Below are positions 1 to 64,000 of a stretch of DNA of 64,000 bases, one piece after another; the first letter of the stretch is position 1; every line of letters begins with the position of its first letter. The position numbers and the translations under genes were made by a program. This DNA comes from an uncultured Methanobrevibacter sp. GTDB lineage: Archaea > Methanobacteriota > Methanobacteria > Methanobacteriales > Methanobacteriaceae. The notes under the pieces were generated by a model. That model saw nothing but the letters and a program-made list of their open reading frames with translations. It made no database searches and had not been told where the DNA came from. The DNA lies in contig ONSJ01000001.1 of assembly GCA_900320515.1 (NCBI GenBank), positions 62,001 through 126,000 on the forward strand. Reading direction: 5' to 3'.

Positions 1-1
1 A

Positions 2-325
2 GCTCTGATAACCGATGATATTGTAAACTACACAGAGGACGGCAATGTTTTGCGCTCCAGAGATTTCTACGAGTCCATTTTTGGTGACTTGGATGAGTTG
101 AAGGGCTCTGATATGGATCCTAAGGCATTGATTGAGGGGTGTGCGAATGTTCCGGACATTTACATGGCCTGTGGAGAGGATGACTTTTTATTTGAAAAGA
201 ATATAGATTTTCATGAATTTCTGAAGGATATGGACGTTGATGCTGATTTTGTTAAGGCTTCAGGGGAACACACTTGGGAATTTTGTGATAAGTACATTAA
301 GGAATTCATTAAGACATTGGGGTGA
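2..325 (+). CDS. Esterase, C-terminal part (EstA/tributyrin esterase type)
   Basis: The reading frame is open from the first full codon of the window to TGA at 323-325, so the start lies upstream; an internal TTG at 50 is not a credible start. The visible part resembles the end of alpha/beta-hydrolase esterases of the tributyrin esterase / S-formylglutathione hydrolase-like group. It has an acidic region after an ACGEDDFL segment (expected catalytic Asp) and a GEHTWEF segment with the expected catalytic His. The nucleophile Ser is outside the window. Likely a cytoplasmic carboxylesterase; the substrate cannot be inferred. Confidence 0.7.
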   Translation, partial: ALITDDIVNYTEDGNVLRSRDFYESIFGDLDELKGSDMDPKALIEGCANVPDIYMACGEDDFLFEKNIDFHEFLKDMDVDADFVKASGEHTWEFCDKYIKEFIKTLG

Positions 326-329
326 AATT

Positions 330-701
330 ATGAAATGTCCAAATTGCGGCAATGAGTTGGATGAGGACAACTACTGTGACGAGTGCATTGAATTTTTCAA
401 CAACTTGGATGAGGATTCATCTGATTTTGATTTTGAGGAGGAACCGGATTTCGATTCCATGGTAAACAACGGTGATGAAATCTGTCTGAACTGCACATAT
501 TGGAGCGTAAGTCCATATGGCAGGGCTCATGGAATGTATTGTCGAAGGGGCAATGGCCAGACCGAACCTAACGATTCATGTTTTGACTTTGTTCAGTCTC
601 ACAGCTTTGCCAATTATGGTGATGAAGGTCAGTTTCAGTTTGATGAAACATCAAGAGACATTTCAAACAAGTTGAATAACTGGAGAAACAGCAGATATTA
701 A
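330..701 (+). CDS. Small acidic zinc-ribbon protein with a CLNCxYW / CRxGNG module
   Basis: 123 residues. I chose the ATG at 330, four bases after the esterase stop, because the protein then begins with a zinc ribbon (MKCPNCG, then CDEC at about residues 17-20); an open frame upstream overlaps the esterase. An acidic linker follows, then a second Cys module of the form CLNCxYW...GxxCRxGNG...PxDSCxxF at about residues 53-90. The same second module makes up most of the protein at 46874-47122, so this is a small paralogous family. Two zinc sites are likely. Function unknown; possibly a protein- or nucleic-acid-binding adaptor. Confidence 0.75.
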   Translation: MKCPNCGNELDEDNYCDECIEFFNNLDEDSSDFDFEEEPDFDSMVNNGDEICLNCTYWSVSPYGRAHGMYCRRGNGQTEPNDSCFDFVQSHSFANYGDEGQFQFDETSRDISNKLNNWRNSRY

Positions 702-720
702 AGGAAAAATTAATTTCCTT
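701..720. terminator. Hairpin between convergent genes
   Basis: Perfect 7-bp stem AAGGAAA/TTTCCTT with a 6-nt loop, exactly between the convergent genes ending at 701 and 710. It could act on both strands. Confidence 0.5.
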
Positions 721-1006
721 CAATTTCTTCGCCGACAATAAGTTTGATGCCTAAAGGTGCTGTAACGGATTCCTTGATTGCTTCACCAAATTCTATGAAT
801 TCAGGTGTTTGCATGTGGGCCTGTAGAGCTTCCTGACTTTCCCATTTTTCGATGAATATCAGGGAGCCGTCAAGGACATCCTGGTACAGGTTGTAGGATA
901 TGTTTCCTTCATGTGTTCTTGAGGCGTTGATTAATGTTTCGGCTTGTTTAATTACTTCATCCTTTTTTTCTTCTTTCACTGGTAAATTTGCATTAACGAT
1001 AATCAT
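710..1006 (-). CDS. Antibiotic biosynthesis monooxygenase (ABM/YgiN-like) domain protein
   Basis: 98 residues, the usual length of a single-domain ABM protein (dimeric ferredoxin-like alpha-beta barrel). The sequence starts MIIVNANLPVKEEKKDEV, and the IFIEKWESQEALQAHMQTPEF segment is characteristic of the family, which includes YgiN quinol monooxygenase and heme-degrading relatives. The ATG at 1006 is preceded on the minus strand by AAAAAAGGTGATAAA, a good GGTGA ribosome binding site. Transcribed alone. The substrate is unknown; a role with quinone-like or redox compounds would follow from the family but is not shown. Confidence 0.8.
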   Translation of the reverse strand: MIIVNANLPVKEEKKDEVIKQAETLINASRTHEGNISYNLYQDVLDGSLIFIEKWESQEALQAHMQTPEFIEFGEAIKESVTAPLGIKLIVGEEIEGN

Positions 1007-1093
1007 TTTATCACCTTTTTTTAATTAAAAGTATAAGTGTTTTAACATATTAATTTTGTTCTTTATAATGCATTTTTCACATCAGATTAAATT

Positions 1094-1101
1094 TTTATAT
1101 A
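1094..1101 (+). promoter_or_regulatory. TATA box of pyrG
   Basis: TTTATATA about 58 nt before the CTG start of CTP synthase, in a strongly AT-rich context. Transcription would be expected to start near 1125. Confidence 0.55.
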
Positions 1102-1151
1102 CAATGAGATACTAAAATTATAAATGTAATTTTAATTAGGAGAGGATTTTT

Positions 1152-2753
1152 CTGACAAAGTATATTATTATAACTGGTGGGGTAGTTAGTTCCATAGGTA
1201 AGGGCATAACCTCTGCATCTATGGGAAGAATTTTAAGATCTTATGGTTTAAAAGTTTCAGCTATTAAAATAGACCCATATTTGAACTGGGATTCTGGAAC
1301 ACTCAATCCATATCAACACGGTGAGGTATTTGTAACTCATGATGGTATGGAAACAGACTTGGATTTGGGACACTATGAAAGATTTTTAGATGTTGAGCTT
1401 GATGGAATGGCAAATATTACCACCGGTAAGGTTTATGAATCTGTCATCGCTAAGGAAAGAGAAGGAGGATATCTTGGAGAATGTGTACAGGTTATCCCTC
1501 ATATAACTAATCGTATCAAGGAAATGATTAGGGCAAATTCAGAAAGTGCAGATTATGATGTTGTTCTTGTTGAGCTTGGCGGTACTGTCGGAGATATTGA
1601 AAGCCAACCTTTCCTTGAAGCCTTAAGACAACTCAGAAATGAGGAAGGCAAAGAAAATGTTATGTTTGTCCATGTTACATTTATCCCCTACCTAAATGCA
1701 GCTGGAGAATTCAAAACAAAACCTACCCAACACTCCACAAAGGAATTAAGAAGTGTCGGTATTAATCCTGATGTTATTGTATGCAGGTCACAGGTCCACA
1801 TTGACGACGCCTTGCTTGGAAAAGTTGCTCATTTCTGTGACGTGGACGTTAAGGCAGTGGTCAACACTCCTGATGCAGGAACAATCTATGAGGTTCCTTT
1901 AGTATTGGAGGAACGCAAAATAGGTCAGCTGATTGTTGATAGAATCGGTTTGGATGTTGAGGCAGACTCTTCCAAATTGGACGATTGGGCTAAAATCGTT
2001 GAATCATTAAGAATCACCGATCCTCAAGTCACTATCGGTATCGTTGGAAAATATGTCGAACTTGAAGATTCATACATCAGTATCCGCGAATCTCTCCTTC
2101 ACGCAGCGGCAAGCATCGGAGTAAAGGCAAATATCAAATATTTGAGTTCCGATGTTGAGGAGCTGGACAAGGACGCTTTAAAGGAGTTTGACGGTATCTT
2201 AATTCCAGGAGGATTTGGAGAACGTGGTTTTGAAGGCAAGTTGGATGCAATAGATTATGCGATTGAAAACGATGTTCCGTTGTTCGGAATCTGTCTTGGA
2301 ATGCAGTCCATGGTGACTCAATTTGCAAGAAGAAACGGCTATCCTGATGCCAACAGTTCCGAATTCGATGACAATTTGAAATATCCTGTTATCGACATGA
2401 TGGAAGAGCAAAAGAAAATCAAAAACATGGGCGGAACCATGCGTTTGGGATCCTATGACTGTAAAATCATTGAAGGAACTAAAACTTATGAAGCTTATGG
2501 TGAAATAGATATTGAAGAACGTCACAGGCACAGATATGAGTTTAACAATGATTTCAGAGATGATTTGCAGGAAAAAGGCCTGATAATTTCCGGCACAAGT
2601 CCTGATGACTTCCTGGTTGAAATTGTTGAATTGCCAGATCACCCTTGGGCTATTGGTTGTCAATTCCATCCTGAATTTAAATCAAGACCTAATAGGCCAC
2701 ATCCATTATTTAAAGCATTTTTAGAAGCTATTTATGAGTTTTCTAAAAATTAA
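1152..2753 (+). CDS. pyrG: CTP synthase (non-canonical CTG start)
   Basis: Makes CTP from UTP, ATP and glutamine (last step of pyrimidine nucleotide synthesis). 533 residues with the start chosen here. The invariant N-terminal P-loop region [21 protein letters not shown] is encoded at 1158-1220, upstream of the first ATG (1221), so that ATG cannot be the start. The frame has a stop at 1137-1139 and only GAG, AGG, ATT, TTT before CTG at 1152. AGGAGAGGA at 1138-1146 is well placed for initiation at CTG. The C-terminal class I glutamine amidotransferase domain has nucleophile Cys381 in GICLGMQ and His506/Glu508 in HPEF. Monocistronic with its own TATA box. Confidence 0.97.
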
Positions 2754-2848
2754 TTTTTCTCTTTTTGTTACAATTTTACAAGTCAAAAGCAATTTGACAA
2801 GTTGATTTTCTATCTAATTAATATATTTTGAGTTATAATAGTACTATC

Positions 2849-3715
2849 ATGAATTTTAGTACCATTTTTTTGATTCAAATAATTATTACATTGCTATTTT
2901 GTATTTTGGCATCAATTTACGATATTCGAGACAATTTTGTTCCCGAGAGGTTATGTTATGTTTTGGCGTTATTTGGACTGGCCTCAAATCTGATATTGTC
3001 ATTGATTTCAAATAACGTTAAATTCATTTTAGCTTCATTTATTTCAATGGTTATCACATATGCCATAACTTATTTGCTGTGGAAATTGAAAATGTGGGGT
3101 GGTGGTGATGTAAGATTATTCACTGCCATTGCTACAGTAATACCAAGTGGACTCAATATAGATTTTTTGAATGTTTTTCCCCAGTTGTCAATATATCCGT
3201 TTTCATTCAGTGTCGTTGCAAACAGCATTCTGGTTTCATTTCCGTTTTTGGCGATATTTGTTTGCCATCTCATCGCTAAAAATGAGACATTCAAAAAGCA
3301 TCCCTTTTATTTGATAACTCTTCTGAATATTGAGAATCTAAGAAAGATAATCCATTCGACCTTGAATAAGACAATACCTATCAAGGATTTGAAGGAAGGA
3401 AACATCGTAAATGATTTTTATTTTGATGAAGAGTACATCATTGAGTTGATAAATGATGTCGATGGCAATCTGGAAGTGTGTGAAAGCAAAAGCGATGAGG
3501 GAAAATATTATTTCAAATCCATGAGTGCCGGTGGAATAACTGAAAAGGACATGTATCTAATCAAGATAATGAGCGCTCAGGGATTCATCGGCAAATACAT
3601 ATCCATAAAGATTTCCTATCCGTTCACTCCTGCAATATTTGCAGGCCTGCTTGTGGCGGTATTTTATGGGGACATAATCATGCTTTTTGCAAAAAATCTG
3701 GTTTTGGTGGTGTAG
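2849..3715 (+). CDS. Archaeal prepilin/preflagellin peptidase, A24 family with type II C-terminal domain
   Basis: Membrane aspartyl protease that removes class III signal peptides from archaeal pilins. ATG at 2849 is preferred; a TTG at 2828 in frame is possible, and neither has a clear ribosome binding site. The two catalytic Asp motifs are visible: SIYDIRDNFVPERL near residue 25 and MWGGGDVRLF near residue 90. There are several hydrophobic segments in the first 150 residues, then a soluble domain containing IPIKDLKEGNIV, as in archaeal A24 C-terminal type II domains, and a final membrane helix. The next gene, 2 nt downstream, encodes a class III pilin-like protein, a likely substrate. Confidence 0.85.
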   Translation: MNFSTIFLIQIIITLLFCILASIYDIRDNFVPERLCYVLALFGLASNLILSLISNNVKFILASFISMVITYAITYLLWKLKMWGGGDVRLFTAIATVIPSGLNIDFLNVFPQLSIYPFSFSVVANSILVSFPFLAIFVCHLIAKNETFKKHPFYLITLLNIENLRKIIHSTLNKTIPIKDLKEGNIVNDFYFDEEYIIELINDVDGNLEVCESKSDEGKYYFKSMSAGGITEKDMYLIKIMSAQGFIGKYISIKISYPFTPAIFAGLLVAVFYGDIIMLFAKNLVLVV

Positions 3716-3717
3716 CG

Positions 3718-4143
3718 ATGATTGACAGTAGGGGTCAGGTTTCTCTTGAATATTTGCTGATATTTGTAGTGTCGCTAATCCTGTTGATTGCTTTCACATT
3801 GCCTTTAGCGGAATTGACGATTGGAAATACATTGGATGTGTCTGATACGTTAAACGTGAAATCCGACTTGTCAAAGGTGTCCCAGGCCATTGAAGAGGTT
3901 TACGGACAGGGTCAGGGATCTAAACACACGATTGATGTTGTCGCATCAAATGATTTGAAGGTAAATGTTGCAAGTGATTATATTTCATGCAATATAAAGC
4001 TTAAAGACGGTAAAAATAAAGCTGAAAAAATATATTTCAGGTCAACACTTGAAAAATCCAGCATATATCTGAAGAAAGGTGAAAATTCAATAACTGTTGA
4101 ATGGCCTGAAAATAGTGAAAATATGCAGATATATGTAAAATAA
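3718..4143 (+). CDS. Class III signal peptide (pilin-like) protein
   Basis: 141 residues. The N-terminus MIDSRGQVSLEYLLIF has the archaeal class III signature QxSxEYL at residues 7-13, followed by a hydrophobic helix of about 20 residues, so cleavage is expected before the Gln. The rest is a small beta-rich extracellular domain without cysteine clusters. Starts 2 nt after the A24 peptidase stop, so the two are almost certainly co-transcribed. It may be a minor pilin of an adhesion pilus. Two similar proteins occur at 45595-46481. Confidence 0.8.
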   Translation: MIDSRGQVSLEYLLIFVVSLILLIAFTLPLAELTIGNTLDVSDTLNVKSDLSKVSQAIEEVYGQGQGSKHTIDVVASNDLKVNVASDYISCNIKLKDGKNKAEKIYFRSTLEKSSIYLKKGENSITVEWPENSENMQIYVK

Positions 4144-4218
4144 TCACTTTTCATACAAAAGTTTTTTTAAGTATATAATTTAATATTTTAATATACTGTA
4201 AAATGGCGTGTGAAATAT

Positions 4219-5022
4219 ATGGATATTATAACTCTAATAATTTACCTTGTTTTATTTATTATTATGATGGTTTTTGTTTTTTCAATAGGAATGTTGAGAC
4301 AATACATGCCAAAACGCGAAGTGCTGTTGGTTCTGGCAGTGGCTTTTTTAATCGGTTCAATCGGAGGAGCATTCTTCCTGCAGCCGATTTATGAAGAGCT
4401 GCCGGATATGGCAAGTACTATTGAAAAAAGCATGCCCAATAATGAAGAAAAATTATCTCTCGATTTGTCATCTTCTGTAGATACTGATGCCCTTAGAAAA
4501 GACGTATCTTCCATGAAGGGTTTCAAATCATTTGATGAAACTTCGATTTCGATACCGATGTGGCACTTTAATAAAATGGAGCATGACTATTTTGAGGAGA
4601 TAGTCGGAAATATTGACAGCCACTATAAGAATTATACCGTAGCGGATGATAAAATCATTATAGAGTTGGATGATAATTACACAGCATCCCAAGCTTTAAA
4701 AACTTTTTCAGATTGGTATAAATTGGTATATGGTGAGACACTTTCCTATGCACAGATTCATGCTGTTTTAGTTGTTGATTCAGCTAATCTGGATGATTTT
4801 GAACAGGCACTGCTTAATAAAGGAATTGTCGCAAGCAATATTGAAGGGCCGGTTCAAAATAGCGTAAATGCAACAAACTCTTCAATGCTGTCAAATCTTC
4901 AATTTACATTGGTTTGCGGCGGTATCGGTGTTGTTGTCGCATTGATAGGAATCTATATGGACACTGTTGTTCCGGCATATAGAAGATTTAGAAAAACCAT
5001 GAACAAAAAACGTAAACGATAG
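4219..5022 (+). CDS. Membrane protein with extracellular domain, unknown function
   Basis: 267 residues from ATG 4219 (a GTG at 4208 is out of frame; an in-frame GTG at 4210 would add three residues; GTGTGA at 4208-4213 suits the ATG). Two hydrophobic helices at about 1-30 and 37-60, a soluble segment of about 170 residues with SFDETSISIPMWHFNKMEHDYF, then a third helix near residues 225-250 and a very basic tail (RRFRKTMNKKRKR). The positive-inside rule puts the tail in the cytoplasm. No family recognised. The gene ends 2 nt before the Dph6-like gene, so they are likely co-transcribed. Confidence 0.7.
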   Translation: MDIITLIIYLVLFIIMMVFVFSIGMLRQYMPKREVLLVLAVAFLIGSIGGAFFLQPIYEELPDMASTIEKSMPNNEEKLSLDLSSSVDTDALRKDVSSMKGFKSFDETSISIPMWHFNKMEHDYFEEIVGNIDSHYKNYTVADDKIIIELDDNYTASQALKTFSDWYKLVYGETLSYAQIHAVLVVDSANLDDFEQALLNKGIVASNIEGPVQNSVNATNSSMLSNLQFTLVCGGIGVVVALIGIYMDTVVPAYRRFRKTMNKKRKR

Positions 5023-5024
5023 AT

Positions 5025-5705
5025 ATGAACGTTGCGATTTTATTTTCTGGAGGCAAAGACAGCACCATGGCTGTTTATGCCGCTTTGGAAGCGAAAGAAG
5101 ATGTAAAATATCTTCTTTCAATGAAATCCAAAAATGATGAGTCATACATGTTTCATGTTCCCAACATTCATGTCACCGATCTGCTTTCCGAGGCGCTTGA
5201 TATTCCTATAATGTCAGTTGAAACAGATGGAGTTAAGGAAGAGGAACTTGAGGATTTGAAGGCCGCTTTTTTAGACCTTAAGGATTTGGGTGTTGAGGCA
5301 ATATACACAGGTGCACTTTATTCAGTCTATCAGAAGTCCAGAATTGAAAAATTGGGTGATGATGTCGGATTGAAAATAATTTCTCCTTATTGGCATGTGG
5401 ACGAACTGGAATACATGCGCAAAATCGTTTCATTAGGTTTTAAGATAATGATTTGCGGTGTCGCTGCATGGGGATTGGATGAATCCTGGCTTGGAAGAAT
5501 AATCGACTATGATACAATCGATGAGCTTGTCCGGCTTAATGAAAAATATCATGTTGACATAGCCTTTGAAGGCGGTGAAGCCGAAACATTGGCTATTGAC
5601 GGACCTATTTTTAAAAAAAGAATTGAAATATTAAAATATAAAAAGGAATGGCATCTTGACAGTGGTGTTTTTGTAATCGAAGATGCTGTTTTAAAAGAAA
5701 AATAA
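5025..5705 (+). CDS. dph6: Diphthine--ammonia ligase-like PP-loop ATPase (Dph6 family)
   Basis: 226 residues, typical for archaeal Dph6 proteins. The PP-loop ATP pyrophosphatase motif SGGKDS is at residues 8-13, followed by the family segments ALYSVYQKSRIE and FEGGEAETL near the C-terminus. Family knowledge: Dph6 amidates diphthine to diphthamide on elongation factor 2 using ATP and ammonia, the last step of diphthamide synthesis. The start ATG lies 2 nt after the preceding membrane protein stop. Confidence 0.88.
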   Translation: MNVAILFSGGKDSTMAVYAALEAKEDVKYLLSMKSKNDESYMFHVPNIHVTDLLSEALDIPIMSVETDGVKEEELEDLKAAFLDLKDLGVEAIYTGALYSVYQKSRIEKLGDDVGLKIISPYWHVDELEYMRKIVSLGFKIMICGVAAWGLDESWLGRIIDYDTIDELVRLNEKYHVDIAFEGGEAETLAIDGPIFKKRIEILKYKKEWHLDSGVFVIEDAVLKEK

Positions 5706-6245
5706 TTATAATCCGATTTCACTAAAGAATTCGTTGATTTCATCCTGGAAGCTTTCCAGATCACTTTCGTTAATGATTAACTTGTCTGAAAGTGCAATCA
5801 CTGTTCCGATTCCAAAGCCCAATTCATTTTTGTCCCTTCTTTCAAATTCGGAATATTCCTGTGAATCGTCTTCCCTCATTCTCAGTTTCAATCTTTCAAA
5901 GCGTATTTTAGGATTGGTGAATACGGAAAGGATAATGAAGTTTTCGAAATTTTCCTTAAACATCTCCACTTCATGATGGCTTCTTATGCCCTCAACGATA
6001 ATCAGATTTTCAACACCGTCGTCCTGAAGTTTTTTAATCTTTTTGATTGTAAGCTCAGACACTATGTACGGACCATGCTCTGCCCTTAGATTTTGGGCAG
6101 TTTCCTTGCTGCCTTCTCCTCTTTTTTTGGCTTCTTCTCGTACAATGTCGCCCATACTAACAATAATTGCTCCTTTTTCAGCTGCCAAGTCTGAAATTAT
6201 GCTTTTTCCAGAACCCGGCATACCAGATATTCCCATTACTTGCAT
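5706..6245 (-). CDS. UPF0200 family nucleoside/dephospho-CoA kinase-like P-loop protein
   Basis: 179 residues from ATG 6245. A GTG at 6254 overlaps the upstream stop, but GAGTGA just upstream favours the ATG. Walker A is GMPGSGKS at the extreme N-terminus, with a VSMGDIVREEAKKRG segment as in UPF0200 proteins and adenylate kinase-like folds. Archaeal UPF0200 proteins are related to dephospho-CoA kinases. The gene follows and nearly overlaps archaeal phosphopantothenate synthetase, an enzyme of CoA synthesis, which supports a CoA-related role by inference only. Confidence 0.8.
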   Translation of the reverse strand: MQVMGISGMPGSGKSIISDLAAEKGAIIVSMGDIVREEAKKRGEGSKETAQNLRAEHGPYIVSELTIKKIKKLQDDGVENLIIVEGIRSHHEVEMFKENFENFIILSVFTNPKIRFERLKLRMREDDSQEYSEFERRDKNELGFGIGTVIALSDKLIINESDLESFQDEINEFFSEIGL

Positions 6246-6250
6246 TATAT

Positions 6251-6988
6251 TCACTCTTTAATTCTTATTTGCTCTAATGATTCCTTAAGATTTTCATCAT
6301 TGTCATATTCATTGACTAATTCCATCAATATTTCCTTATCTTGTGTCTTTAAGTCTTCAGCTATCTTTGTCATAAATGGTATTGCACGAACAATATTGTC
6401 CATTATTGACACGTCAGACATTTTTGATGTTCTTGAAAGTGGATTCAAATCAATTGTTATTATATTCTTGCCGCTTTTTTTCAGTATTTCTGCTCTGTCG
6501 CCATCTTCTAATGGAATAAGTATTGTATCCGCACTGTATATTCCGGTTTTGCTTGCTGAAGATCTGCTATTCTTTATTTCATTTAAATATTCTATATCAT
6601 CATCTAATGATCCTAAAATTTCTTTATACCCATGGTCTTTATATAATTGAGTAATTATTTTCACTCTGTCGTCTGTTCTATAAAAAAGGTTTATTTCTAT
6701 TTTTGCATTAACGCTTCTGGCCAGTTCGATTATCTCATCACATGCAAGGGCGGTTGCATTGCCGTTGACTGAAATCACGGGATTGTTTGATAAAAGCAGT
6801 GCAGCCACTGCCACATACATTGCTCTTTTTGCCGGATATGTGGTCTTCTCTCCAATCAGATAATCAAACGCTTCGCCACGGCCATGAGCTATCATGGCTG
6901 ATTCTGCCAAATAGCCTTCCTTTGAGGCTTTGACGATTTTGTCTCTTAATAATAATGATTCATACCTAGGATGTGATTTTGGTATCAT
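6251..6988 (-). CDS. 4-phosphopantoate--beta-alanine ligase (archaeal phosphopantothenate synthetase)
   Basis: Joins 4-phosphopantoate and beta-alanine with ATP to 4-phosphopantothenate, the archaeal route to CoA. 245 residues. Family signatures are all present: the N-terminal IPKSHPRYESL, HGRGEAFDYLIGE, the PVISVNGNATAL loop, and LIPLEDGDRAE followed by IDLNPLSRTSKMSDVSIMDN. ATG at 6988 is preceded by GGAGAT on the minus strand. The stop TGA overlaps the region of the next gene (UPF0200), so the pair is translationally coupled. Confidence 0.93.
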   Translation of the reverse strand: MIPKSHPRYESLLLRDKIVKASKEGYLAESAMIAHGRGEAFDYLIGEKTTYPAKRAMYVAVAALLLSNNPVISVNGNATALACDEIIELARSVNAKIEINLFYRTDDRVKIITQLYKDHGYKEILGSLDDDIEYLNEIKNSRSSASKTGIYSADTILIPLEDGDRAEILKKSGKNIITIDLNPLSRTSKMSDVSIMDNIVRAIPFMTKIAEDLKTQDKEILMELVNEYDNDENLKESLEQIRIKE

Positions 6989-6999
6989 ATTTTATCTCC

Positions 7000-7383
7000 T
7001 TACTTTAAATCAATAGTCATTTGAGCTAAATATCCTAAAAAGGTTGTTATCAATATTGTAATTAGGGCTATGGAAAGGATATGTGTGGAATACTTTCCTA
7101 TAATCAATTTTCCGGCTTTTGGCAATACGAAAAATATCGCATCTAAAATAATGTCAATAATGGTGAACAGAACTCCAACCAGGAATCCTTCAATAACTTC
7201 ATTGCTTTCTATATTTCTTATATAAATTATTCCGAAAAATCCTGTTACAATAATTGTAATTATAGGTACAATAATATTGATATTTGAAAAATGGGAGTTA
7301 AATATTGGGTTAAAAATTCCAATTAAAATTGTAGTTATACTCCATGACAGGATTCCGCATATTATACCTAATTTCAGTTTCAT
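7000..7383 (-). CDS. DUF5518-like small membrane protein
   Basis: 127 residues from ATG 7383 (an in-frame TTG lies two codons upstream). Four hydrophobic segments span nearly the whole chain, and the pattern GIICGILSWSIT...GFFGIIYIRNIESNEVIEGFLVGVLF resembles DUF5518 proteins common in Methanobacteriales. Function is unknown. It lies 11 nt upstream of the phosphopantothenate synthetase gene on the same strand and is probably the first gene of that transcript. Confidence 0.65.
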   Translation of the reverse strand: MKLKLGIICGILSWSITTILIGIFNPIFNSHFSNINIIVPIITIIVTGFFGIIYIRNIESNEVIEGFLVGVLFTIIDIILDAIFFVLPKAGKLIIGKYSTHILSIALITILITTFLGYLAQMTIDLK

Positions 7384-7715
7384 TCTCAAACCTTAAATGT
7401 TAATTAATTATATTTTTATTTTAAAATATTAAATACTTTTCTAAGGTTTTTCAACAGTTGAATCGCTTTTCTAATTAAAAATAGTTTTTGAGTTGGTGGT
7501 AGATAATTAATTAAATTAACTATCTACCTGCTTGTTTTAACAAGCTTTTAGAGAAATGAATTTTAAAATTTGGCTGTTTTATCTATCTCTAGGCTACTTT
7601 GTAGCCAATTATATTATTTGAAAGTAACCATATATAAAGTTTATTGTAATTTATAAAAATTCAAGTATACTTTATTAAAAAGCTTTATATTAGGTTATTT
7701 ATAAAGTTTAATTGA
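7384..7715. other. AT-rich divergent intergenic region with four inverted repeats
   Basis: 332 bases without a supported gene, between divergent genes. It holds TTCAAC-A-GTTGAA (7450-7462), a long hairpin with arms GGTAGATA/TATCTACC (7498-7528) extended inside by TTAATT/AATTAA after one mismatch, a hairpin GCTTGTT/AACAAGC followed by TTTT (7530-7549), and GGCTAC-TTT-GTAGCC (7592-7606). The last 40 bases contain TATA-like boxes for the exonuclease gene. Confidence 0.6.
7450..7549 (+). ncRNA. Candidate structured small RNA
   Basis: Tentative. A TATA-like stretch (AATATTAAATAC near 7425-7436) lies about 25 nt upstream of a run containing two strong hairpins, the second with a 7-bp stem and 2-nt loop followed by four T, which resembles a transcription end. 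No open frame of useful length and no known RNA family recognised. The same hairpins could instead serve as operators or as terminators. Confidence 0.25.
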
Positions 7716-8762
7716 ATGATGCATGATTATAATTTTGAAGAATATTTGAGAAAAACGCTATCCAACTCAATAAGCTCACAGAATCCTTCAGAAACTGCAA
7801 AAAATAAGGCAAGGAAACTATCTCCATCATATTATCAGGATTTGAAAGAAAAGCTTTTGATTGAATATGATAAGAAATCCTTGAAAGATGTAATGGACTG
7901 TAAAATATCCAAGACATCCTTTGGGGATGTGCTGAAAATAACAAAAAGGGAAAGGGTAGATTTTAATATTGAGGACAATGATTTCATGCATCAGATGAAC
8001 CGCAATTTGAAATTGCTGCCTAAAATAGGTCTGAAAACTGAGCAAAACCTTAAAAGCAAAGGTTATGACACGATAGAATCCCTCACAAATCATGACCGGT
8101 ATGGGGATTTGGCATCTGAGTTTTTACGAGATTTGGATGGGATGTCGTTTTGCGAAATCATTGACATGTTGGACGGTAACAGGTATTCAAAAAAATGCAG
8201 GGATAACGTAATCAAAAGCATCAGCCTGACGGATGAGAAAAACTTCAAGTTCATGGATATTGAGACAAAAGGATTGTCTAATGTTCCGATAATATTGATA
8301 GGTGTTGCTGAAATTAAGCAAAATAGCATTGAGGCATCTCAATATTTCCTGAGGGATTACACCGAAGAGGCAAGCATCATTGATGCCTACCTGTCTCATT
8401 TGGATGAGGATTCAATTCATGTGACATTCAATGGAAAAACTTTTGATGTACCTTTTATAAAAAATAGATGTAGATACAATAGGATTGATGCCGATTTGGA
8501 CTTGCCTCACCTTGACTTGATGTATTTTGCAAAAAATCTGTGGGGTGAAAAGCTGCCGAATTGCCAGCTGCAAACGATAGAAAAAGAATTGTTTGGAATA
8601 AATCGTGTTGGAGATGTTCCGGGACAATATATTCCCGGATATTATGATGCTTATTTAGAAGAAAATAATATAGGTCCCGTAGTGCCGATAATAGAGCACA
8701 ATGCCCAGGATATTATTTCACTTGCAAGCTTTTTAGATAAAATGTATAGGGATGTAAATTAA
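7716..8762 (+). CDS. YprB/MrfB-like RNase H-fold 3'-5' exonuclease
   Basis: 348 residues. The C-terminal half is an RNase H-like (PF13482, YprB type) exonuclease domain with DEDD residues visible: FMDIETKG near residue 180, HVTFNGKTFDVPFIKNR near 245, and HNAQDIISL near 330. The N-terminal half is probably a DNA-binding segment with a LPKIGLKTEQNLKSKGYDTIESL helix-hairpin-helix-like stretch. In Bacillus, MrfB (YprB) works with helicase MrfA (YprA) in repair of mitomycin C lesions; a MrfA-like helicase lies at 34879. Followed after 1 nt by the HEAT-repeat gene, so an operon. It lacks the repair-operon motif seen upstream of the other repair genes here. Confidence 0.8.
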   Translation: MMHDYNFEEYLRKTLSNSISSQNPSETAKNKARKLSPSYYQDLKEKLLIEYDKKSLKDVMDCKISKTSFGDVLKITKRERVDFNIEDNDFMHQMNRNLKLLPKIGLKTEQNLKSKGYDTIESLTNHDRYGDLASEFLRDLDGMSFCEIIDMLDGNRYSKKCRDNVIKSISLTDEKNFKFMDIETKGLSNVPIILIGVAEIKQNSIEASQYFLRDYTEEASIIDAYLSHLDEDSIHVTFNGKTFDVPFIKNRCRYNRIDADLDLPHLDLMYFAKNLWGEKLPNCQLQTIEKELFGINRVGDVPGQYIPGYYDAYLEENNIGPVVPIIEHNAQDIISLASFLDKMYRDVN

Positions 8763-8763
8763 A

Positions 8764-10284
8764 ATGGGATTATTTGACAGATTCAAGAAAAGCGATAACA
8801 AAAAAGAAAAACCCAAAAAGGAAGAGAAGGTAATTCCTGATGATTTGGAAATTGATGAGGATCAATTGGTTTTGAAGGACATAGCAATAAACAGCAAGGA
8901 CAGGTATGAAAGGGCGGCGGCCGCCGACCAGATTACCGACCAATATGTGGCTTTGGATTTGGCCAAAAACGTTAAGGACCGTGCAATCAGACTGATTGCA
9001 ATAAATAACGTTAAGGATGAGAGGCTTTTAAGGGATGCCGCTGAAAACTCCCAGTTTTTTGATGTGAGAAGCTTTGCATGGGAAAGGCTCGGCGAAAACA
9101 ACAAGTCAATTGCCGAAGTCGTAATCAATACAAAAAAGGGTCCGGAAGTTGATGAAATCTTTGAAAAGGTGGTTGATGAGGAAACCCTCAAATGGATTGC
9201 AATCGATGCGCAGGATAAACGATACAGAAATGCTGCCGTTGAAAAGATTGATGATGCCGATGTGTTGTATGACCTGGTCTTTAAGGCAAAGGACAAATCA
9301 ATCAGAAAGGCCTGTGTGGAAAAGGAAACATTCGTCAGTGAAGAGATGCTTCAAAAGGTGGTAATTGAGGATAATGACGAATCCGTTAAAATCGCTGCAG
9401 TCAAAAAGATTGAAGACGACAAATGTCTTGAAAACATTGCATTGAATGAGGACAACGCAAAAATAAGAACCCTGATTTTTGATAAGATTGATGATATAAA
9501 CATTTTAAGAGACATTGCCCTAAACTCCAAAAAAGCAGATGTGAGACTGGATTTGGTTAAAAAACTCGATGATGAGGATTTGCTGAAACAGATCGCCCTA
9601 AATGATTCAGACAAGATTGTCAGAAGCGAAGCCGTCAAAAAAATAACCGATGAAAAGGTTTTACTGGATGTCATTGCATCCGATGATGACAGGTTTGTCC
9701 GCCAGATTGCTGTTAAAAGCATTTCCAATCCAGATGACCTGGTTAAGATTGCTCTTGAGGATGATGATCAGTTTGTAAGAAATCATGCTATAACAAACCC
9801 TGCAATAACAAGTGAAGATGATTTTACGTATGTTGCAATCAATTCAACACATGAGGAGGTGGCTTTAGAAGCATTAAGCCACATCACTGAAGAGAAAAAT
9901 TTCATTGAAATTTTGAAAAATGCTAAATTGGATTCCATAAGCAAAGCCACTCTTGACAATATCGACGATTTGGAAACATTAATCAGGATTGTCCTTGCAA
10001 ATGAGGATGAAGAATTCTCCCTTAAGGCATTGAATAAAATCAAAGTCGAAAAATGCTTGTTTAAAATTTATGAACAGGGTATATCTGAAAATATCTCCGT
10101 CAGGGCGGTATCTTTAATCAAGAACCAGAAGATGCTGACAGACATTGCAAGAAATGCTTCAGCCTGGAGAATCCGTGAAGTCGCCGTTAAAAAGATAGTG
10201 AGTAAGAAAGTCCTGAAGGATATCTCACTGAATGATGAAAATGAATACGTAAGGGAAGTAGCCAAAAAGAGAATGAATCTATAA
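8764..10284 (+). CDS. HEAT-repeat-like scaffold protein
   Basis: 506 residues. After a lysine-rich N-terminus (FDRFKKSDNKKEKPKKEEK) the protein is a chain of about 18-20 degenerate repeats of roughly 22-25 residues, of the form L-x-x-I-A-L/I-N-x(4)-V-R-x-x-A-V-x-K-I-x-D-x-x-x-L, i.e. PBS-lyase/HEAT-like alpha solenoid. No catalytic motif is seen. Expected to bind proteins in the cytoplasm. Starts 1 nt after the YprB-like exonuclease stop, so the two are co-translated and possibly partners. Its end overlaps the convergent EFR1 gene by 6 bp. Confidence 0.8.
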   Translation: MGLFDRFKKSDNKKEKPKKEEKVIPDDLEIDEDQLVLKDIAINSKDRYERAAAADQITDQYVALDLAKNVKDRAIRLIAINNVKDERLLRDAAENSQFFDVRSFAWERLGENNKSIAEVVINTKKGPEVDEIFEKVVDEETLKWIAIDAQDKRYRNAAVEKIDDADVLYDLVFKAKDKSIRKACVEKETFVSEEMLQKVVIEDNDESVKIAAVKKIEDDKCLENIALNEDNAKIRTLIFDKIDDINILRDIALNSKKADVRLDLVKKLDDEDLLKQIALNDSDKIVRSEAVKKITDEKVLLDVIASDDDRFVRQIAVKSISNPDDLVKIALEDDDQFVRNHAITNPAITSEDDFTYVAINSTHEEVALEALSHITEEKNFIEILKNAKLDSISKATLDNIDDLETLIRIVLANEDEEFSLKALNKIKVEKCLFKIYEQGISENISVRAVSLIKNQKMLTDIARNASAWRIREVAVKKIVSKKVLKDISLNDENEYVREVAKKRMNL

Positions 10285-11034
10285 ATAGAATTCAGGCTCT
10301 TTTCTTTCGCTGTTTGCTTTCTCAAAATCAGGTTTTTTCGCTTCAAAGGCAGCTCCTGAAAACTTACGTGCATCTTCTGGGCATATTGAAATGCATGCTG
10401 TGCACCTTGAACATGAATTAAGGTCTGTTTCAATAGGGTCATCTTCGGGTATCGCTTTTTCAGGACAGATTGAAACACAATCATAACAGAAGGCACACAC
10501 TGTCTCATCACAGCTTATCTCAAATGGCAGCTGCTTGTAATCTGTGTATGGTATGTTTCCCGGAATTTCGGATTCCAATGATTCGTTTGACTCTAATTTT
10601 TTGATGCATTTTTCACTGAATTCATCAATTTTTTTCAAATCGCTGTCATCAGGTCTTCCGACAGCAACGCCATCAAATATGGAATGATGGGAAACAGTGG
10701 AAGCGGCAGCTATTACATTAAAGTTATTTTCCCTTAACAAATCTGTTAATTCAAGCAGGGAATCAGTAACATGGGCATTGCCGTAGTTGACGACTGCAAT
10801 TGCAGGTGTGTCATTTCCCTTGATTTTTGATAATCTCTCACGTGCGGTTTTTGGTAGCCTTCCGGCAAAAACGGGCATCACTACAACTGCAACATCCTCG
10901 CTTTTCAATTCCTTTTCAGAGTTGAATATGAGCAGGTTGTAAATCTCCTTTTCCTGGCTAAAATTACCAGCTATCCTGTCACCTACTTTTTGGCTGGTTC
11001 CTGATGGACTGAAAAATATTTCAACAATAGACAT
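10279..11034 (-). CDS. EFR1-family flavodoxin/ferredoxin protein
   Basis: 251 residues. Flavodoxin-like N-terminal domain (FFSPSGTSQKVGDRIA phosphate loop at about 8-23, MPVFAGRLP, VNYGNA) followed by two 4Fe-4S motifs, CAFCYDCVSICP and CSRCTACISICP, near residues 180-220. This is the EFR1 (ferredoxin plus flavodoxin) arrangement; such proteins carry electrons between FMN and iron-sulfur partners, but the physiological partner is unknown. Short acidic/basic tail at the C-terminus. ATG at 11034 is preceded by GGTGATATT on the minus strand. Confidence 0.88.
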   Translation of the reverse strand: MSIVEIFFSPSGTSQKVGDRIAGNFSQEKEIYNLLIFNSEKELKSEDVAVVVMPVFAGRLPKTARERLSKIKGNDTPAIAVVNYGNAHVTDSLLELTDLLRENNFNVIAAASTVSHHSIFDGVAVGRPDDSDLKKIDEFSEKCIKKLESNESLESEIPGNIPYTDYKQLPFEISCDETVCAFCYDCVSICPEKAIPEDDPIETDLNSCSRCTACISICPEDARKFSGAAFEAKKPDFEKANSERKEPEFYL

Positions 11035-11105
11035 AATATCACCTATATTATATTGTATAGAAACTATTTAATAATATTAAATTTAAAAAATAATTTGGTG
11101 ATAAG

Positions 11106-12134
11106 ATGGAATTAATGAGAGAGCTATCTTTGGCGCCAGGTGTATCTGGCAGTGAAGAGAAAATAGCTGAAATTATTACACGCGAATTAAAAGATGTAGC
11201 CGATACAATTGAAACTGACAGCATGGGAAACCTCATTGCAACCAAAAAAGGCGAAAAGAAAGCGCCTAAAGTAATGCTTGCTTCCCACATGGATGAAATC
11301 GGTTTGATGGTAAGATACATTGACGATAACGGTTTTATTAAGTTTTCAAACATTGGCGGAATAAATGATCAGATGTTAATGAACCAAACTGTAACCGTTC
11401 ACTCTTCTGTAGGTAAACCTATTGTTGGAGTAATCGGTTCAAAACCGCCACACGTAACAAGTCCTGAAGAGAGAAAAAAGGTTGTCAAATCTGATGACAT
11501 GTTCATTGACATCGGAGCCAAGGACAAGGAAGAAGCAGAAAAGATGGTGAGAATCGGAGACAAGATGACTTTCAACTCACTATTTGTGGAATATCCAAAT
11601 AATCTAATCATGGGTAAGGCTTTGGACAATCGTGTAGGCTGTTATGTGATGATGGAAGTCTTAAAAAGGGTCAATACCAGAGCCACCGTCTATGGTGTAG
11701 GTACAGTTCAGGAAGAGGTTGGCCTTAAAGGAGCCAAAACATCAGCATTCAAATTGAATCCGGACCTTGCAATTGCACTTGACGTGACCTTATCAGGTGA
11801 CCATCCTGGAATCAAGCCTGAAGAGGCACCTGTCGTTATGGGCAAAGGGCCTGCCATAATTTTGGCAGATGCCAGCGGAAGAGGTATTTTAACCCAGCAA
11901 TCCGTCAAGGACATGCTTATAAAAGCGGGTGATGAAAACGAGATTCCATATCAATTGGAGGTAAGTGACGGCGGTACCACTGACGGAACTGCAATTCACT
12001 TGACTCGTGAAGGAATTCCTACAGGTGTTTTATCCGTTCCTACCCGTTACATACACACTCCTGTAAGCGTATGTAGCATGGAAGATATAGAAAACACCAT
12101 TCAATTAATTACCGAAGCTATAAACAACTTATAG
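11106..12134 (+). CDS. M42 family aminopeptidase
   Basis: 342 residues, usual for M42 metallopeptidases, which form tetrahedral dodecamers that trim peptides in the cytoplasm. Visible metal/catalytic motifs: [11 protein letters not shown] (His/Asp near residues 60-65), ALDNRVGCY (Asp near 180), [11 protein letters not shown] (Glu pair near 205), [12 protein letters not shown] (Asp near 225), and RYIHTPV (His near 320). GGTGATAAG upstream fits the ATG at 11106. Single gene, divergent from EFR1. Annotated in many genomes as endoglucanase, which is misleading. Confidence 0.93.
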
Positions 12135-12190
12135 CTTACTCTTTTTTTCTTTTTATATTATAAATCAGATTTTTCATAAAACACATACTA

Positions 12191-12215
12191 TTTATATGAT
12201 AATGTTCAACATTAT
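12191..12215 (+). promoter_or_regulatory. TATA box followed by a 17-bp perfect palindrome
   Basis: TTTATATG (12191-12198) is followed directly by ATAATGTT-C-AACATTAT (12199-12215), two perfect 8-bp arms around one base. The palindrome lies where RNA polymerase binds before the start codon at 12233, a typical repressor operator position. The gene also has AAGGTG at 12220-12225 as ribosome binding site. Confidence 0.5.
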
Positions 12216-12232
12216 TTTGAAGGTGTTTAATT

Positions 12233-13096
12233 ATGTGTAAAAATCATATTACAATTATGATTATCAGTACCATTCCTGACATGTTTGGTGAACATTATTA
12301 TTTCATTAAGGAAGTTTTTCCACAATTGAAGGAGATTTGCAACAGCCATGACATTGACTTGGAGTATATTGACCTGTTCTTTTCTATGTCTGAAGAGGAA
12401 TTCAAAACCTGCAGGTCCATACAAAAATATTTCAATTCAATTGATTCCGACAGGACTTTCTATATCTGTTTCAGGGGCCAGAAATTGGGTTGTGTCCCTA
12501 CTCCTGCAGACATTGACAAGATGACTCTGGATGAATATCCCGAACTTGTGGATTATATAGGAGATACTTCATTTACGGAATTGACAGTAATGCATGCATT
12601 GCATCCCTTTGAAAAATATGATAATGGAAATGCCCAGTCATTGCCTCCGGTAAGGCATTCCTTTTTCTACTTTAGGAATGACGATTACCTGAATGAATTG
12701 TCCGATTCCCAAAAGGAAATCTATACCTGCGGACATTGTGATGATGAATTTGTCCATGACCTTAAGCTTGCCATGGCCAAGGATCTGGTCTTTCATGACA
12801 AGCGTGAATTTGACAAGCTGAAAGATAACGTGTCAAACATTAACATCAGACGTTATGATGGTGTATGGGATAATAATTTGGTATTAAGTGATTTGTTGAA
12901 TAAATATATTGAAGAATATGTTGAAATAAATGATATGTCTATCGAAGATTTGCCGGATTATTATGATAATTTCCCTATTCTCAATTCAAAAGGATGTTTT
13001 AATGATTTCAGTATTGATGGCAATTCCTTAAAGGACATTATAATTGAGGATTTTGTCAATGAATTGAAACTTGAGTTTCCTCAAAAATTTAAGTAG
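12233..13096 (+). CDS. DUF4062-like (STAND/NACHT N-terminal type) protein, stand-alone
   Basis: 287 residues. The N-terminus IMIISTIPDMFGEHYYFIKEVFPQLKEIC followed by IDLEYIDLFFSMSEEE matches the pattern of DUF4062-type domains (FISSTFxDMxxERxxLxxxVFPxLxxxC, then a DxRWGxTEE segment) that usually sit in front of NACHT/TPR modules in eukaryotes and bacteria. Here the canonical RWG is replaced by FFS and no NTPase or repeat domain follows; the rest (ICFRGQKLGCVP, acidic C-terminal half) also fits that family. No membrane segment. Function unknown; inference only that it could be a sensor or defence component. Single gene with a palindromic operator. Confidence 0.55.
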   Translation: MCKNHITIMIISTIPDMFGEHYYFIKEVFPQLKEICNSHDIDLEYIDLFFSMSEEEFKTCRSIQKYFNSIDSDRTFYICFRGQKLGCVPTPADIDKMTLDEYPELVDYIGDTSFTELTVMHALHPFEKYDNGNAQSLPPVRHSFFYFRNDDYLNELSDSQKEIYTCGHCDDEFVHDLKLAMAKDLVFHDKREFDKLKDNVSNINIRRYDGVWDNNLVLSDLLNKYIEEYVEINDMSIEDLPDYYDNFPILNSKGCFNDFSIDGNSLKDIIIEDFVNELKLEFPQKFK

Positions 13097-13117
13097 GATA
13101 GATTATTTGAATCTATC
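13097..13117. terminator. Hairpin between convergent genes
   Basis: Perfect 8-bp stem GATAGATT/AATCTATC with 5-nt loop, directly after the stop of the 12233 gene and overlapping the last codons of trmO on the other strand. Confidence 0.5.
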
Positions 13118-13612
13118 ATCTGACTTTTGTGACTTTGCCTTTTGGTGTTTGGTTTCAAACCATCCTATTTTCAGCTCATCTATGGTGTCCTCGTATAGTT
13201 GTGGCACATAGGGCTTTATGTCAAGAAGCGGTGTTCCGTCCAATATGTCAACGTTTTCTATGTGGATGGTGTTTCCTTCAACTTTTTTTACTTTAACGAC
13301 ACTCATTCCGATTCTGTTTGGCCTTTTTGGTGATCTTGTTGCAAACACTCCGTGTGTGTCGTTGTCCATGAACGGCTTTACCTCAAGCATGTATCCATCA
13401 ACTTTGTGAAGCAGATAGATTAGATGGATGTGTGAAAAGTCACCCAAATCTTTCAGGCCATCAACATATTTGTCCTTGATTTCAATTGTACCTTTAATTC
13501 CTTTTGCGCCTGTTGGCTGGATTGGCATTCCCTCAATTTCTTTGAACTGGGTATGGATAGTGCCAATTGATTCTAATTCAATATTCATGTTTATTATATT
13601 CGTCATTATCAT
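13103..13612 (-). CDS. trmO: tRNA (N6-threonylcarbamoyladenosine37-N6)-methyltransferase TrmO
   Basis: 169 residues. TrmO/TsaA (YaeB) family beta-barrel methyltransferase: LESIGTIHTQFKEIEGMPIQP at the N-terminus, DFSHIHLIYLLHKVD, and the hallmark GVFATRSPKRPNRIGMSVVKV. Family function: SAM-dependent N6-methylation of t6A37 in ANN-decoding tRNA. Several ATG codons occur within the first 8 codons (13612, 13606, 13588); none has a strong ribosome binding site, so the start is uncertain by up to 8 residues. Divergent from the Mop genes. Confidence 0.88.
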   Translation of the reverse strand: MIMTNIINMNIELESIGTIHTQFKEIEGMPIQPTGAKGIKGTIEIKDKYVDGLKDLGDFSHIHLIYLLHKVDGYMLEVKPFMDNDTHGVFATRSPKRPNRIGMSVVKVKKVEGNTIHIENVDILDGTPLLDIKPYVPQLYEDTIDELKIGWFETKHQKAKSQKSDDRFK

Positions 13613-13628
13613 TATTAAAACTTACTTT

Positions 13629-13709
13629 TTCGATATGAAGCATTTCAGGTAATCGATTAAAAAAGTCTTTATTTGCCAAAATACGAAACATTTATATACA
13701 ATTCGATAT
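13629..13709 (+). promoter_or_regulatory. Mop promoter with repeated TTCGATAT sites
   Basis: TATA box TTTATATA at 13691-13698. TTCGATAT occurs at 13629-13636 and again at 13702-13709; an inverted near-match (ATACGAA) lies at 13681-13687, so the box is bracketed by CGAA and TTCG. This may be an operator for a metal-dependent regulator shared with the divergent trmO; inference only. Confidence 0.4.
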
Positions 13710-13744
13710 AACATTATAACTGTAAAACACATTGAGGTGAAAAA

Positions 13745-13951
13745 ATGAAACTTAGTGCAAGAAATCAATTAGAAGGTAAAATTACAAATGTAGAACTTGG
13801 AGCCGTTATGGCTAATATTAAAATCGAAATTTCAGAACCTAATACAATTACCGCTGTTATAACTAAGGAATCAGCTGAAAACTTAGGTTTAAGCGAAGGT
13901 GATGATGTTACTGCTATCATCAAATCCACTGAAGTAATTATCGGTAAATAG
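13745..13951 (+). CDS. mop: Molybdopterin/molybdate-binding Mop (TOBE) protein, first copy
   Basis: 68 residues, a single Mop/TOBE domain with the family pattern SARNQLEGKI...GAVMANIKIE...ITAVITKESAENLGLxEGDDVTAIIKSTEVIIG. Stand-alone Mop proteins form hexamers that bind molybdate or tungstate in the cytoplasm and are thought to store or buffer the oxyanion. GAGGTGA at 13734-13740 is the ribosome binding site. The second copy follows 16 nt downstream. Methanogens need Mo or W for formylmethanofuran dehydrogenase, which explains the value of such a protein; MoaE lies nearby on the other strand. Confidence 0.9.
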   Translation: MKLSARNQLEGKITNVELGAVMANIKIEISEPNTITAVITKESAENLGLSEGDDVTAIIKSTEVIIGK

Positions 13952-13967
13952 ATTGGAGGCGTTTGAT

Positions 13968-14174
13968 ATGAAACTTAGTGCAAGAAATCAGTTAGAAGGT
14001 AAAATTGTCAGTGTTGACAAAGGTGCCGTTATGGCTAACATTAAAATTGAAGTGACTGAACCTAACACCATTACTGCAGTTATTACTAAAGAGTCTGCTG
14101 AAAAATTAGGTTTGGCTGAAGGCGATGACGTTACCGCTATCATAAAATCTACCGAAGTAATCATCGGCAAATAG
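13968..14174 (+). CDS. mop: Molybdopterin/molybdate-binding Mop (TOBE) protein, second copy
   Basis: 68 residues, same length as the preceding copy and differing at about ten positions, mostly in the loop VSVDKGAVMANIKIEVTEP and in KLGLAEGDD. ATG at 13968 is chosen because GGAGG at 13955-13959 precedes it and it aligns exactly with the first copy. A tandem duplication kept in one operon suggests either dosage or mixed oligomers. Confidence 0.9.
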   Translation: MKLSARNQLEGKIVSVDKGAVMANIKIEVTEPNTITAVITKESAEKLGLAEGDDVTAIIKSTEVIIGK

Positions 14175-14224
14175 ATTCAAAATATTATTTTTACATCTGG
14201 GGTTTTAAAAATAATTAAAAAATG

Positions 14225-14245
14225 CCATGACTTTTTCAGTCATGG
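14225..14245. terminator. Hairpin between mop and the moaE operon
   Basis: Perfect 8-bp stem CCATGACT/AGTCATGG with 5-nt loop. Read on the minus strand it is followed by a T-rich run (CATTTTTTAATTATTTTT), a good end for the moaE transcript; it may also stop mop transcription. Confidence 0.55.
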
Positions 14246-14266
14246 ATCAATACTAATTTTGTAGGA

Positions 14267-14401
14267 TTAATGTCCAAGGAATCCTAATAATATTAAAATA
14301 ACAAGAACGACGATTCCTGCTTTGAGGAGTGTTTTAAGGTTTTTAACTATTGCATATATGATAAGGAACACAATGATTATCCTTAGGATGTGCATCAACA
14401 T
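14267..14401 (-). CDS. 44-residue membrane protein downstream of moaE
   Basis: Short open frame with ATG at 14401 starting 4 nt after the moaE stop. The protein begins MLMHILRIIIVFLIIYAIVK, has a basic hinge NLKTLLKAG, then a second hydrophobic run VVLVILILLGFLGH. Two membrane helices joined by a positively charged turn make a plausible hairpin membrane protein. GGCGGAT overlapping the moaE stop serves as ribosome binding site, and the terminator hairpin at 14225-14245 follows. Not recognised as a known family; reality depends on conservation. Confidence 0.55.
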   Translation of the reverse strand: MLMHILRIIIVFLIIYAIVKNLKTLLKAGIVVLVILILLGFLGH

Positions 14402-14405
14402 GTGA

Positions 14406-14843
14406 TTATCCGCCTGCTAATATAGTTTTGGTACCTTCTTTTGAAATTTCCTCTTTTTTGAATTCAACATCATATTTGACGGTTTCAATAACTTCTTTCA
14501 GTGCATCGAGGGTTTCTCCACGGTGGGCACCAAGCACTGCAACTAAAAACAGCATGTCTCCGGTGTAAAACTCGCCGATGTAGTGAACTACGGATATTTC
14601 GTGAACGTTATATTTGATTTTAGCGTTTTCCACAATCTTTTCAATTTCGCTTTTTGTCTTTTCCTTGTCAGGGGTTGTCAAGATTAACTTTTCCAGGTTC
14701 ATGTTTTCTTCTTTTCCACGTACAATTCCTTCAAATGTGAAGATTGCACCTGAATAATCAATCTTTTTGTCTTTTTTTAATCCGGCAATTAGGTCTGCCA
14801 TTGTAACTTTGTCTTCTTTTGCTTCTATTACTCTTACAACCAT
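14406..14843 (-). CDS. moaE: Molybdopterin synthase catalytic subunit MoaE
   Basis: 145 residues. MoaE family: YSGAIFTFEGIVRG near residue 30, VHYIGEFYTGDMLFLVAVLGAHRGETLDAL near 85-115, and the lysine-containing VKYDVEFKKEE near 125-135 that lines the active site. MoaE with MoaD converts precursor Z (cPMP) to molybdopterin. No MoaD is seen in the window. GGAGAT precedes the ATG on the minus strand. It probably leads a two-gene unit with the 44-residue membrane protein. Confidence 0.93.
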   Translation of the reverse strand: MVVRVIEAKEDKVTMADLIAGLKKDKKIDYSGAIFTFEGIVRGKEENMNLEKLILTTPDKEKTKSEIEKIVENAKIKYNVHEISVVHYIGEFYTGDMLFLVAVLGAHRGETLDALKEVIETVKYDVEFKKEEISKEGTKTILAGG

Positions 14844-14893
14844 TGTTTCATCTCCAAGTAATATATTATATCAAAACTATTATATAACTATTG

Positions 14894-16152
<1,259 letters not shown>

Positions 16153-16240
16153 AAATATAACCTATTTAAATATCTGCCTAAACTTATATAAAGACTTTTC
16201 ACCAAAATTAATAACATAAGATATAATAGGAGTATTTTCA

Positions 16241-16921
16241 ATGGAAAATAAAAATATAATTATAATTGCAGTAGTAGTTGTAATAATTGCTATTTTGGGA
16301 GTTATATTTGCCACTGGAATATTGAACGGTGGTGAAAAGACAGCCGGAGTTACTACTCCATTCAAAACAGAATTTATGGAAGGTACCTTTGCTGGAAATG
16401 TTAGCTTAGAAAACGATAGTGAAAAATTCATGCACTCATACGAGGACAAGGAAAACAAGATAACATATAACATATCCACTGTTGACGATTCGGATGCCCT
16501 AATGGACATCTATTACCTCCAGGGTGTGATGAACCCTGAAAAACGCAGCTTCAATGGAAATGACTGGAATATCTACTTCACCCAGGCAGTTCAAGGAAAC
16601 GATTCAAATTCATCAGACAAGCCGATGAACATTATCATCTGCCAATCACAAGGTGAAAAACAGGGATATCTGATCTATATGATTATTGACGCCAAATCCA
16701 AAGTGAATGCAACACTCAATACATATGGTGAATCCTACACAGGCTTTGTCGAACCGCTGCTTAAAAGCATTACCTTAAAGGAAAGCAAAAACGTTCCTAA
16801 AATCTATGAGGAATTCGGATTGACAAAGGATCAGTTTAATCAGCAAATGGATCTGGTTAAGCAATATAAGGCGGGAAACACTTCTGTCTTGCAACAACAG
16901 CAAGAGGCTGCAGCTGAATGA
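16241..16921 (+). CDS. Membrane-anchored extracellular protein, PsbP-like pattern
   Basis: 226 residues. Short basic N-terminus and a single hydrophobic helix (about 5-27), then an extracellular domain with FKTEFMEGTFAGNVSLENDSEKFMHSYEDKENKITYNIST, a pattern seen in many small lipoprotein-like stress proteins of Methanobrevibacter. It ends in a Gln/Ala-rich tail (LQQQQEAAAE). No catalytic motif. The stop overlaps the Tsr3 start (ATGA), so the two are translated from one message although functionally unrelated as far as can be seen. Confidence 0.65.
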   Translation: MENKNIIIIAVVVVIIAILGVIFATGILNGGEKTAGVTTPFKTEFMEGTFAGNVSLENDSEKFMHSYEDKENKITYNISTVDDSDALMDIYYLQGVMNPEKRSFNGNDWNIYFTQAVQGNDSNSSDKPMNIIICQSQGEKQGYLIYMIIDAKSKVNATLNTYGESYTGFVEPLLKSITLKESKNVPKIYEEFGLTKDQFNQQMDLVKQYKAGNTSVLQQQQEAAAE

Positions 16922-17448
16922 GGATTACAGTTTTTCATGCAAATGAGTGCGACAAGAAAAAGTGCACAGCCATAAAACTGGCCAAAATGGGGAAATGCCG
17001 ACTAGTTGAAAATATCAACAAGATTCCTTCAGGTGCAATCGTACTCAATCCATATGCTGAAAAGGCTGTATCCTATGAAGACTACAGATATGTTCAAAGG
17101 AGAGGAATTGTAGGGCTTGACTGTTCCTGGAATGAGGTGTCAAGTTCTAAAAAATTCTTTTCACTTTCAAAATACCACCGATCATTACCTTTTTTGATAG
17201 CCACAAATCCCGTAAACTATGGAAAGGCATGTATCCTATCCACTGTTGAGGCAATCAGCGCCACACTTTACATCACACGTTTTAAAGAGGAGGCCATCGA
17301 TTTGATGGATGGATATAAGTGGGGCCACACTTTCATCGAACTGAACCATGACCTGCTTGAGGCATACAGTGAAGCAGACACCAGTGCAGAGGTCGTCAAG
17401 GTTCAAAATGAATTTTTAGCCGAGAAAGGCATTAATTCACAGGACTAA
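16918..17448 (+). CDS. tsr3: Tsr3-like rRNA aminocarboxypropyltransferase (DUF367)
   Basis: 176 residues, typical of archaeal DUF367/Tsr3. Family signatures include the N-terminal HANECDKKKCTAIKLAK, LNPYAEKAVS, GIVGLDCSWNEV, and RSLPFLIATNPVNYGKACILSTVEAISATL. Tsr3 transfers the 3-amino-3-carboxypropyl group of SAM to a hypermodified pseudouridine of small-subunit rRNA in eukaryotes; archaeal members are thought to do the same. The start overlaps the preceding stop by 4 bp. Confidence 0.92.
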   Translation: MRITVFHANECDKKKCTAIKLAKMGKCRLVENINKIPSGAIVLNPYAEKAVSYEDYRYVQRRGIVGLDCSWNEVSSSKKFFSLSKYHRSLPFLIATNPVNYGKACILSTVEAISATLYITRFKEEAIDLMDGYKWGHTFIELNHDLLEAYSEADTSAEVVKVQNEFLAEKGINSQD

Positions 17449-17541
17449 TTTTTTTCTTTTTGAAAGATTTTGCTTTGTATCAATGTTTAAATAATTTGAA
17501 ATTTAAAACTACAATTACATACCTTATTCGGAGTTTTTAAT

Positions 17542-18411
17542 ATGAATAAGAAAATTTTATCAATACTATTTTTATTAGTATTCCTTTGTGCAGTTGCACA
17601 TGTCAGTGCCGCTGAAATTTTTGATGATGCAGTCGCTTCTGACAACTCAGAAAACATCAGTCTGGAAGAGAATGCTGATGAAGATATGAAATTAAGCGAA
17701 GCTGCAAGTGATGTTTTAGCTAATGGCACTGAAGATGATTCAACAGAACCTCCAACCAACACAACTCCAGTTCCTGTTGTTGAAAAGTCAACAGCAGTCA
17801 TAAAGGCATCAAAAGCTAAAGTCGCTTATAAAAAGAGCACAAAATGGAAAATCAAATTGGTAGATTCTAAGAAAAATCCTATTGCAAAGACAAAGATCCT
17901 TTTAAAAATATATACCGGTAAAAAATTCAAGAAAGTTTCAGTATGGACAAATGCCCAAGGTGTAGCAACCTACAACACCAAATCACTAAAAGCAGGTACG
18001 CATAAGGTTGTGGCAAGCCTGGAGGATGACACCTATAATTTCAAGGTGGTTTCAACATCAATCAAGGTGATTAAACAGACTCCATTGAAGATATTTGCCA
18101 AAAAGACTACCATGAAGGAAGGGTCTCTTCTGACAATTGTGGTGATGAACAAGAAAACCAAAAAGCTGGTAAATGGTGTGAAACTCAAATTGCTGATTTA
18201 CACAGGCAAAAAATACAAAACCGTAACTGTAAAAACCAAAACATTCAATAAGCTTAAAGGAATGGCAGGTTATGCAACTAACCAGTTGAGTGTAGGTACA
18301 CATAAGGTTAAAATCGCACCGGTAAATTTCAAGTATAGCGGTTCCAAGAACGCCAGCTTAACCATCAAGAAAAGCGCTAAAAAGGTGGCCGGTTGGTCAA
18401 TGAAATTATGA
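17542..18411 (+). CDS. Secreted adhesin-like protein with two Lys-rich Ig-like repeats
   Basis: 289 residues. Clear signal peptide (MNKKILSILFLLVFLCAVAHVSAAE), acidic then Pro/Thr-rich linker (residues 25-90), then two related domains of about 95 residues. Each domain has a xTGKKFKKVSVWTN / YTGKKYKTVTVKTK strand and ends with a xLxAGTHKVVAS / QLSVGTHKVKIA turn, as in Big_1-like/Ig-like repeats of Methanobrevibacter adhesin-like proteins. Strongly basic, with no membrane anchor at the C-terminus, so it may bind the acidic cell surface. Single gene with its own promoter region. Confidence 0.75.
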   Translation: MNKKILSILFLLVFLCAVAHVSAAEIFDDAVASDNSENISLEENADEDMKLSEAASDVLANGTEDDSTEPPTNTTPVPVVEKSTAVIKASKAKVAYKKSTKWKIKLVDSKKNPIAKTKILLKIYTGKKFKKVSVWTNAQGVATYNTKSLKAGTHKVVASLEDDTYNFKVVSTSIKVIKQTPLKIFAKKTTMKEGSLLTIVVMNKKTKKLVNGVKLKLLIYTGKKYKTVTVKTKTFNKLKGMAGYATNQLSVGTHKVKIAPVNFKYSGSKNASLTIKKSAKKVAGWSMKL

Positions 18412-18499
18412 TGGAATGAAAAAATATTTTTTATAAACCGGTCTAAATTAATTTTTAAAAAAACCTTTTTTCCTTATTTTAACTCATTTTAACTAAACC

Positions 18500-18507
18500 T
18501 TTAAATA
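18500..18507 (+). promoter_or_regulatory. TATA box of the L40e gene
   Basis: TTTAAATA in an AT-rich region, about 90 nt before the L40e start codon; the implied leader is about 65 nt. Confidence 0.45.
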
Positions 18508-18597
18508 CTATTAAATTAAAATAATTAATTAATAGTTATGTATAGCATAACAATTTAGTTTTATTCAATTTTCACGATTATTAAGGAGGAGTTATTA

Positions 18598-18744
18598 ATG
18601 GCAAGATTTGAAGAAGCAGAAAACAGAATGTTCAATGTTAAAATCTGCTTAAAATGTAATGCTCGTAACCCTGCTGGTGCTACAACTTGTAGAAAATGCG
18701 GTTACAAAGGATTAAGATTCAAAGCAAAAGAACAAAGAGGATAA
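18598..18744 (+). CDS. rpl40e: 50S ribosomal protein L40e
   Basis: 48 residues, full length for archaeal L40e. It starts [20 protein letters not shown] and carries the four zinc-binding cysteines as CLKC and [10 protein letters not shown], then a basic tail ending KAKEQRG. A strong ribosome binding site AAGGAGGAG is at 18583-18591. Structural component of the large subunit. Followed after 79 nt by GGGP synthase; possibly co-transcribed. Confidence 0.96.
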
Positions 18745-18823
18745 ACATATTCTCTTTACTTTTTACTATTTTTTTCTAAAACATTAAATATTATTTTATA
18801 CAAAACTATTTTTAGGTATTCTT

Positions 18824-19576
18824 ATGAAAGACGTTGAAAATTATATTAGAGATATTTTGAAAACAAGAAAACTTCATTTTACTTTAATTGATCCTGATGA
18901 ACAGACTCCTGAGGAAGCCTTGGACATTGCCACTCAGGCCATTGAAGGTGGAAGTGACGGAATCATGATTGGAGGATCCACTGTAAACGGTGACGATGTG
19001 GACAACACATGTAAGATTCTGTCAGAAAACATTGCGGTTCCGATTATCATTTTCCCTGGAAATACAAGCAGTGTGAGCAGTTATGCTGATGCAATATTTT
19101 ATATGAGCTTTGTAAACTCAAGAAATTCATATTGGATTAACGGCGCTCAGGCATTGGCTGCACCGGCTGTGAAGGCTTCCGGAATGGAAATACTGCCTAT
19201 GCATTATATGGTGGTTTCACCTGGAGGAACAGTCGGATGGGTCGGAGACGCTAATCTGGTTCCTAGAAACAAGCCTAAAATACCTGCAGTCTATGCCATG
19301 TCTGCAGAGCTTTTCGGCATCAAGTTCTTCTATCTTGAAGCCGGTTCAGGTGCTGCTGAACCTGTTCCTGCCGAAATGGTTGCATACTCCAAAAAGGCAG
19401 CTCCTAAAAACATTCTGGTTGTCGGAGGAGGAATCCGTGACGGCAAGGCAGCCTACATGGCAGCAAAGGCTGGCGGGGACATCATCGTTACCGGAACCGT
19501 TGTGGAAGAAGTTGACGATGTCAAATCCAAAATTCAAGAAATTACCGGAGCCATCCTGATGGCTTCAAAAGAGTAG
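18824..19576 (+). CDS. Geranylgeranylglyceryl phosphate synthase
   Basis: Forms the first ether bond of archaeal membrane lipids from sn-glycerol-1-phosphate and geranylgeranyl diphosphate. 250 residues, TIM-barrel with the family motifs LHFTLIDPDEQTPEEAL near residue 20, IMIGGSTVN, IIIFPGNTSSVSSYADAIFYMSFVNSRN, FYLEAGSGAAEPVP, and the phosphate-binding VVGGGIRDGKAAYMAAKAGGDIIVTG. A marker of archaeal origin. Ends shortly before the nurA promoter. Confidence 0.96.
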   Translation: MKDVENYIRDILKTRKLHFTLIDPDEQTPEEALDIATQAIEGGSDGIMIGGSTVNGDDVDNTCKILSENIAVPIIIFPGNTSSVSSYADAIFYMSFVNSRNSYWINGAQALAAPAVKASGMEILPMHYMVVSPGGTVGWVGDANLVPRNKPKIPAVYAMSAELFGIKFFYLEAGSGAAEPVPAEMVAYSKKAAPKNILVVGGGIRDGKAAYMAAKAGGDIIVTGTVVEEVDDVKSKIQEITGAILMASKE

Positions 19577-19608
19577 TTCCACTGCTCTTATTAAACTTTT
19601 TTTTCTTT

Positions 19609-19645
19609 GATTAGTTTTCAAATGCTCTCTCATTTGATTTAAATA
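19609..19645 (+). promoter_or_regulatory. Repair-operon motif and TATA box upstream of nurA-herA
   Basis: 22-bp element at 19609-19630 (core TTTTCAAATGCTCTCT at 19615-19630), identical to the copy before mre11. After 7 nt comes TTTAAATA (19638-19645); the nurA ATG is at 19677. The element abuts the position of the BRE/TATA, where an activator or repressor would act. In this copy CAAATG is mirrored by CATTTG after six bases. Confidence 0.65.
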
Positions 19646-19676
19646 ATTTAATGGTTATATTAATACTTGTGATATT

Positions 19677-20750
19677 ATGTTAAATTCATTGTATGAAAAA
19701 GCCATCGCCAAAAGAGGATTCAAATTCGATATCGAACCGACAGCTGATATCGAATCCCAGCTGGAACATAAATGGTTTGACAGGACAATCGGCGAAAGCA
19801 AAGCCGACTTTTCGATTGCAGCAGGAGACGGAAGCTTCAACAAGAAGAAATTCCTCACCACCAATTTCTGCGCTGTCGGAGCGGAGTCCATAATTTACGA
19901 TGGCGAGATTAAAAAGATTGACGATTCGGATATTTTCGACATTCCGCATGTCTCATTTCTCGATGAGCTTTTAAGCAATTACATGGCAATATATGAGCTT
20001 AAATGCGCCCTGAGAACTCTGAATGATTATGATGTTGACTATTACATGTTTGACGGCTCCATTCTTGGAGACCTGCAGAACGCATTTCCAAGAGGAGCGA
20101 AACTGCCTTCAAAGCTTAAGGAACACATGGACGATTCGCTGCTTGAGGAATTTCGCTCAAGGCTTAAGGTCAGGCATTACGGGCTGCTGTTTCCGGATAT
20201 CAGGGACGGCTTCAAGCTGATGGAGATGCCCAAAAGCGATGATACAAACATCATCAACGAAACCAACCTCCATCTTGCATCAGTTGAGAAAATCATTCTT
20301 TTATATGAGATTCTGCAGTTCAGAAAAAGAATCATTTCAATCTCCAAGACCTCATCGGACAATGATCTGTTCCATTGGAACATTCCGGACATTGCATTCC
20401 TTGACAAGTTCACAAAAAAGCAGGGAATGACATTCATAAAGTACAGGCAGGTTCACGATAATGCCGCATTTCCGTATTTCAATGACTTTTTCAAGAGTCT
20501 GACATTTACGGTATTTTATGTTCGCCTGCAGGACAACAAGAATATATTGAAGGTTGAACTGCCTTACAGGGCAACAAAGGAAGAGGTTTTTGAAATAATA
20601 AGAAAGATAAACGTATTGTCTGTCCAGGGTTATCCTTACCTTTTGAACAAGGCCCACAATGACGTGGTGATAACCGATAGGAACATGAAAGAATTGATGA
20701 AAATAGCTAAGATTTACGAGACAACAAACAGGGAAGTGATGTCATGGTAG
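19677..20750 (+). CDS. nurA: NurA 5'-3' DNA nuclease
   Basis: 357 residues. The NurA nuclease core is visible: FSIAAGDGSFNKKKF (metal-binding Asp in DGS) near residue 48, YYMFDGSILGDL near 125, and HDNAAFPYFNDFF near 265. Works with HerA and Mre11-Rad50 to resect DNA ends for homologous recombination. Its last codons overlap the herA start, so the two are translationally coupled, the standard archaeal arrangement. Under the repair-operon motif at 19609. Confidence 0.93.
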   Translation: MLNSLYEKAIAKRGFKFDIEPTADIESQLEHKWFDRTIGESKADFSIAAGDGSFNKKKFLTTNFCAVGAESIIYDGEIKKIDDSDIFDIPHVSFLDELLSNYMAIYELKCALRTLNDYDVDYYMFDGSILGDLQNAFPRGAKLPSKLKEHMDDSLLEEFRSRLKVRHYGLLFPDIRDGFKLMEMPKSDDTNIINETNLHLASVEKIILLYEILQFRKRIISISKTSSDNDLFHWNIPDIAFLDKFTKKQGMTFIKYRQVHDNAAFPYFNDFFKSLTFTVFYVRLQDNKNILKVELPYRATKEEVFEIIRKINVLSVQGYPYLLNKAHNDVVITDRNMKELMKIAKIYETTNREVMSW

Positions 20751-22246
20751 TGGGAATCTGCGTAGGAGAAACTAATTTAAACGAAGTAACATTCATCTCA
20801 AATGAAATGCCACAGGTTGGCCAATATGTAACAATTGAATATGACGGAAAAAAGGTATTGGGAATGGTTGAAAATCTGGTCAGGGGAAACGATGCACTGA
20901 ATGTTGACATAAACGACTTCAAGGCAATCCAGAAAATCTCCAGGATAGGCGTTGAGGACAACTACATCAGGGGCAAGGTCAAAATCCTTGGAGATGTCAA
21001 TGACGATTTGAGGATTCCAAGAACACCTGTGCTTCCCGGAACGGAAATCAATCTCGCCGATGCGGACATGCTCAATGAAATATTCAATGTGAAAAATCCG
21101 ATAAGGCTCGGAACACTGGTCAACCAGAATGAAGTTGAGGTCAATGTCGATGCAAACCCGATACTCTCAAGGCACATGGCGATTCTTGCGATGACAGGAG
21201 CGGGAAAGTCAAACACAGTATCCGTATTGATTGACCAGCTTCTCTCATACAACGTGCCCGTGTTTGTATTTGACATGCACGGCGAGTATAAGGGTGCCGA
21301 ATTTCCAAACGGCAATGTCAATGTGATAAGGCCTAAAATCAACCCTACCTACATGTCTTTTCTTGAAATCAAAAAACTCGTAAACATTCCGGCAAACGCA
21401 TATCTTCAGGAGCGCTATTTCAGAAAGGCATTCAGGGAGGCTAAAAAGCAGGTTGAAGATGGAACCACCCAGGAAAAGAACTTTCTGCAGCTGATGTACA
21501 ATATTCTTGAAGTTGAATCTCTCGATGAAGAATCAGACAAGAGGATAGTGGATGTCATGAACAAGATTGACGATTCCATGGACAAGTACTCAAACCTGTT
21601 CGACCAGTATACCGGCAACATATTGTCCAGCATCAAAAAGGCTCATGTGAATGTCCTTGATTTGTCTCAGGTTGACGAATATGTTGCAAGCGTGCTTGTA
21701 AGCCATATCCTGAGAAATTCACTTAACCGCTCCAAAAAGGCGGCCCACAGCGGAAACAGGGACGAGCTGCTTGAAAACTCTGTATTCTATATTCTGGAAG
21801 AGGCTCATATTCTGGCTCCAAACAAGCGTGACAGCGATTCCAAACGCTGGATTCAAAGGGTTGCAAGAGAAGGGCGTAAGTTCGGATTGGGCCTGTGCCT
21901 TGTAAGCCAGTCCCCGAAAACGGTTGACCATGATGCCCTCTCACAGATGAACAACATGATTATATTGAGGCTTGTCGAGCCTGAAGACCAGAGGCATGTC
22001 CAGTCAGCAAGCGAAAGCCTTTCACAGGATTTGATCAATCAGCTTCCATCCTTGAATGTTGGGGAGGCCATCGTATTGGGTCTTATGTCTAAAGTGCCTA
22101 CTCTCGTTAAGATTGACAAGTTCCAGGGCAGAACTCACGGTGATGACATGGATATCGTGTCTTTCTTTAAGGATTCTCTGAAAAAGGAAGTTGAAGAGAT
22201 TGAAAGGCAGGAAGATGAGTTGATGGATATGGGGTATGATTACTAA
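20744..22246 (+). CDS. herA: HerA DNA translocase/helicase
   Basis: 500 residues, usual for archaeal HerA. N-terminal HAS-barrel (VGICVGETNLNEVTFISNEMPQVGQYV), then the FtsK-HerA ATPase core with Walker A MTGAGKSN near residues 150-157, VFVFDMHGEYKG, Walker B YILEEAHIL near 350, and a VAREGRKFGLGLCLVSQSP sensor segment. Hexameric bipolar translocase that feeds DNA to NurA during end resection. Overlaps nurA by 7 bp. Confidence 0.95.
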   Translation: MVVGICVGETNLNEVTFISNEMPQVGQYVTIEYDGKKVLGMVENLVRGNDALNVDINDFKAIQKISRIGVEDNYIRGKVKILGDVNDDLRIPRTPVLPGTEINLADADMLNEIFNVKNPIRLGTLVNQNEVEVNVDANPILSRHMAILAMTGAGKSNTVSVLIDQLLSYNVPVFVFDMHGEYKGAEFPNGNVNVIRPKINPTYMSFLEIKKLVNIPANAYLQERYFRKAFREAKKQVEDGTTQEKNFLQLMYNILEVESLDEESDKRIVDVMNKIDDSMDKYSNLFDQYTGNILSSIKKAHVNVLDLSQVDEYVASVLVSHILRNSLNRSKKAAHSGNRDELLENSVFYILEEAHILAPNKRDSDSKRWIQRVAREGRKFGLGLCLVSQSPKTVDHDALSQMNNMIILRLVEPEDQRHVQSASESLSQDLINQLPSLNVGEAIVLGLMSKVPTLVKIDKFQGRTHGDDMDIVSFFKDSLKKEVEEIERQEDELMDMGYDY

Positions 22247-22310
22247 TCATATTCTTTTCTTACTTTTTTTAAAATTTTAATATTGATTTTTACACTCTCA
22301 TATCAATATT

Positions 22311-22348
22311 GATTAGTTTTCAAATGCTCTCTTGGCAAACTATTAAAT
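22311..22348 (+). promoter_or_regulatory. Repair-operon motif and TATA-like box upstream of mre11-rad50
   Basis: 22-bp element at 22311-22332, identical to the nurA copy (the identity extends two bases further upstream). TATTAAAT follows after 8 nt (22341-22348). The mre11 ATG lies at 22435, so the leader would be about 60 nt; a second TATA-like TTATATAC nearer the gene (around 22403) means two promoters are possible. Confidence 0.6.
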
Positions 22349-22434
22349 AATAGTTGAGAATATACTATTACACATTAAATGCTTGAAATAGTGTTTAAAT
22401 TGGTTATATACATAAAATAAAAGAAGGTAATATA

Positions 22435-23676
22435 ATGAAATTTGCACATTTGGCAGACACTCATTTAGGTTACCGTCAATACGGATTGTTTGAACGGGAA
22501 AAGGACTTTTATGAAGTGTTTGATAAGGTTATTGACAAAATAATTGAAGAAAAAGTAGATTTTGTAATACATAGTGGCGACTTATTTGAAACCGCAAGAC
22601 CTTCACCTATGGCACTTTTGACCTTTCAAAAAGGTTTGCTTAAGCTGAAAGGTGCAGGAATACCTATGTATGCAATAGCAGGAAACCATGATGTGGTGAT
22701 GAGAAAGGGCTCCATACCTCCACATGTTATTTTTAAGAAGATGGGACTTAAGGTCATAAGCACTATCAATCCTATCTATATGCACGGAGACATATTTATA
22801 GCGGGCCTTCCTTACTATCCGGCATCACACGGAAAGGCTCTGAAGAGCAAGCTGGCCGATTTGTCCAAAAAGGCAGGCAATCATGAAAAGTCAATTCTGG
22901 TTCTTCACCAGGGAATCGACAAGTATTTCAGCATCAATTATGAATTGGAGATTGGTGAGATACCTGATAACTTCGATTATTACGCCCTCGGTCATATTCA
23001 CAAATATGTCAATGATGCTTACGGTAAAGGAAGACTTGTTTATCCGGGTTCTGCTGAAATCTGGAAGACATCCGAATTGCCTGATTATAAGAAGAATGGA
23101 AAGGGCTTTGTCGTGGTTGATTTTGACGGTTCAAAGCCTGTCGTAAAGAGGGTCACTGTCGATGTTCCACGTGAATTCATCGAAAAAACCATTGAATATA
23201 ACGATTTGGAAAGCGGCATTGCAAGCATCAAGGAAATCATCAAGGGATTTGACAAAAAGCCGATATTAAAAATAACCATCAGGGATGTTGAATCGGATAC
23301 CAGCAGAGTATATGAAATCATAAAAGAGGAGCTGGGGGATTTGGCTTTGATGATAAGACCTACCTTTGTAATGGCCGGTGAGGAGATTGAGCTTATTGAA
23401 GTGGAATCCAAAAGATTGGGTCCGGAACAGCTTCTGGAAAGTCAGCTTGAAGGATATGGCAACAGCGAGGTCACAACCCTTGCCGTCGATTTGTATCATC
23501 TGCTTTCAAAGGAAAAGCTTGATGAGTCACAGGAGCTGATCAATCAGTACTTCGATGACCATTATTCCAATGAAGGTGAGGATTCCGAATTCAGGACTGA
23601 AGATTTGCAAATCGAAAGACCTCCAAGGAAAAAAGATGATGTGCAGGTAACATTTGGAAAGGAGGTTGAAGAATGA
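22435..23676 (+). CDS. mre11: Mre11 DNA double-strand break repair nuclease
   Basis: 413 residues. Calcineurin-like phosphoesterase motifs in order: LADTHLGY (Asp8, His10), HSGDLFE, AGNHDVV, VLHQG, and GHIHKY. The C-terminal capping domain is followed by an acidic tail (ERPPRKKDDVQVTFGKEVEE) that should contact Rad50. Mn-dependent nuclease that processes broken DNA ends. GAAGGTAAT precedes the ATG. Stop overlaps the rad50 start by 4 bp. Confidence 0.95.
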   Translation: MKFAHLADTHLGYRQYGLFEREKDFYEVFDKVIDKIIEEKVDFVIHSGDLFETARPSPMALLTFQKGLLKLKGAGIPMYAIAGNHDVVMRKGSIPPHVIFKKMGLKVISTINPIYMHGDIFIAGLPYYPASHGKALKSKLADLSKKAGNHEKSILVLHQGIDKYFSINYELEIGEIPDNFDYYALGHIHKYVNDAYGKGRLVYPGSAEIWKTSELPDYKKNGKGFVVVDFDGSKPVVKRVTVDVPREFIEKTIEYNDLESGIASIKEIIKGFDKKPILKITIRDVESDTSRVYEIIKEELGDLALMIRPTFVMAGEEIELIEVESKRLGPEQLLESQLEGYGNSEVTTLAVDLYHLLSKEKLDESQELINQYFDDHYSNEGEDSEFRTEDLQIERPPRKKDDVQVTFGKEVEE

Positions 23677-26420
23677 TTTTCACAAGATTAAAATTAAACA
23701 ATTTCAAATCACACGAGCATACCGTAATTACTTTTGATAAGGGAATCAGCGTAATTGTAGGTGAGAACGGTGCGGGAAAATCAACAATCCTTGAAGCGAT
23801 AAGCTTCGCCCTATTCAAACAGCACACAGCCAAAAAGATTGATGATCTGGTCAGAAACAATGCAAATTCCATGTCCATAGAACTGGAATTCACTTCCAAT
23901 AACAGGGATTACAAGATTGTTCGCGAAAAAAAATCCGCCTTGAAATCATCCCTGTTTAAAAGGACATCTTCAGAAGGGGGATATGTGCATGTCTGCACCG
24001 GAGATAAGGAAGTTGCCGGTGAAATTCGCCAAATCCTGGATATCGATTCAGACCTCTTCCTCAATGCAATCTATATCAGGCAGGGGGAAATTGCAGAATT
24101 GGTTGACAAGACTCCTGCTGAGAAAAAACAGCTGATTGGAAAATTGCTGGGAATAGACTCTTTGGAAAAGGCATGGAAGAATTTATTGCCTTTCATAACC
24201 GATTATGAATCTCAGCTTGCCGAACTTAAAGGTAAGCTCTATAATTCCGAAGAGCTGATGGAAAATTATAACAAGAAAAAGGATGAACTGGAAAGCCTTA
24301 AGGATAGGGGCCATGAACTCGAAGAGCAGATTGATGAAGTCGATGGATTGCTCAAAGATATTTCTGAAAGCAAGCGTAATATGGAGCGTGAAAAGGAAAT
24401 CTATGAAACACAAATAAACAATTTGGAAATTGAAGAAAAAACATTTGCCAAATTGGAAGATGAAAAGCGTGTTGTTCAAGAGGAATTGGATAAAATCCGT
24501 GAAGCTGAAGAGGAAATCGACAGATTGGAAAAATTCGTTTCCAAACTTGATGTTTATCTTGACTTTGAAAAATCTGTTACAAGCATTCAAAAACTCAAAG
24601 AGGACGAGAACGAAATTGAAGATAAATTGGATTCAATTGCCGAGCAAAAGGAAATCGTTTCAACCAAAAAAGAAGGATATAACAATTACCTTTTATCCGA
24701 TGAGGAAATCAACAGGTTGTCTGACCAAAAGAATAACCTTGAAAAGGAATTGGCTACAATGGCCAAGCTTGAAAAGGATAAGAAGGAATTGTTGAAAAGC
24801 ATTGAGGATGAAAGGAATGACATCGACAAGTTCTTCTCAAAATCCAAGGATAATCTGGATGATTATGGATTGAACCAAGATATATTGGCCAAAATAGATG
24901 ATTTCAGCCATCTTGAAAGTTCCACTAATGATTTCATCAATGAGACTTCCGAGAAGATTGACGAATTGGGCAAGGAAATCATCGCAAAAAATGAGGATAT
25001 TGTCGTATACAATCAGAATATCAAGGCATGCCAGAAACCTTTGGATGATCTGGAAGGAATCGACAACAAATGTCCTGTTTGCCAGTCAGATATCAGTTCC
25101 TATAAGAAAACCGAATTGACAAAGCATTACACTGATGAGATTAATGAAAACAAAAAACTCATTGCCCAAAATGAAGAGGCTGTTCGTCTATTGAACAAGA
25201 ACAAGAACAGTTTTGAAGAGAAGCTTCAAAAACTCACGGAATTGTCCAAAAGCATCATTGAGTACAGGCAGAAATTTGAGCATCTTCAAAATGAACTTAT
25301 CAGATTGAACAAGATGGATGAGGACTTGGAAGGTAAGGAGTACATTAGCAATAAGCTCGGCGAGCTCATTCTGCTCATTGCCACTAAAAAGGAAGAACGT
25401 GAATCATTCAAAGAGGATCATGATTCCTACATTCAATCCAAGGGAGCCCTGGAAGTTTTAGGCAGTGAAACTGAAATCCAATACAAGTTGAAGCAGGTTC
25501 AAAATGAAATTGACAATCACGTAACTAACATTAAATTGGCCATAAATCAGGACCCTCATTTAAGTGGGGATATGGGTCCTAATGAACTTAAAAGTCGTAT
25601 TGAGGATTTAAAGAAGAAAAATGAAGAATTCAACCAATTGAAAGGTTTTGTTCAAAATAAAAATTCATTCATGACTCGATTGGATTCCATTAAAGAGGAT
25701 ATCGGTGTTTCAATCAATCAAAAGGACATCATTGAAAACAAAATCAAGGCATCGCTATACGATGAGGAAAAATACGAACAGATTCTCTATAATTTTGAAC
25801 GCTATGAAAGAAGGAAGAACACTTTCAATGAAGAGCTTTTCGAGATTAAAGGAAGGGCAAAGGAATCAATTGTAAGCCTTCAGGATTTGACCGACAAGAT
25901 TAAGATGGCATCCCAGTTCAGACAGGAATATGATAACATAGATGAGTATATAGGCATCCTTAAGCATATCCGTGAGCTGTACAGCCGTGGAGGTATTCAA
26001 AAGGATTTAAGAAATATCTCACGTCCGGCCATACAGAAACACACCAAGGAATACTTCAAGGAGTTCAATTTCAACTACTCTGATTTGACAATTGATGATG
26101 ATTATGAAGTGACCGTTTATGGTCCTGAAGGGGAATCATCAATGAGCATGGTCAGCGGCGGTGAAAAGATTGCAATTGCACTTGCATTGAGATTGGGTAT
26201 TACTCAGGCAATGGCCAATGGTGAATTGGACACCATTTTATTGGATGAGCCTACAATTCATTTGGACGCTTCAAGAAAGCACGAACTGATCAATCTGTTA
26301 AAGGAGATGTCTTCACTTCCTCAAATGATTATAGTAACTCACGAAGCCCAGCTTGAAAATGCTGCTGAAAATCTGATAAAAGTCGAAAAAGAGAATGGTA
26401 TTTCAAAAGTAATAATGTAG
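23673..26420 (+). CDS. rad50: Rad50 DNA repair ATPase
   Basis: 915 residues. N-terminal Walker A GENGAGKST near residue 32, YIRQGEIAELVD Q-loop near 133, long coiled coils (about 180-440 and 490-730), the zinc hook CPVC at 467-470, then the ABC signature SMVSGGEKIAIALALRLG and Walker B ILLDEPTIHLD, with a final VTHEAQLENAAE His switch. SMC-like partner of Mre11 that tethers and senses DNA ends. The coding end carries a hairpin whose loop contains the stop codon. Confidence 0.97.
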   Translation: MIFTRLKLNNFKSHEHTVITFDKGISVIVGENGAGKSTILEAISFALFKQHTAKKIDDLVRNNANSMSIELEFTSNNRDYKIVREKKSALKSSLFKRTSSEGGYVHVCTGDKEVAGEIRQILDIDSDLFLNAIYIRQGEIAELVDKTPAEKKQLIGKLLGIDSLEKAWKNLLPFITDYESQLAELKGKLYNSEELMENYNKKKDELESLKDRGHELEEQIDEVDGLLKDISESKRNMEREKEIYETQINNLEIEEKTFAKLEDEKRVVQEELDKIREAEEEIDRLEKFVSKLDVYLDFEKSVTSIQKLKEDENEIEDKLDSIAEQKEIVSTKKEGYNNYLLSDEEINRLSDQKNNLEKELATMAKLEKDKKELLKSIEDERNDIDKFFSKSKDNLDDYGLNQDILAKIDDFSHLESSTNDFINETSEKIDELGKEIIAKNEDIVVYNQNIKACQKPLDDLEGIDNKCPVCQSDISSYKKTELTKHYTDEINENKKLIAQNEEAVRLLNKNKNSFEEKLQKLTELSKSIIEYRQKFEHLQNELIRLNKMDEDLEGKEYISNKLGELILLIATKKEERESFKEDHDSYIQSKGALEVLGSETEIQYKLKQVQNEIDNHVTNIKLAINQDPHLSGDMGPNELKSRIEDLKKKNEEFNQLKGFVQNKNSFMTRLDSIKEDIGVSINQKDIIENKIKASLYDEEKYEQILYNFERYERRKNTFNEELFEIKGRAKESIVSLQDLTDKIKMASQFRQEYDNIDEYIGILKHIRELYSRGGIQKDLRNISRPAIQKHTKEYFKEFNFNYSDLTIDDDYEVTVYGPEGESSMSMVSGGEKIAIALALRLGITQAMANGELDTILLDEPTIHLDASRKHELINLLKEMSSLPQMIIVTHEAQLENAAENLIKVEKENGISKVIM

Positions 26421-26432
26421 TCGCATTATTAC
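26409..26432 (+). terminator. Terminator of mre11-rad50
   Basis: Perfect 9-bp stem GTAATAATG/CATTATTAC; the 6-nt loop holds the rad50 stop codon. It is followed by CTTTTACTTTTTTTT, so hairpin plus U-tract. Convergent with the TIR-like gene ending at 26446. Confidence 0.65.
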
Positions 26433-26445
26433 CTTTTACTTTTTT

Positions 26446-26850
26446 TTACATAGTTTGCGGAGCGTCTTTAATTGAGTCCAGAATGCAGTTTGCATTCCAG
26501 CCTACAATGGTTGCGGCACGCTCTTCCAATATTTCGGGAACTTCTTCCAGCCCGTATGGTCTTACAAGAACGATTGGAATGTCATATTTTTCGCTTGCAT
26601 CCAACAAATCGTGGAACACTTCCTTATTGTCATTGTAGAGGCCTGCCAAAATGATGATTCTGTCTACCTTATTGTAAAAGTTTTCGCCGGCTGTAGCATA
26701 TGAACCTGATATTGATTCCTTCCATCTGAAATCAACTTTTGAGTATAACTTTTCTGTAAATTGGCCGTATTCATTGTTTTTGTCAAAACCGTTAGTGATA
26801 ATTAGATTGTAAATTTTCTCATCACGTTCATCTTCAAACATGTCAATCAC
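26446..26850 (-). CDS. TIR-like (MTH538/ThsB-type) domain protein
   Basis: 134 residues. The YNLIITNGFDKNNEYGQFTEKLYSKVDFRWKESISGSY stretch followed by VDRIIILAGLYNDNKEVFHDLLDASEKYDIPIVLVRPYGLEEVPEILEERAATIVGWN is the pattern of MTH538/ThsB TIR-like domains, first described in a Methanobacteriales protein. Some ThsB homologues make cyclic ADP-ribose-type signals in Thoeris defence, but no ThsA-like effector is seen here. Monocistronic, convergent with rad50 and divergent from the Mur ligase. Signalling role is inference. Confidence 0.65.
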   Translation of the reverse strand: MIDMFEDERDEKIYNLIITNGFDKNNEYGQFTEKLYSKVDFRWKESISGSYATAGENFYNKVDRIIILAGLYNDNKEVFHDLLDASEKYDIPIVLVRPYGLEEVPEILEERAATIVGWNANCILDSIKDAPQTM

Positions 26851-26941
26851 CTTGCTTTAATTTTTATTTTCATATATTATAAAAATATTTATTAATTCTA
26901 AAATTTAAGATTATATTAGAACAGTAAAGGAATTATTTTAT

Positions 26942-28222
26942 ATGAAAGCGGCAGTAATTGGATTAGGTGTAGAAGGAAAAAAGGCTGTGAACTCCCTTTT
27001 AAAACATGGATGGGAAGTTTATGCCACTGATTTGAATATTGATGTTGATTTGTCCGGTTTGGATTTGCCGATGTTGTCAATGAATATGATTGAGGATAAG
27101 GAGACAGTTTCAATTGTCGGGGATAACATCACAGTTGATTTGGGATTTACCAATTCATATGCAATTGAAAATTGTGATGCAATAGCCATCAGTCCCAGCA
27201 TGTTTGGAGGAGCATTTGCCGAAAGGCTGCTTGAAGACGGAGAGCTTTTAAGCGATGTAATCACAAAACACAGGGATATCTTCACAATTGGAATAACCGG
27301 AACCAACGGAAAGACCACCACTGTGCACATGCTGAAAAACATTTTGGAAGATGCCGGCAAGAAAGTATTGGTTGGCGGAAACGGTGGCGGAGGATTTTCA
27401 GGCTATTATGATTTAATCCTTGAGGCTCAAGATGGAGATTATGACATTCTGCTTGTTGAAGTATGTGACATGACACTCGATTTTGCCAATTATTGCTTTG
27501 ACTTTGATATGGTCGGATTGACCAATATAGGCAATGACCATATGGACGTTCATAAAACCATTGCCAACTATAAGAATTCCCTGGTCAGGTTTTTTTCAGA
27601 CAAAACCATTTTCATTGCATTCGATCAGGATTTCAAGGCTGACTTTAAGGGAGCCGCCAAAACCGCAATTCCTTATTTTGCATATCAGGATGAACTGCAG
27701 TTGGTCGGTAAATTCAATTTGCTGAACGCAGGCCTTGCAACCGCAATTTGCCGTGAGCTCAAGGTTCCAAAAGATGTTATCAAAACAACCCTTGCCGATT
27801 TCAAGGCTGTTGAAGGCAGATTGGATGTCTATAAAATCAATGATGCCGATGTTTATGTGGGAAAAACTGATAATTCCGATGCGTTGGCTTCAGTTTTAGG
27901 CGAAAAAAACTTTTATGCGCTATTCATTGGCACCCCTAGACATAATGAAACCCACAGATTGGATATACTGGACGTTGCAGTAAAATATAATCCTGAAGTC
28001 ATTGTCCTGTTTCCGGGGTTGGATGATACATTGGACATCGCAATTTACAGGCTCAATTCTCTGGGTTATATGGGCAATATTATAACCGTCAATACTCTTG
28101 ACCAGATAATAGAATTGGTTGCCGAGTATTCTCATGAAGAGGCGATTCTTATAGGCGGCAACGGTCAAGATGTAATTATTGAAATTCAAGATAGGATTAA
28201 ACAAATTTCAGAAAAATTATAA
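26942..28222 (+). CDS. MurD-like Mur ligase family protein
   Basis: 426 residues. N-terminal Rossmann-like UDP-binding domain (MKAAVIGLGVEGKKAVNSLLKHG), central ATPase with GITGTNGKTTT near residues 115-125, LVEVCDMTLDFAN, and GLTNIGNDHMDVH (Mur family His), then a C-terminal domain with VEGRLDVYKINDADVYVGKTDNSDAL. Catalyses ATP-dependent amide bond formation. In this lineage candidates are a pseudomurein peptide ligase or a cofactor ligase such as the F430 amide-forming enzyme CfbE; the MurD-like N-terminus and the exported, possibly VanW-like neighbour favour the cell wall, weakly. Confidence 0.75.
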   Translation: MKAAVIGLGVEGKKAVNSLLKHGWEVYATDLNIDVDLSGLDLPMLSMNMIEDKETVSIVGDNITVDLGFTNSYAIENCDAIAISPSMFGGAFAERLLEDGELLSDVITKHRDIFTIGITGTNGKTTTVHMLKNILEDAGKKVLVGGNGGGGFSGYYDLILEAQDGDYDILLVEVCDMTLDFANYCFDFDMVGLTNIGNDHMDVHKTIANYKNSLVRFFSDKTIFIAFDQDFKADFKGAAKTAIPYFAYQDELQLVGKFNLLNAGLATAICRELKVPKDVIKTTLADFKAVEGRLDVYKINDADVYVGKTDNSDALASVLGEKNFYALFIGTPRHNETHRLDILDVAVKYNPEVIVLFPGLDDTLDIAIYRLNSLGYMGNIITVNTLDQIIELVAEYSHEEAILIGGNGQDVIIEIQDRIKQISEKL

Positions 28223-28291
28223 CTCGTGTAATAACCTTTTTATAATAGATACTGTATAATTATATATGTATTATTATTTTAGGTGTATTAT

Positions 28292-29476
28292 ATGAGTAGT
28301 GGTTGGAGAAAAATTTCTATTGCAATATTTGTAGCACTAATTGCCTTATGTGCAGTACTTGCATTTTTTGGTTCTGCTAGTGCTAATTATACTGCAGATT
28401 CCATAGTCAAGGATTATAGTCTTCCAATCGGCCAATCAATGTTTGAAAATCAATCAATTACTGGTACTACCAATCCGGTTGATGTTCCTTTAGTCAGTAA
28501 TTTTGCATTTTTATCCCATCAGCTTCAGGCGTTTGATTTGAAGGGAATTGTATTGGCCTTATCGACAGGTGTTGTTCCGTTTGATTTCAGCACTGTTGCA
28601 GGGGGAGGTATAGATTCCTATGGTAAAGTTGTTGATGTTGATGGTCCTGGGTTTTTAACTTTTGCTGGGGACAAGTTAGTTGTAAAATCACCGGATAATT
28701 ATGTATGGGCTTATAGTGCACCATACAAATGGTTGAAGAAAACTTCATCTGGTGTTGACGTTTATGAGGATGGTAAAAAAGTAAAATCTGTTCCTGCGGC
28801 AGATATTAAGAATTTAGAATATAAAAATGACTATTATAATGCTTCTACAATTGTAGATTGGTATAATTATGATGCTCAAGATGGTTCCATATTCACTTTA
28901 GAAAAAGGAATGGTTGGCTTTTCAGACGGAAGAAACAATATCAGTTCAAGTGATGTGCCTAAAATATTCGGTCAGGAAATGGTGGATTATGCTTCTGAAT
29001 ATCCAACAGGTTCACCAATCTTATTATATTCCGGTAATTATACTGCACAAGATGGGGAAGCTTACGGTACAGAGTTAGGTTCCCACCCTGAATATGGTGA
29101 TTCTGTCAGGGAAATAAATGCAAGACAGTTTGTGGATGCATGGAATGGTACCGTCATTCCGCCTCAATCCTCTTCAAGTGGTAAGGATTATGTATACTTC
29201 GAATCTGCAAGTGACGCTAAGGCTCCTGGTGGAAGTGCAGCACACGGTGTATGTCCATCTGCAAGAGCTTTAAGGGCAGCAGTTACTTCTGAAGGATTTG
29301 ACCTTCCAGTCGGTATGTGCTGGGATGAAGATGCAGTATTGTTTGGATATAATCCTGCACAGGACATTACCGTATACAATAATCATACCTACCCTGTCAA
29401 AATCAAAATGTGGACTGAAGGTGAAGGTACCGGAATGAACATTTATGCCCAAATCGAAAGATATGTTCCTAAATGA
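28292..29476 (+). CDS. Exported cell-envelope protein, VanW-like C-terminus (tentative)
   Basis: 394 residues from ATG 28292; AGGTG at 28281-28285 fits this start, and a GTG three codons earlier lies inside it. Signal/anchor helix SIAIFVALIALCAVLAFFG near residues 8-28. The ectodomain has two cysteines in HGVCPSARALRAAVTSEGFDLPVGMCWDEDAVLFGYNPAQDITVYNNHTYPVKIKMWTEG, whose order (cysteine, helix, then Y-NPxQDITVYNNxTYPVKI) recalls VanW/G5-associated domains. Follows the Mur ligase on the same strand, so a wall-related role is plausible. Function not established. Confidence 0.6.
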   Translation: MSSGWRKISIAIFVALIALCAVLAFFGSASANYTADSIVKDYSLPIGQSMFENQSITGTTNPVDVPLVSNFAFLSHQLQAFDLKGIVLALSTGVVPFDFSTVAGGGIDSYGKVVDVDGPGFLTFAGDKLVVKSPDNYVWAYSAPYKWLKKTSSGVDVYEDGKKVKSVPAADIKNLEYKNDYYNASTIVDWYNYDAQDGSIFTLEKGMVGFSDGRNNISSSDVPKIFGQEMVDYASEYPTGSPILLYSGNYTAQDGEAYGTELGSHPEYGDSVREINARQFVDAWNGTVIPPQSSSSGKDYVYFESASDAKAPGGSAAHGVCPSARALRAAVTSEGFDLPVGMCWDEDAVLFGYNPAQDITVYNNHTYPVKIKMWTEGEGTGMNIYAQIERYVPK

Positions 29477-29500
29477 ACATGTCTTTAATCTTCTTTTTTT

Positions 29501-30154
29501 ATGTCTGTTTCTACAATAATTACTGCTGCCGGAAAAAATTCCAGAATGAGAAATGATCAGATTTCCCGTGGCATCGAATTAACAAACAAGCTTATTTTAC
29601 CTTTCAATGATAAGACTGTCATAGAGACCACAATTGACAATGCACTTTCATTAAATATAGATGAATGTATTGTGGTAGTTGGTCATTATGCTAGTGAAAT
29701 AAAGCAAGCTATTTTTGAGAATTATAAAGATGATGTGAAATTCATTGAAAATAATCCCGTTGATGTAGGTTTGTCAACATCATTGTATAATGGTTTGTCA
29801 AACATCACTTCCGATTTTGCGTTATGCATTACGGCAGACCAGCCGACAGTCCTGCCTGAAACATTTGAAAAAATGATAAAGATAAGCCAGACATCACATG
29901 ATCCATACAGGACAATATCCATTTTGCGCAGAAGAAAAACAGGATGGCTTGATACTGCCGAAGGCCTTGGAATGCCTTTTGTGGCACCGCGCGAAAACCT
30001 TATGGGATATCTGAAAAATGAGGATGATAACCTGAATCCCATTTTGAGAAAAATGTTTGATGATGGGTATGCCTTTTATGGAATAAAAGAAAAAAATGAA
30101 AAAGAGTTGTTAAATATCAATCATTATGATGATTATCTAAAACTCCTAGATTGA
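29501..30154 (+). CDS. MobA-like NTP transferase
   Basis: 217 residues. Nucleotidyltransferase fold with an N-terminal STIITAAGKNSRM (GKxSRM variant of the GxGxRxG loop), a NKLILPFNDKTVIETTIDNAL segment, VVVGHYASEI, and ALCITADQPTV with the metal-binding Asp. These are features of MobA/MocA/CTP:molybdopterin cytidylyltransferases and sugar-1-phosphate nucleotidylyltransferases. Substrate unresolved; the GMPFVAPRENLMGYL segment suits the MocA group. 24 nt after the VanW-like gene and overlapping DUF169 by 9 bp at the end. Confidence 0.75.
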   Translation: MSVSTIITAAGKNSRMRNDQISRGIELTNKLILPFNDKTVIETTIDNALSLNIDECIVVVGHYASEIKQAIFENYKDDVKFIENNPVDVGLSTSLYNGLSNITSDFALCITADQPTVLPETFEKMIKISQTSHDPYRTISILRRRKTGWLDTAEGLGMPFVAPRENLMGYLKNEDDNLNPILRKMFDDGYAFYGIKEKNEKELLNINHYDDYLKLLD

Positions 30155-30823
30155 ATCAAGACCTGAAATTACTTCTTCTATTTTGGCCTTGCTGATTCCG
30201 ACGGTCATCTCGTTGTCTTTAATGTCTGCCGCTTTTCTGGAACCGTCACAGCCTAATGTGAAATTCACTCCATCGGAAAGATACGGATTTGAAAATGCGT
30301 CTCCGCATAATGATTGGATACCTGCAAATGATGGTGTAATCTTTTCACCGGTTTTATAGACGATGCTTTGTGCAAGTTTCATTCCGCCTACAGGTTCGGT
30401 TATGATTTGGATTACATCAGCCTCGAAATCTGCTTCGTCCAAAGGTGAATAAATAATTCCCCAGCTGATGTCTTTAATGATTGAAAGTTTGCCGGTTAAT
30501 TTTTTGGCGGTTTCCAAATCCTGGAATCTGCCTAATGAAAAGTATTTTTCACCGTTTGCCAATTTTTCAGGCATGTCCCTAAGCCCAATTGCTCCTGCTC
30601 CGCCTAAACACATTTGTTGGTCGATAGTTGAGTAGAATTTCTTTCCGAGGGATGCTTTTCTTACCATTTCGCAATGTCTGATTTTTTCATCGATTAAATC
30701 AATGCCTTCAGGAAGGTCATCTTCTGTTTTAATCAGTTTCATTGCAACAGGTTTTGCATCAAGCTTGATTTTGCTTTCAATAGCTTCGCAATATTTTTTG
30801 TTTATCTCTAAATTATCAGTCAT
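30146..30823 (-). CDS. DUF169 family protein
   Basis: 225 residues, typical of DUF169 proteins. Family segments DAKPVAMKLIKTEDDLPEGI, MVRKASLGKKFYSTIDQQMCLGGAGAIGL, and YSPLDEADFEADVIQIITEP are present, with a cysteine in QQMCLGGA and others in SLCGDA and TLGCDGSRK. Widespread in methanogens and anaerobes; function unknown, although the conserved cysteines suggest metal or cluster binding. GGTGAT upstream of ATG on the minus strand. Confidence 0.85.
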   Translation of the reverse strand: MTDNLEINKKYCEAIESKIKLDAKPVAMKLIKTEDDLPEGIDLIDEKIRHCEMVRKASLGKKFYSTIDQQMCLGGAGAIGLRDMPEKLANGEKYFSLGRFQDLETAKKLTGKLSIIKDISWGIIYSPLDEADFEADVIQIITEPVGGMKLAQSIVYKTGEKITPSFAGIQSLCGDAFSNPYLSDGVNFTLGCDGSRKAADIKDNEMTVGISKAKIEEVISGLDSI

Positions 30824-30848
30824 ACAATCACCTTAATTAATTATTAGT

Positions 30849-32078
30849 TCATGGAATTTTAATATCTTTTGTTTTAACACTGTTATTTTTACAGAATGTT
30901 CTAAAATCACATGCATTGCATGTTCTCTCATCAGAATCAGCTTTCCATGCTTCCTGAATCTTGCAACCTTTTATTTCTTTAATTAGAGAGCTTTCAATTT
31001 TAAAAACAACATTGTCAAATTTATTAAGTGAATCCTCAATCTCTTCATTGTTAATATTGATTATGCGTATTGACCTTGCAATCTTGAACTCATCGCTTAG
31101 ATTTGGCGCCTTGTCGTCTTCCGTCCAGTTCATAATCAAATCAACATCATCTGCGAATTTGGCATAGTCTATTGCATTGTCTGTCAGGTCATGTGCGATT
31201 TCGTCCTGAATCAAAACAAGGTCCTCCTTAGATGGGACAAGCTCATTTAAATAGAAGATTATTCCCGCAAAAATCGGTTTTGCATCTTCCTGCTGGCTTC
31301 TAAGCCAGGAATATGTCAGGATTTGCTGCTTATGATTTTCCCAGGGGTTGTTGAATTTGTTGTCGCTCTTTTCGGGAGGCCTTTTCATTCCCTTGTAGTC
31401 GATTATGATTTCGTATTCGTCGCTTTCTGAATGGGAAATCTTTTGGCGAAATTCAGGGTCTTTTTTAAGAAATTCAATGATTTTATTGTTGTAGTTGTCC
31501 AGATTGCTTTGACTGATGTTCCTGTTGATTTTCATGGAGCTCAATACATCCACAACACCATTGATTCCATAATAATTTGATCGGCTAATCTTTTCGTCAT
31601 AATTCGGCATGTTCCTGATGCCCTTTATCAGAAGTTCAGTGGAATCAATCAGGGGAAAGAGATGAGGTCCCCAAACATTAATGGCCCTTTCAGCCCTTGC
31701 ACTGGCCAGTTTCTTATGGTCATGCTCGTTTAAATCCTCAAATCTTAGTTCGCTGTTTAACAGACTGTAAAACAGGTCTTCATCATAAGGATAAAGCCCG
31801 TCCACTTGAAGCCTTATGTCAATCATGTCTTCTATCGGGCGGATGTCATTTTTCCAGTTCCACGGAAATTGCTTCTTGTCGGAATCCCATTGAAGATATG
31901 CCTCTTCCATCACTCCATGAATGAACTCTCCAAACCATCTCTGAACCGGTTTTGAAGGTGGGAGGGTTCCCTTGTTCTGGTATCTGTATTGCAGATTGCA
32001 TGTTAAAAATGACAGCAAATCTCCGGTTAGGCTGTATTCCGGAATCATGTATGACTTTGATCTTGACGGTAATTTCAT
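30849..32078 (-). CDS. RecB/Cas4-family PD-(D/E)XK nuclease with Fe-S cysteines
   Basis: 409 residues. The nuclease core EIIIDYKGMKRP (Asp and Lys of D-x-K) is near residue 220, with upstream acidic positions. A 4Fe-4S-type arrangement is visible: Cys in LLSFLTCNLQYRYQ near residue 26 and CNACDFRTFC near the C-terminus, as in Cas4 and AddB nucleases. Probably cleaves single strands produced by the adjacent UvrD-like helicase. Starts 10 nt downstream of the helicase stop with AGGAGAT before its ATG, so the two form one operon under the repair motif at 34588. Confidence 0.85.
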   Translation of the reverse strand: MKLPSRSKSYMIPEYSLTGDLLSFLTCNLQYRYQNKGTLPPSKPVQRWFGEFIHGVMEEAYLQWDSDKKQFPWNWKNDIRPIEDMIDIRLQVDGLYPYDEDLFYSLLNSELRFEDLNEHDHKKLASARAERAINVWGPHLFPLIDSTELLIKGIRNMPNYDEKISRSNYYGINGVVDVLSSMKINRNISQSNLDNYNNKIIEFLKKDPEFRQKISHSESDEYEIIIDYKGMKRPPEKSDNKFNNPWENHKQQILTYSWLRSQQEDAKPIFAGIIFYLNELVPSKEDLVLIQDEIAHDLTDNAIDYAKFADDVDLIMNWTEDDKAPNLSDEFKIARSIRIININNEEIEDSLNKFDNVVFKIESSLIKEIKGCKIQEAWKADSDERTCNACDFRTFCKNNSVKTKDIKIP

Positions 32079-32088
32079 TTTTTATCTC

Positions 32089-34527
32089 CTATATCAGGTA
32101 AATCTCATTAAATCCAATATATTTTTCATCTCTGCTCCATCCGAGTGCAACATTTGGAATGTTGAAGTGCTTCTTCTTATGAGGATATCCTTCGATTGCG
32201 GAGTTTAGCCCAACCAGCAGCAGAACGCTTTCCGCCCTTGAAAATGCAACGAAATAAAGGCGGGTCAAGTCATCGAATGACCTGTCCTTTTCGCTTCTTT
32301 CGGACTCTCCAAGTTCACTGAACTGCCTTATGCTGTCCTCGATTGTAATGTTTTTAGGCGGCTTTTTTGGAAATCTCAATTTCTGTGTTTTTATGTTGTT
32401 GTCCCTGAATTTGGAGCCAACATCCACAATGACCAGCGGAAATTCCAGTCCCTTTGACTGATGAATCGATAATATGTTCACTCTATCGTCTGGAAGGGTT
32501 TCAAGAAGGGACTCGTCAATCTGTATTCCTCCGGTTGCAAGAGGTATGAATATGTTCCATATGGCTTCAAGAATGGATTCCTTCTCGGCCTGCCTGTTTG
32601 CAAATGATATGTGTGAGTAATACTTGCTGAAAAATCCAGTTTGTGTAATTGATTTGGTAATCGCTTCCAGGTAAACTATTCCTTCGGCATCCTCCTGCAG
32701 CTCTTCAATCCATGTGATGAGCTTATATGCAAGTTCCATCAGGCTGGCCTTTTTGGGCCAGTATTTTGTTCCTCTAGGCACCCTATTCTGCCAGTATAAT
32801 ACAAACTGGCTTAGATTTATAGGCTCATGCGGTTCGGGATTAAGTTTGACATATTCCCTTGCCCTCACTCTCCATCTAGTCATTGTAACTTTCGCCAGAT
32901 TCGGGATGGTCTTGTCGCTCAGCTGGATTTTGCCTTCAGGGTCTATGCACTCAAGTATCAGTCCGCAGAATATCTCAACAATTTCGACCTTTTGAAGCTC
33001 GATTCCCCTTGGATTGAACACTTCAATCGGTTTTCTTTGCTTTTTGAGATTTCTTCTAAGATAATACAATAATGAATTGTTGCCGAATTGCTTTTCCTTT
33101 GGGGAATAGGACAGTATTGCAATGTCGGACGCCGAACCTGACTCGCTGTCCAATTTAAGGGTCAGTCTTTCAATATGTTTTCCTTCCCTTTCCCGCTCGG
33201 CATTGAGCTGCTGCAATCTTGCAATATCTATATCGCCATCGACCTGCTTGAAATATTCCTCATCAAGCACCTTCAGGACTTTTGGCCTGACTTCGCCTTC
33301 GTTGATCAGTTTTGCAATAAGGTTGGACAGTGACTTTGAAAGCATTTCAACATTGTTTCTAAACATTCCAAGAACAGGCATCCGGTCCTTGTCAAAATCG
33401 GGAGCTATGATTTTTGGCTTGTTCTTAACCCTTGCCATCTGGTATTCGTCATCTATTTCAACAAACTGGTTGCAGTGATTGATGATGTTTTCCGTTGAGC
33501 GGTAGTTTGTTTTCAGATTAATTTCCAAAACGTCAATGCCCAGTTTGTCCCTGACCCTTTGCTTGTAGTTGGTGAACAGATCCACTGTCGCTCCTCTGAA
33601 CCTGTAAAGGGACTGGTCATCATCGCCTACAACGGTAATGTTTCCGTTATTCTTCAATGCTGATTGGGCAATGGTGAAGTAGATGTCTTCCTGAATCAGG
33701 TTTGTGTCCTGGTATTCATCCACCAAAACGATTCTGATGGTATCGAGAAACATGTCAAGCCTGTTTTCCTTAAGCAATTTCAGGAATCTGGATTCAAGCA
33801 TTGCGAAGTCCATGGTGTTTCTTCTAATCAGTATGTTTTCATACTCCTGTATGCAGTCGAGGATTAGGGTCATGCCCCTGTCGTTTTCATATTCCTCGTA
33901 TAATCTGTCCATATCGATCTGGTCATGGAAAATCCTGTCCTTGATTTCAAGCAGTATTCCGCTCATCTTTGACGGTTCATCCAGTTTTTCCTTGCCGGTC
34001 AGTCTTTTGAGGCATTCTTTTAAGTTCTCGTCCTTGTATCTTTCATTTTCGCTGAGTATCTTTATCATAGCTGAGTTTGAAACGAAGTTTTCAATTATGA
34101 TTGGATGGTTTGTACCGGGTTCCTTGTGCTGCCTCATGATCTCTTCGGCCAGCTTGTCGGTTGTGCCGACCTGAATCTGATTGAAATCAATTCTGGCTAT
34201 CTTTTCAAAGATTTCAAAATCATCCGATCCGTCAATGATATGGTTTTTGATTTCATCTCCCCATCCCAAAATCCTTGAATATAATTCTTCAGCGGCCTTT
34301 TTGGTGAATGTTGTTGCCAATATTTCATTTGGATTGATGTCATCGACAAAAATGAATTTCAGTATTTTCAGCACCATTACGGTGGTTTTGCCGCTTCCGG
34401 GGCCTGCAACTAAGAACAGTGATTGGTTTGGTTGAGAGAAGATTGCATTTTTCTGGTCTTCGTTTGAAGAGATGTCCCTTTCAAGAACATTAACTACAAT
34501 TTCTTCAAATTCTTCATTTGAAATCAT
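32089..34527 (-). CDS. UvrD/AddA-like superfamily 1 helicase
   Basis: 812 residues. SF1A motifs in order: Q-motif region SSNEDQKNAIF, Walker A AGPGSGKT at 41-48, FTKKAAEEL, VLVDEYQDTN (Walker B), VVGDDDQSLYRFRGA, NYRSTENII, ILSIHQSKGLEFPLVIV, and YVAFSRAESVLLL (motif VI). Translocates 3'-5' on DNA. Paired with a Cas4/RecB-type nuclease as in bacterial AddAB; inference: a DNA end-processing complex. GAGGG lies upstream of the ATG. Promoter: repair motif at 34588-34609 (minus) plus TTTATAAA 7 nt beyond. Confidence 0.92.
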   Translation of the reverse strand: MISNEEFEEIVVNVLERDISSNEDQKNAIFSQPNQSLFLVAGPGSGKTTVMVLKILKFIFVDDINPNEILATTFTKKAAEELYSRILGWGDEIKNHIIDGSDDFEIFEKIARIDFNQIQVGTTDKLAEEIMRQHKEPGTNHPIIIENFVSNSAMIKILSENERYKDENLKECLKRLTGKEKLDEPSKMSGILLEIKDRIFHDQIDMDRLYEEYENDRGMTLILDCIQEYENILIRRNTMDFAMLESRFLKLLKENRLDMFLDTIRIVLVDEYQDTNLIQEDIYFTIAQSALKNNGNITVVGDDDQSLYRFRGATVDLFTNYKQRVRDKLGIDVLEINLKTNYRSTENIINHCNQFVEIDDEYQMARVKNKPKIIAPDFDKDRMPVLGMFRNNVEMLSKSLSNLIAKLINEGEVRPKVLKVLDEEYFKQVDGDIDIARLQQLNAEREREGKHIERLTLKLDSESGSASDIAILSYSPKEKQFGNNSLLYYLRRNLKKQRKPIEVFNPRGIELQKVEIVEIFCGLILECIDPEGKIQLSDKTIPNLAKVTMTRWRVRAREYVKLNPEPHEPINLSQFVLYWQNRVPRGTKYWPKKASLMELAYKLITWIEELQEDAEGIVYLEAITKSITQTGFFSKYYSHISFANRQAEKESILEAIWNIFIPLATGGIQIDESLLETLPDDRVNILSIHQSKGLEFPLVIVDVGSKFRDNNIKTQKLRFPKKPPKNITIEDSIRQFSELGESERSEKDRSFDDLTRLYFVAFSRAESVLLLVGLNSAIEGYPHKKKHFNIPNVALGWSRDEKYIGFNEIYLI

Positions 34528-34572
34528 TTTTTTCCCTCATCTTAATATAATTTAATTTATGCACTGTTATCA

Positions 34573-34609
34573 TTTATAAAGTAATTGAGAGAGCATTTGC
34601 AAACTAATC
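34573..34609 (-). promoter_or_regulatory. Repair-operon motif and TATA box upstream of the uvrD-like/recB-like operon
   Basis: On the minus strand, 22-bp element at 34609-34588, differing from the nurA/mre11 copies at one base (G for T in TTTGCAAATGCTCTCT). After 7 nt comes TTTATAAA (34580-34573); the helicase ATG is at 34527. Confidence 0.65.
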
Positions 34610-34667
34610 GGCTCAGATTGATTTTTCAAAAAAAACATTTATTTATGTTGAAGACATATGTTAAATC

Positions 34668-34733
34668 ATGGGAGTAAGTATCTTCCATAATATGCATAGG
34701 TTAGGACCATCGGTTCCTAACTTATTCTTTTAG
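34668..34733 (+). ncRNA. Candidate short transcript with hairpin (or 21-codon leaderless ORF)
   Basis: A TATA-like TTTATTTATG (34638-34647) lies about 25 nt before an ATG at 34668 that opens a 21-codon frame ending in TAG at 34731. Inside it lies a hairpin GTTAGGA/TCCTAAC (34700-34706 with 34715-34721) with two further C-G pairs, followed by TTATTCTTTT, a U-rich end. Either a small RNA or a leaderless micro-gene. No known family recognised. Confidence 0.3.
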
Positions 34734-34782
34734 AATATTATCTTAATTTTCGAATTATTTCTTAAATCTTTTAAAGTCAAAA

Positions 34783-34820
34783 TATTACTTTTCAAATGCT
34801 CTCTGATTAATCTTTTATAT
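34783..34820 (+). promoter_or_regulatory. Repair-operon motif and TATA box upstream of the MrfA-like helicase
   Basis: Element at 34783-34804; the 16-base core TTTTCAAATGCTCTCT is identical to the nurA and mre11 copies, with two differences in the 5' six bases. TTTTATAT follows after 8 nt (34813-34820); the helicase ATG is at 34879. Confidence 0.65.
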
Positions 34821-34878
34821 TGCCATGATTAAAAATATAATTTAATAATGTAATTGGAACTGAAATTTGGCTGATATT

Positions 34879-37737
34879 ATGTCTGATGTGGAAAATATTG
34901 ATATGTTTAAAAATGATGTGAGATACAGGGAAAATATTGCCCATATCGAGACAATACCTGCTAAAAAGGCAAGTTTCAAAAAAGTGGATAATTTAAATGA
35001 AAGGATTATTGATTATCTTTCATCAAAGCAGGTAAAGCTATACAAACACCAGGCAGACACATATGAAGCAATTAAGGATGGCGAAAACGTAATCATCACA
35101 ACCCCTACCGCTTCAGGCAAGACATTGGCATTCAATCTGCCGATAATGGAGACAATGATTGAGGACAGCGATGCCACTGCGCTTTATATTTATCCTGCAA
35201 AGGCACTTTCCAACGACCAGCTGCATGTTCTTGAGGGCCTTGAAAATGAACTGGACATTAAAATCCGCCCAAGAACCTATGACGGGGACACTCCAAGGGA
35301 TGACAAAAGGGGGATTCGTGAAAAATCAAGAATCGTTTTGACCAATCCGTATCAGCTGCATCTGATATTGTCATGGCATCACCAGTGGTCAAGATTCTAT
35401 AAAAACCTGAGATACATAGTCATTGACGAATCACATTACTATAAGGGCGTATTCGGTTCCAATGTGGCATTTCTGATTAAAAGACTGAAGAGAATAGCCA
35501 ATTTTTACGGGTCATATCCTCAATTTATTTTATCTTCGGCAACCCTTGCAAACCCTCTGGAGCTGGCAAACAGACTTACAGGCGAAGAGTTTGTTCTAGT
35601 CGACAATGACTCCTCCCCGAGCGGCGAAAAGGATTTCATCTTATACAACCCGTTCAAGAATTATGTGAGAAAAAAGGTCAACACTCAAAATGCCCCTTCG
35701 GTGCATATGGAAACGGAAAACATATTCATGTACATGATGCTTAAAAACATCCAGACATTATGTTTCACCGTTTCAAGAAAAACCACCGAACTGATTGCAA
35801 TGTGGGCCAAAAAGGACATGACCCAGATTAAAGGACAGCTGGCCCATAGGATTGCGGCTTACCGTGCAGGATATCAGGCGGCTGAAAGGCGTGAGATTGA
35901 AGAGGGCCTCAAAAGCGGAAAATACTTGGGTGTGACATGTACCAATGCACTTGAACTGGGAATAAATATAGGGTCCCTTGATGCGGTCATCATTTCAGGA
36001 TATCCCGGCACCATGATTTCCACATGGCAGCAGGCCGGAAGGGCTGGAAGAAGCAATCAGAAATCTCTTGCATTATTGATTGCCTTTGAAAACCAGCTTG
36101 ACCAGTATTTCATGAACAATCCGAAGTTCTTTTTCGACAAGCCTCATGAAAATGCCATTATCGATTTGACTAATCCGATTCTTCAGGAAGCCCACCTTTT
36201 ATGCGCAGCCAAGGAACTTCCTCTTCAAAGGGGAGAGGCGGAAAAATACTTCGACATTTCACAGGACGTGATAGACGAGCTGGTCTTAAGGAAGGATTTG
36301 CATGAAAACCATAAGGGTGATTTCATATATCCATATGATGACCATCCCGCAATGGACCATTCCCTTGACCAGATTTCCTCTGAAGAGTTCAAGGTAATGA
36401 ACAATGGAGCATTGCTTGAAACCATGGAACGTTCACAGGTTTATCGCGAAGCCCATGAAGGCGCCATCCTAATTAACAAGGGAGATACCTATGTTGTAAA
36501 TAGCGTTAACCTGAAAAACGGTTTTGTCAACGTTTCAAAGGAAGCCGTCGATTATCATACAATGGTTTTAAACCAGACAGAAATCAGTATCAAAAAGAAA
36601 TTGTCAAAAACCAAATACGGCAGGCTGACCATACATTTCGGTGAGCTGACTGTAAGCGAAGATTACTTCAAATATAAAAAGATGCAGTTTTCAAAGGCAA
36701 TAGGAACCTATCCTCTTGAATTGCCACCTTTGAAATTCAATACCAAGGGATTATGGTTTACAATACCAAAACAGGTAAAGGACACTCTAGAAGACATGTT
36801 TCCAAATGAGGAGGAAGTGTTTGCTGGAGGCCTTCACGGGGCCGAACACGCATTGATCGGACTCTTTCCACTGCATACCATGTGCGACAGGTTCGACATT
36901 GGAGGCTTGTCCACCAATTACCACGAGGATACTCAAGAGGCAACAATATTTATCTATGACGGTTATGAAGGAGGAATAGGAATCTGTGAAAAGGCTGTTG
37001 AGGTCTTTGTTGAGCTTTTGAATTCAACTATTGACTTATTGAATAATTGCCAATGCCAAAGCGGATGTCCTGCCTGCATATATTCCCCTAAATGTGGAAA
37101 CGATAACAAGCCACTGCACAAAAACGCAACAAAGTATATCCTGGAATACATGTCCAAACTGATATCAAAGGATGATGAGGAAGTGGAAGGCGAGATAATC
37201 ATTGAAAACGAGGTAATTCCGGATGAGTTTGATGAGGCTTATGAATTGTATGAAAAAGGGGATTATTCCTCATCAAAGGATGTCTTGAACAGTATCCTGG
37301 CCAATGACAAGAAACACTCAAGGGCGCTTGCACTTATGGCTCAGATATTATATGAACAGGACCAAAAGGATATCGCATTGCTTTTTACCAGAAAGGCATT
37401 GTCCTGTGACAGGTCAAATCTGATGGCCAACGAGCTTGAGGTATTGCTTACAAGCAAGCCTCAAAAGCAGGAGGTCGAATTAAGCTCCCTGGATGATATT
37501 GACACATTATATGAGGAAGCCTATGATTTGTATGAGCAGGGGGACCTTGCAACATCATCTGAAATATTGGAAAAGCTCCTTGATTTTGATGATAAACACT
37601 CGGAAGCCCTTGCACTGATGGGACTTATTTATTATCAATCAGGAATGTTTCCAAAAGCCATTGAGTATTATAAGAGGGCTTCAAAAATAAATAAGAATGG
37701 TGAAATGGTTCGTGAATTGAAGATGAGGGTGGCCTAA
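34879..37737 (+). CDS. MrfA/YprA-like DEAD/DEAH-box helicase with C-terminal TPR
   Basis: 952 residues from ATG 34879 (an in-frame TTG at 34867 sits within the GGCTGAT ribosome binding site). SF2 motifs: TPTASGKT at 75-82, VIDESHYY near 182, ILSSATLANP, and TNALELGINIGSLDAVIISGYPGTMISTWQQAGRAGR. The C-terminal MZB/DUF1998 zinc site is CQCQSGCPACIYSPKCG near 724-740. After about residue 775 come two TPR blocks (DEAYELYEKGDYSSSKDVLNSIL and EEAYDLYEQGDLATSSEILEKLL). Bacillus MrfA repairs mitomycin adducts with MrfB; in that system the TPR belongs to MrfB. Under the repair motif. Confidence 0.9.
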   Translation: MSDVENIDMFKNDVRYRENIAHIETIPAKKASFKKVDNLNERIIDYLSSKQVKLYKHQADTYEAIKDGENVIITTPTASGKTLAFNLPIMETMIEDSDATALYIYPAKALSNDQLHVLEGLENELDIKIRPRTYDGDTPRDDKRGIREKSRIVLTNPYQLHLILSWHHQWSRFYKNLRYIVIDESHYYKGVFGSNVAFLIKRLKRIANFYGSYPQFILSSATLANPLELANRLTGEEFVLVDNDSSPSGEKDFILYNPFKNYVRKKVNTQNAPSVHMETENIFMYMMLKNIQTLCFTVSRKTTELIAMWAKKDMTQIKGQLAHRIAAYRAGYQAAERREIEEGLKSGKYLGVTCTNALELGINIGSLDAVIISGYPGTMISTWQQAGRAGRSNQKSLALLIAFENQLDQYFMNNPKFFFDKPHENAIIDLTNPILQEAHLLCAAKELPLQRGEAEKYFDISQDVIDELVLRKDLHENHKGDFIYPYDDHPAMDHSLDQISSEEFKVMNNGALLETMERSQVYREAHEGAILINKGDTYVVNSVNLKNGFVNVSKEAVDYHTMVLNQTEISIKKKLSKTKYGRLTIHFGELTVSEDYFKYKKMQFSKAIGTYPLELPPLKFNTKGLWFTIPKQVKDTLEDMFPNEEEVFAGGLHGAEHALIGLFPLHTMCDRFDIGGLSTNYHEDTQEATIFIYDGYEGGIGICEKAVEVFVELLNSTIDLLNNCQCQSGCPACIYSPKCGNDNKPLHKNATKYILEYMSKLISKDDEEVEGEIIIENEVIPDEFDEAYELYEKGDYSSSKDVLNSILANDKKHSRALALMAQILYEQDQKDIALLFTRKALSCDRSNLMANELEVLLTSKPQKQEVELSSLDDIDTLYEEAYDLYEQGDLATSSEILEKLLDFDDKHSEALALMGLIYYQSGMFPKAIEYYKRASKINKNGEMVRELKMRVA

Positions 37738-38882
37738 GGAGAGCCTGCATAAGGTGTAAATCCTTGCTCGAAATGTTCACATGCTTTTTCAAGCTCTTCA
37801 GGAATGTCAATGTGTTGGGTACAGTAGTCAAGACAGGTTCCGCAAAATGTGCAGTCCTCTGCTGAGACCTTTTCGTCAGCCAACTTATCGAAATACAGCC
37901 TGTAGATATTTGACTCCGGACGGTTTTTGCTGAGGTTATATAAGTTGAAGTATTCAGGAATCGGAATCATTTCAGGACAGGCATCAACGCAATATCCGCA
38001 TTCGCTGCATGGCACAGCAACGCTTGAATTAAGCTTGGCTGCCATTTTTTCTAAAAATTCGTTTTCTTCACTTGTCAGAGGTTTGAAGTTCTCGTAGGTA
38101 TCGCAATTGTCAAGCAGATCATCCATTTTGCTCATGCCGCTCAATACCATTTTAACATGTTCAAGTGAAGCGCAGAATCTTATTGCAAAGCTGGCTATTG
38201 ACTTGTCGGGATTGAACTCCTTGAAATCCTTTCTGATTTCATCATTCGGGTTTACGATGACTCCGCCTTTCAACGGTTCCATTACATAAACGTCAAGCCC
38301 ATGTTCAACGCATAGGTCATAGCATTTGTGAGCTTCAATGGCAGGGTCTTCCCAATCAAGATAATTCAGCTCCAATTGGACGACATCCAGCATGTCTCCA
38401 TATTTGTCCAGAACCTCTTCAAGCAGGCTTGCATGGTCATGGAAGCTGAAACCGATTTTTTTGGCAGTTCCGTTTTCCTTCATCTTTTTGATATATTCAA
38501 ATGCATTGTGTGTTTCGGCCAGTTTGAACCATGGCGTATTGATGTTGTGTATGAAAAACACGTCGAAATAATCTATGTTCAACCTTTCAAGCATTTCATT
38601 TACAAATTTTTCATTGTCTTTCTCATCAGTCAATGCCCATGTTGGCATTTTGTCGCAAATCTGGTAGGATTCTCGAGGATATCTGTCAACCACAGCTTTT
38701 CTAATGGCTATCTCGCTTGTGCCATTGTGATAGGCATAGGATGTATCGAAGTAGTTGAATCCCTTTTCCATATAGATGTCAACCATCTGATTGAACAGTT
38801 CCTGGTCAATTGATGTGGGGTCCTTTTCATCGGTTAACGGAAGCCTCATGCATCCAAAGCCGAATTTTGATTTGTAAGTCAT
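37734..38882 (-). CDS. Aldo/keto reductase with C-terminal 4Fe-4S domain
   Basis: 382 residues from ATG 38882 (GGAGAT upstream on the minus strand supports it over an upstream frame extension). The AKR barrel shows GFGCMRLPL, YFDTSYAYHNGTSE with catalytic Asp/Tyr near residues 45-50, and a Lys in ICDKMP. The C-terminal part has CSECGYCVDACP and CTFCGTCLDYC cysteine sets for two 4Fe-4S clusters. This is the ferredoxin-fused AKR subfamily common in anaerobes. Substrate unknown. Overlaps the end of the convergent MrfA-like gene by 4 bp. Confidence 0.9.
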   Translation of the reverse strand: MTYKSKFGFGCMRLPLTDEKDPTSIDQELFNQMVDIYMEKGFNYFDTSYAYHNGTSEIAIRKAVVDRYPRESYQICDKMPTWALTDEKDNEKFVNEMLERLNIDYFDVFFIHNINTPWFKLAETHNAFEYIKKMKENGTAKKIGFSFHDHASLLEEVLDKYGDMLDVVQLELNYLDWEDPAIEAHKCYDLCVEHGLDVYVMEPLKGGVIVNPNDEIRKDFKEFNPDKSIASFAIRFCASLEHVKMVLSGMSKMDDLLDNCDTYENFKPLTSEENEFLEKMAAKLNSSVAVPCSECGYCVDACPEMIPIPEYFNLYNLSKNRPESNIYRLYFDKLADEKVSAEDCTFCGTCLDYCTQHIDIPEELEKACEHFEQGFTPYAGSP

Positions 38883-39043
38883 AATACTATCTCCTTTGGG
38901 TAATATTTTTATAGGTATTAAATATATAAATGTTGTTTGACTCAACAGTTTAAGTATTACTTAAATAATGTTGCCATATTAAATAGTTTTATATGTAAAC
39001 AAAACTAAACTTAAAATATTAATGTTTGTAGAGGAGTATTAAA

Positions 39044-39421
39044 ATGCACGAATTATCAATGGCTCAGGGCATTATCAATGCAGTTCTTGAAACTGCCGAG
39101 GCAAATAATGCAACTGAAGTTAATGAAGTCACCGTTGAAGTTGGAAGATTAGCAATGATCAATCCTGAACAGTTGGAGTTTATTTTAGGTGTTCTGATTG
39201 AGAATACAATAATGGAAGATGCAAAGATAGTCTTTGAGGAAATTCCCGCAGAAATTGAATGTAATGATTGCAAATTCCATGGTGAAGCCATACTTGATGA
39301 CAGTGATCATTATGCTCCGCTTGTAAAATGTCCTGAATGTGACAGCTTAAGCGTAGAAACCTTAAACGGCAAGGACATTGTTGTTAAAAATATTGTCATA
39401 GAAAAGCCAGATGACGCTTAA
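39044..39421 (+). CDS. hypA: Hydrogenase nickel incorporation protein HypA
   Basis: 125 residues. MHELSMAQ N-terminus with the nickel-binding His2, the VGRLAMINPEQLEFIL segment, and the zinc site CNDC...CPEC near residues 72-106. Delivers nickel to NiFe hydrogenases, required here for hydrogenotrophic methanogenesis. hypB follows after 18 nt. Confidence 0.95.
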   Translation: MHELSMAQGIINAVLETAEANNATEVNEVTVEVGRLAMINPEQLEFILGVLIENTIMEDAKIVFEEIPAEIECNDCKFHGEAILDDSDHYAPLVKCPECDSLSVETLNGKDIVVKNIVIEKPDDA

Positions 39422-39439
39422 ATTAATTGAGGTGAAATT

Positions 39440-40090
39440 ATGCACCAGGTAGCTGATGTGGAAGTAGCAAAAAATATTATGGATGCTAATAAGAGATTAG
39501 CTGATAAAAACTTAAAAAATCTAGAGGAAAAGGACATATTCTGTGTTGATTTTGTAGGAGCGATTGGTTCCGGTAAAACAACACTTATTGAAGAAATTAT
39601 TGATAATACTGATTATAAAATTGGTGTTTTGGCAGGAGATGTAATCTCCAAATTCGATGCAGGACGTATAGAAAAGCATGATGTTCCTGTAGTTGGCCTA
39701 AACACAGGTAAGGAATGTCACCTTGATGCACACTTGGTCGGCCATGGCCTTGAAGACTTGCCGTTGGATGACCTTGACATGGTAATCATTGAAAATGTGG
39801 GTAACTTGATTTGTCCTGTGGACTTTGAATTGGGTTCCCATTTAAGAATAGTCGTCGTTAGTGTTACTGAAGGTGACGACACTGTAGAAAAACATCCAAT
39901 CATTTTCCAGACATCAGACGTTGTTGTAATAAACAAGGTTGACCTTGCAGATGCAGTTGGCGCTGATGCAGATAAGATGGTTGCCGATGCTAAAAAATTA
40001 AACCCAAATGTTAATGTAATCAAATCAAGCCTTAAACAGGGCAGCGGATTAGACGAAATCATTAAAGTCATTGAAGAAGCTATGAACTAA
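39440..40090 (+). CDS. hypB: Hydrogenase nickel incorporation GTPase HypB
   Basis: 216 residues, the short archaeal type without a His-rich tail. P-loop GAIGSGKTT near residue 40, the metal-binding GKECHLDAHLV segment near 93-103, IIENVGNLICPVDF switch II region, and NKVDLADAVG (G4). GTP-dependent dimer that loads nickel with HypA. AGGTGAAATT precedes the ATG. Second gene of the hypAB operon. Confidence 0.96.
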   Translation: MHQVADVEVAKNIMDANKRLADKNLKNLEEKDIFCVDFVGAIGSGKTTLIEEIIDNTDYKIGVLAGDVISKFDAGRIEKHDVPVVGLNTGKECHLDAHLVGHGLEDLPLDDLDMVIIENVGNLICPVDFELGSHLRIVVVSVTEGDDTVEKHPIIFQTSDVVVINKVDLADAVGADADKMVADAKKLNPNVNVIKSSLKQGSGLDEIIKVIEEAMN

Positions 40091-40112
40091 TCAAGTTAAT
40101 TTAGGTGGTAAC

Positions 40113-41144
40113 ATGAAAGTATGGATTGATATCTCAAATGCGCCTCATGTAAGGTTCTTTAAAGATGTAATCAAGTATTTGGAGGCGGAAGGTGAGGATG
40201 TAATTGTTACAGCAAGGCAATTTGGAGATATTCACAAATTACTTGAAATGTATGATATAGACTTCATATCAGTTGGAAAACATGGTGTAAGTCTTTATGA
40301 CAAATTAAGGGAGAGCACTCAAAGAGTATATAATCTCGTAGACATTATACATGGTGAAAGAGTTGATGTCGCCCTTAGCAAGCATTCCATTGAACTTCCT
40401 AGAATCTCATTCGGTTTAGGAATTCCAAGTTTGTATGTTTTGGATAATGAGAAGGCATTGGCTGCCAACAAGCTGACTCTTCCGTTATGTGATAGGATTA
40501 TTGCTCCAACCAGCATTGACTTCTGGCAGCTGATGAAGTTCGGTGCAGATCCGAATACTATCATTCCATATGACGGTACCTCCGAACTGATGCATTTTAA
40601 AAGCTTCGAATATAATGATAATATATTTGATGATTTGAATCTTGAATTGAATCATTCCAAAACCATATTGATGAGGCCGGAACCTTCTCTTGCATCATAT
40701 CTTGATGTCGATTGCAGAAAATCTGTTCTGTCTCCTATTGTTGATGAGCTGAAAAATGTTGCCAACATTCTGATATTGCCAAGATTCAAGGAGCAGTCTG
40801 AAATATTTGAAGGAATCGAGAACGTTCATATATTGAAACCTCCGGTCGATACATCAAGCATCATTAAAAAATCAAATCTCGTCATTGGTGCCGGCGGAAC
40901 CATGAACAGGGAAGCTGCAATCCTTCAGACTCCCGTTATATCATGCTATCCTGGTGAAACCTTGTCTGTTGACCAGTATTATGTCAATAAAGGTTTGATG
41001 TACAGGTCTAATGACACCGATGATGTTATCGAAAAGGCACTTGAGTATATTGTCCACCCTCATGAAAAAATTGAGATTGAAACCGATGATTTGTTCCAGG
41101 TGATTTTGGATAATTTATATGATTTGGCAAAAAATGGCAATTAA
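40113..41144 (+). CDS. DUF354 glycosyltransferase-like protein
   Basis: 343 residues. Archaeal DUF354 signature: MKVWIDISNAPHVRFFKDVIKYLEAEGEDVIVTARQ, then LSKHSIELPRISFGLGIPSLYVLDNEKA, and a C-terminal VIGAGGTMNREAAILQTPVISCYPGE, which is the acceptor/donor loop of GT-B fold enzymes. The family is related to UDP-GlcNAc 2-epimerase/MurG-like transferases; no reaction has been shown. Starts 22 nt after hypB with AGGTGG, so it is probably in the same transcript. Confidence 0.85.
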   Translation: MKVWIDISNAPHVRFFKDVIKYLEAEGEDVIVTARQFGDIHKLLEMYDIDFISVGKHGVSLYDKLRESTQRVYNLVDIIHGERVDVALSKHSIELPRISFGLGIPSLYVLDNEKALAANKLTLPLCDRIIAPTSIDFWQLMKFGADPNTIIPYDGTSELMHFKSFEYNDNIFDDLNLELNHSKTILMRPEPSLASYLDVDCRKSVLSPIVDELKNVANILILPRFKEQSEIFEGIENVHILKPPVDTSSIIKKSNLVIGAGGTMNREAAILQTPVISCYPGETLSVDQYYVNKGLMYRSNDTDDVIEKALEYIVHPHEKIEIETDDLFQVILDNLYDLAKNGN

Positions 41145-41164
41145 ATATTTATAGTAATACATTC

Positions 41165-41172
41165 AAATATAT
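41165..41172 (+). promoter_or_regulatory. TATA box of tRNA-Ala
   Basis: AAATATAT centred about 31 nt upstream of the tRNA 5' end. Confidence 0.4.
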
Positions 41173-41199
41173 AGAATGGTGTTTTAATATTTTATTTTT

Positions 41200-41272
<73 letters not shown>

Positions 41273-41310
41273 CTTTTAATTATTTTAAAAAATGAATTTG
41301 TGATTAGAAT

Positions 41311-42393
41311 ATGTTGTTAATTGCTCAAAACCACTTACAATTGATTATTGAAGTAGGAATAATGCTTTTCGTCGTTTGGATTTTTGCATTAAACCTTATT
41401 CCTTTGTCACTAAGTGTTGTGACATTTTTATCATTGTTTATTATGGGTGGTTTTACACTTATTTTTGGAGCAGATATTGCACTTTTGATTGTGTCGTCTA
41501 GTCAGGCGGAATTCACTCACCCATTTGGGCCGATTGCTCTTTTGGGTACCGTTGCGGCTTTGGCATCGCTGAAGGTAATGAAGGAATCGGGAGTGGATAT
41601 ACGACCTCTTAGAAGATTCGTCATATTGTTCCTGGTGGGCATTACCGTATTCGGTGGATTAATGCACAGGTCCTTTTTAATCTTATGGTTAATAGGTTTG
41701 TTCTTCGGTTATCTGATGATATCCAAATCATTCAGGGAAAAATCCGTAATTACAATGAAAAGGGTCGGTATATTTTTAGGTGCAGCTGCAGTTGGTTTCG
41801 TTCTTCTGGAAGCTGTCTCAAGAGTAACCGGAATGACTATCTTTTCACCTATATTGAGGTTCAGCAGGATTGAACAGTACTCCCTGTCAAGTATCAAGAC
41901 AGTATTGCACAACATACAATTAATTGGTCACAATGCAAAGGCTTCCTATTGGGGAGCAGAAGGTACTGCATTTGCGGAAGGTTACATCACGTTGCCTATG
42001 CAGTTCGTTTTATTCTTTGGTCTTCCTTTCCCAATGTTTTTCGGTATACTTGTTAACCAAAAGGATACAATTGACTATATGCTTCCAGGTATCTTTGGAT
42101 ATGGTTTTGACTTTGGTATATTAGGGCTTGCAGGATTGGTCGCATTTGTTCTAGGAACTATCATTATCGGTTTTAAAGTACTGAACATGTACAGAGAAAA
42201 AAGGGAGAAAAACAACAAGAAATACCTGGGAAGAGAAGTATTATTAACTGGAGCATTAGCATCATTCTGTGCACAATCATTAATCGGTCTGTTTGTATTT
42301 AACAGGACAATCAATGGTATGGCTTTGCTGACATTCATATTTGTCGGTACATTGATTTTAGCTAATGTTGTTTCACTCAAAACAAGATCATAA
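41311..42393 (+). CDS. Polytopic membrane protein of the metE operon
   Basis: 360 residues with about nine to ten hydrophobic helices; short loops, with a larger external loop around SRIEQYSLSSIKTVLHNIQLIGHNAKASYWGAEGTAF (residues 185-225). No transporter or enzyme motif recognised. Directly followed by DUF1890, DUF1894 and metE genes in close order on the same strand, so it belongs to their operon, probably a methanogen-specific membrane component. Confidence 0.7.
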   Translation: MLLIAQNHLQLIIEVGIMLFVVWIFALNLIPLSLSVVTFLSLFIMGGFTLIFGADIALLIVSSSQAEFTHPFGPIALLGTVAALASLKVMKESGVDIRPLRRFVILFLVGITVFGGLMHRSFLILWLIGLFFGYLMISKSFREKSVITMKRVGIFLGAAAVGFVLLEAVSRVTGMTIFSPILRFSRIEQYSLSSIKTVLHNIQLIGHNAKASYWGAEGTAFAEGYITLPMQFVLFFGLPFPMFFGILVNQKDTIDYMLPGIFGYGFDFGILGLAGLVAFVLGTIIIGFKVLNMYREKREKNNKKYLGREVLLTGALASFCAQSLIGLFVFNRTINGMALLTFIFVGTLILANVVSLKTRS

Positions 42394-42406
42394 GAGGTTA
42401 TTTTTT

Positions 42407-42865
42407 ATGAAAGCTTTAGTATTACTTGGATGTCCGGAGACTCCATCCCAAACTCCAATGGCAGTTTATGTTTTTAATAAATTAACAAAAATGGGTTATG
42501 ATACAACCATAGCGGCAAACCCTGCAGCTTCCAAACTTGTAAAAATATCAGACCCTGAAGGACTTTACAATCTTAATCTAGTGGATTTGGAAAGAACATT
42601 AGGTGAGATTAATGAAGGTGATTATGATTTGCTTGTCGGTTTTGTTCACAAGGATGCGGCAGCATCATTTTTCGTAACATTTGACCAGATATTGCAAACC
42701 AAATCATTGGCATTGGTATTTTCAAGGGATGCTGATGAAATTGCTGAATTCGTAACTATGATTGAAGAAAGCGGAAGCAATGCATTGATCACTTCAGTAA
42801 GGGCTTTCCATAATCCTTCACCAATTAAAGTTAAATTTGACAGAGCAATAAAGGAGTTTGAATAG
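42407..42865 (+). CDS. DUF1890 domain protein
   Basis: 152 residues from ATG 42407. Rossmann-like pattern: MKALVLLGCPETPSQTPMAVYVFNKLTKMGYD, a nucleotide- or cofactor-type glycine/proline loop, then DYDLLVGFVHKDAAASFFVTF. DUF1890 is restricted to methanogens and usually neighbours DUF1894 and MetE, as here. Function unknown. 14 nt after the membrane protein. Confidence 0.85.
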   Translation: MKALVLLGCPETPSQTPMAVYVFNKLTKMGYDTTIAANPAASKLVKISDPEGLYNLNLVDLERTLGEINEGDYDLLVGFVHKDAAASFFVTFDQILQTKSLALVFSRDADEIAEFVTMIEESGSNALITSVRAFHNPSPIKVKFDRAIKEFE

Positions 42866-42866
42866 A

Positions 42867-43181
42867 ATGTCTTTTTGTTTAGATACTTACCTTCAGCAAT
42901 CTGATAATTATGAAATCCATGCTTCCAAAGCGGGCTTTAAGGACTGTGCAATGATTATAAGATTCAAGGCAGATGATTTGGTATACATCAAACCCGGCGA
43001 TGAGGTATTGGGAGTCAGAGTTATTGGAATTCCGCCAATACCAATCGGATTTGACCATGAAAAGGGAACAGTATTCCTACCATACACCAAACCATGTCAC
43101 GGAACCTCTGTTGTTGAGCTTCCAATCGATGAAGAGGAAGTTGAAAAAATCAGAAAATTAGATACCGGTAACAAAAAATGA
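42867..43181 (+). CDS. DUF1894 domain protein
   Basis: 104 residues from ATG 42867 (AAGGAG at 42851-42856). It begins MSFCLDTYLQQSDNYEIHASKAGFKDCAMIIRFKADD and contains GVRVIGIPPIPIGFDHEKGTVFLPYTKPCHGTSVVELP. DUF1894 occurs in methanogens. Starts 1 nt after the DUF1890 stop, and its own stop overlaps metE (ATGA), so the three are tightly coupled. Conserved cysteines suggest a metal or thiol role, unproven. Confidence 0.85.
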   Translation: MSFCLDTYLQQSDNYEIHASKAGFKDCAMIIRFKADDLVYIKPGDEVLGVRVIGIPPIPIGFDHEKGTVFLPYTKPCHGTSVVELPIDEEEVEKIRKLDTGNKK

Positions 43182-44122
43182 AATCCACAGTTGTAGGAAG
43201 CTTTCCGGTTGAAGTAAAAAAACCATCTTCAGCCAAAGACAAATTGTTAAGTGCATTTGGTGCATATGATCCTTTTAAAGAAGCTATCAGAAGTAGTGTA
43301 ATCTCTCAACTTGATGCAGGCGTAGACATCATTTCCGACGGTCAGGTCAGGGGAGATATGGTTTCTATTTTTACACAGTACATTCCTGGAATGAGGATTG
43401 TAGACGGAAATACTGAGATAGTCTCAAAAATCAGAAATCCGACTCAGGAAATTTCAGTCAAGGACCTGCTGTTTGCAAAAAAGGTCATGAAAGATTACTT
43501 TAACGGCAGCATTCCTGAAGGCAAGGGCGTTAAGGGAATAATCACAGGTCCCAACACCATTGTCCACTCTTCAAGAATTGCCGGACTTTACAAAAGCAAG
43601 GAAGATGCAACCATCGATTTGGCACATTCACTGAAATTTGAAGTGGATGCAATAGCCAAAAAGGTCGAGCCGGTCTATATCCAAATAGATGAGCCGTTCC
43701 TGTCAACAGGAATGGTGGACATGAAAACCGCCCGTGAGGCAATCGGCATATTGCATGATGGTTTGGAGATTCCGTTGGCAATGCACGTTTGCGGTATTCT
43801 GAAGGATGCATTCAAGGACATTTCCAAATTCGATGTGGATATATTGGACTTTGAATTTGCGGGAAATAATGTTAACCTGGATGTGTTGAAGGAAAATTAC
43901 AATCTGGTTTCAGATAAAAAAATCGGTTTCGGATGTCTTGATTCATCTGTAAATACGGTTGACGATATCGGTGATGTTGACAGTCTTGTCACTCAGGCCA
44001 TTGAAATTGTCGGAAAGGATAATCTTCTGCTGGATCCGGATTGCGGTTTGAGAAGGGCTCCAAAGGATGTTGCATTTGAAAAGTTAAGACTTATGAATGA
44101 AATCAAGGATAAGTACAGTTAA
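43178..44122 (+). CDS. metE: Archaeal methionine synthase (MetE C-terminal-type)
   Basis: 314 residues, the short archaeal enzyme corresponding to the catalytic half of MetE. Zinc/homocysteine site residues: MHVCGIL (His, Cys) near residue 208 and DPDCGLRRAP with a second Cys near 288; IQIDEPFLS (Asp/Glu) near 170. Family knowledge: in Methanobacteriales it transfers a methyl group from a corrinoid, not a polyglutamyl folate, to homocysteine. Part of the DUF1890-DUF1894 operon. Confidence 0.92.
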   Translation: MKSTVVGSFPVEVKKPSSAKDKLLSAFGAYDPFKEAIRSSVISQLDAGVDIISDGQVRGDMVSIFTQYIPGMRIVDGNTEIVSKIRNPTQEISVKDLLFAKKVMKDYFNGSIPEGKGVKGIITGPNTIVHSSRIAGLYKSKEDATIDLAHSLKFEVDAIAKKVEPVYIQIDEPFLSTGMVDMKTAREAIGILHDGLEIPLAMHVCGILKDAFKDISKFDVDILDFEFAGNNVNLDVLKENYNLVSDKKIGFGCLDSSVNTVDDIGDVDSLVTQAIEIVGKDNLLLDPDCGLRRAPKDVAFEKLRLMNEIKDKYS

Positions 44123-44167
44123 ATTTTCAAACATTGATTCAATTACCTAACCATCACAGGTGTTTAA

Positions 44168-44707
44168 ATGACCGATTATTGCAGTAAATGCGGTGAAAAA
44201 TTAAAGGAAGATGCATTGTTCTGTGCCAATTGCGGTGAAAAGGTTCCAAATAAGCAGAACAGATTTTCAAATAAACATATATTGATTATATTAATTATTT
44301 TTATAATTTTGGCTATTTTTTTATCGGCGACTTTTTTGCTGAACCAGACCCAAACGGTCAAGGTTGACAATGTCGAATTTGAAATCCCTGCCGATTATGT
44401 TTCAGAACCGTTAAGGACAGATGTCAATTATGACGGAAACATCAAGTCAAGCGCAATGGGCTGGAGCAATAAGGACAACTACATTGAAATAGGTGTTACA
44501 AGGACTCCCGGAAAGGGAATAGACAGCCAGAAGGTGGCTGCGGATTTGGGCGGAACACCTACCAAGATGTACGGATATACAGGTTACTATTTGGAATATG
44601 AAAATGAGGGCTATGCATTCGTATTCGGAATAAAAGATGAGGTATGCATGATTTACGTTTCAAATCATGACGTCTTTGATGACATCAATGTAAAAGGTGC
44701 GGTTTAA
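44168..44707 (+). CDS. Zinc-ribbon membrane-anchored protein
   Basis: 179 residues. N-terminal double zinc knuckle CSKCGEKLKEDALFCANCGEK, a basic linker, one strongly hydrophobic helix (about 38-60), then an extracellular domain with VDNVEFEIPADYVSEP and GYTGYYLEYENEGYAFVFGIKDEVCMIYVS. Resembles stress-type envelope proteins of this genus. Cytoplasmic ribbon and outside domain suggest a sensor or anchor; function unknown. Confidence 0.75.
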   Translation: MTDYCSKCGEKLKEDALFCANCGEKVPNKQNRFSNKHILIILIIFIILAIFLSATFLLNQTQTVKVDNVEFEIPADYVSEPLRTDVNYDGNIKSSAMGWSNKDNYIEIGVTRTPGKGIDSQKVAADLGGTPTKMYGYTGYYLEYENEGYAFVFGIKDEVCMIYVSNHDVFDDINVKGAV

Positions 44708-44716
44708 AGAATAAGT

Positions 44717-44744
44717 ATTTGGGATAAAAAATCAATTCCCAAAT
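44717..44744. terminator. Hairpin between convergent genes
   Basis: Perfect 8-bp stem ATTTGGGA/TCCCAAAT with 12-nt loop, filling the gap between the genes ending at 44707 and 44745. Confidence 0.5.
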
Positions 44745-45497
44745 CTATCGATATTCATGTTTGAAGTTTTTGTCATATAGCTTGGATGCATTAAACTCAC
44801 CAGGGTCCAACACATCTCCCACCACAATCATTGCAGTCTTTGTAATATTGGCATCTTTAACTTTTTGTGCAATATCTGCGAGGGTTCCTCTAATTATTTG
44901 CTGGTCTGGCCAAGTCGCCTTTTTGACAACTGCAACAGGAGTGGTTTCTTCGTAACCTTCAAGCAGTTCATCGACAACCTTGTCAATCATTCCTATTCCC
45001 AAAAAGATGCACATGGTCGCATGATGCTTTGAAAAGCTTGAAAGACTTTCACCTTCCGGCTTTGGAGTTCTGCCTTCAGGACGGGTAATTATAACACTTT
45101 GTGAAATTTCAGGTAAAGTTAATTCTGCTTCAAGAACGCTTGCAGTGCCGAATAGGGAACTAACTCCTGGAATGATTTCGTATTCTATGTCATGTTTTTT
45201 AAGTTCGCGTATCTGTTCGCCGATGGCTCCATAAATTGAAGGGTCGCCGGTATGGACACGGGCAACCAATTTTCCTTCATTAACCGCTTCGGTTATTATG
45301 GCGTCAGTTTCTTCCAAATTCAAATAAGCGCTATTGTGGATTACACATTCCTCCTTTGCAGGACATAAAACATTTTTGTTGACAAGTGAACCTGCATAAA
45401 TAATTACATCAGCTTTTTCAATTACATTTCTTCCTTTGACGGTGATTAAATCAGGATCTCCAGGTCCTGCACCAATAAAAACAACTTTACCTTTCAT
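44745..45497 (-). CDS. cobM: Precorrin-4 C11-methyltransferase (CobM/CbiF)
   Basis: 250 residues. Tetrapyrrole methylase motifs: VVFIGAGPGDPDLITVKG near residues 4-22, VHTGDPSIYGA near 80, PGVSSLFGTASVL near 105, and AVVKKATWPDQQIIRGTL. Methylates C11 of (cobalt-)precorrin-4 using SAM in corrinoid synthesis; corrinoids are needed for Mtr and for the MetE reaction nearby. Monocistronic here. Confidence 0.93.
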   Translation of the reverse strand: MKGKVVFIGAGPGDPDLITVKGRNVIEKADVIIYAGSLVNKNVLCPAKEECVIHNSAYLNLEETDAIITEAVNEGKLVARVHTGDPSIYGAIGEQIRELKKHDIEYEIIPGVSSLFGTASVLEAELTLPEISQSVIITRPEGRTPKPEGESLSSFSKHHATMCIFLGIGMIDKVVDELLEGYEETTPVAVVKKATWPDQQIIRGTLADIAQKVKDANITKTAMIVVGDVLDPGEFNASKLYDKNFKHEYR

Positions 45498-45594
45498 AAT
45501 AGTATGTTTAAATCATATATTATTTAACTATTTGGTATCAAAATTGACTTCGGTTTGGAGCAAAGTTTATTAATTTCTAAAATAATTAAAAAAT

Positions 45595-45987
45595 ATGGAC
45601 AATAAAGGTTTTATTTCAATAGAATATCTATTTTCATTATTTATTCTTGTCATTATTGCTTTAGGAGTGTTATTTTTTGCATCCTCAGCAATATCATCAA
45701 GTTTAAATATTGAAGATGGCATAACTCACAGGCTGATTTTGGATGAAGTCGCCAACCAGATCAGTCAGGTGAACTCAAATGGGGCAGGATACTCAAAATA
45801 CATCAGATTGCCGTCTGATAAGGGATATTTTGAGATAACAGTTGAAAGGAATAAGCTGACGATGGAATATGATGACAAGAAGGGGGAGACGTTGATGATG
45901 CTTGCAAATATGGATTCCAGATATAAATTGGTAAGCGGAAAAAGCTATCTGATAACAAAAACCGATGAAGGAATTGTGATAACATGA
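45595..45987 (+). CDS. Class III signal peptide pilin-like protein
   Basis: 130 residues. MDNKGFISIEYLFSLF has the ExYL part of the class III signature but Phe in place of the expected Gln at residue 6, then a hydrophobic helix to about 32. The rest is small and soluble. The stop overlaps the next pilin-like start. Should be processed by the prepilin peptidase at 2849 if the non-canonical site is accepted. Confidence 0.75.
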   Translation: MDNKGFISIEYLFSLFILVIIALGVLFFASSAISSSLNIEDGITHRLILDEVANQISQVNSNGAGYSKYIRLPSDKGYFEITVERNKLTMEYDDKKGETLMMLANMDSRYKLVSGKSYLITKTDEGIVIT

Positions 45988-46481
45988 TGGATAACAGGGG
46001 ACAGATTTCAGCCGAATTCCTGTTCGTTTTTGGAGTTCTGATATTGGTTGTCATGATGTCAATAGTTTTTCTCGCCAGTGAAGAGGAATTGAATATTGCG
46101 ATGGCTGCAGCTCGAAACGGCGTGAATGAAGGTCTTGCAACGTCGTCATCTGCAATCTATCCGGAAGATACGTTCAGGCAATATTCGGCATCAAAAACAA
46201 GCCTTTTGTATCCCTATTCGGTTAAAATAGTCAATGTTTCGTATAGTGACTTGGGTCATGACATAAACTATGACAAGAAGAGAATACAGTTCAAGGTATA
46301 TGCCAAAACATCTGAACGCTTCAGCAGTTCCGATTTGGTTTCCATTGGGGATCGGATAAACTATAATTTAAGAAAGGCGATTGCGATAAGCTTCAACACT
46401 ACCTCTTCAACAAATAAATTGTACAATCCTGTATTTTCTCCCCATTATGTCTACACGACCGCTAATGTTAAATGGATTTAG
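45984..46481 (+). CDS. Class III signal peptide pilin-like protein
   Basis: 165 residues. Begins MMDNRGQISAEFLFVFG with QxSxEFL, a class III signal peptide, then a hydrophobic helix. The C-terminal domain has SYSDLGHDINYDKKRIQFKVYAKTSERF. Either of two adjacent ATG codons may start it. Overlaps the previous pilin by 4 bp, so the two pilins are co-translated and may form a pair in one pilus. Confidence 0.78.
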   Translation: MMDNRGQISAEFLFVFGVLILVVMMSIVFLASEEELNIAMAAARNGVNEGLATSSSAIYPEDTFRQYSASKTSLLYPYSVKIVNVSYSDLGHDINYDKKRIQFKVYAKTSERFSSSDLVSIGDRINYNLRKAIAISFNTTSSTNKLYNPVFSPHYVYTTANVKWI

Positions 46482-46496
46482 GTATATACTATAACT

Positions 46497-46868
46497 ATGA
46501 ACAGATATGATAAAGGTAAAAAATGCATTGAAGGAATTCAAAATAAGTCAGTTGAAGAAATCTTTAAGGAATTGGATGACATCGCTCCTGATCTGTCCAG
46601 ATTTGTCATTGAATATCCTTACTCTGAGATATATACCCGTGAGGAAGTTGACCTCAAGACCCGTGAAATCTGTACCGTTTCAGCTTTGACAGCTCTTGGA
46701 ACAATTCCTCAACTCAAGGAACACATTAACGCTGCATTGAATGTTGGAAACTCTCCGACTGAAATTGTTGAAATCATGATGCAGATGAGTGCCTATTGCG
46801 GATTTCCAAAGGCAATAAATGCAGTAATGGCTGCGAAAGAGGTATTTATCGAAAGAGATTTGCTGTAA
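46497..46868 (+). CDS. Carboxymuconolactone decarboxylase (CMD) family protein
   Basis: 123 residues, AhpD-like helical fold. EVDLKTREICTVSALTALGTIPQLKEHINAALNVGNSPTEIVEIMMQMSAYCGFPKAINAV is the CMD core with the Cys/His pattern of alkylhydroperoxidase D-like proteins (CTV... H ...YCG). Possibly a thiol-dependent peroxidase partner; substrate unproven. Same strand as the pilins and the small protein that follows after 5 nt. Confidence 0.88.
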   Translation: MNRYDKGKKCIEGIQNKSVEEIFKELDDIAPDLSRFVIEYPYSEIYTREEVDLKTREICTVSALTALGTIPQLKEHINAALNVGNSPTEIVEIMMQMSAYCGFPKAINAVMAAKEVFIERDLL

Positions 46869-46873
46869 AGAAA

Positions 46874-47122
46874 ATGTATCTTGATGACATCAACATTTCA
46901 GAACTCAACCCCGACAGGGTATGTCTCAATTGCAAGTATTGGCAAACTCAAACCCAGTTGAACGGCCCTGCTCAGGGAGTGGTTTGCCGCTTGGGAAATG
47001 GTAGCACAGGTCCAACTGATACATGCAGCCAATTCATGCCCAATAGCACATTTGACAGTCTGCAGGATCCAAACAAGTATCATGACAAATCCCACAAGTT
47101 GAATGTATATAAACGATTCTAA
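46874..47122 (+). CDS. Small CLNCxYW / CRxGNG module protein
   Basis: 82 residues from ATG 46874. The core RVCLNCKYWQTQTQLNGPAQGVVCRLGNGSTGPTDTCSQF repeats the C-terminal module of the protein at 330-701, here without the N-terminal zinc ribbon. Four conserved Cys could bind zinc. The next gene starts on the last base of its stop codon (TAATG). Function unknown. Confidence 0.7.
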   Translation: MYLDDINISELNPDRVCLNCKYWQTQTQLNGPAQGVVCRLGNGSTGPTDTCSQFMPNSTFDSLQDPNKYHDKSHKLNVYKRF

Positions 47123-47427
47123 TGACTTTTAAAGCAGTATCGAGTAAATTACAGGATGAACTGGTTGACATACTCAAATCCGAAAAGGAAGTTAATGACT
47201 ATGAGCTGATTGTCTACAAATATGTATTCATTTCAGAGCTTGGCATTCCTCTGTTTGAAGATTTGGGTGTTGAAATTAATGAGGATTCATTTGTTCTCTA
47301 TATCATCCCCGATGATTTGCAGTTCGCTCAATTGAGGGATTTGGATGATGCATTCGATAAGTTCACCATTACTTTTTTGCCGAATTCATATCATCTTTTA
47401 AAATTGAACTTCCGATTAAGTGATTGA
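47122..47427 (+). CDS. Small acidic protein, unknown
   Basis: 101 residues, predicted alpha/beta with no recognised family: SSKLQDELVDILKSEKEV, LGVEINEDSFVLYIIPDDLQF and a C-terminal LPNSYHLLKLNFRLSD. It overlaps the preceding CxxC protein by one base and abuts the next gene (stop 47427, start 47428), so all three are one translation unit. The paired ending of this protein (LKLNFRLSD) and of the next (LINLNFTLHF) suggests two related proteins. Confidence 0.65.
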   Translation: MTFKAVSSKLQDELVDILKSEKEVNDYELIVYKYVFISELGIPLFEDLGVEINEDSFVLYIIPDDLQFAQLRDLDDAFDKFTITFLPNSYHLLKLNFRLSD

Positions 47428-47796
47428 ATGTATAATGATAATGAAAAGCAACAGCTGATGAATGATTTAGTTGAAATGGAAACATTTAAGGCCGATGTCG
47501 GCGACGAGGGAAAGATACTTCAGAATGACCTGAAGGAGTATTTCATCAATGGCAAGGGTGATAAGGAAGACCTGATCTTTAGACTTGAGTATTATCTCTA
47601 TGCCTTCAAACTCTTCTGCCGGAGGTCAGTAAAAATAGACAGGAATCAATTCATCGTATATTTGAACGATTCCCTTTTGGATTATCATCTGATAAATCTT
47701 GTTAAAAATGATTTGGATGAATTTGAATTGGAAATAGAAGCGGTTAAGGAAAACAGGGATGTGCTGATTAATCTTAATTTCACGCTTCACTTCTAG
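47428..47796 (+). CDS. Small acidic protein related to its upstream neighbour, unknown
   Basis: 122 residues, no recognised family. YYLYAFKLFCRRSVKIDRNQFIVYLNDSLLDYHLINLVKNDLDEFELEI and the ending DVLINLNFTLHF parallel the 47122 protein (VYKYVFISELGI...INEDSFVLYIIPDDLQFAQLRDLDDAF...LKLNF), pointing to duplication and divergence. No signal or membrane segment. Overlaps the convergent TatD gene by 4 bp. Confidence 0.62.
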   Translation: MYNDNEKQQLMNDLVEMETFKADVGDEGKILQNDLKEYFINGKGDKEDLIFRLEYYLYAFKLFCRRSVKIDRNQFIVYLNDSLLDYHLINLVKNDLDEFELEIEAVKENRDVLINLNFTLHF

Positions 47797-48554
47797 ATTT
47801 TGAAAATTTTTCGGGCATTGTTGGTGGTGATTTCATCAACGGCCTCAACATCCATATCCTTTATCTCGGCGATTTTATGAACTGCATTGACGACATTTGC
47901 AGGTTCGTTTCTCTCTTCTTTTGTCATGGCCAGATATGGACTGTCGGTTTCGGTTAAAACATAGTCAAGGTCTATCTTTTCAATCAGGTCTTGGTGGTGT
48001 TTTGAATAGCACAGCATTGTGGAAAAGCTCATTACACAATTGTTCATGTTCATTATCTTTTTGGCAGTCTTGAGGCTTCCTCCATAGCAATGGAAAACAA
48101 AATAAGGAATGTCCTCATATTCTGGAATGATATTCACTGCCTTTTTCTCACAGTCCCTCACATGCATTACTATCGGAACCTTGTACTCGTTTGCAAGTTC
48201 CAGAAATCCTCTGAATATCTCCTGCTGTCTTTCACGCAAGGTCTTGTCTGTAACGTAAAAGTAATCCATTCCGACTTCGCCGATTGCCACGATATCATCA
48301 AGATATTTGGAAATGTTCTCATGTGCTGTTTTGATGTCTTCTTCTGTGGCGTTTTGTGAGCTTACTGGATGAAAACCGAAAGTCGGATATATGAAACCTT
48401 TGTAATCTTTTGAAAGCTGCAATACTTCCATATTGCTGTCATTGCTGTATCCGGAAACGATTACATGGTCAAGCTTGTCTTTTGCTCTTTTGATGACGTC
48501 CTCACGGTCATCGTCAAAGTCCTTAAAATCAATGTGGCAATGGGTATCAATCAT
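47793..48554 (-). CDS. TatD family metal-dependent hydrolase
   Basis: 253 residues. TatD motifs: MIDTHCHIDFKDF (HxH), GFHPVS, AIGEVGMDY (Glu), IVMHVRDCEKKA (His), FHCYGGS (His), and TETDSPYL (Asp). Two-metal TIM-barrel nuclease or deacylase-like hydrolase; archaeal members are presumed DNA 3' exonucleases. Cytoplasmic. Three nt downstream of uppS, in the MtxX-UppS-TatD operon. Confidence 0.92.
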   Translation of the reverse strand: MIDTHCHIDFKDFDDDREDVIKRAKDKLDHVIVSGYSNDSNMEVLQLSKDYKGFIYPTFGFHPVSSQNATEEDIKTAHENISKYLDDIVAIGEVGMDYFYVTDKTLRERQQEIFRGFLELANEYKVPIVMHVRDCEKKAVNIIPEYEDIPYFVFHCYGGSLKTAKKIMNMNNCVMSFSTMLCYSKHHQDLIEKIDLDYVLTETDSPYLAMTKEERNEPANVVNAVHKIAEIKDMDVEAVDEITTNNARKIFKI

Positions 48555-48557
48555 TGT

Positions 48558-49322
48558 TTAAACTCCAAATCTTCTTTCACGTTCCTGATATGATCTGATT
48601 GCCCTTACAAAATCAACTTTCCTGAGTTCAGGCCATAATGTTTCACAGAAATAGAGTTCTGAGTAGGATGATTGCCACAGAAGGAATCCGCTCAAGCGCT
48701 CTTCACCGCTGGTACGAATAATCAGGTTGGGATCGGCCAGTCCTTCAGTATAAAGGTTTTTGCTTACAAGGTCTTCATCAACATCATCGACAGTGATTTC
48801 ACCGGCTTGAACCTGGTTGATAATCTTTTTAATTGAATCAATGATTTCCATACGTCCATCATATCCAATAGCTATGTTGAATAATCTTTTGTCATATTTT
48901 GCAGTTGCATCTTCAGCCTCTTTTATTGCTTCACGCACGCTTTCAGGTATCAGGTCTGTTCTGCCGACCACTTTTACTTTAACCTCATTGCGGTGTATCT
49001 TTTCGTGGTCCACCAATCTTTTGAAGTTTGTTACAAACAGGTTCATCAATCCTTCAACTTCGTGTGGAGGTCTGTTGAAGTTTTCTGTTGAAAAGGCGTA
49101 AACGGTAATAATTTCAATTCCAAGCTCAATACTCCAGTCGAGCACTTTTTCCAAGGTGTCCACTCCTATTTCGTGACCTTTGACAACATCTATGTTTCCT
49201 TGAAGTTTGGAGTATCTCCTGTTCCCATCCATAATTATAGCAACATGTTTTGGCATTTTTTCAGGTTTTAAATCACGAGTAATGTACCATTCATATAATC
49301 TATAAAGTATGTTTTCTGCCAT
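48558..49322 (-). CDS. uppS: Cis-prenyltransferase (undecaprenyl diphosphate synthase family)
   Basis: 254 residues from ATG 49322 (AAGTGATG upstream on the minus strand; a GTG at 49331 and an ATG at 49328 would add up to three residues). [16 protein letters not shown] with catalytic Asp, [18 protein letters not shown], and [26 protein letters not shown] are the Z-prenyltransferase signatures. Makes the polyprenyl diphosphate carrier for pseudomurein and glycan synthesis. Follows MtxX by 9 nt. Confidence 0.94.
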
Positions 49323-49331
49323 GTTCATCAC

Positions 49332-50045
49332 TTATTTTGATAATTCATTAGCTAAAATTAAACTACGGACATAACCATCAATGCTTTGGTCTCTACTTGT
49401 GTCAATATAAGTCTTATCGATGCCGAATGTCACTGCTCCGTGACTTGGCCATGAATTGAGAAGGACAAGTGTCCTGAATATGATATTTCCCACTCGTCCA
49501 TTAGGGGCGATGATGATGTTGGATTTGCTGTTTATTGCTTTTTCTATTAATATAAAGTAGTTTTCAACATCTTCTGATGTGTTTTCCTTTATTATTTTTG
49601 TTAATTTTTTGCTGTCGATTATTGAATTTGATACTTCGCTGCCTCTTCCAAAGTCATCTTCCCTTCCTTCAGCCAAAACTGCAATTTTAGGTTTTTTGCC
49701 TACTTTTTTAAGAAAATCAATACAATTCAGTACGATTTCATATTTTTCATCGACAGTATTACCTTCATCAATTCCAACCGGGGACAATAGAAATTCATGT
49801 CCGTTTCCATTGATGTATGTTGCTCTTGATAGATTAGGGTAATGTTTTTTGAGATATTGCATAATATTGGAGGCAGGAAGTGATCCACGAACTACTGCAG
49901 CAACATTATCATCTAAGATAGCTTTTATCAAGTCATCGTCACTATATATTAGTCTTATATCCGTTTTTGGGTGTTTTTCTTTGAAAATATGACAGGCTTG
50001 TATAATATTTTCGTTTTCACCAACACCAATAGCTATTGTTTTCAT
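49332..50045 (-). CDS. mtxX: Methanogenesis marker protein 4 (MtxX)
   Basis: 237 residues. MKTIAIGVGENENIIQACHIF and SHGAVTFGIDKTYIDTSRDQSIDGYVRSL fit the marker 4 (Mmp4/MtxX) family, distantly related to phosphotransacetylase folds. Present in essentially all methanogens; exact activity unknown. First gene of an operon with uppS and tatD, reading away from the 50157 gene. Confidence 0.88.
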   Translation of the reverse strand: MKTIAIGVGENENIIQACHIFKEKHPKTDIRLIYSDDDLIKAILDDNVAAVVRGSLPASNIMQYLKKHYPNLSRATYINGNGHEFLLSPVGIDEGNTVDEKYEIVLNCIDFLKKVGKKPKIAVLAEGREDDFGRGSEVSNSIIDSKKLTKIIKENTSEDVENYFILIEKAINSKSNIIIAPNGRVGNIIFRTLVLLNSWPSHGAVTFGIDKTYIDTSRDQSIDGYVRSLILANELSK

Positions 50046-50156
50046 TAATTTAAATATATATGTTTCATTATAAATTAAACTTTTCTAATTTATCATGTAT
50101 TGTGAAAAATTTTTAAGGGGTTAAGTTAAAAATATTATTAAATTGTGGTGATTTTC

Positions 50157-51395
50157 ATGGCTGGAAATATTAATGATTTGTCAAGGTATAGTCAGGATGA
50201 TAGGGAAAAATCAGATTTGATTAAAGGGGTTTTAAGGGAGTTTAAACCTTATCATTTGCTTAAATGTTATTATTGCAAACCTTCATTTGATATGGACGTG
50301 TCTGAATCTTCTATGGAATGTGATGATGTTGGGGAAGAACCTCATGAGTCTCATCCGGTTGTGTTAAGTGACGTAAAACTCTCAATTGAAGATTTGAAAG
50401 TTCCTGAACCTGCAAAATATTGCCCTGAATGCGGTCAGCAATATCCAAATGAAGAAGTTTTTTGCCCTGCTTGTCTGGTTCATCTAAAAAGGATTTCCGA
50501 TAAAATAGATGTTTGCGATATCAAATCAGAGCCTAAATTCATTTTCAACGGGCAAAACAATTATGACTCCTTTGAGGATTTATTGAATAAGGATAATCTC
50601 TTAAAAATTAATGAGTTTGACTTTACAATCGACGATTATTCGACTGTTCTTCATGATATCAAATCACAGGCATTTGTGAATTTTGATAATCTGGTTAAGG
50701 AAAATGAAATCGACTTTGATGAGCTCGACATCCTTGAAAAGATAATATTGTTTGCAAAATCATTTGTTAAAGTGGAATATAAATCATCAGGCAGCGAATT
50801 GGGATATTTTGAATCAGATGTCATATCCATTGATGACAGGCAAACCGATTCCCTTCAAATCACTACATTACTTCATGAGCTGTCTCATTTTTTAATTCAG
50901 GAAATTCTGATTCATGTTCTCTGCAAATTATTAGACTGCTCCAGAAATTCATTCACAGAATCATTGCTGATTTTCATATTGTCATATGATCATTTCACCC
51001 AATTAATCGATGAGTATGCCGCCCACAATGTTGAAGGGAGGTTTACCGTTTTCGGTTTTCAGGATTACTCCTCATTTACCCAAATTGAGCAAAAAATGGA
51101 AGGGGAAAGGACTCCTGGTGAAATTGAAATCATCAAGTCAATCGGGAATACATTTGCTCTCTCCATCAAGGGGATACTCGAATCACTGATTGACAGGGAA
51201 ATGCGCGAAGAGATAAAGGAACAATTTTTAAGGGAGGTTATCGACAGGCCTAATTACCGGGCTTTGGAAATGGAAAACTGCCAAATTCTTAATGATGAAG
51301 GTTTTATTAAGGCCATCTGGCTGATTTTAAATGAGGGCTGTGAAGCTGCCGCTTCAAACATCGGCAAGCTGGCATCCATTCAGGGGAATAGATAG
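50157..51395 (+). CDS. Zinc-ribbon plus HExxH metalloprotease-like protein
   Basis: 412 residues from ATG 50157 (GGTGAT at 50147-50152 supports it over the GTG upstream). CYYC near residue 38 and CPECGQQYPNEEVFCPACLVHL near 88-108 form zinc ribbons. A zincin-like HELSHFLIQEI (HExxH) is near residue 243, with DEYAAHNVEGRF (possible third ligand) about 45 residues later. Both features in one chain are uncommon. No signal peptide, so it would act in the cytoplasm. Function unknown, followed by two small genes. Confidence 0.7.
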   Translation: MAGNINDLSRYSQDDREKSDLIKGVLREFKPYHLLKCYYCKPSFDMDVSESSMECDDVGEEPHESHPVVLSDVKLSIEDLKVPEPAKYCPECGQQYPNEEVFCPACLVHLKRISDKIDVCDIKSEPKFIFNGQNNYDSFEDLLNKDNLLKINEFDFTIDDYSTVLHDIKSQAFVNFDNLVKENEIDFDELDILEKIILFAKSFVKVEYKSSGSELGYFESDVISIDDRQTDSLQITTLLHELSHFLIQEILIHVLCKLLDCSRNSFTESLLIFILSYDHFTQLIDEYAAHNVEGRFTVFGFQDYSSFTQIEQKMEGERTPGEIEIIKSIGNTFALSIKGILESLIDREMREEIKEQFLREVIDRPNYRALEMENCQILNDEGFIKAIWLILNEGCEAAASNIGKLASIQGNR

Positions 51396-51440
51396 TCAAT
51401 CTCAGAAAATGACTTATATTTCAAAAACAAAAATAAAATC

Positions 51441-51734
51441 ATGAACGTAAAGGACAAAATTTTGAATCTAAATCAGGAACACGCAGGTAAAAGTGCAGAC
51501 ATTAACGATTTGCTTTTAACAATCATAACCAAATTCCAATTATTCGAGCCTTGCTCCTATTTATCTGAGGATGATGAATGGCTTAATGTCAGTCTGATAT
51601 CAATTGAGGATAATAGCGTCGGCCAGGCATTGACCATCCGCAAAAATGAAATCACCACATTCGGAATTTTCAACCGTGAGGAAATCGAGCTTAGTTTTGC
51701 TCCTCAAAACGAATCCGAGGATCTATATCAATGA
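51441..51734 (+). CDS. Small acidic protein, unknown
   Basis: 97 residues: MNVKDKILNLNQEHAGKSADINDLLLTIITKFQLFEPCSYLSEDDEWLNVSLISIED. No recognised family. It overlaps the next gene by 4 bp, and both follow the HExxH protein on the same strand, so they may be parts of one small operon. Confidence 0.6.
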   Translation: MNVKDKILNLNQEHAGKSADINDLLLTIITKFQLFEPCSYLSEDDEWLNVSLISIEDNSVGQALTIRKNEITTFGIFNREEIELSFAPQNESEDLYQ

Positions 51735-52024
51735 AAGAAATTTTTCTTGATGAAAACTTTGACGTTGATGAGGTTACCTCACAAATCACCGCAATCATGG
51801 ACATGTGGTCCATTCAGCTTTTGGACATTAACGGGCCTAATTGGGCAATATATGACTATGATATGGAGGTCAAATACCTTTTTCAGTTTCAGGTGGATTT
51901 CAATGACATAGAAACCCGTATAAAATTAGAGGATTTGAAACTGAATGTGATTCATCACATCGAATCGCTTAGGGATGAAACGACATACAGGGATAATCTG
52001 ACAAATTCAATATTTATAAAATAA
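51731..52024 (+). CDS. Small acidic protein, unknown
   Basis: 97 residues: MKEIFLDENFDVDEVTSQITAIMDMWSIQLLDINGPNWAIYDYDMEVKYLFQFQVDFNDIETRIKLEDLKLNVIHHIESLR. Identical in length to its neighbour but no clear homology by eye. ATGA overlap with the previous gene. Function unknown. Confidence 0.6.
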   Translation: MKEIFLDENFDVDEVTSQITAIMDMWSIQLLDINGPNWAIYDYDMEVKYLFQFQVDFNDIETRIKLEDLKLNVIHHIESLRDETTYRDNLTNSIFIK

Positions 52025-52032
52025 AAAAAGAA

Positions 52033-52054
52033 AGAATTAAAGTTATTTAATTCT
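52033..52054. terminator. Hairpin between convergent genes
   Basis: Perfect 9-bp stem AGAATTAAA/TTTAATTCT with 4-nt loop, preceded by an A run; it overlaps the last codons of the minus-strand gene ending at 52043. Confidence 0.55.
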
Positions 52055-52429
52055 TGTATTGTAGTATCTTACACCATCTGTATCGTAGGTATACCATCTG
52101 TCGACTTCAACGTCATAACCTTCGCCGACTACGGTTACGTATGAATCGGTTTGAGGGTTATATACCCTTGCAGTCGTATTGTTGGTATTATTGTCGTGTC
52201 TTGGTGAATTATCTCCAACAACAGTGTTGTTTGAATCTTTACCTTCCTTATCAATCATGATGACATTATTTGTGTCATTAGCTGTTGTATTATTGGAGGT
52301 ATCGTTTGCAACAGTAGCGTTGTTTACTGAAGCATTATGACTGTTGGTGGTGACAAGGTATGCTCCAACTGCTAAAAGTGCAATTACTAAAACTGCAATA
52401 GCAATTAAAATAATCTTATTTTTTTCCAT
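52043..52429 (-). CDS. Membrane-anchored Asn/Thr-rich extracellular protein
   Basis: 128 residues. One helix (about 5-27) then a low-complexity Asn/Thr/Asp-rich segment with many NNT/NDT sequons, expected to be glycosylated, then a small C-terminal domain YDVEVDRWYTYDTDGVRYYNTRIK. GGTGATAAAC precedes the ATG on the minus strand. Possibly a cell-surface spacer or pseudomurein-associated protein. Confidence 0.6.
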   Translation of the reverse strand: MEKNKIILIAIAVLVIALLAVGAYLVTTNSHNASVNNATVANDTSNNTTANDTNNVIMIDKEGKDSNNTVVGDNSPRHDNNTNNTTARVYNPQTDSYVTVVGEGYDVEVDRWYTYDTDGVRYYNTRIK

Positions 52430-52471
52430 TGTTTATCACCTTGATATATTATTTGTCCAAACTAGTATATA

Positions 52472-53563
52472 TTAATCACTCACATCATAATCGTCAATAA
52501 CCTGGTATGTATATTGAGGATGCTTTTGTTCGATTTCTTTTAAAATTCTGCTTTTAACTTTTTCTCTATCTGCATCGAAATCAACAATCATGTCAAATGT
52601 AATGAGATTTTGAGTCTCGTAAACTATAAAACCATGTATCTCAATGATCTCTTCGTATTTTGATGCGATTTCATATAAGTCATTGCGGATATCATCGAAT
52701 TTATTGTTTCTGGCATAAATTCCGACTGTCAGTATAATTGAAAATTCATTATAGATTTTAATTGAAATCTGGCGAGTCAGATTGTGAATTTCCAGTGCGG
52801 TCAGGCTGTCGTCCACCTCAACATGGACTGATCCCTGCATCTCTTCTGGCCCATAGTTGTGCAGGCTCAAGTCATATGCTCCGTAAACTTCAGGCAATTC
52901 ACATATTGAGTCTTTAATCTTTCTTGACAATTCAGAATCCACCCTTGCACCAATCATGCTGTCGAGTGTTTCCCTTATCATGTCTATGCTTGCTTTTATA
53001 ATCACGATGGATATGATTACTCCTAAAATTCCCTCAAGTGAAATGTGGAAGAATATGGAGATTAAAGCCGCAACCAATGTTGACAGTGATAATATGGAAT
53101 CAAAAAGCGCATCGCTTCCAGAAGCAACAAGGGCCTGTGAATTGATGTCTTCACCAACACTTTTCACATATTTGCCTAATGCAAGTTTTACAACAATTGC
53201 AACTGCAATAATTACAAGTGAGACGGTGCTGTAATTTGTAACGTCCGGTGTGAAAATTTTTGGCCAGGATTCCATGAATGCAGTAATTCCTGCCCATAAC
53301 ACAATCACTGCAATAATCACTGATGAAAAGTATTCGATACGCCCATAACCATAAGGATGGTTTTTGTCAGGGGGTCTGTTGGCAAGCTTTGCCCCGATTA
53401 TTGTGATGATTGAGGAAAGCGCATCCGTTAAGTTATTGACAGCATCCAAGGTAATTGCGATGGAATTTGTCACTATTCCAACAAATGCCTTAAACGCAAC
53501 AAGAATGAGATTGACCACAATGCCAATTATGCTTGTTTTAATGATTTTTTCTTGTCTTGTCAT
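52472..53563 (-). CDS. Cation diffusion facilitator (CDF) transporter
   Basis: 363 residues, six membrane helices in the first 210, then the cytoplasmic dimer domain. Metal-site residues appear as TLDAVNNLTDAL (NxxxD variant) in helix 2 and SGSDALFDSILS (DxxxD) in helix 5, a combination often found in manganese/iron-type CDF proteins rather than the HxxxD zinc type. C-terminal MTP-like domain (VHVEVDDSLTALEIHNLTRQI) present and unusually long, with an extra second domain of about 80 residues (FSIILTVGIYARNNKFD...). Exports divalent metal. Confidence 0.88.
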   Translation of the reverse strand: MTRQEKIIKTSIIGIVVNLILVAFKAFVGIVTNSIAITLDAVNNLTDALSSIITIIGAKLANRPPDKNHPYGYGRIEYFSSVIIAVIVLWAGITAFMESWPKIFTPDVTNYSTVSLVIIAVAIVVKLALGKYVKSVGEDINSQALVASGSDALFDSILSLSTLVAALISIFFHISLEGILGVIISIVIIKASIDMIRETLDSMIGARVDSELSRKIKDSICELPEVYGAYDLSLHNYGPEEMQGSVHVEVDDSLTALEIHNLTRQISIKIYNEFSIILTVGIYARNNKFDDIRNDLYEIASKYEEIIEIHGFIVYETQNLITFDMIVDFDADREKVKSRILKEIEQKHPQYTYQVIDDYDVSD

Positions 53564-53653
53564 ATATTAAAATTTATTTTTGTGCAATTTATACTTTTTT
53601 TACAATACTTTTAAATATCTCCAGTGTTAAATTAATTTAAAAGGAGGCATTTT

Positions 53654-54193
53654 ATGTCAATATATGATTTTGAAGTAAAAGATGGTGATGGAAATACAGT
53701 TTCATTATCCCAATACAAAGACAAAGTACTCTTGATAGTAAACTCAGCAACAAAATGTGGTTTTACACCACAATACACAGAACTAAACGAAATTTACGCA
53801 GAATTCAATGAACAAGGCTTTGAAATTTTGGATTTCCCATGCAACCAGTTTGGAAAACAAGCGCCTGGAACAACTGAAGAAATCACAGAAGTCTGCCGCT
53901 CAAAATGGTTGGTTCCATACACAATCTTTGAAAAAGTTGACGTCAATGGTGAAGATGCATCTCCATTATTTGAATATCTTAAGAATGAACAGCCATTTGT
54001 TGAACTGACAGGTAAGGGGGCTGGAAAACTTAAACTTGTTGTTAAGATGATGGATAGGCATTACAAGGACAACAATGACATCAAATGGAATTTCACCAAG
54101 TTTTTAGTTGACCGTGAAGGCAATGTTGTGCGCAGATTCGAGCCGACAGAAGATTTAAATGATGTAAAAGAAGCTGTAAAGGCTCTTTTATAA
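53654..54193 (+). CDS. Glutathione peroxidase-like thiol peroxidase
   Basis: 179 residues, a standard bacterial-type GPx. NSATKCGFTPQYTELNEIY has Cys at the peroxidatic (selenocysteine) position near residue 36, ILDFPCNQFGKQAPGTTEE gives the resolving region, and WNFTKFLVDREGNVVRRF supplies the Trp/Asn tetrad. Reduces peroxides, probably using thioredoxin as no glutathione is known in this lineage. GGAGGC before the ATG. Probably acquired from bacteria. Confidence 0.93.
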   Translation: MSIYDFEVKDGDGNTVSLSQYKDKVLLIVNSATKCGFTPQYTELNEIYAEFNEQGFEILDFPCNQFGKQAPGTTEEITEVCRSKWLVPYTIFEKVDVNGEDASPLFEYLKNEQPFVELTGKGAGKLKLVVKMMDRHYKDNNDIKWNFTKFLVDREGNVVRRFEPTEDLNDVKEAVKALL

Positions 54194-54332
54194 TTATTTT
54201 TTTTTAAATTTGCATTTCAAATTATTTAATAAAATTCATTTTTCTATTTTTGATTGTTATCAGTGTTCATTTTCACTAACTATTATTAACTATGAAGTAC
54301 AAAATACATTTACATAGTAAAGGTGCAAGCAA

Positions 54333-54758
54333 ATGTATAAAAAAATTTTATTACCTACAGACGGTTCATCCTATGCGGATCAAGAAGTGGAAAGAGTGAA
54401 AAATATACTCGCAGAAGATGGTGAAGTAATTGTTTTATCTGTTGCAGGCTTATTGACATCTAGCGCTTTTCAATCTAGAAAAAAAGTCAAAAAAGTAAAT
54501 GATAAGCTCAAAAAGGATGCCCAAAGATATGTGGATAATATGGCGGCCAAATTCGATGACGATGTAAAGGTTACAAAAATGGTCGTTAGAGGTTTTCCTT
54601 CAGATGCAATCAATGAAGTTGCAAATAAGGAAGGTGTTGACCTGATTGTAATATCTGCAACCGGTAAAAGCGGACTTCACAGATTTGTCCTTGGAAGTGT
54701 AACTGAAAAAGTCCTTAAAAACAGTGATGTGGACGTATTGTTAGTTCACAATGAATAG
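54333..54758 (+). CDS. Universal stress protein (UspA family)
   Basis: 141 residues. UspA fold: ILLPTDGSSYADQEVERV at the N-terminus, VKVTKMVVRGFPSDAINEVANKEGVDLIVISATGKSGLHRFVLGSVTEKVLKNSDVDVLLVH contains the GxG-x9-GS nucleotide-binding motif variant. Stress or survival protein. Transcribed just before, and overlapping in sequence with, the signals of the next gene. Confidence 0.92.
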   Translation: MYKKILLPTDGSSYADQEVERVKNILAEDGEVIVLSVAGLLTSSAFQSRKKVKKVNDKLKKDAQRYVDNMAAKFDDDVKVTKMVVRGFPSDAINEVANKEGVDLIVISATGKSGLHRFVLGSVTEKVLKNSDVDVLLVHNE

Positions 54759-54765
54759 GTGGAAT

Positions 54766-55164
54766 ATGAAATCAAAAACTATCATAACTGTAGTGATAAT
54801 AATTTTAGTAATCCTTATTGGAGCATTCCTGTTTATCCAAGCAAATTCACACAATACTAAAGTGGATGTAATTAGTAATTCTACCCTTAAAAATGGTGAC
54901 AATGTCCAAATAGTCCTTACTGATGAGTATAGAAATCTTTATCCTGGAGAAAAGGTTCAAATTAAAATTTTAGATGACTCAGGTTGGGCTAATTATTATG
55001 ATGTGGTTACAGATAACTCTGGTGAGGCATCAGTTGCTTTGTCCACTTTGGATAATGGGAATTATACAATCCATACAAATTATAACGGAACTCTATTCAA
55101 CAAGGCCTATCATGGCGTTGACTCATTAGTAATCGATGACGGATATGGTAATTACGGTTACTAA
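54766..55164 (+). CDS. Membrane-anchored extracellular Ig-like domain protein
   Basis: 132 residues from ATG 54766; AGGTGG at 54757-54762 fixes this start over an ATG inside the USP stop region. One hydrophobic helix (about 6-26), then a single Ig/FN-like domain with YPGEKVQIKILDDSGWANYYDVVTDNSGEASVALSTLDNGNYTIHTNYNGT, as in Methanobrevibacter surface proteins. Follows USP by 7 nt and is probably co-transcribed. Confidence 0.7.
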   Translation: MKSKTIITVVIIILVILIGAFLFIQANSHNTKVDVISNSTLKNGDNVQIVLTDEYRNLYPGEKVQIKILDDSGWANYYDVVTDNSGEASVALSTLDNGNYTIHTNYNGTLFNKAYHGVDSLVIDDGYGNYGY

Positions 55165-55364
55165 TTCTATTTTTTTATTATTGGTTTCAAATCTATCCTA
55201 TTCTTAAAGGTTGTTTTCTCAAAAATTTGTCTGATAGTTAATATCTAATTTTTACAAATTTTAAATGATTTAAAAGGGCTTTTTTCTTTAAGTATTAATA
55301 AGATAAAAAACAAATGATATATAGTATAATATATTATTTTATCAATTTTATCATAGAGGATATT

Positions 55365-56483
55365 ATGAAGGATTTAAAATTTAAAGAGCCAATACTTGTT
55401 ACAAGACCGTTATTGCCTCCAATCGAAAAATATGAAAAAAGACTAAAAGAGATTTGGGACAATAACTGGATAACTAATTATGGTCCGTTGGAACGTGAAT
55501 TCCAGGAGAAACTTAAAGGTTTCCTGAATGTAAAAAACATTGAATTTTTTGTCAATGGTCATGCCTCATTGGAAGTGGCTATAAAAGCATTGGATTTAAC
55601 AGGAGAGGTTATTACAACTCCATTCACATTCGCTTCAACTTCTCAAGCGATTATTAATAACGGTTTGACTCCAGTTTATGCTGATGTCGATGAGGAGTAT
55701 TATAATCTTGACCCTGACAATATTGAAGATTTGATTACCGATAAGACTTCTGCAATTATACCTGTACATGTATTTGGAAATCCTTGTGATATTGATAAAA
55801 TTGAAAAAATTGCTAAAAGGAATGATTTGAAAGTAATCTATGATGCTGCTCATGCATTTAATGTTAGAATAGATGGTAATCCTATAGGTTCCTATGGTGA
55901 TATCAGCATGTTCAGTTTCCATGCAACAAAGGTATTCAATACCATTGAAGGTGGAGCATTGATGTATGACGATGATGATTTAACATATAAATTAAGATCA
56001 ATTAAAAACTTTGGAATCACTCCAGATAATGAGGAAGTGCAATTTTTAGGCGTTAATGCTAAAATGAATGAGTTTGAAGCAGCAATGGGTTTAATTAACT
56101 TGGAATATGTTGAAAATGCAATTGCTAAAAGAAAAGTGATTTATGAAAAATATTTGGAATGCCTGTCAGATCTTGAAGATCAGGGCAAAGTAAAAGTTTT
56201 AAGGCCTAAAAGCAATGTTGATTATAATTATGCATATTTCACAATTAAATTGAATACATTTGATGAAAAGGATCATTTATTTAATAAATTGCCTGAATAT
56301 AATGTTTATGCCAAAAGATATTTCTATCCTCCATGCAACGAATTTCCAGCATACGATTTTGAAAAGAATACGCCAATTGCCAAAAATGTCAGTGATACAA
56401 TCCTTTCACTACCTTTATATTTGGATTTGACTGTTGAGGATGTTGAAAAAATTTGTAAAATCATTGAAATCGAATTGAAATGA
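55365..56483 (+). CDS. DegT/DnrJ/EryC1/StrS PLP-dependent sugar aminotransferase
   Basis: 372 residues from ATG 55365 (AGAGGA at 55355-55360). NWITNYGPLEREFQEKL and TTPFTFASTSQAII near the N-terminus, IIPVHVFGNPCDIDKI, and the PLP-binding Lys in FSFHATKVFNTIEGG near residue 190. Makes amino sugars from nucleotide-linked keto sugars. First gene of the surface-polysaccharide cluster to the end of the window. Confidence 0.92.
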   Translation: MKDLKFKEPILVTRPLLPPIEKYEKRLKEIWDNNWITNYGPLEREFQEKLKGFLNVKNIEFFVNGHASLEVAIKALDLTGEVITTPFTFASTSQAIINNGLTPVYADVDEEYYNLDPDNIEDLITDKTSAIIPVHVFGNPCDIDKIEKIAKRNDLKVIYDAAHAFNVRIDGNPIGSYGDISMFSFHATKVFNTIEGGALMYDDDDLTYKLRSIKNFGITPDNEEVQFLGVNAKMNEFEAAMGLINLEYVENAIAKRKVIYEKYLECLSDLEDQGKVKVLRPKSNVDYNYAYFTIKLNTFDEKDHLFNKLPEYNVYAKRYFYPPCNEFPAYDFEKNTPIAKNVSDTILSLPLYLDLTVEDVEKICKIIEIELK

Positions 56484-56499
56484 TTGTGGTGTTTTATTC

Positions 56500-58521
56500 A
56501 TGAGTATAAAAAGTAAGGGTAAAAAAATTGCTAAAAAACTCTTAAATAAGTATTTCAGCTATTATTCAGTACCTACAGTTGAGTTGTCTTTACAAGATGG
56601 AACTATAATAGTTAAGACAACCAAAAGGGTCATGCCAAATTCATTCATTGAAATTAAACATAGGTCAAGTGGTAAAAGATTATTGCGTAAAGTAAAATCT
56701 TCAAAGGCTGTTTTTGAAATCTCTGAACTGGTTGAAATGACTCAAAGCGGAGCACTGGATTTTTATTTTAAATTCAAATCAAATGATTTGTTCTATAAAA
56801 AGAGGGTAAAATTCATTCCTTCAAACCAATTCTTTAAGGCAATATCCAGAGAAAAGCATCTGGTATTAAATTCATATAAAACAAATTTCGGGAACCTGTC
56901 AATAAAGATTGACGATATCGACTTTGATTATAATATTACTCATTTGGAGAGCGTTGACGATAATAACATCCTGATTAAAGGGGATTTTGAGATATTAAAT
57001 GAGGATATTGAAAACATTGACAGGGTTACAATCATGGCAAATCACAGGTTGGACAGTCAAAGTAACATTTTCGACATGAAATTCAGCCCCGATGAATCAA
57101 ATAATAAAAAATATACTTTTGAAGGAATAATTGACAAAATAAATAATTCAGATAAGACAATCCTCGATTTAAGAATGGATTTTTATCTGAGACTTTATGA
57201 TGATGATATCTATTATCAGTCTTTAATTGTCTTATCAACTTTCAAATACTTTGAAAATGATGAAGACAGATTTTTGATTAAGCTTGATGTTGATGGCAAT
57301 GTCTATTCTTATTATGCTACTGAAAACAAACATTCGCTTGCTTTATGGATTACAACCGAAGCGGCATGGTGGAGATCATATACGATTGCATGCGGAAGGA
57401 CAATTTATGAAGAGGCTTCCAAGACCAGAATCGATGAGAATATGATTTTCTTTGAAAGCTTTTTTGGAAATGCCTATAGTGGTAATCCAAAGTATATCTA
57501 TGAAAAAATGCTGGAGATGGGTTTGGATAAAAAATATACTTTTGTTTGGGCTTATTCCGGAGAAAATAAAGATATCATTCCTGGAAATCCTATAATCGTT
57601 GACAGATTCCAGCCTGGAGACTATTATAAATACCTGGCTTTGTCAAAGTATTGGGTAAACAATATCATATTCCCAATTCACACCAAAAGGCCTGGAAATG
57701 TTTATTTGCAGACTTGGCACGGCACTCCACTTAAGAAATTAGGTTTTGACATTACTATTCCTGGGCCTGAAGTTCAGGGCAGACAGAATTTCTTCAATGA
57801 GTCCAGAAACTGGGATTATCTGTTATCTTCAAACACATATTCTTCAAAGATTTTTAAAAGGGCATTCAAATACAATAAGGAAATTTTGGAGTTGGGATAT
57901 CCTATCAATGACATTTTCTTTAAGGATAATGATGAATTTGTTAAAAATTTAAAATCCAAACTTAATATTGATGAGAATAAGAAAATTATTTTATATGCTC
58001 CTACCTGGAAGGATGATGAGAAAAATGATTCCTGGCAGCATTATTTCAATCTGGAAATTGATTTGGAAAGGTTATATGAGGAATTTTCCGACGAATATGT
58101 AATCATTTTAAAGATGCATCATTTGGTATCTGAAAATCTTAAAATTGATGAGAAAATGAAGGATTTTGCTATTGACTTGTCAAGTTATGATGATATTCAG
58201 GAGCTGTATATTATGTCAGATATATTAATCACTGACTATTCCTCAGTGTTCTTTGATTATGCACATTCAAGAAGGCCTATTCTATTTTTCGTGCCAGATT
58301 TAAATCACTATATTGAGAATGTTAGAGGTTTATACTTGAATATGGAAAAGGAACTTCCAGGACCTCTTATAAAGGATAATGATCAATTAATTTATACTAT
58401 TAAAAATATTGGTGAAATCTCAGATGACTTTGCTGATAAGTATGGTGAGTTTTATCAGAGATTTTGTAGCTTATGTGATGGTGATTCTTCAGAAAAAATT
58501 ATTAAAAAGATATTTGATTAG
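56500..58521 (+). CDS. CDP-glycerol glycerophosphotransferase-like (TagB/TagF) protein
   Basis: 673 residues. The C-terminal half has VYLQTWHGTPLKKLGFDI near 402 and ILYAPTWKDDEK near 497, signatures of the CDP-glycerol glycerophosphotransferase superfamily, with ILITDYSSVFFDYAHSRRPILFF near 575. The N-terminal 270 residues form a beta-rich domain typical of fused teichoic polymerases. Transfers glycerol- or ribitol-phosphate to a lipid-linked or sugar acceptor at the membrane. Suggests phosphate-containing surface polymers, unusual for archaea. Confidence 0.85.
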   Translation: MSIKSKGKKIAKKLLNKYFSYYSVPTVELSLQDGTIIVKTTKRVMPNSFIEIKHRSSGKRLLRKVKSSKAVFEISELVEMTQSGALDFYFKFKSNDLFYKKRVKFIPSNQFFKAISREKHLVLNSYKTNFGNLSIKIDDIDFDYNITHLESVDDNNILIKGDFEILNEDIENIDRVTIMANHRLDSQSNIFDMKFSPDESNNKKYTFEGIIDKINNSDKTILDLRMDFYLRLYDDDIYYQSLIVLSTFKYFENDEDRFLIKLDVDGNVYSYYATENKHSLALWITTEAAWWRSYTIACGRTIYEEASKTRIDENMIFFESFFGNAYSGNPKYIYEKMLEMGLDKKYTFVWAYSGENKDIIPGNPIIVDRFQPGDYYKYLALSKYWVNNIIFPIHTKRPGNVYLQTWHGTPLKKLGFDITIPGPEVQGRQNFFNESRNWDYLLSSNTYSSKIFKRAFKYNKEILELGYPINDIFFKDNDEFVKNLKSKLNIDENKKIILYAPTWKDDEKNDSWQHYFNLEIDLERLYEEFSDEYVIILKMHHLVSENLKIDEKMKDFAIDLSSYDDIQELYIMSDILITDYSSVFFDYAHSRRPILFFVPDLNHYIENVRGLYLNMEKELPGPLIKDNDQLIYTIKNIGEISDDFADKYGEFYQRFCSLCDGDSSEKIIKKIFD

Positions 58522-58530
58522 GGTGTTTCG

Positions 58531-59514
58531 ATGGGTTTAAAACAAAAATTTGCACAAAAATTAATAAACAATAGCGGTTCACTTAAATATTATAAAAATC
58601 AGGTTGATGTTTTAACTAAAAAAGTTGAAAGACTTGAAAAGGCCAATGACTCCAATAATAGACTGTTTAATACAATCTTTCTTGATTATGAGCTGACTCC
58701 AAGCCCGTTACTTCAAAGTTTCAGGGACTTGTCCTTGGAATTGTTGAGATTCATGGATAACGTATGCATGAAGTATGATTTGGAGTGGATGATTGAGGGA
58801 GGTACATTTTTAGGGGCTATCAGGCACGACGGTTTCATTCCATGGGATGATGATATGGACTCCGGAATGATGAGGGAGGATTATAACAAATTGGTTGATG
58901 TTCTTCCCGAAGAGCTTGAAAGAAATGGCCTTAAGGATAATATAAAAATCAATTTCAGGCAAAGAAACGCCTTTGTTGAAGGTGCAACTTCATTTTTACA
59001 GTTATTCTATTACAATACATTAAGCGGCGGTGGAGTTGATTTGACCGCACTTGATGTTTTCCCATATGACTATATGAAGCAATATGGCGGTGAAGATATA
59101 GGCCAGAAGTATGAGGACGCAAGATTGAAGTTCTATCATGATATTGTGGAAATCGGGGACTATGATGCCACAGTTGAGAGATATCATGAGAACATGGGTC
59201 TGACATGGGATAGAACCAACCACATGTTGAATGGTGTTGAAGGCCCTCAAGGACCAAAAAGGATTTTAAAACTCAAGGTTTTTGAAACCGATAAGATGCA
59301 GCCATTTAAACGTGTTCAATTCGGTAAATACGAATTCCCTGGTCCGAATGATAAGGATTATTATTTAAAAACTTATTATGGAAATTATTGGAATATTCCT
59401 AAAGTCCTGACATTCCATCAAAGGATGGGAAGGCTTAGAAAATACCCTGACATTGTTGAAATCTTTGAAAATGAGATAATTAAGTTTGAAGAGATTAATG
59501 ATAATTTTGAATGA
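58531..59514 (+). CDS. LicD family phosphotransferase
   Basis: 327 residues. LicD core LEWMIEGGTFLGAIRHDGFIPWDDDMDSGMMREDYNKLVDVLP near residues 85-125 has the GGTLLGxxRHxGFIPWDDDxD signature. N-terminal coiled coil (YKNQVDVLTKKVERLEKAND, about 21-40). LicD adds phosphocholine or phosphorylated groups to surface glycans in bacteria. Fits the phosphate-rich polymer suggested by the preceding gene. Confidence 0.9.
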   Translation: MGLKQKFAQKLINNSGSLKYYKNQVDVLTKKVERLEKANDSNNRLFNTIFLDYELTPSPLLQSFRDLSLELLRFMDNVCMKYDLEWMIEGGTFLGAIRHDGFIPWDDDMDSGMMREDYNKLVDVLPEELERNGLKDNIKINFRQRNAFVEGATSFLQLFYYNTLSGGGVDLTALDVFPYDYMKQYGGEDIGQKYEDARLKFYHDIVEIGDYDATVERYHENMGLTWDRTNHMLNGVEGPQGPKRILKLKVFETDKMQPFKRVQFGKYEFPGPNDKDYYLKTYYGNYWNIPKVLTFHQRMGRLRKYPDIVEIFENEIIKFEEINDNFE

Positions 59515-59526
59515 TTTGTTGATAGT

Positions 59527-60843
59527 ATGAAAAATGTTTTAGTGTTTCCCTGTGGTTCTGAGATTGGTTTGGAGATTCATAACGCTTTAAAATACAGTAA
59601 GGATTTTAAGCTGTACGGCGGGTCTAGTGTAGACGACCATGGCAAGTTTGTATATGAAAATTATATTCCAGACATTCCATTCATAGATGATGATGGATTG
59701 TTGGACTTCCTGAATGAAGCTATTGATGAGAATGATATTGATTTGATATACCCTGCACATGATGATGTCGTACTGAAACTTTCAGAACTCAAGGATGATT
59801 TGAAAGCCCATGTTGTAGTTTCAAACAGTAAAACATGTGACGTTTGCAGATCCAAAAGCAAAACCTATAAATTTTTCAATGAATTTGATTTCATTCCTAA
59901 ATTATATGACATTTCCAAAGACAGTTTTAATGATTTGGATTATGTTGGAAAGCTAACTGATGGGGAATTCCCTATTTTTTTAAAGCCTGATGTAGGTCAG
60001 GGTGCCAAGGGAGTTGCCATTGCTAATAATATTGATGATTTGAAACATCATTTTACTGAAAATCCCGGTTTGATAGCAGTTGAATATCTTCCTAATGAAG
60101 AATACACCATCGATTGTTTTTCAGCCAACGGAAAATTATTGTACTGTGAAAAAAGGCAGAGAATTCGTGTAAAAGATGGAATTAGTGTGAATGCAATAAC
60201 TGTTCAAACTGAAGAATCAATTAAGGAGATTGCTGAGATAATCAATTCAAAATTGACTTTTGACGGAGCATGGTTTTTCCAGCTTAAGAAGGACAGGAAT
60301 AATCACTATAAGCTTTTGGAAATCGCACCAAGAATTGCCGGAACAATGGCATTGCACAGAAATACAGGCATAAACTTCCCTCTTTTAACATTGTATGCGC
60401 ATTTGGGAATTGATGTTAATGTATTGACCAATGAGAATAGGTTAACCATTGATAGGGCTTTGACCAATAGATTTAATTATGAAATTGATTATGACAGGGT
60501 GTATCTTGATTTTGACGATACAGTTTTTGTTAAAGGCAAAATCAACACTTTTCTTATGATGTTTTTATATCAGTGTGTAAATGAGAGTAAGGAAATAATT
60601 TTGATTACAAAGCACATAAAGGATATTCGCGAGACATTAAAAGAGTTGAAAATTGATATTGATCTGTTTGATGAAATAATTACTCTATCAAAAGAAGATG
60701 AAAAATACAAATATATGAATGATGATTTATCTGCGATATTTATCGACGATTCCTTTTCCGAAAGGATGGTTATTTCAAATAAGCTAAAATTACCTGTATT
60801 TGATTTGGATGCTGTTGAATCATTAATTGATTGGAGAATGTGA
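59527..60843 (+). CDS. ATP-grasp / HAD-like fusion protein
   Basis: 438 residues. ATP-grasp part: KNVLVFPCGSEIGLEIHNAL, GEFPIFLKPDVGQGAKGVAI, VEYLPNEEYTIDCFS, and ELKDD; resembles carbamoyl phosphate synthetase-like ligases. C-terminal part from about 325: YLDFDDTVF (DxDxT at 328-332), ILITKHIKD, and AIFIDDSFSER, a HAD phosphatase-like fold. The fusion suggests ATP-dependent activation of a carboxylate coupled with phosphate removal or control. Lies in the polysaccharide operon, 12 nt after licD. Confidence 0.75.
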   Translation: MKNVLVFPCGSEIGLEIHNALKYSKDFKLYGGSSVDDHGKFVYENYIPDIPFIDDDGLLDFLNEAIDENDIDLIYPAHDDVVLKLSELKDDLKAHVVVSNSKTCDVCRSKSKTYKFFNEFDFIPKLYDISKDSFNDLDYVGKLTDGEFPIFLKPDVGQGAKGVAIANNIDDLKHHFTENPGLIAVEYLPNEEYTIDCFSANGKLLYCEKRQRIRVKDGISVNAITVQTEESIKEIAEIINSKLTFDGAWFFQLKKDRNNHYKLLEIAPRIAGTMALHRNTGINFPLLTLYAHLGIDVNVLTNENRLTIDRALTNRFNYEIDYDRVYLDFDDTVFVKGKINTFLMMFLYQCVNESKEIILITKHIKDIRETLKELKIDIDLFDEIITLSKEDEKYKYMNDDLSAIFIDDSFSERMVISNKLKLPVFDLDAVESLIDWRM

Positions 60844-60848
60844 GAGTT

Positions 60849-62702
60849 ATGACAAATGAATATAAATTATCTGTTGTTGTTTTAGTTTATAATACCCAAT
60901 ACTATTTGGAAGACTGTTTGGATTCACTTCTAAATCAGACATTGGAGGATATGGAAATCATTTGTGTCAATGATGAAAGTACAGACAACAGTTTGAATAT
61001 ACTGAAGCAATATGCAAGAAAATATGATAATATAACAATCATCGATCAGAAAAATCAGGGCGGGGCTGTTGCAGGAAACAACGGTCTTAAAATTGCAAAA
61101 GGTGAATATGTAGCAATAATCGATTCCGATGACATCGTTGTTGAGGATGCCTATGAGAAGCTATACAATAAGGCAAAGCAAACCGATTCAGACATTGTCG
61201 CCGGAAAACCCGTCAAATATGTTAGCAGGTATCAAAGGGAGATAACCTATAAAAATAATATCTGGGATGAAGAGAGAACATTCACTGTTGATGAATTCAA
61301 AGATATTTACTATGATGTTTTTTATTGGAACAAGATTTATAGAAGGGAATTTGTTGAAAAGCATGACATTTACATGATTCCCGGAAAGATTTATGCTGAT
61401 GTTCCACTGGTTTATAGGGCATATTCCTTTGCAGATAAAATCAGCATTATCCCTGATGTCGTTTATTATTGGCGTAGACGTGCCCAGGAGGACATCATTG
61501 AGGGAAACAGTGATACATCAATCAGTAAAAGCTTGCTTGACATACCTAACATGAAGGACAGGCTTTCCACATATTACTATGCTAAGGATTACTTTAAGGA
61601 AGCCGGAAAGGAACAGTATTTTAGCTATGTCATAAAGACATATCTTGAAAGATTCTTTTACCCTATAAAAGGTATTTTAAAAGATGAAAACTTTAAGAAG
61701 GCCTATTTAAGTGAAATTAAAGCAATCTTATCTGACATTGATGATATCTATGATAACAACCTGGAAATTAGATACAACCTCTTCTTTTATTTCATATTAA
61801 ACGATATGGATAAGGATTTGGAGGATTTCCTAAACTTTGATTTGGATGAGCGTTCAACCGTTTATCGTGACGGAAAACTTTATTGGAATGTTAAATACTT
61901 TGACAATCCTGATTATAACATTCCTGATGAAGTGTTTGAAATTGGAAAAGCCGAAGATAATTTCATAAATGTTGATGACATTTCAGCGGATTCCAAATTT
62001 ATTTACTTCAACAATATTGAATTGCCTAGGAATTTAAAAATCAATGAAGTTAAAGTAGCATTTATGGGATTGACAAAAAGGGATTCCCTAAGGGCGAATA
62101 ACATTTTTGAATTCGGATTGGACGAGGTTGGCGACCATATATATTCGGGTAAGGTAAATGTTGATGAGATAACAAACATTAACAATTATGATGTTCATTT
62201 GAAAGTGGTATATGATGACGATTATGAAATATTCAGATTCAAGGAAAGGCTGTTTAAAAAGGAAAATAGTGAGATAGTCGAATTGAATAAAAACAAGGAT
62301 CTGCGGTTCTATTTCACATCATTAGGCAATTTTTCAATTACAAAAGGATACTGCAGGAATTTCTTTGATTATAGGGCAGACAGCCAATCAATGACTTTAA
62401 TTCCTCATACTGACGGTGCAGCTATTTATAAGGTTGCTTTTAACTATAAATATGATAACGTTTACTTCTCCAAAAAGGATGAAAGTCCTAAAATCAGATT
62501 GCAGAATGAACTGGAATTGATTTGGAAATATTCCATTGAGGAGAATACCAAATACAATCTCAATATTGAAATTCATAAAAACAAGTTTAAATTAAAGAAG
62601 GATGCCTTTGTTGACTTTAAAGAGCAGACTGTTGAATATAATGGTAAAAAGATAAGAATATTTGAAGATGATGATGGAAGCATAGCGATAATTTTAAAAT
62701 GA
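60849..62702 (+). CDS. Family 2 glycosyltransferase with C-terminal extension
   Basis: 617 residues from ATG 60849. GT-A fold: VVVLVYNTQYYLEDCLDSLLNQTLEDMEIICVNDESTDNS, NNGLKIAKGEYVAIIDSDDIV (DxD near 92). A GT2 domain of about 330 residues is followed by a beta-rich region of about 280 residues (FYFTSLGNFSITKGYCRNFFDYRADSQSM) with no clear family. Adds sugar to surface glycan. Nearly overlaps the previous gene's stop. Confidence 0.9.
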   Translation: MTNEYKLSVVVLVYNTQYYLEDCLDSLLNQTLEDMEIICVNDESTDNSLNILKQYARKYDNITIIDQKNQGGAVAGNNGLKIAKGEYVAIIDSDDIVVEDAYEKLYNKAKQTDSDIVAGKPVKYVSRYQREITYKNNIWDEERTFTVDEFKDIYYDVFYWNKIYRREFVEKHDIYMIPGKIYADVPLVYRAYSFADKISIIPDVVYYWRRRAQEDIIEGNSDTSISKSLLDIPNMKDRLSTYYYAKDYFKEAGKEQYFSYVIKTYLERFFYPIKGILKDENFKKAYLSEIKAILSDIDDIYDNNLEIRYNLFFYFILNDMDKDLEDFLNFDLDERSTVYRDGKLYWNVKYFDNPDYNIPDEVFEIGKAEDNFINVDDISADSKFIYFNNIELPRNLKINEVKVAFMGLTKRDSLRANNIFEFGLDEVGDHIYSGKVNVDEITNINNYDVHLKVVYDDDYEIFRFKERLFKKENSEIVELNKNKDLRFYFTSLGNFSITKGYCRNFFDYRADSQSMTLIPHTDGAAIYKVAFNYKYDNVYFSKKDESPKIRLQNELELIWKYSIEENTKYNLNIEIHKNKFKLKKDAFVDFKEQTVEYNGKKIRIFEDDDGSIAIILK

Positions 62703-62706
62703 TAAT

Positions 62707-63903
62707 ATGAGTGTTGAAAACCCTTTAGTTAGCGTAATAGTTCCGATTTACAATACGGAAGAATATCTTGAAGAATGTTTGGATTCCCTGGTCAATCAGA
62801 CACTGGAAGATATTGAAATAATCTGCATTGAGGACAACTCCAGTGATGATTCCCTTAAAATTTTAAGGGAGTATTCCAAAAAAGATGACAGGATTATATT
62901 GGTGGAAAATGATTCCAATCAGGGGCAATCTGTTTCAAGAAATAAGGGTTTGAGTGCAGCTAAAGGGGAATATGTCGCTTTTCTTGATTCAGATGACCGG
63001 ATTGATGAAAATGCATATGAGCAGCTTTATAAATTTGCAAAGGACAATGGCCATGATTTAGTGGTTTTCAATGCCATACGTTTCAATGATGAAGGAGTCG
63101 AATGGCCATGTATATTGCATTCAAAAGCGGGATATGACAAAACCTATTCAAAAACCAATGTTTTTGAGCATAAGACCTTGATTTATGATACAAGCATGTC
63201 AAAATTCATAAGAAAAGAGTTTATTGATGAATTGGGCTTTAAATTTTTAGAAAATACATTATATGAGGATCTTTTGTTTTCAATGCAAATTTTATGCGCA
63301 AGCAAATGTCTGGGCATTCTGCCGACCGTTAACTACTATTGGAGAGTCAGAACCAGCTATAACTATTCGGTTACACAGAATGTTTTCAAGCTGAAAAATT
63401 TAAAAGACAGGATAATCATTACAAACAAAATATTGGATGTTTTCAACATTTGTGATAAGAATGCTTCTTTATTGGATACATTCTATAAGAAAATTGTTGA
63501 AATTGATATCTTGCAGTATATTAATGAACTTGACAGGTGTGAAGAGGGATACCTTGATGTTATGGATAAGGAGGTAAGGCCGTTTACCAAAACACTTCCT
63601 GAAGAGTCATTTAGTAATCTAAAAGATATGGATAAACTGAAATATGACTTATTTTTAAAAGGAGACTTTGATTTGTTAATCAAATTGGTAGGTTCTGAGC
63701 GTTTATATAAAATGAGAATCAAGGAATTAAACGCAAAAAACAGAAGTTTGAGAAAACAGGTTAATGAGCAAATCAGTGAAAATAACACTCTGCAAAGGGA
63801 TAATAGAAAGTTTAAAGAAGAAGTCAAATTAATCAAGACCACCCGTGGATGGTTTGCATATAAGACTAAAAACATTTATCAAAGGATTTCTAAAAAGATT
63901 TGA
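62707..63903 (+). CDS. Family 2 glycosyltransferase
   Basis: 398 residues. VSVIVPIYNTEEYLEECLDSLVNQTLEDIEIICIEDNSSDDSL and AKGEYVAFLDSDDRIDENAY (DxD near 94), closely similar to the preceding GT2 in the first 130 residues, so a duplicated pair. C-terminal coiled coil (RIKELNAKNRSLRKQVNEQISENNTLQRDNRKFKEEV, about 335-375), which may dock other enzymes of the cluster. Starts 4 nt after the previous stop. Confidence 0.92.
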   Translation: MSVENPLVSVIVPIYNTEEYLEECLDSLVNQTLEDIEIICIEDNSSDDSLKILREYSKKDDRIILVENDSNQGQSVSRNKGLSAAKGEYVAFLDSDDRIDENAYEQLYKFAKDNGHDLVVFNAIRFNDEGVEWPCILHSKAGYDKTYSKTNVFEHKTLIYDTSMSKFIRKEFIDELGFKFLENTLYEDLLFSMQILCASKCLGILPTVNYYWRVRTSYNYSVTQNVFKLKNLKDRIIITNKILDVFNICDKNASLLDTFYKKIVEIDILQYINELDRCEEGYLDVMDKEVRPFTKTLPEESFSNLKDMDKLKYDLFLKGDFDLLIKLVGSERLYKMRIKELNAKNRSLRKQVNEQISENNTLQRDNRKFKEEVKLIKTTRGWFAYKTKNIYQRISKKI

Positions 63904-63919
63904 TTTTGGCGGTGTTAGG

Positions 63920-64000
63920 ATGGGATACAAGGATTTGATAAAGGAAATATCAGAATATTTTGCAGATAAATCTAAAGAGGAATTGGAAAATGAAGTGTTT
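63920..64000 (+). CDS. Start of a further polysaccharide-cluster gene (truncated by window end)
   Basis: ATG at 63920 with GGCGGTG upstream; 27 codons remain open to the window end: MGYKDLIKEISEYFADKSKE and on. The acidic, helical beginning does not identify a family. Its position and direction place it in the same operon. Confidence 0.6.
   Translation, partial: MGYKDLIKEISEYFADKSKEELENEVF

Follow-up and report, generated by a model that had tools for sequence, protein, structure and literature searches.

The window, by which we mean the whole 64,000-nucleotide stretch of DNA analysed here, encodes a SF2 helicase of the MrfA/YprA type with a C-terminal TPR extension, a MrfB-type DEDDh exonuclease followed by a HEAT-repeat protein, and several DNA-repair genes preceded by copies of a shared promoter element (Table 1).

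Table 1. Features of the window considered in this study
Feature	Coordinates	Strand	Remarks
MrfB-type DEDDh exonuclease	7716..8762	+	348 aa; without TPR; HhH-like helical region before the exonuclease domain
HEAT-repeat protein	8764..10284	+	begins one base past the MrfB stop; pair kept in nearly the whole genus
Promoter element CAAATGCTCTCT	19619..19630	+	upstream of NurA-HerA operon (19677-22246)
Promoter element CAAATGCTCTCT	22321..22332	+	upstream of Mre11-Rad50 (22435-26420)
PD-(D/E)XK (RecB/Cas4-like) nuclease	30849..32078	-	in the operon of the UvrD-like helicase
UvrD-like SF1 helicase	32089..34527	-	divergent neighbour of MrfA
Promoter element CAAATGCTCTCT	34588..34599	-	faces the divergent UvrD-like operon
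Promoter element CAAATGCTCTCT (core of ATTACTTTTCAAATGCTCTCT)	34793..34804	+	faces MrfA; TTG start 74 bp downstream
MrfA/YprA-type SF2 helicase with C-terminal TPR extension	34879..37737	+	952 aa; ATG start; in-frame TTG at 34867
MrfA core, aa 12-736	34912..37086	+	RecA1, RecA2, winged helix, OB-like barrel, MZB Zn domain
TPR block 1, aa 782-858	37222..37452	+	read as two TPR motifs and a capping helix; 38% identity to block 2; predicted helices 783-858, pLDDT 81-94
TPR block 2, aa 871-951	37489..37731	+	read as two TPR motifs and a capping helix; Pfam match; predicted helices 871-951, pLDDT 80-96

Identification of the helicase and the exonuclease

In profile searches the helicase matched TIGR03817 with 731 bits, a score below the cut-off of that model (874), together with the DEAD (109 bits), Helicase_C (52 bits) and HRQ1 winged helix domains, and an MZB/MrfA-Zn domain was recovered over residues 655-734 with 84.6 bits. 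Its Walker and DEAH-type motifs are intact (TPTASGKT and DESH), the motor columns S79, G80, K81, D183 and E184 are invariant, and so are the zinc cysteines C724, C726, C730 and C733 in 63 sequences. Of the solved structures, B. subtilis YprA/MrfA is closest to it in sequence (6znp; 482 bits over residues 12-736). An AlphaFold prediction based on 63 homologues (mean pLDDT 88) likewise retrieved MrfA structures as all four of its top PDB matches (TM-score 0.77-0.84 by target length), with B. subtilis MrfA at Foldseek rank 1 (E 7e-63). Among the matches listed, the named database neighbours at 88-91% identity are from Methanobrevibacter. The protein is thus a genuine MrfA/YprA helicase, for which a 3'-5' DNA helicase activity and a role in mitomycin repair are predicted by analogy. 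The source genome (85% complete) has a single protein with MZB and a single one with a strong RNase_H_2 match.

The latter protein, with an RNase_H_2 score of 128 bits, is closest among solved structures to MrfB (8un9), in sequence (82 bits) as well as in fold (rank 1, E 2.8e-9). Its complete set of DEDDh residues, D181, E183, D244, H328 and D332, corresponds to D107, E109, D172, H258 and D262 of B. subtilis MrfB (PMC11194089); no substitution occurs at the first three positions among 51 homologues, and conservation at the other two is at least 90%. Assignment to another exonuclease family was ruled out by the top rank of 8un9 in both comparisons and by the complete DEDDh set, and the protein is a genuine MrfB-type DEDDh exonuclease. 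No TPR was detected in it by the domain search, and in the model the chain stops at the nuclease fold. The HEAT-repeat gene lies directly 3' of the exonuclease gene in 21 of 22 distinct loci of the genus examined; its product is encoded in 46/48 genus genomes, and elsewhere only remote homologues occur, in two genera. It is a possible helical scaffold for the TPR-less MrfB.

The initial annotation had described the helicase as YprA/MrfA with two C-terminal TPR blocks, and the exonuclease as a YprB/MrfB-like protein free of TPR and separated from it by 26 kb, all of which our searches bear out. The distance is 26.1 kb and is not peculiar to this genome: in all 19 genus genomes where a single contig carries both genes, and the distance was thus measurable, the pair is split by 25-46 kb (median 27 kb), with MrfB upstream of MrfA on the same strand in each of them. 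The usual adjacency of the two genes, which is common but not required, is therefore absent in the window, whereas it is present in most other genera. Adjacent pairs in Methanobacteriales have the order MrfA then MrfB (27/27; some loci overlap and not all are independent); outside the order, among the matches listed, MrfB precedes MrfA in 31/31 pairs of neighbouring ORFs, again with some overlapping loci that are not all independent.

The C-terminal TPR extension of MrfA

The last ~170 residues of the helicase make up two TPR pairs. Pfam TPR_19 (residues 884-947; 41.3 bits against a cut-off of 25, E 2e-10) and TPR_2 (residues 909-940; 42.1 bits against a cut-off of 27, E 6e-11) were both matched above their gathering scores in the second block, and the first (residues 782-857) received no Pfam TPR call by itself. 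The two blocks are 38% identical over 72 residues, and AlphaFold predicts each of them as a five-helix bundle, mostly with pLDDT 80-96, on either side of a low-confidence linker (860-868); we read each bundle, on the basis of the model, as two TPR motifs with a cap. Because the Pfam scores, the identity between the blocks and the confident five-helix bundles agree, a chance repeat or low-complexity sequence can be ruled out as the source of the TPR signal.

Of the 116 genomes in the phylum that are at least 85% complete, 112 encode MrfA. TPR-like tails, extending 104-237 aa past the Zn cluster, occur in three Methanobacteriales families, and all tailed MrfAs of these families can be aligned over their last TPR pair. 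The tail is absent from three genera (g2, which includes M. curvatus, g3 and g4), where it seems to have been lost. Within the window's genus some species carry one block (866-886 aa) and most carry two (about 955 aa); since some species have a single block only, we read the two-block form, from the sequences, as a local duplication. In Methanobrevibacter cuticularis and a relative (L078, L082) the Zn domain is separated from the TPR by a long, repetitive linker rich in Asn (NDKINKGINVNDKIN..., NNKINNKINN...).

The wide variation in linker length and repeat number, along with at least three losses, would be expected of a degenerate or neutral extension without function. This is very unlikely to be the nature of the tail, as its last TPR pair can be recognised in all three families, close relatives share 81-96% identity over the whole protein including the tail, and the predicted fold is confident.

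In most related genera the TPR-bearing mrfA adjoins a TPR-less mrfB, from which it follows that MrfA had acquired its TPR before the two genes were split. Tail and MrfB occur independently of each other. In family f2, represented by four genomes that are each at least 94% complete, the TPR is retained and MrfB is missing: the ORF downstream of MrfA, a candidate for a MrfB-like gene, turned out to encode a PBP-type solute-binding protein; conversely, genera g4 and g2 retain MrfB without the TPR. Because of this uncoupling the tail probably serves a partner other than MrfB alone. Genus g3 (e.g. L079-L081) speaks against this reading: its MrfA, at about 48% identity, is divergent and lacks the tail, and no member of the genus sample has MrfB, so that TPR and MrfB are absent together, as a link between the two would predict.

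MrfA and MrfB outside Methanobacteriales

We searched 84,980 species genomes for the exact motif CIYSPKCGN, which gave at least 120 loci; these exact matches, with a partial survey of Halobacteriota, form our outgroup sample, and some archaeal groups fall outside it. We took from it 75 MrfAs whose C-terminus could be read and which carried no name from Methanobacteriales. Among the matches listed, 74 of the 75 end in tails of 27-53 aa and thus have no TPR tail; the exception, with a tail of 191 aa, comes from a horse-faeces archaeon, is 65% identical, and has a tail that looks like that of Methanobacteriaceae. The MrfBs adjoining these outgroup MrfAs extend 1-12 residues past the exonuclease domain among the matches listed, the single longer one being a frame-broken ORF, and no Pfam TPR was found in the four MrfBs and three MrfAs that were checked.

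These data bear directly on the proposal of the initial annotation that the TPR of the usual partner had been fused onto the helicase in a domain swap. On that account an ancestral MrfB TPR moved to archaeal MrfA and was then lost from MrfB. B. subtilis MrfB does possess a C-terminal three-repeat TPR (PMC11194089), the window MrfB has none, and the confinement of TPR to one partner gives a complementary pattern. However, among the matches listed, MrfBs encoded beside MrfA have no C-terminal TPR in Bathyarchaeota, Methanomicrobiales, Methanocella-like lineages and Methanofastidiosum, nor in Asgard-type archaea, Bipolaricaulota, Actinomycetota and Spirochaetota, so the donor state that a swap calls for was not found, and with it no TPR on the partner that could have moved. 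Moreover, the TPR is a promiscuous repeat, and the MrfAs of a second archaeal group acquired one separately (see below). We consider a swap most improbable. The search of both proteins did place the TPR on the helicase and none on the exonuclease, as expected, but TPR on MrfB is not the state from which archaea departed: because it is also absent from the other archaeal and bacterial homologues sampled, the C-terminal three-repeat TPR marks the Bacillus form of MrfB and does not define the family. The premise that the MrfB TPR provides the contact with MrfA is not supported either, as two-hybrid data from B. subtilis place this contact on the exonuclease core of MrfB and not on its TPR (PMC11194089). 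What stands of the suggested archaeal version of the system is the pair itself, with the assignment to the mitomycin repair pathway plausible.

A separate gain of TPR in Halobacteriota

TPR-like C-terminal repeats were also found in 11 MrfAs from Halobacteriota (L264-L266, L268-L275), which constitute a distinct subfamily with the motif IQSPKCGN and 37-39% identity, and to which we give the inferred name Methanosarcinales-type. A maximum likelihood tree of the core, with the tails left out, places them apart from the Methanobacteriales proteins. Forcing all TPR-bearing MrfAs into one clade costs 649 log units, and a single origin is rejected by the AU test (p 1e-6), figures that come from a quick tree with some long branches. 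The TPR tail of the Methanosarcinales-type MrfAs is thus of separate origin.

Three Halobacteriota MrfAs that are sister to the TPR-bearing ones (L262, L263, L267) have another conserved tail of about 180 aa (TFIATDENGG..SAPSPEKAAAKTF), which does not look like TPR. We found no MrfB in Halobacteriota genomes with a tailed MrfA, only a RNase_H_2 relative of ~250-305 aa. These compact proteins (L280, L282-L302), from Halobacteriota with TPR-tailed or related MrfAs, have a HhH-like N-terminus and a last motif, YNxED, which reads as DEDDy-like; they are possible counterparts of MrfB.

The repeated gain invites the explanation that MrfAB benefits from a TPR surface in general and that lineages attached one separately to either subunit, to MrfB in Bacillus, and to MrfA in Methanobacteriales and again in the Methanosarcinales-type Halobacteriota. 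According to the tree, archaeal MrfA gained a TPR separately at least twice; the TPR of Bacillus MrfB comes in addition, and in both archaeal groups the repeats occupy the same position, C-terminal past the Zn domain. Such an equivalence nonetheless strikes us as unlikely: no TPR occurs on either protein in 74/74 sampled MrfAs of other lineages, many with an adjacent MrfB, among the matches listed; several Methanobacteriaceae have lost the tail; and the Halobacteriota with a MrfA TPR carry only the short DEDDy-like relative of MrfB.

A promoter element shared with DNA-repair genes

The sequence CAAATGCTCTCT occurs in four copies with zero mismatches in the window and in 21 exact copies in the genome, against 0 for a reversed control. 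Copies are present in 44/49 genomes of the genus, and the control had 0 matches in every one. The longer element reads ATTASTTTTCAAATGCTCTCT, followed at a nearly fixed distance by a TATA-like TTTAWATA. Further genes behind it (loci L304-L324) encode TopoVI-B, Hjc, the RFC small subunit, Hel308, Hef and RPA, as well as a DinG/XPD-like helicase and a radical-SAM DNA-modification/repair protein. We therefore regard the ATTASTTTTCAAATGCTCTCT element as defining a candidate archaeal DNA-repair regulon; if it is damage-responsive, it would be a candidate SOS-like regulon of archaea. Our literature search found no published description of it, and the sole archaeal motif of this kind that we met there is the hexanucleotide of UV-inducible promoters in Sulfolobus (PMC5817253). 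The element is of more interest than the TPR tail itself.

Four copies (L304, L306, L309, L316) lie upstream of genes whose translations are TnpB-like (IS200/IS605-type), and a fifth (L318), cut by a contig end, has flanks nearly as those of L309; TnpB-like mobile elements thus seem to carry the promoter of the repair regulon.

Upstream of MrfB nothing above chance was found, in agreement with the earlier statement that the exonuclease operon is not under the motif that precedes MrfA. Most of the genus retains the copy in front of the UvrD-like gene; the MrfA-facing one is retained only in the window's relatives. It might be argued from this arrangement that MrfA of the genus acts independently of MrfB and together with a nuclease from the repair regulon, such as the divergent UvrD-like/PD-(D/E)XK pair, and that the TPR links it to that machinery. 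The split of the pair throughout the genus, the promoter element on MrfA and not on MrfB in the window's subclade, and the location of MrfB with the HEAT-repeat gene instead would all fit. We find this doubtful, as MrfB is kept with an intact active site in nearly all complete genomes of the genus, the MrfA-facing element is absent from most of the genus while the UvrD-like-facing one is widely kept, and neighbourhood does not equal interaction.

A model for the TPR-bearing MrfA

The explanation we favour, and hold to be somewhat better than an even bet as a whole, is an archaeal MrfA-MrfB pair in which TPR was gained once on MrfA and docks another protein. By analogy with Bacillus, MrfA, as a 3'-5' SF2 helicase, would open the DNA at the site of a bulky or cross-link lesion, and MrfB, a DEDDh 3'-5' exonuclease made from a separate locus, would then remove the damaged strand; the kind of lesion, the cooperation of the two enzymes in archaea and the identity of the TPR ligand are what we infer here. 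The array would have been gained in the ancestor of Methanobacteriales, with mrfA and mrfB then still neighbours, and would afterwards have grown or shrunk through block duplication in the window species and loss in three genera. It is most likely a protein-docking arm that links MrfA to another repair or replication protein, and would be neither a module derived from MrfB nor strictly a MrfB contact, although MrfB may be one of its ligands in genera that have both. A bolder extension, which we judge quite unlikely, would treat the TPR as a third, movable unit of MrfAB that recruits the same kind of partner from either the helicase or the exonuclease, with the window's genus having further uncoupled the two enzymes, MrfA to the repair promoter element and MrfB to the HEAT-repeat scaffold.

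Comparison with known systems

The window MrfA resembles B. subtilis MrfA (YprA; 6znp/6znq/6zns) in domain order through the Zn domain, but has ~215 extra residues past the Zn cluster, with two TPR pairs, and is encoded away from MrfB. Similarly, the window MrfB shares with B. subtilis MrfB (YprB; 8un9) the DEDDh core and a long N-terminal part before beta-1; it differs in having no C-terminal TPR, in the HhH-like region before the exonuclease, and in adjoining a HEAT-repeat gene rather than mrfA. The YprA-family defence helicases (DISARM DrmA/B, Dpd, Druantia, ARMADA; PMC12458937) have the family core with DUF1998/MZB in common with the window MrfA, which, unlike them, lies in no defence operon and has a repair-type MrfA as its best match. 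In the text of that study as we read it, no TPR fusions to MrfA are described, and we found no paper describing a MrfA with TPR.

The Methanosarcinales-type MrfAs of Halobacteriota have a C-terminal TPR tail, as the window protein does; they have no adjacent MrfB, and form the separate IQSPKCGN subfamily. The MrfAB pairs of Bathycorpusculum, Methanoregula, Methanofastidiosum, Bipolaricaulota and others have, among the matches listed, both enzymes encoded by neighbouring genes and TPR on neither protein. The TPR tail of MrfA is, in modest terms, a lineage-specific variant of a known repair pair, and its repeated gain in archaea points to a protein contact. These comparisons correct an inference drawn from one model organism, in that TPR on MrfB is not the general state, and show that the pair known from Bacillus, MrfA/MrfB, occurs widely in archaea, where its accessory architecture is different.
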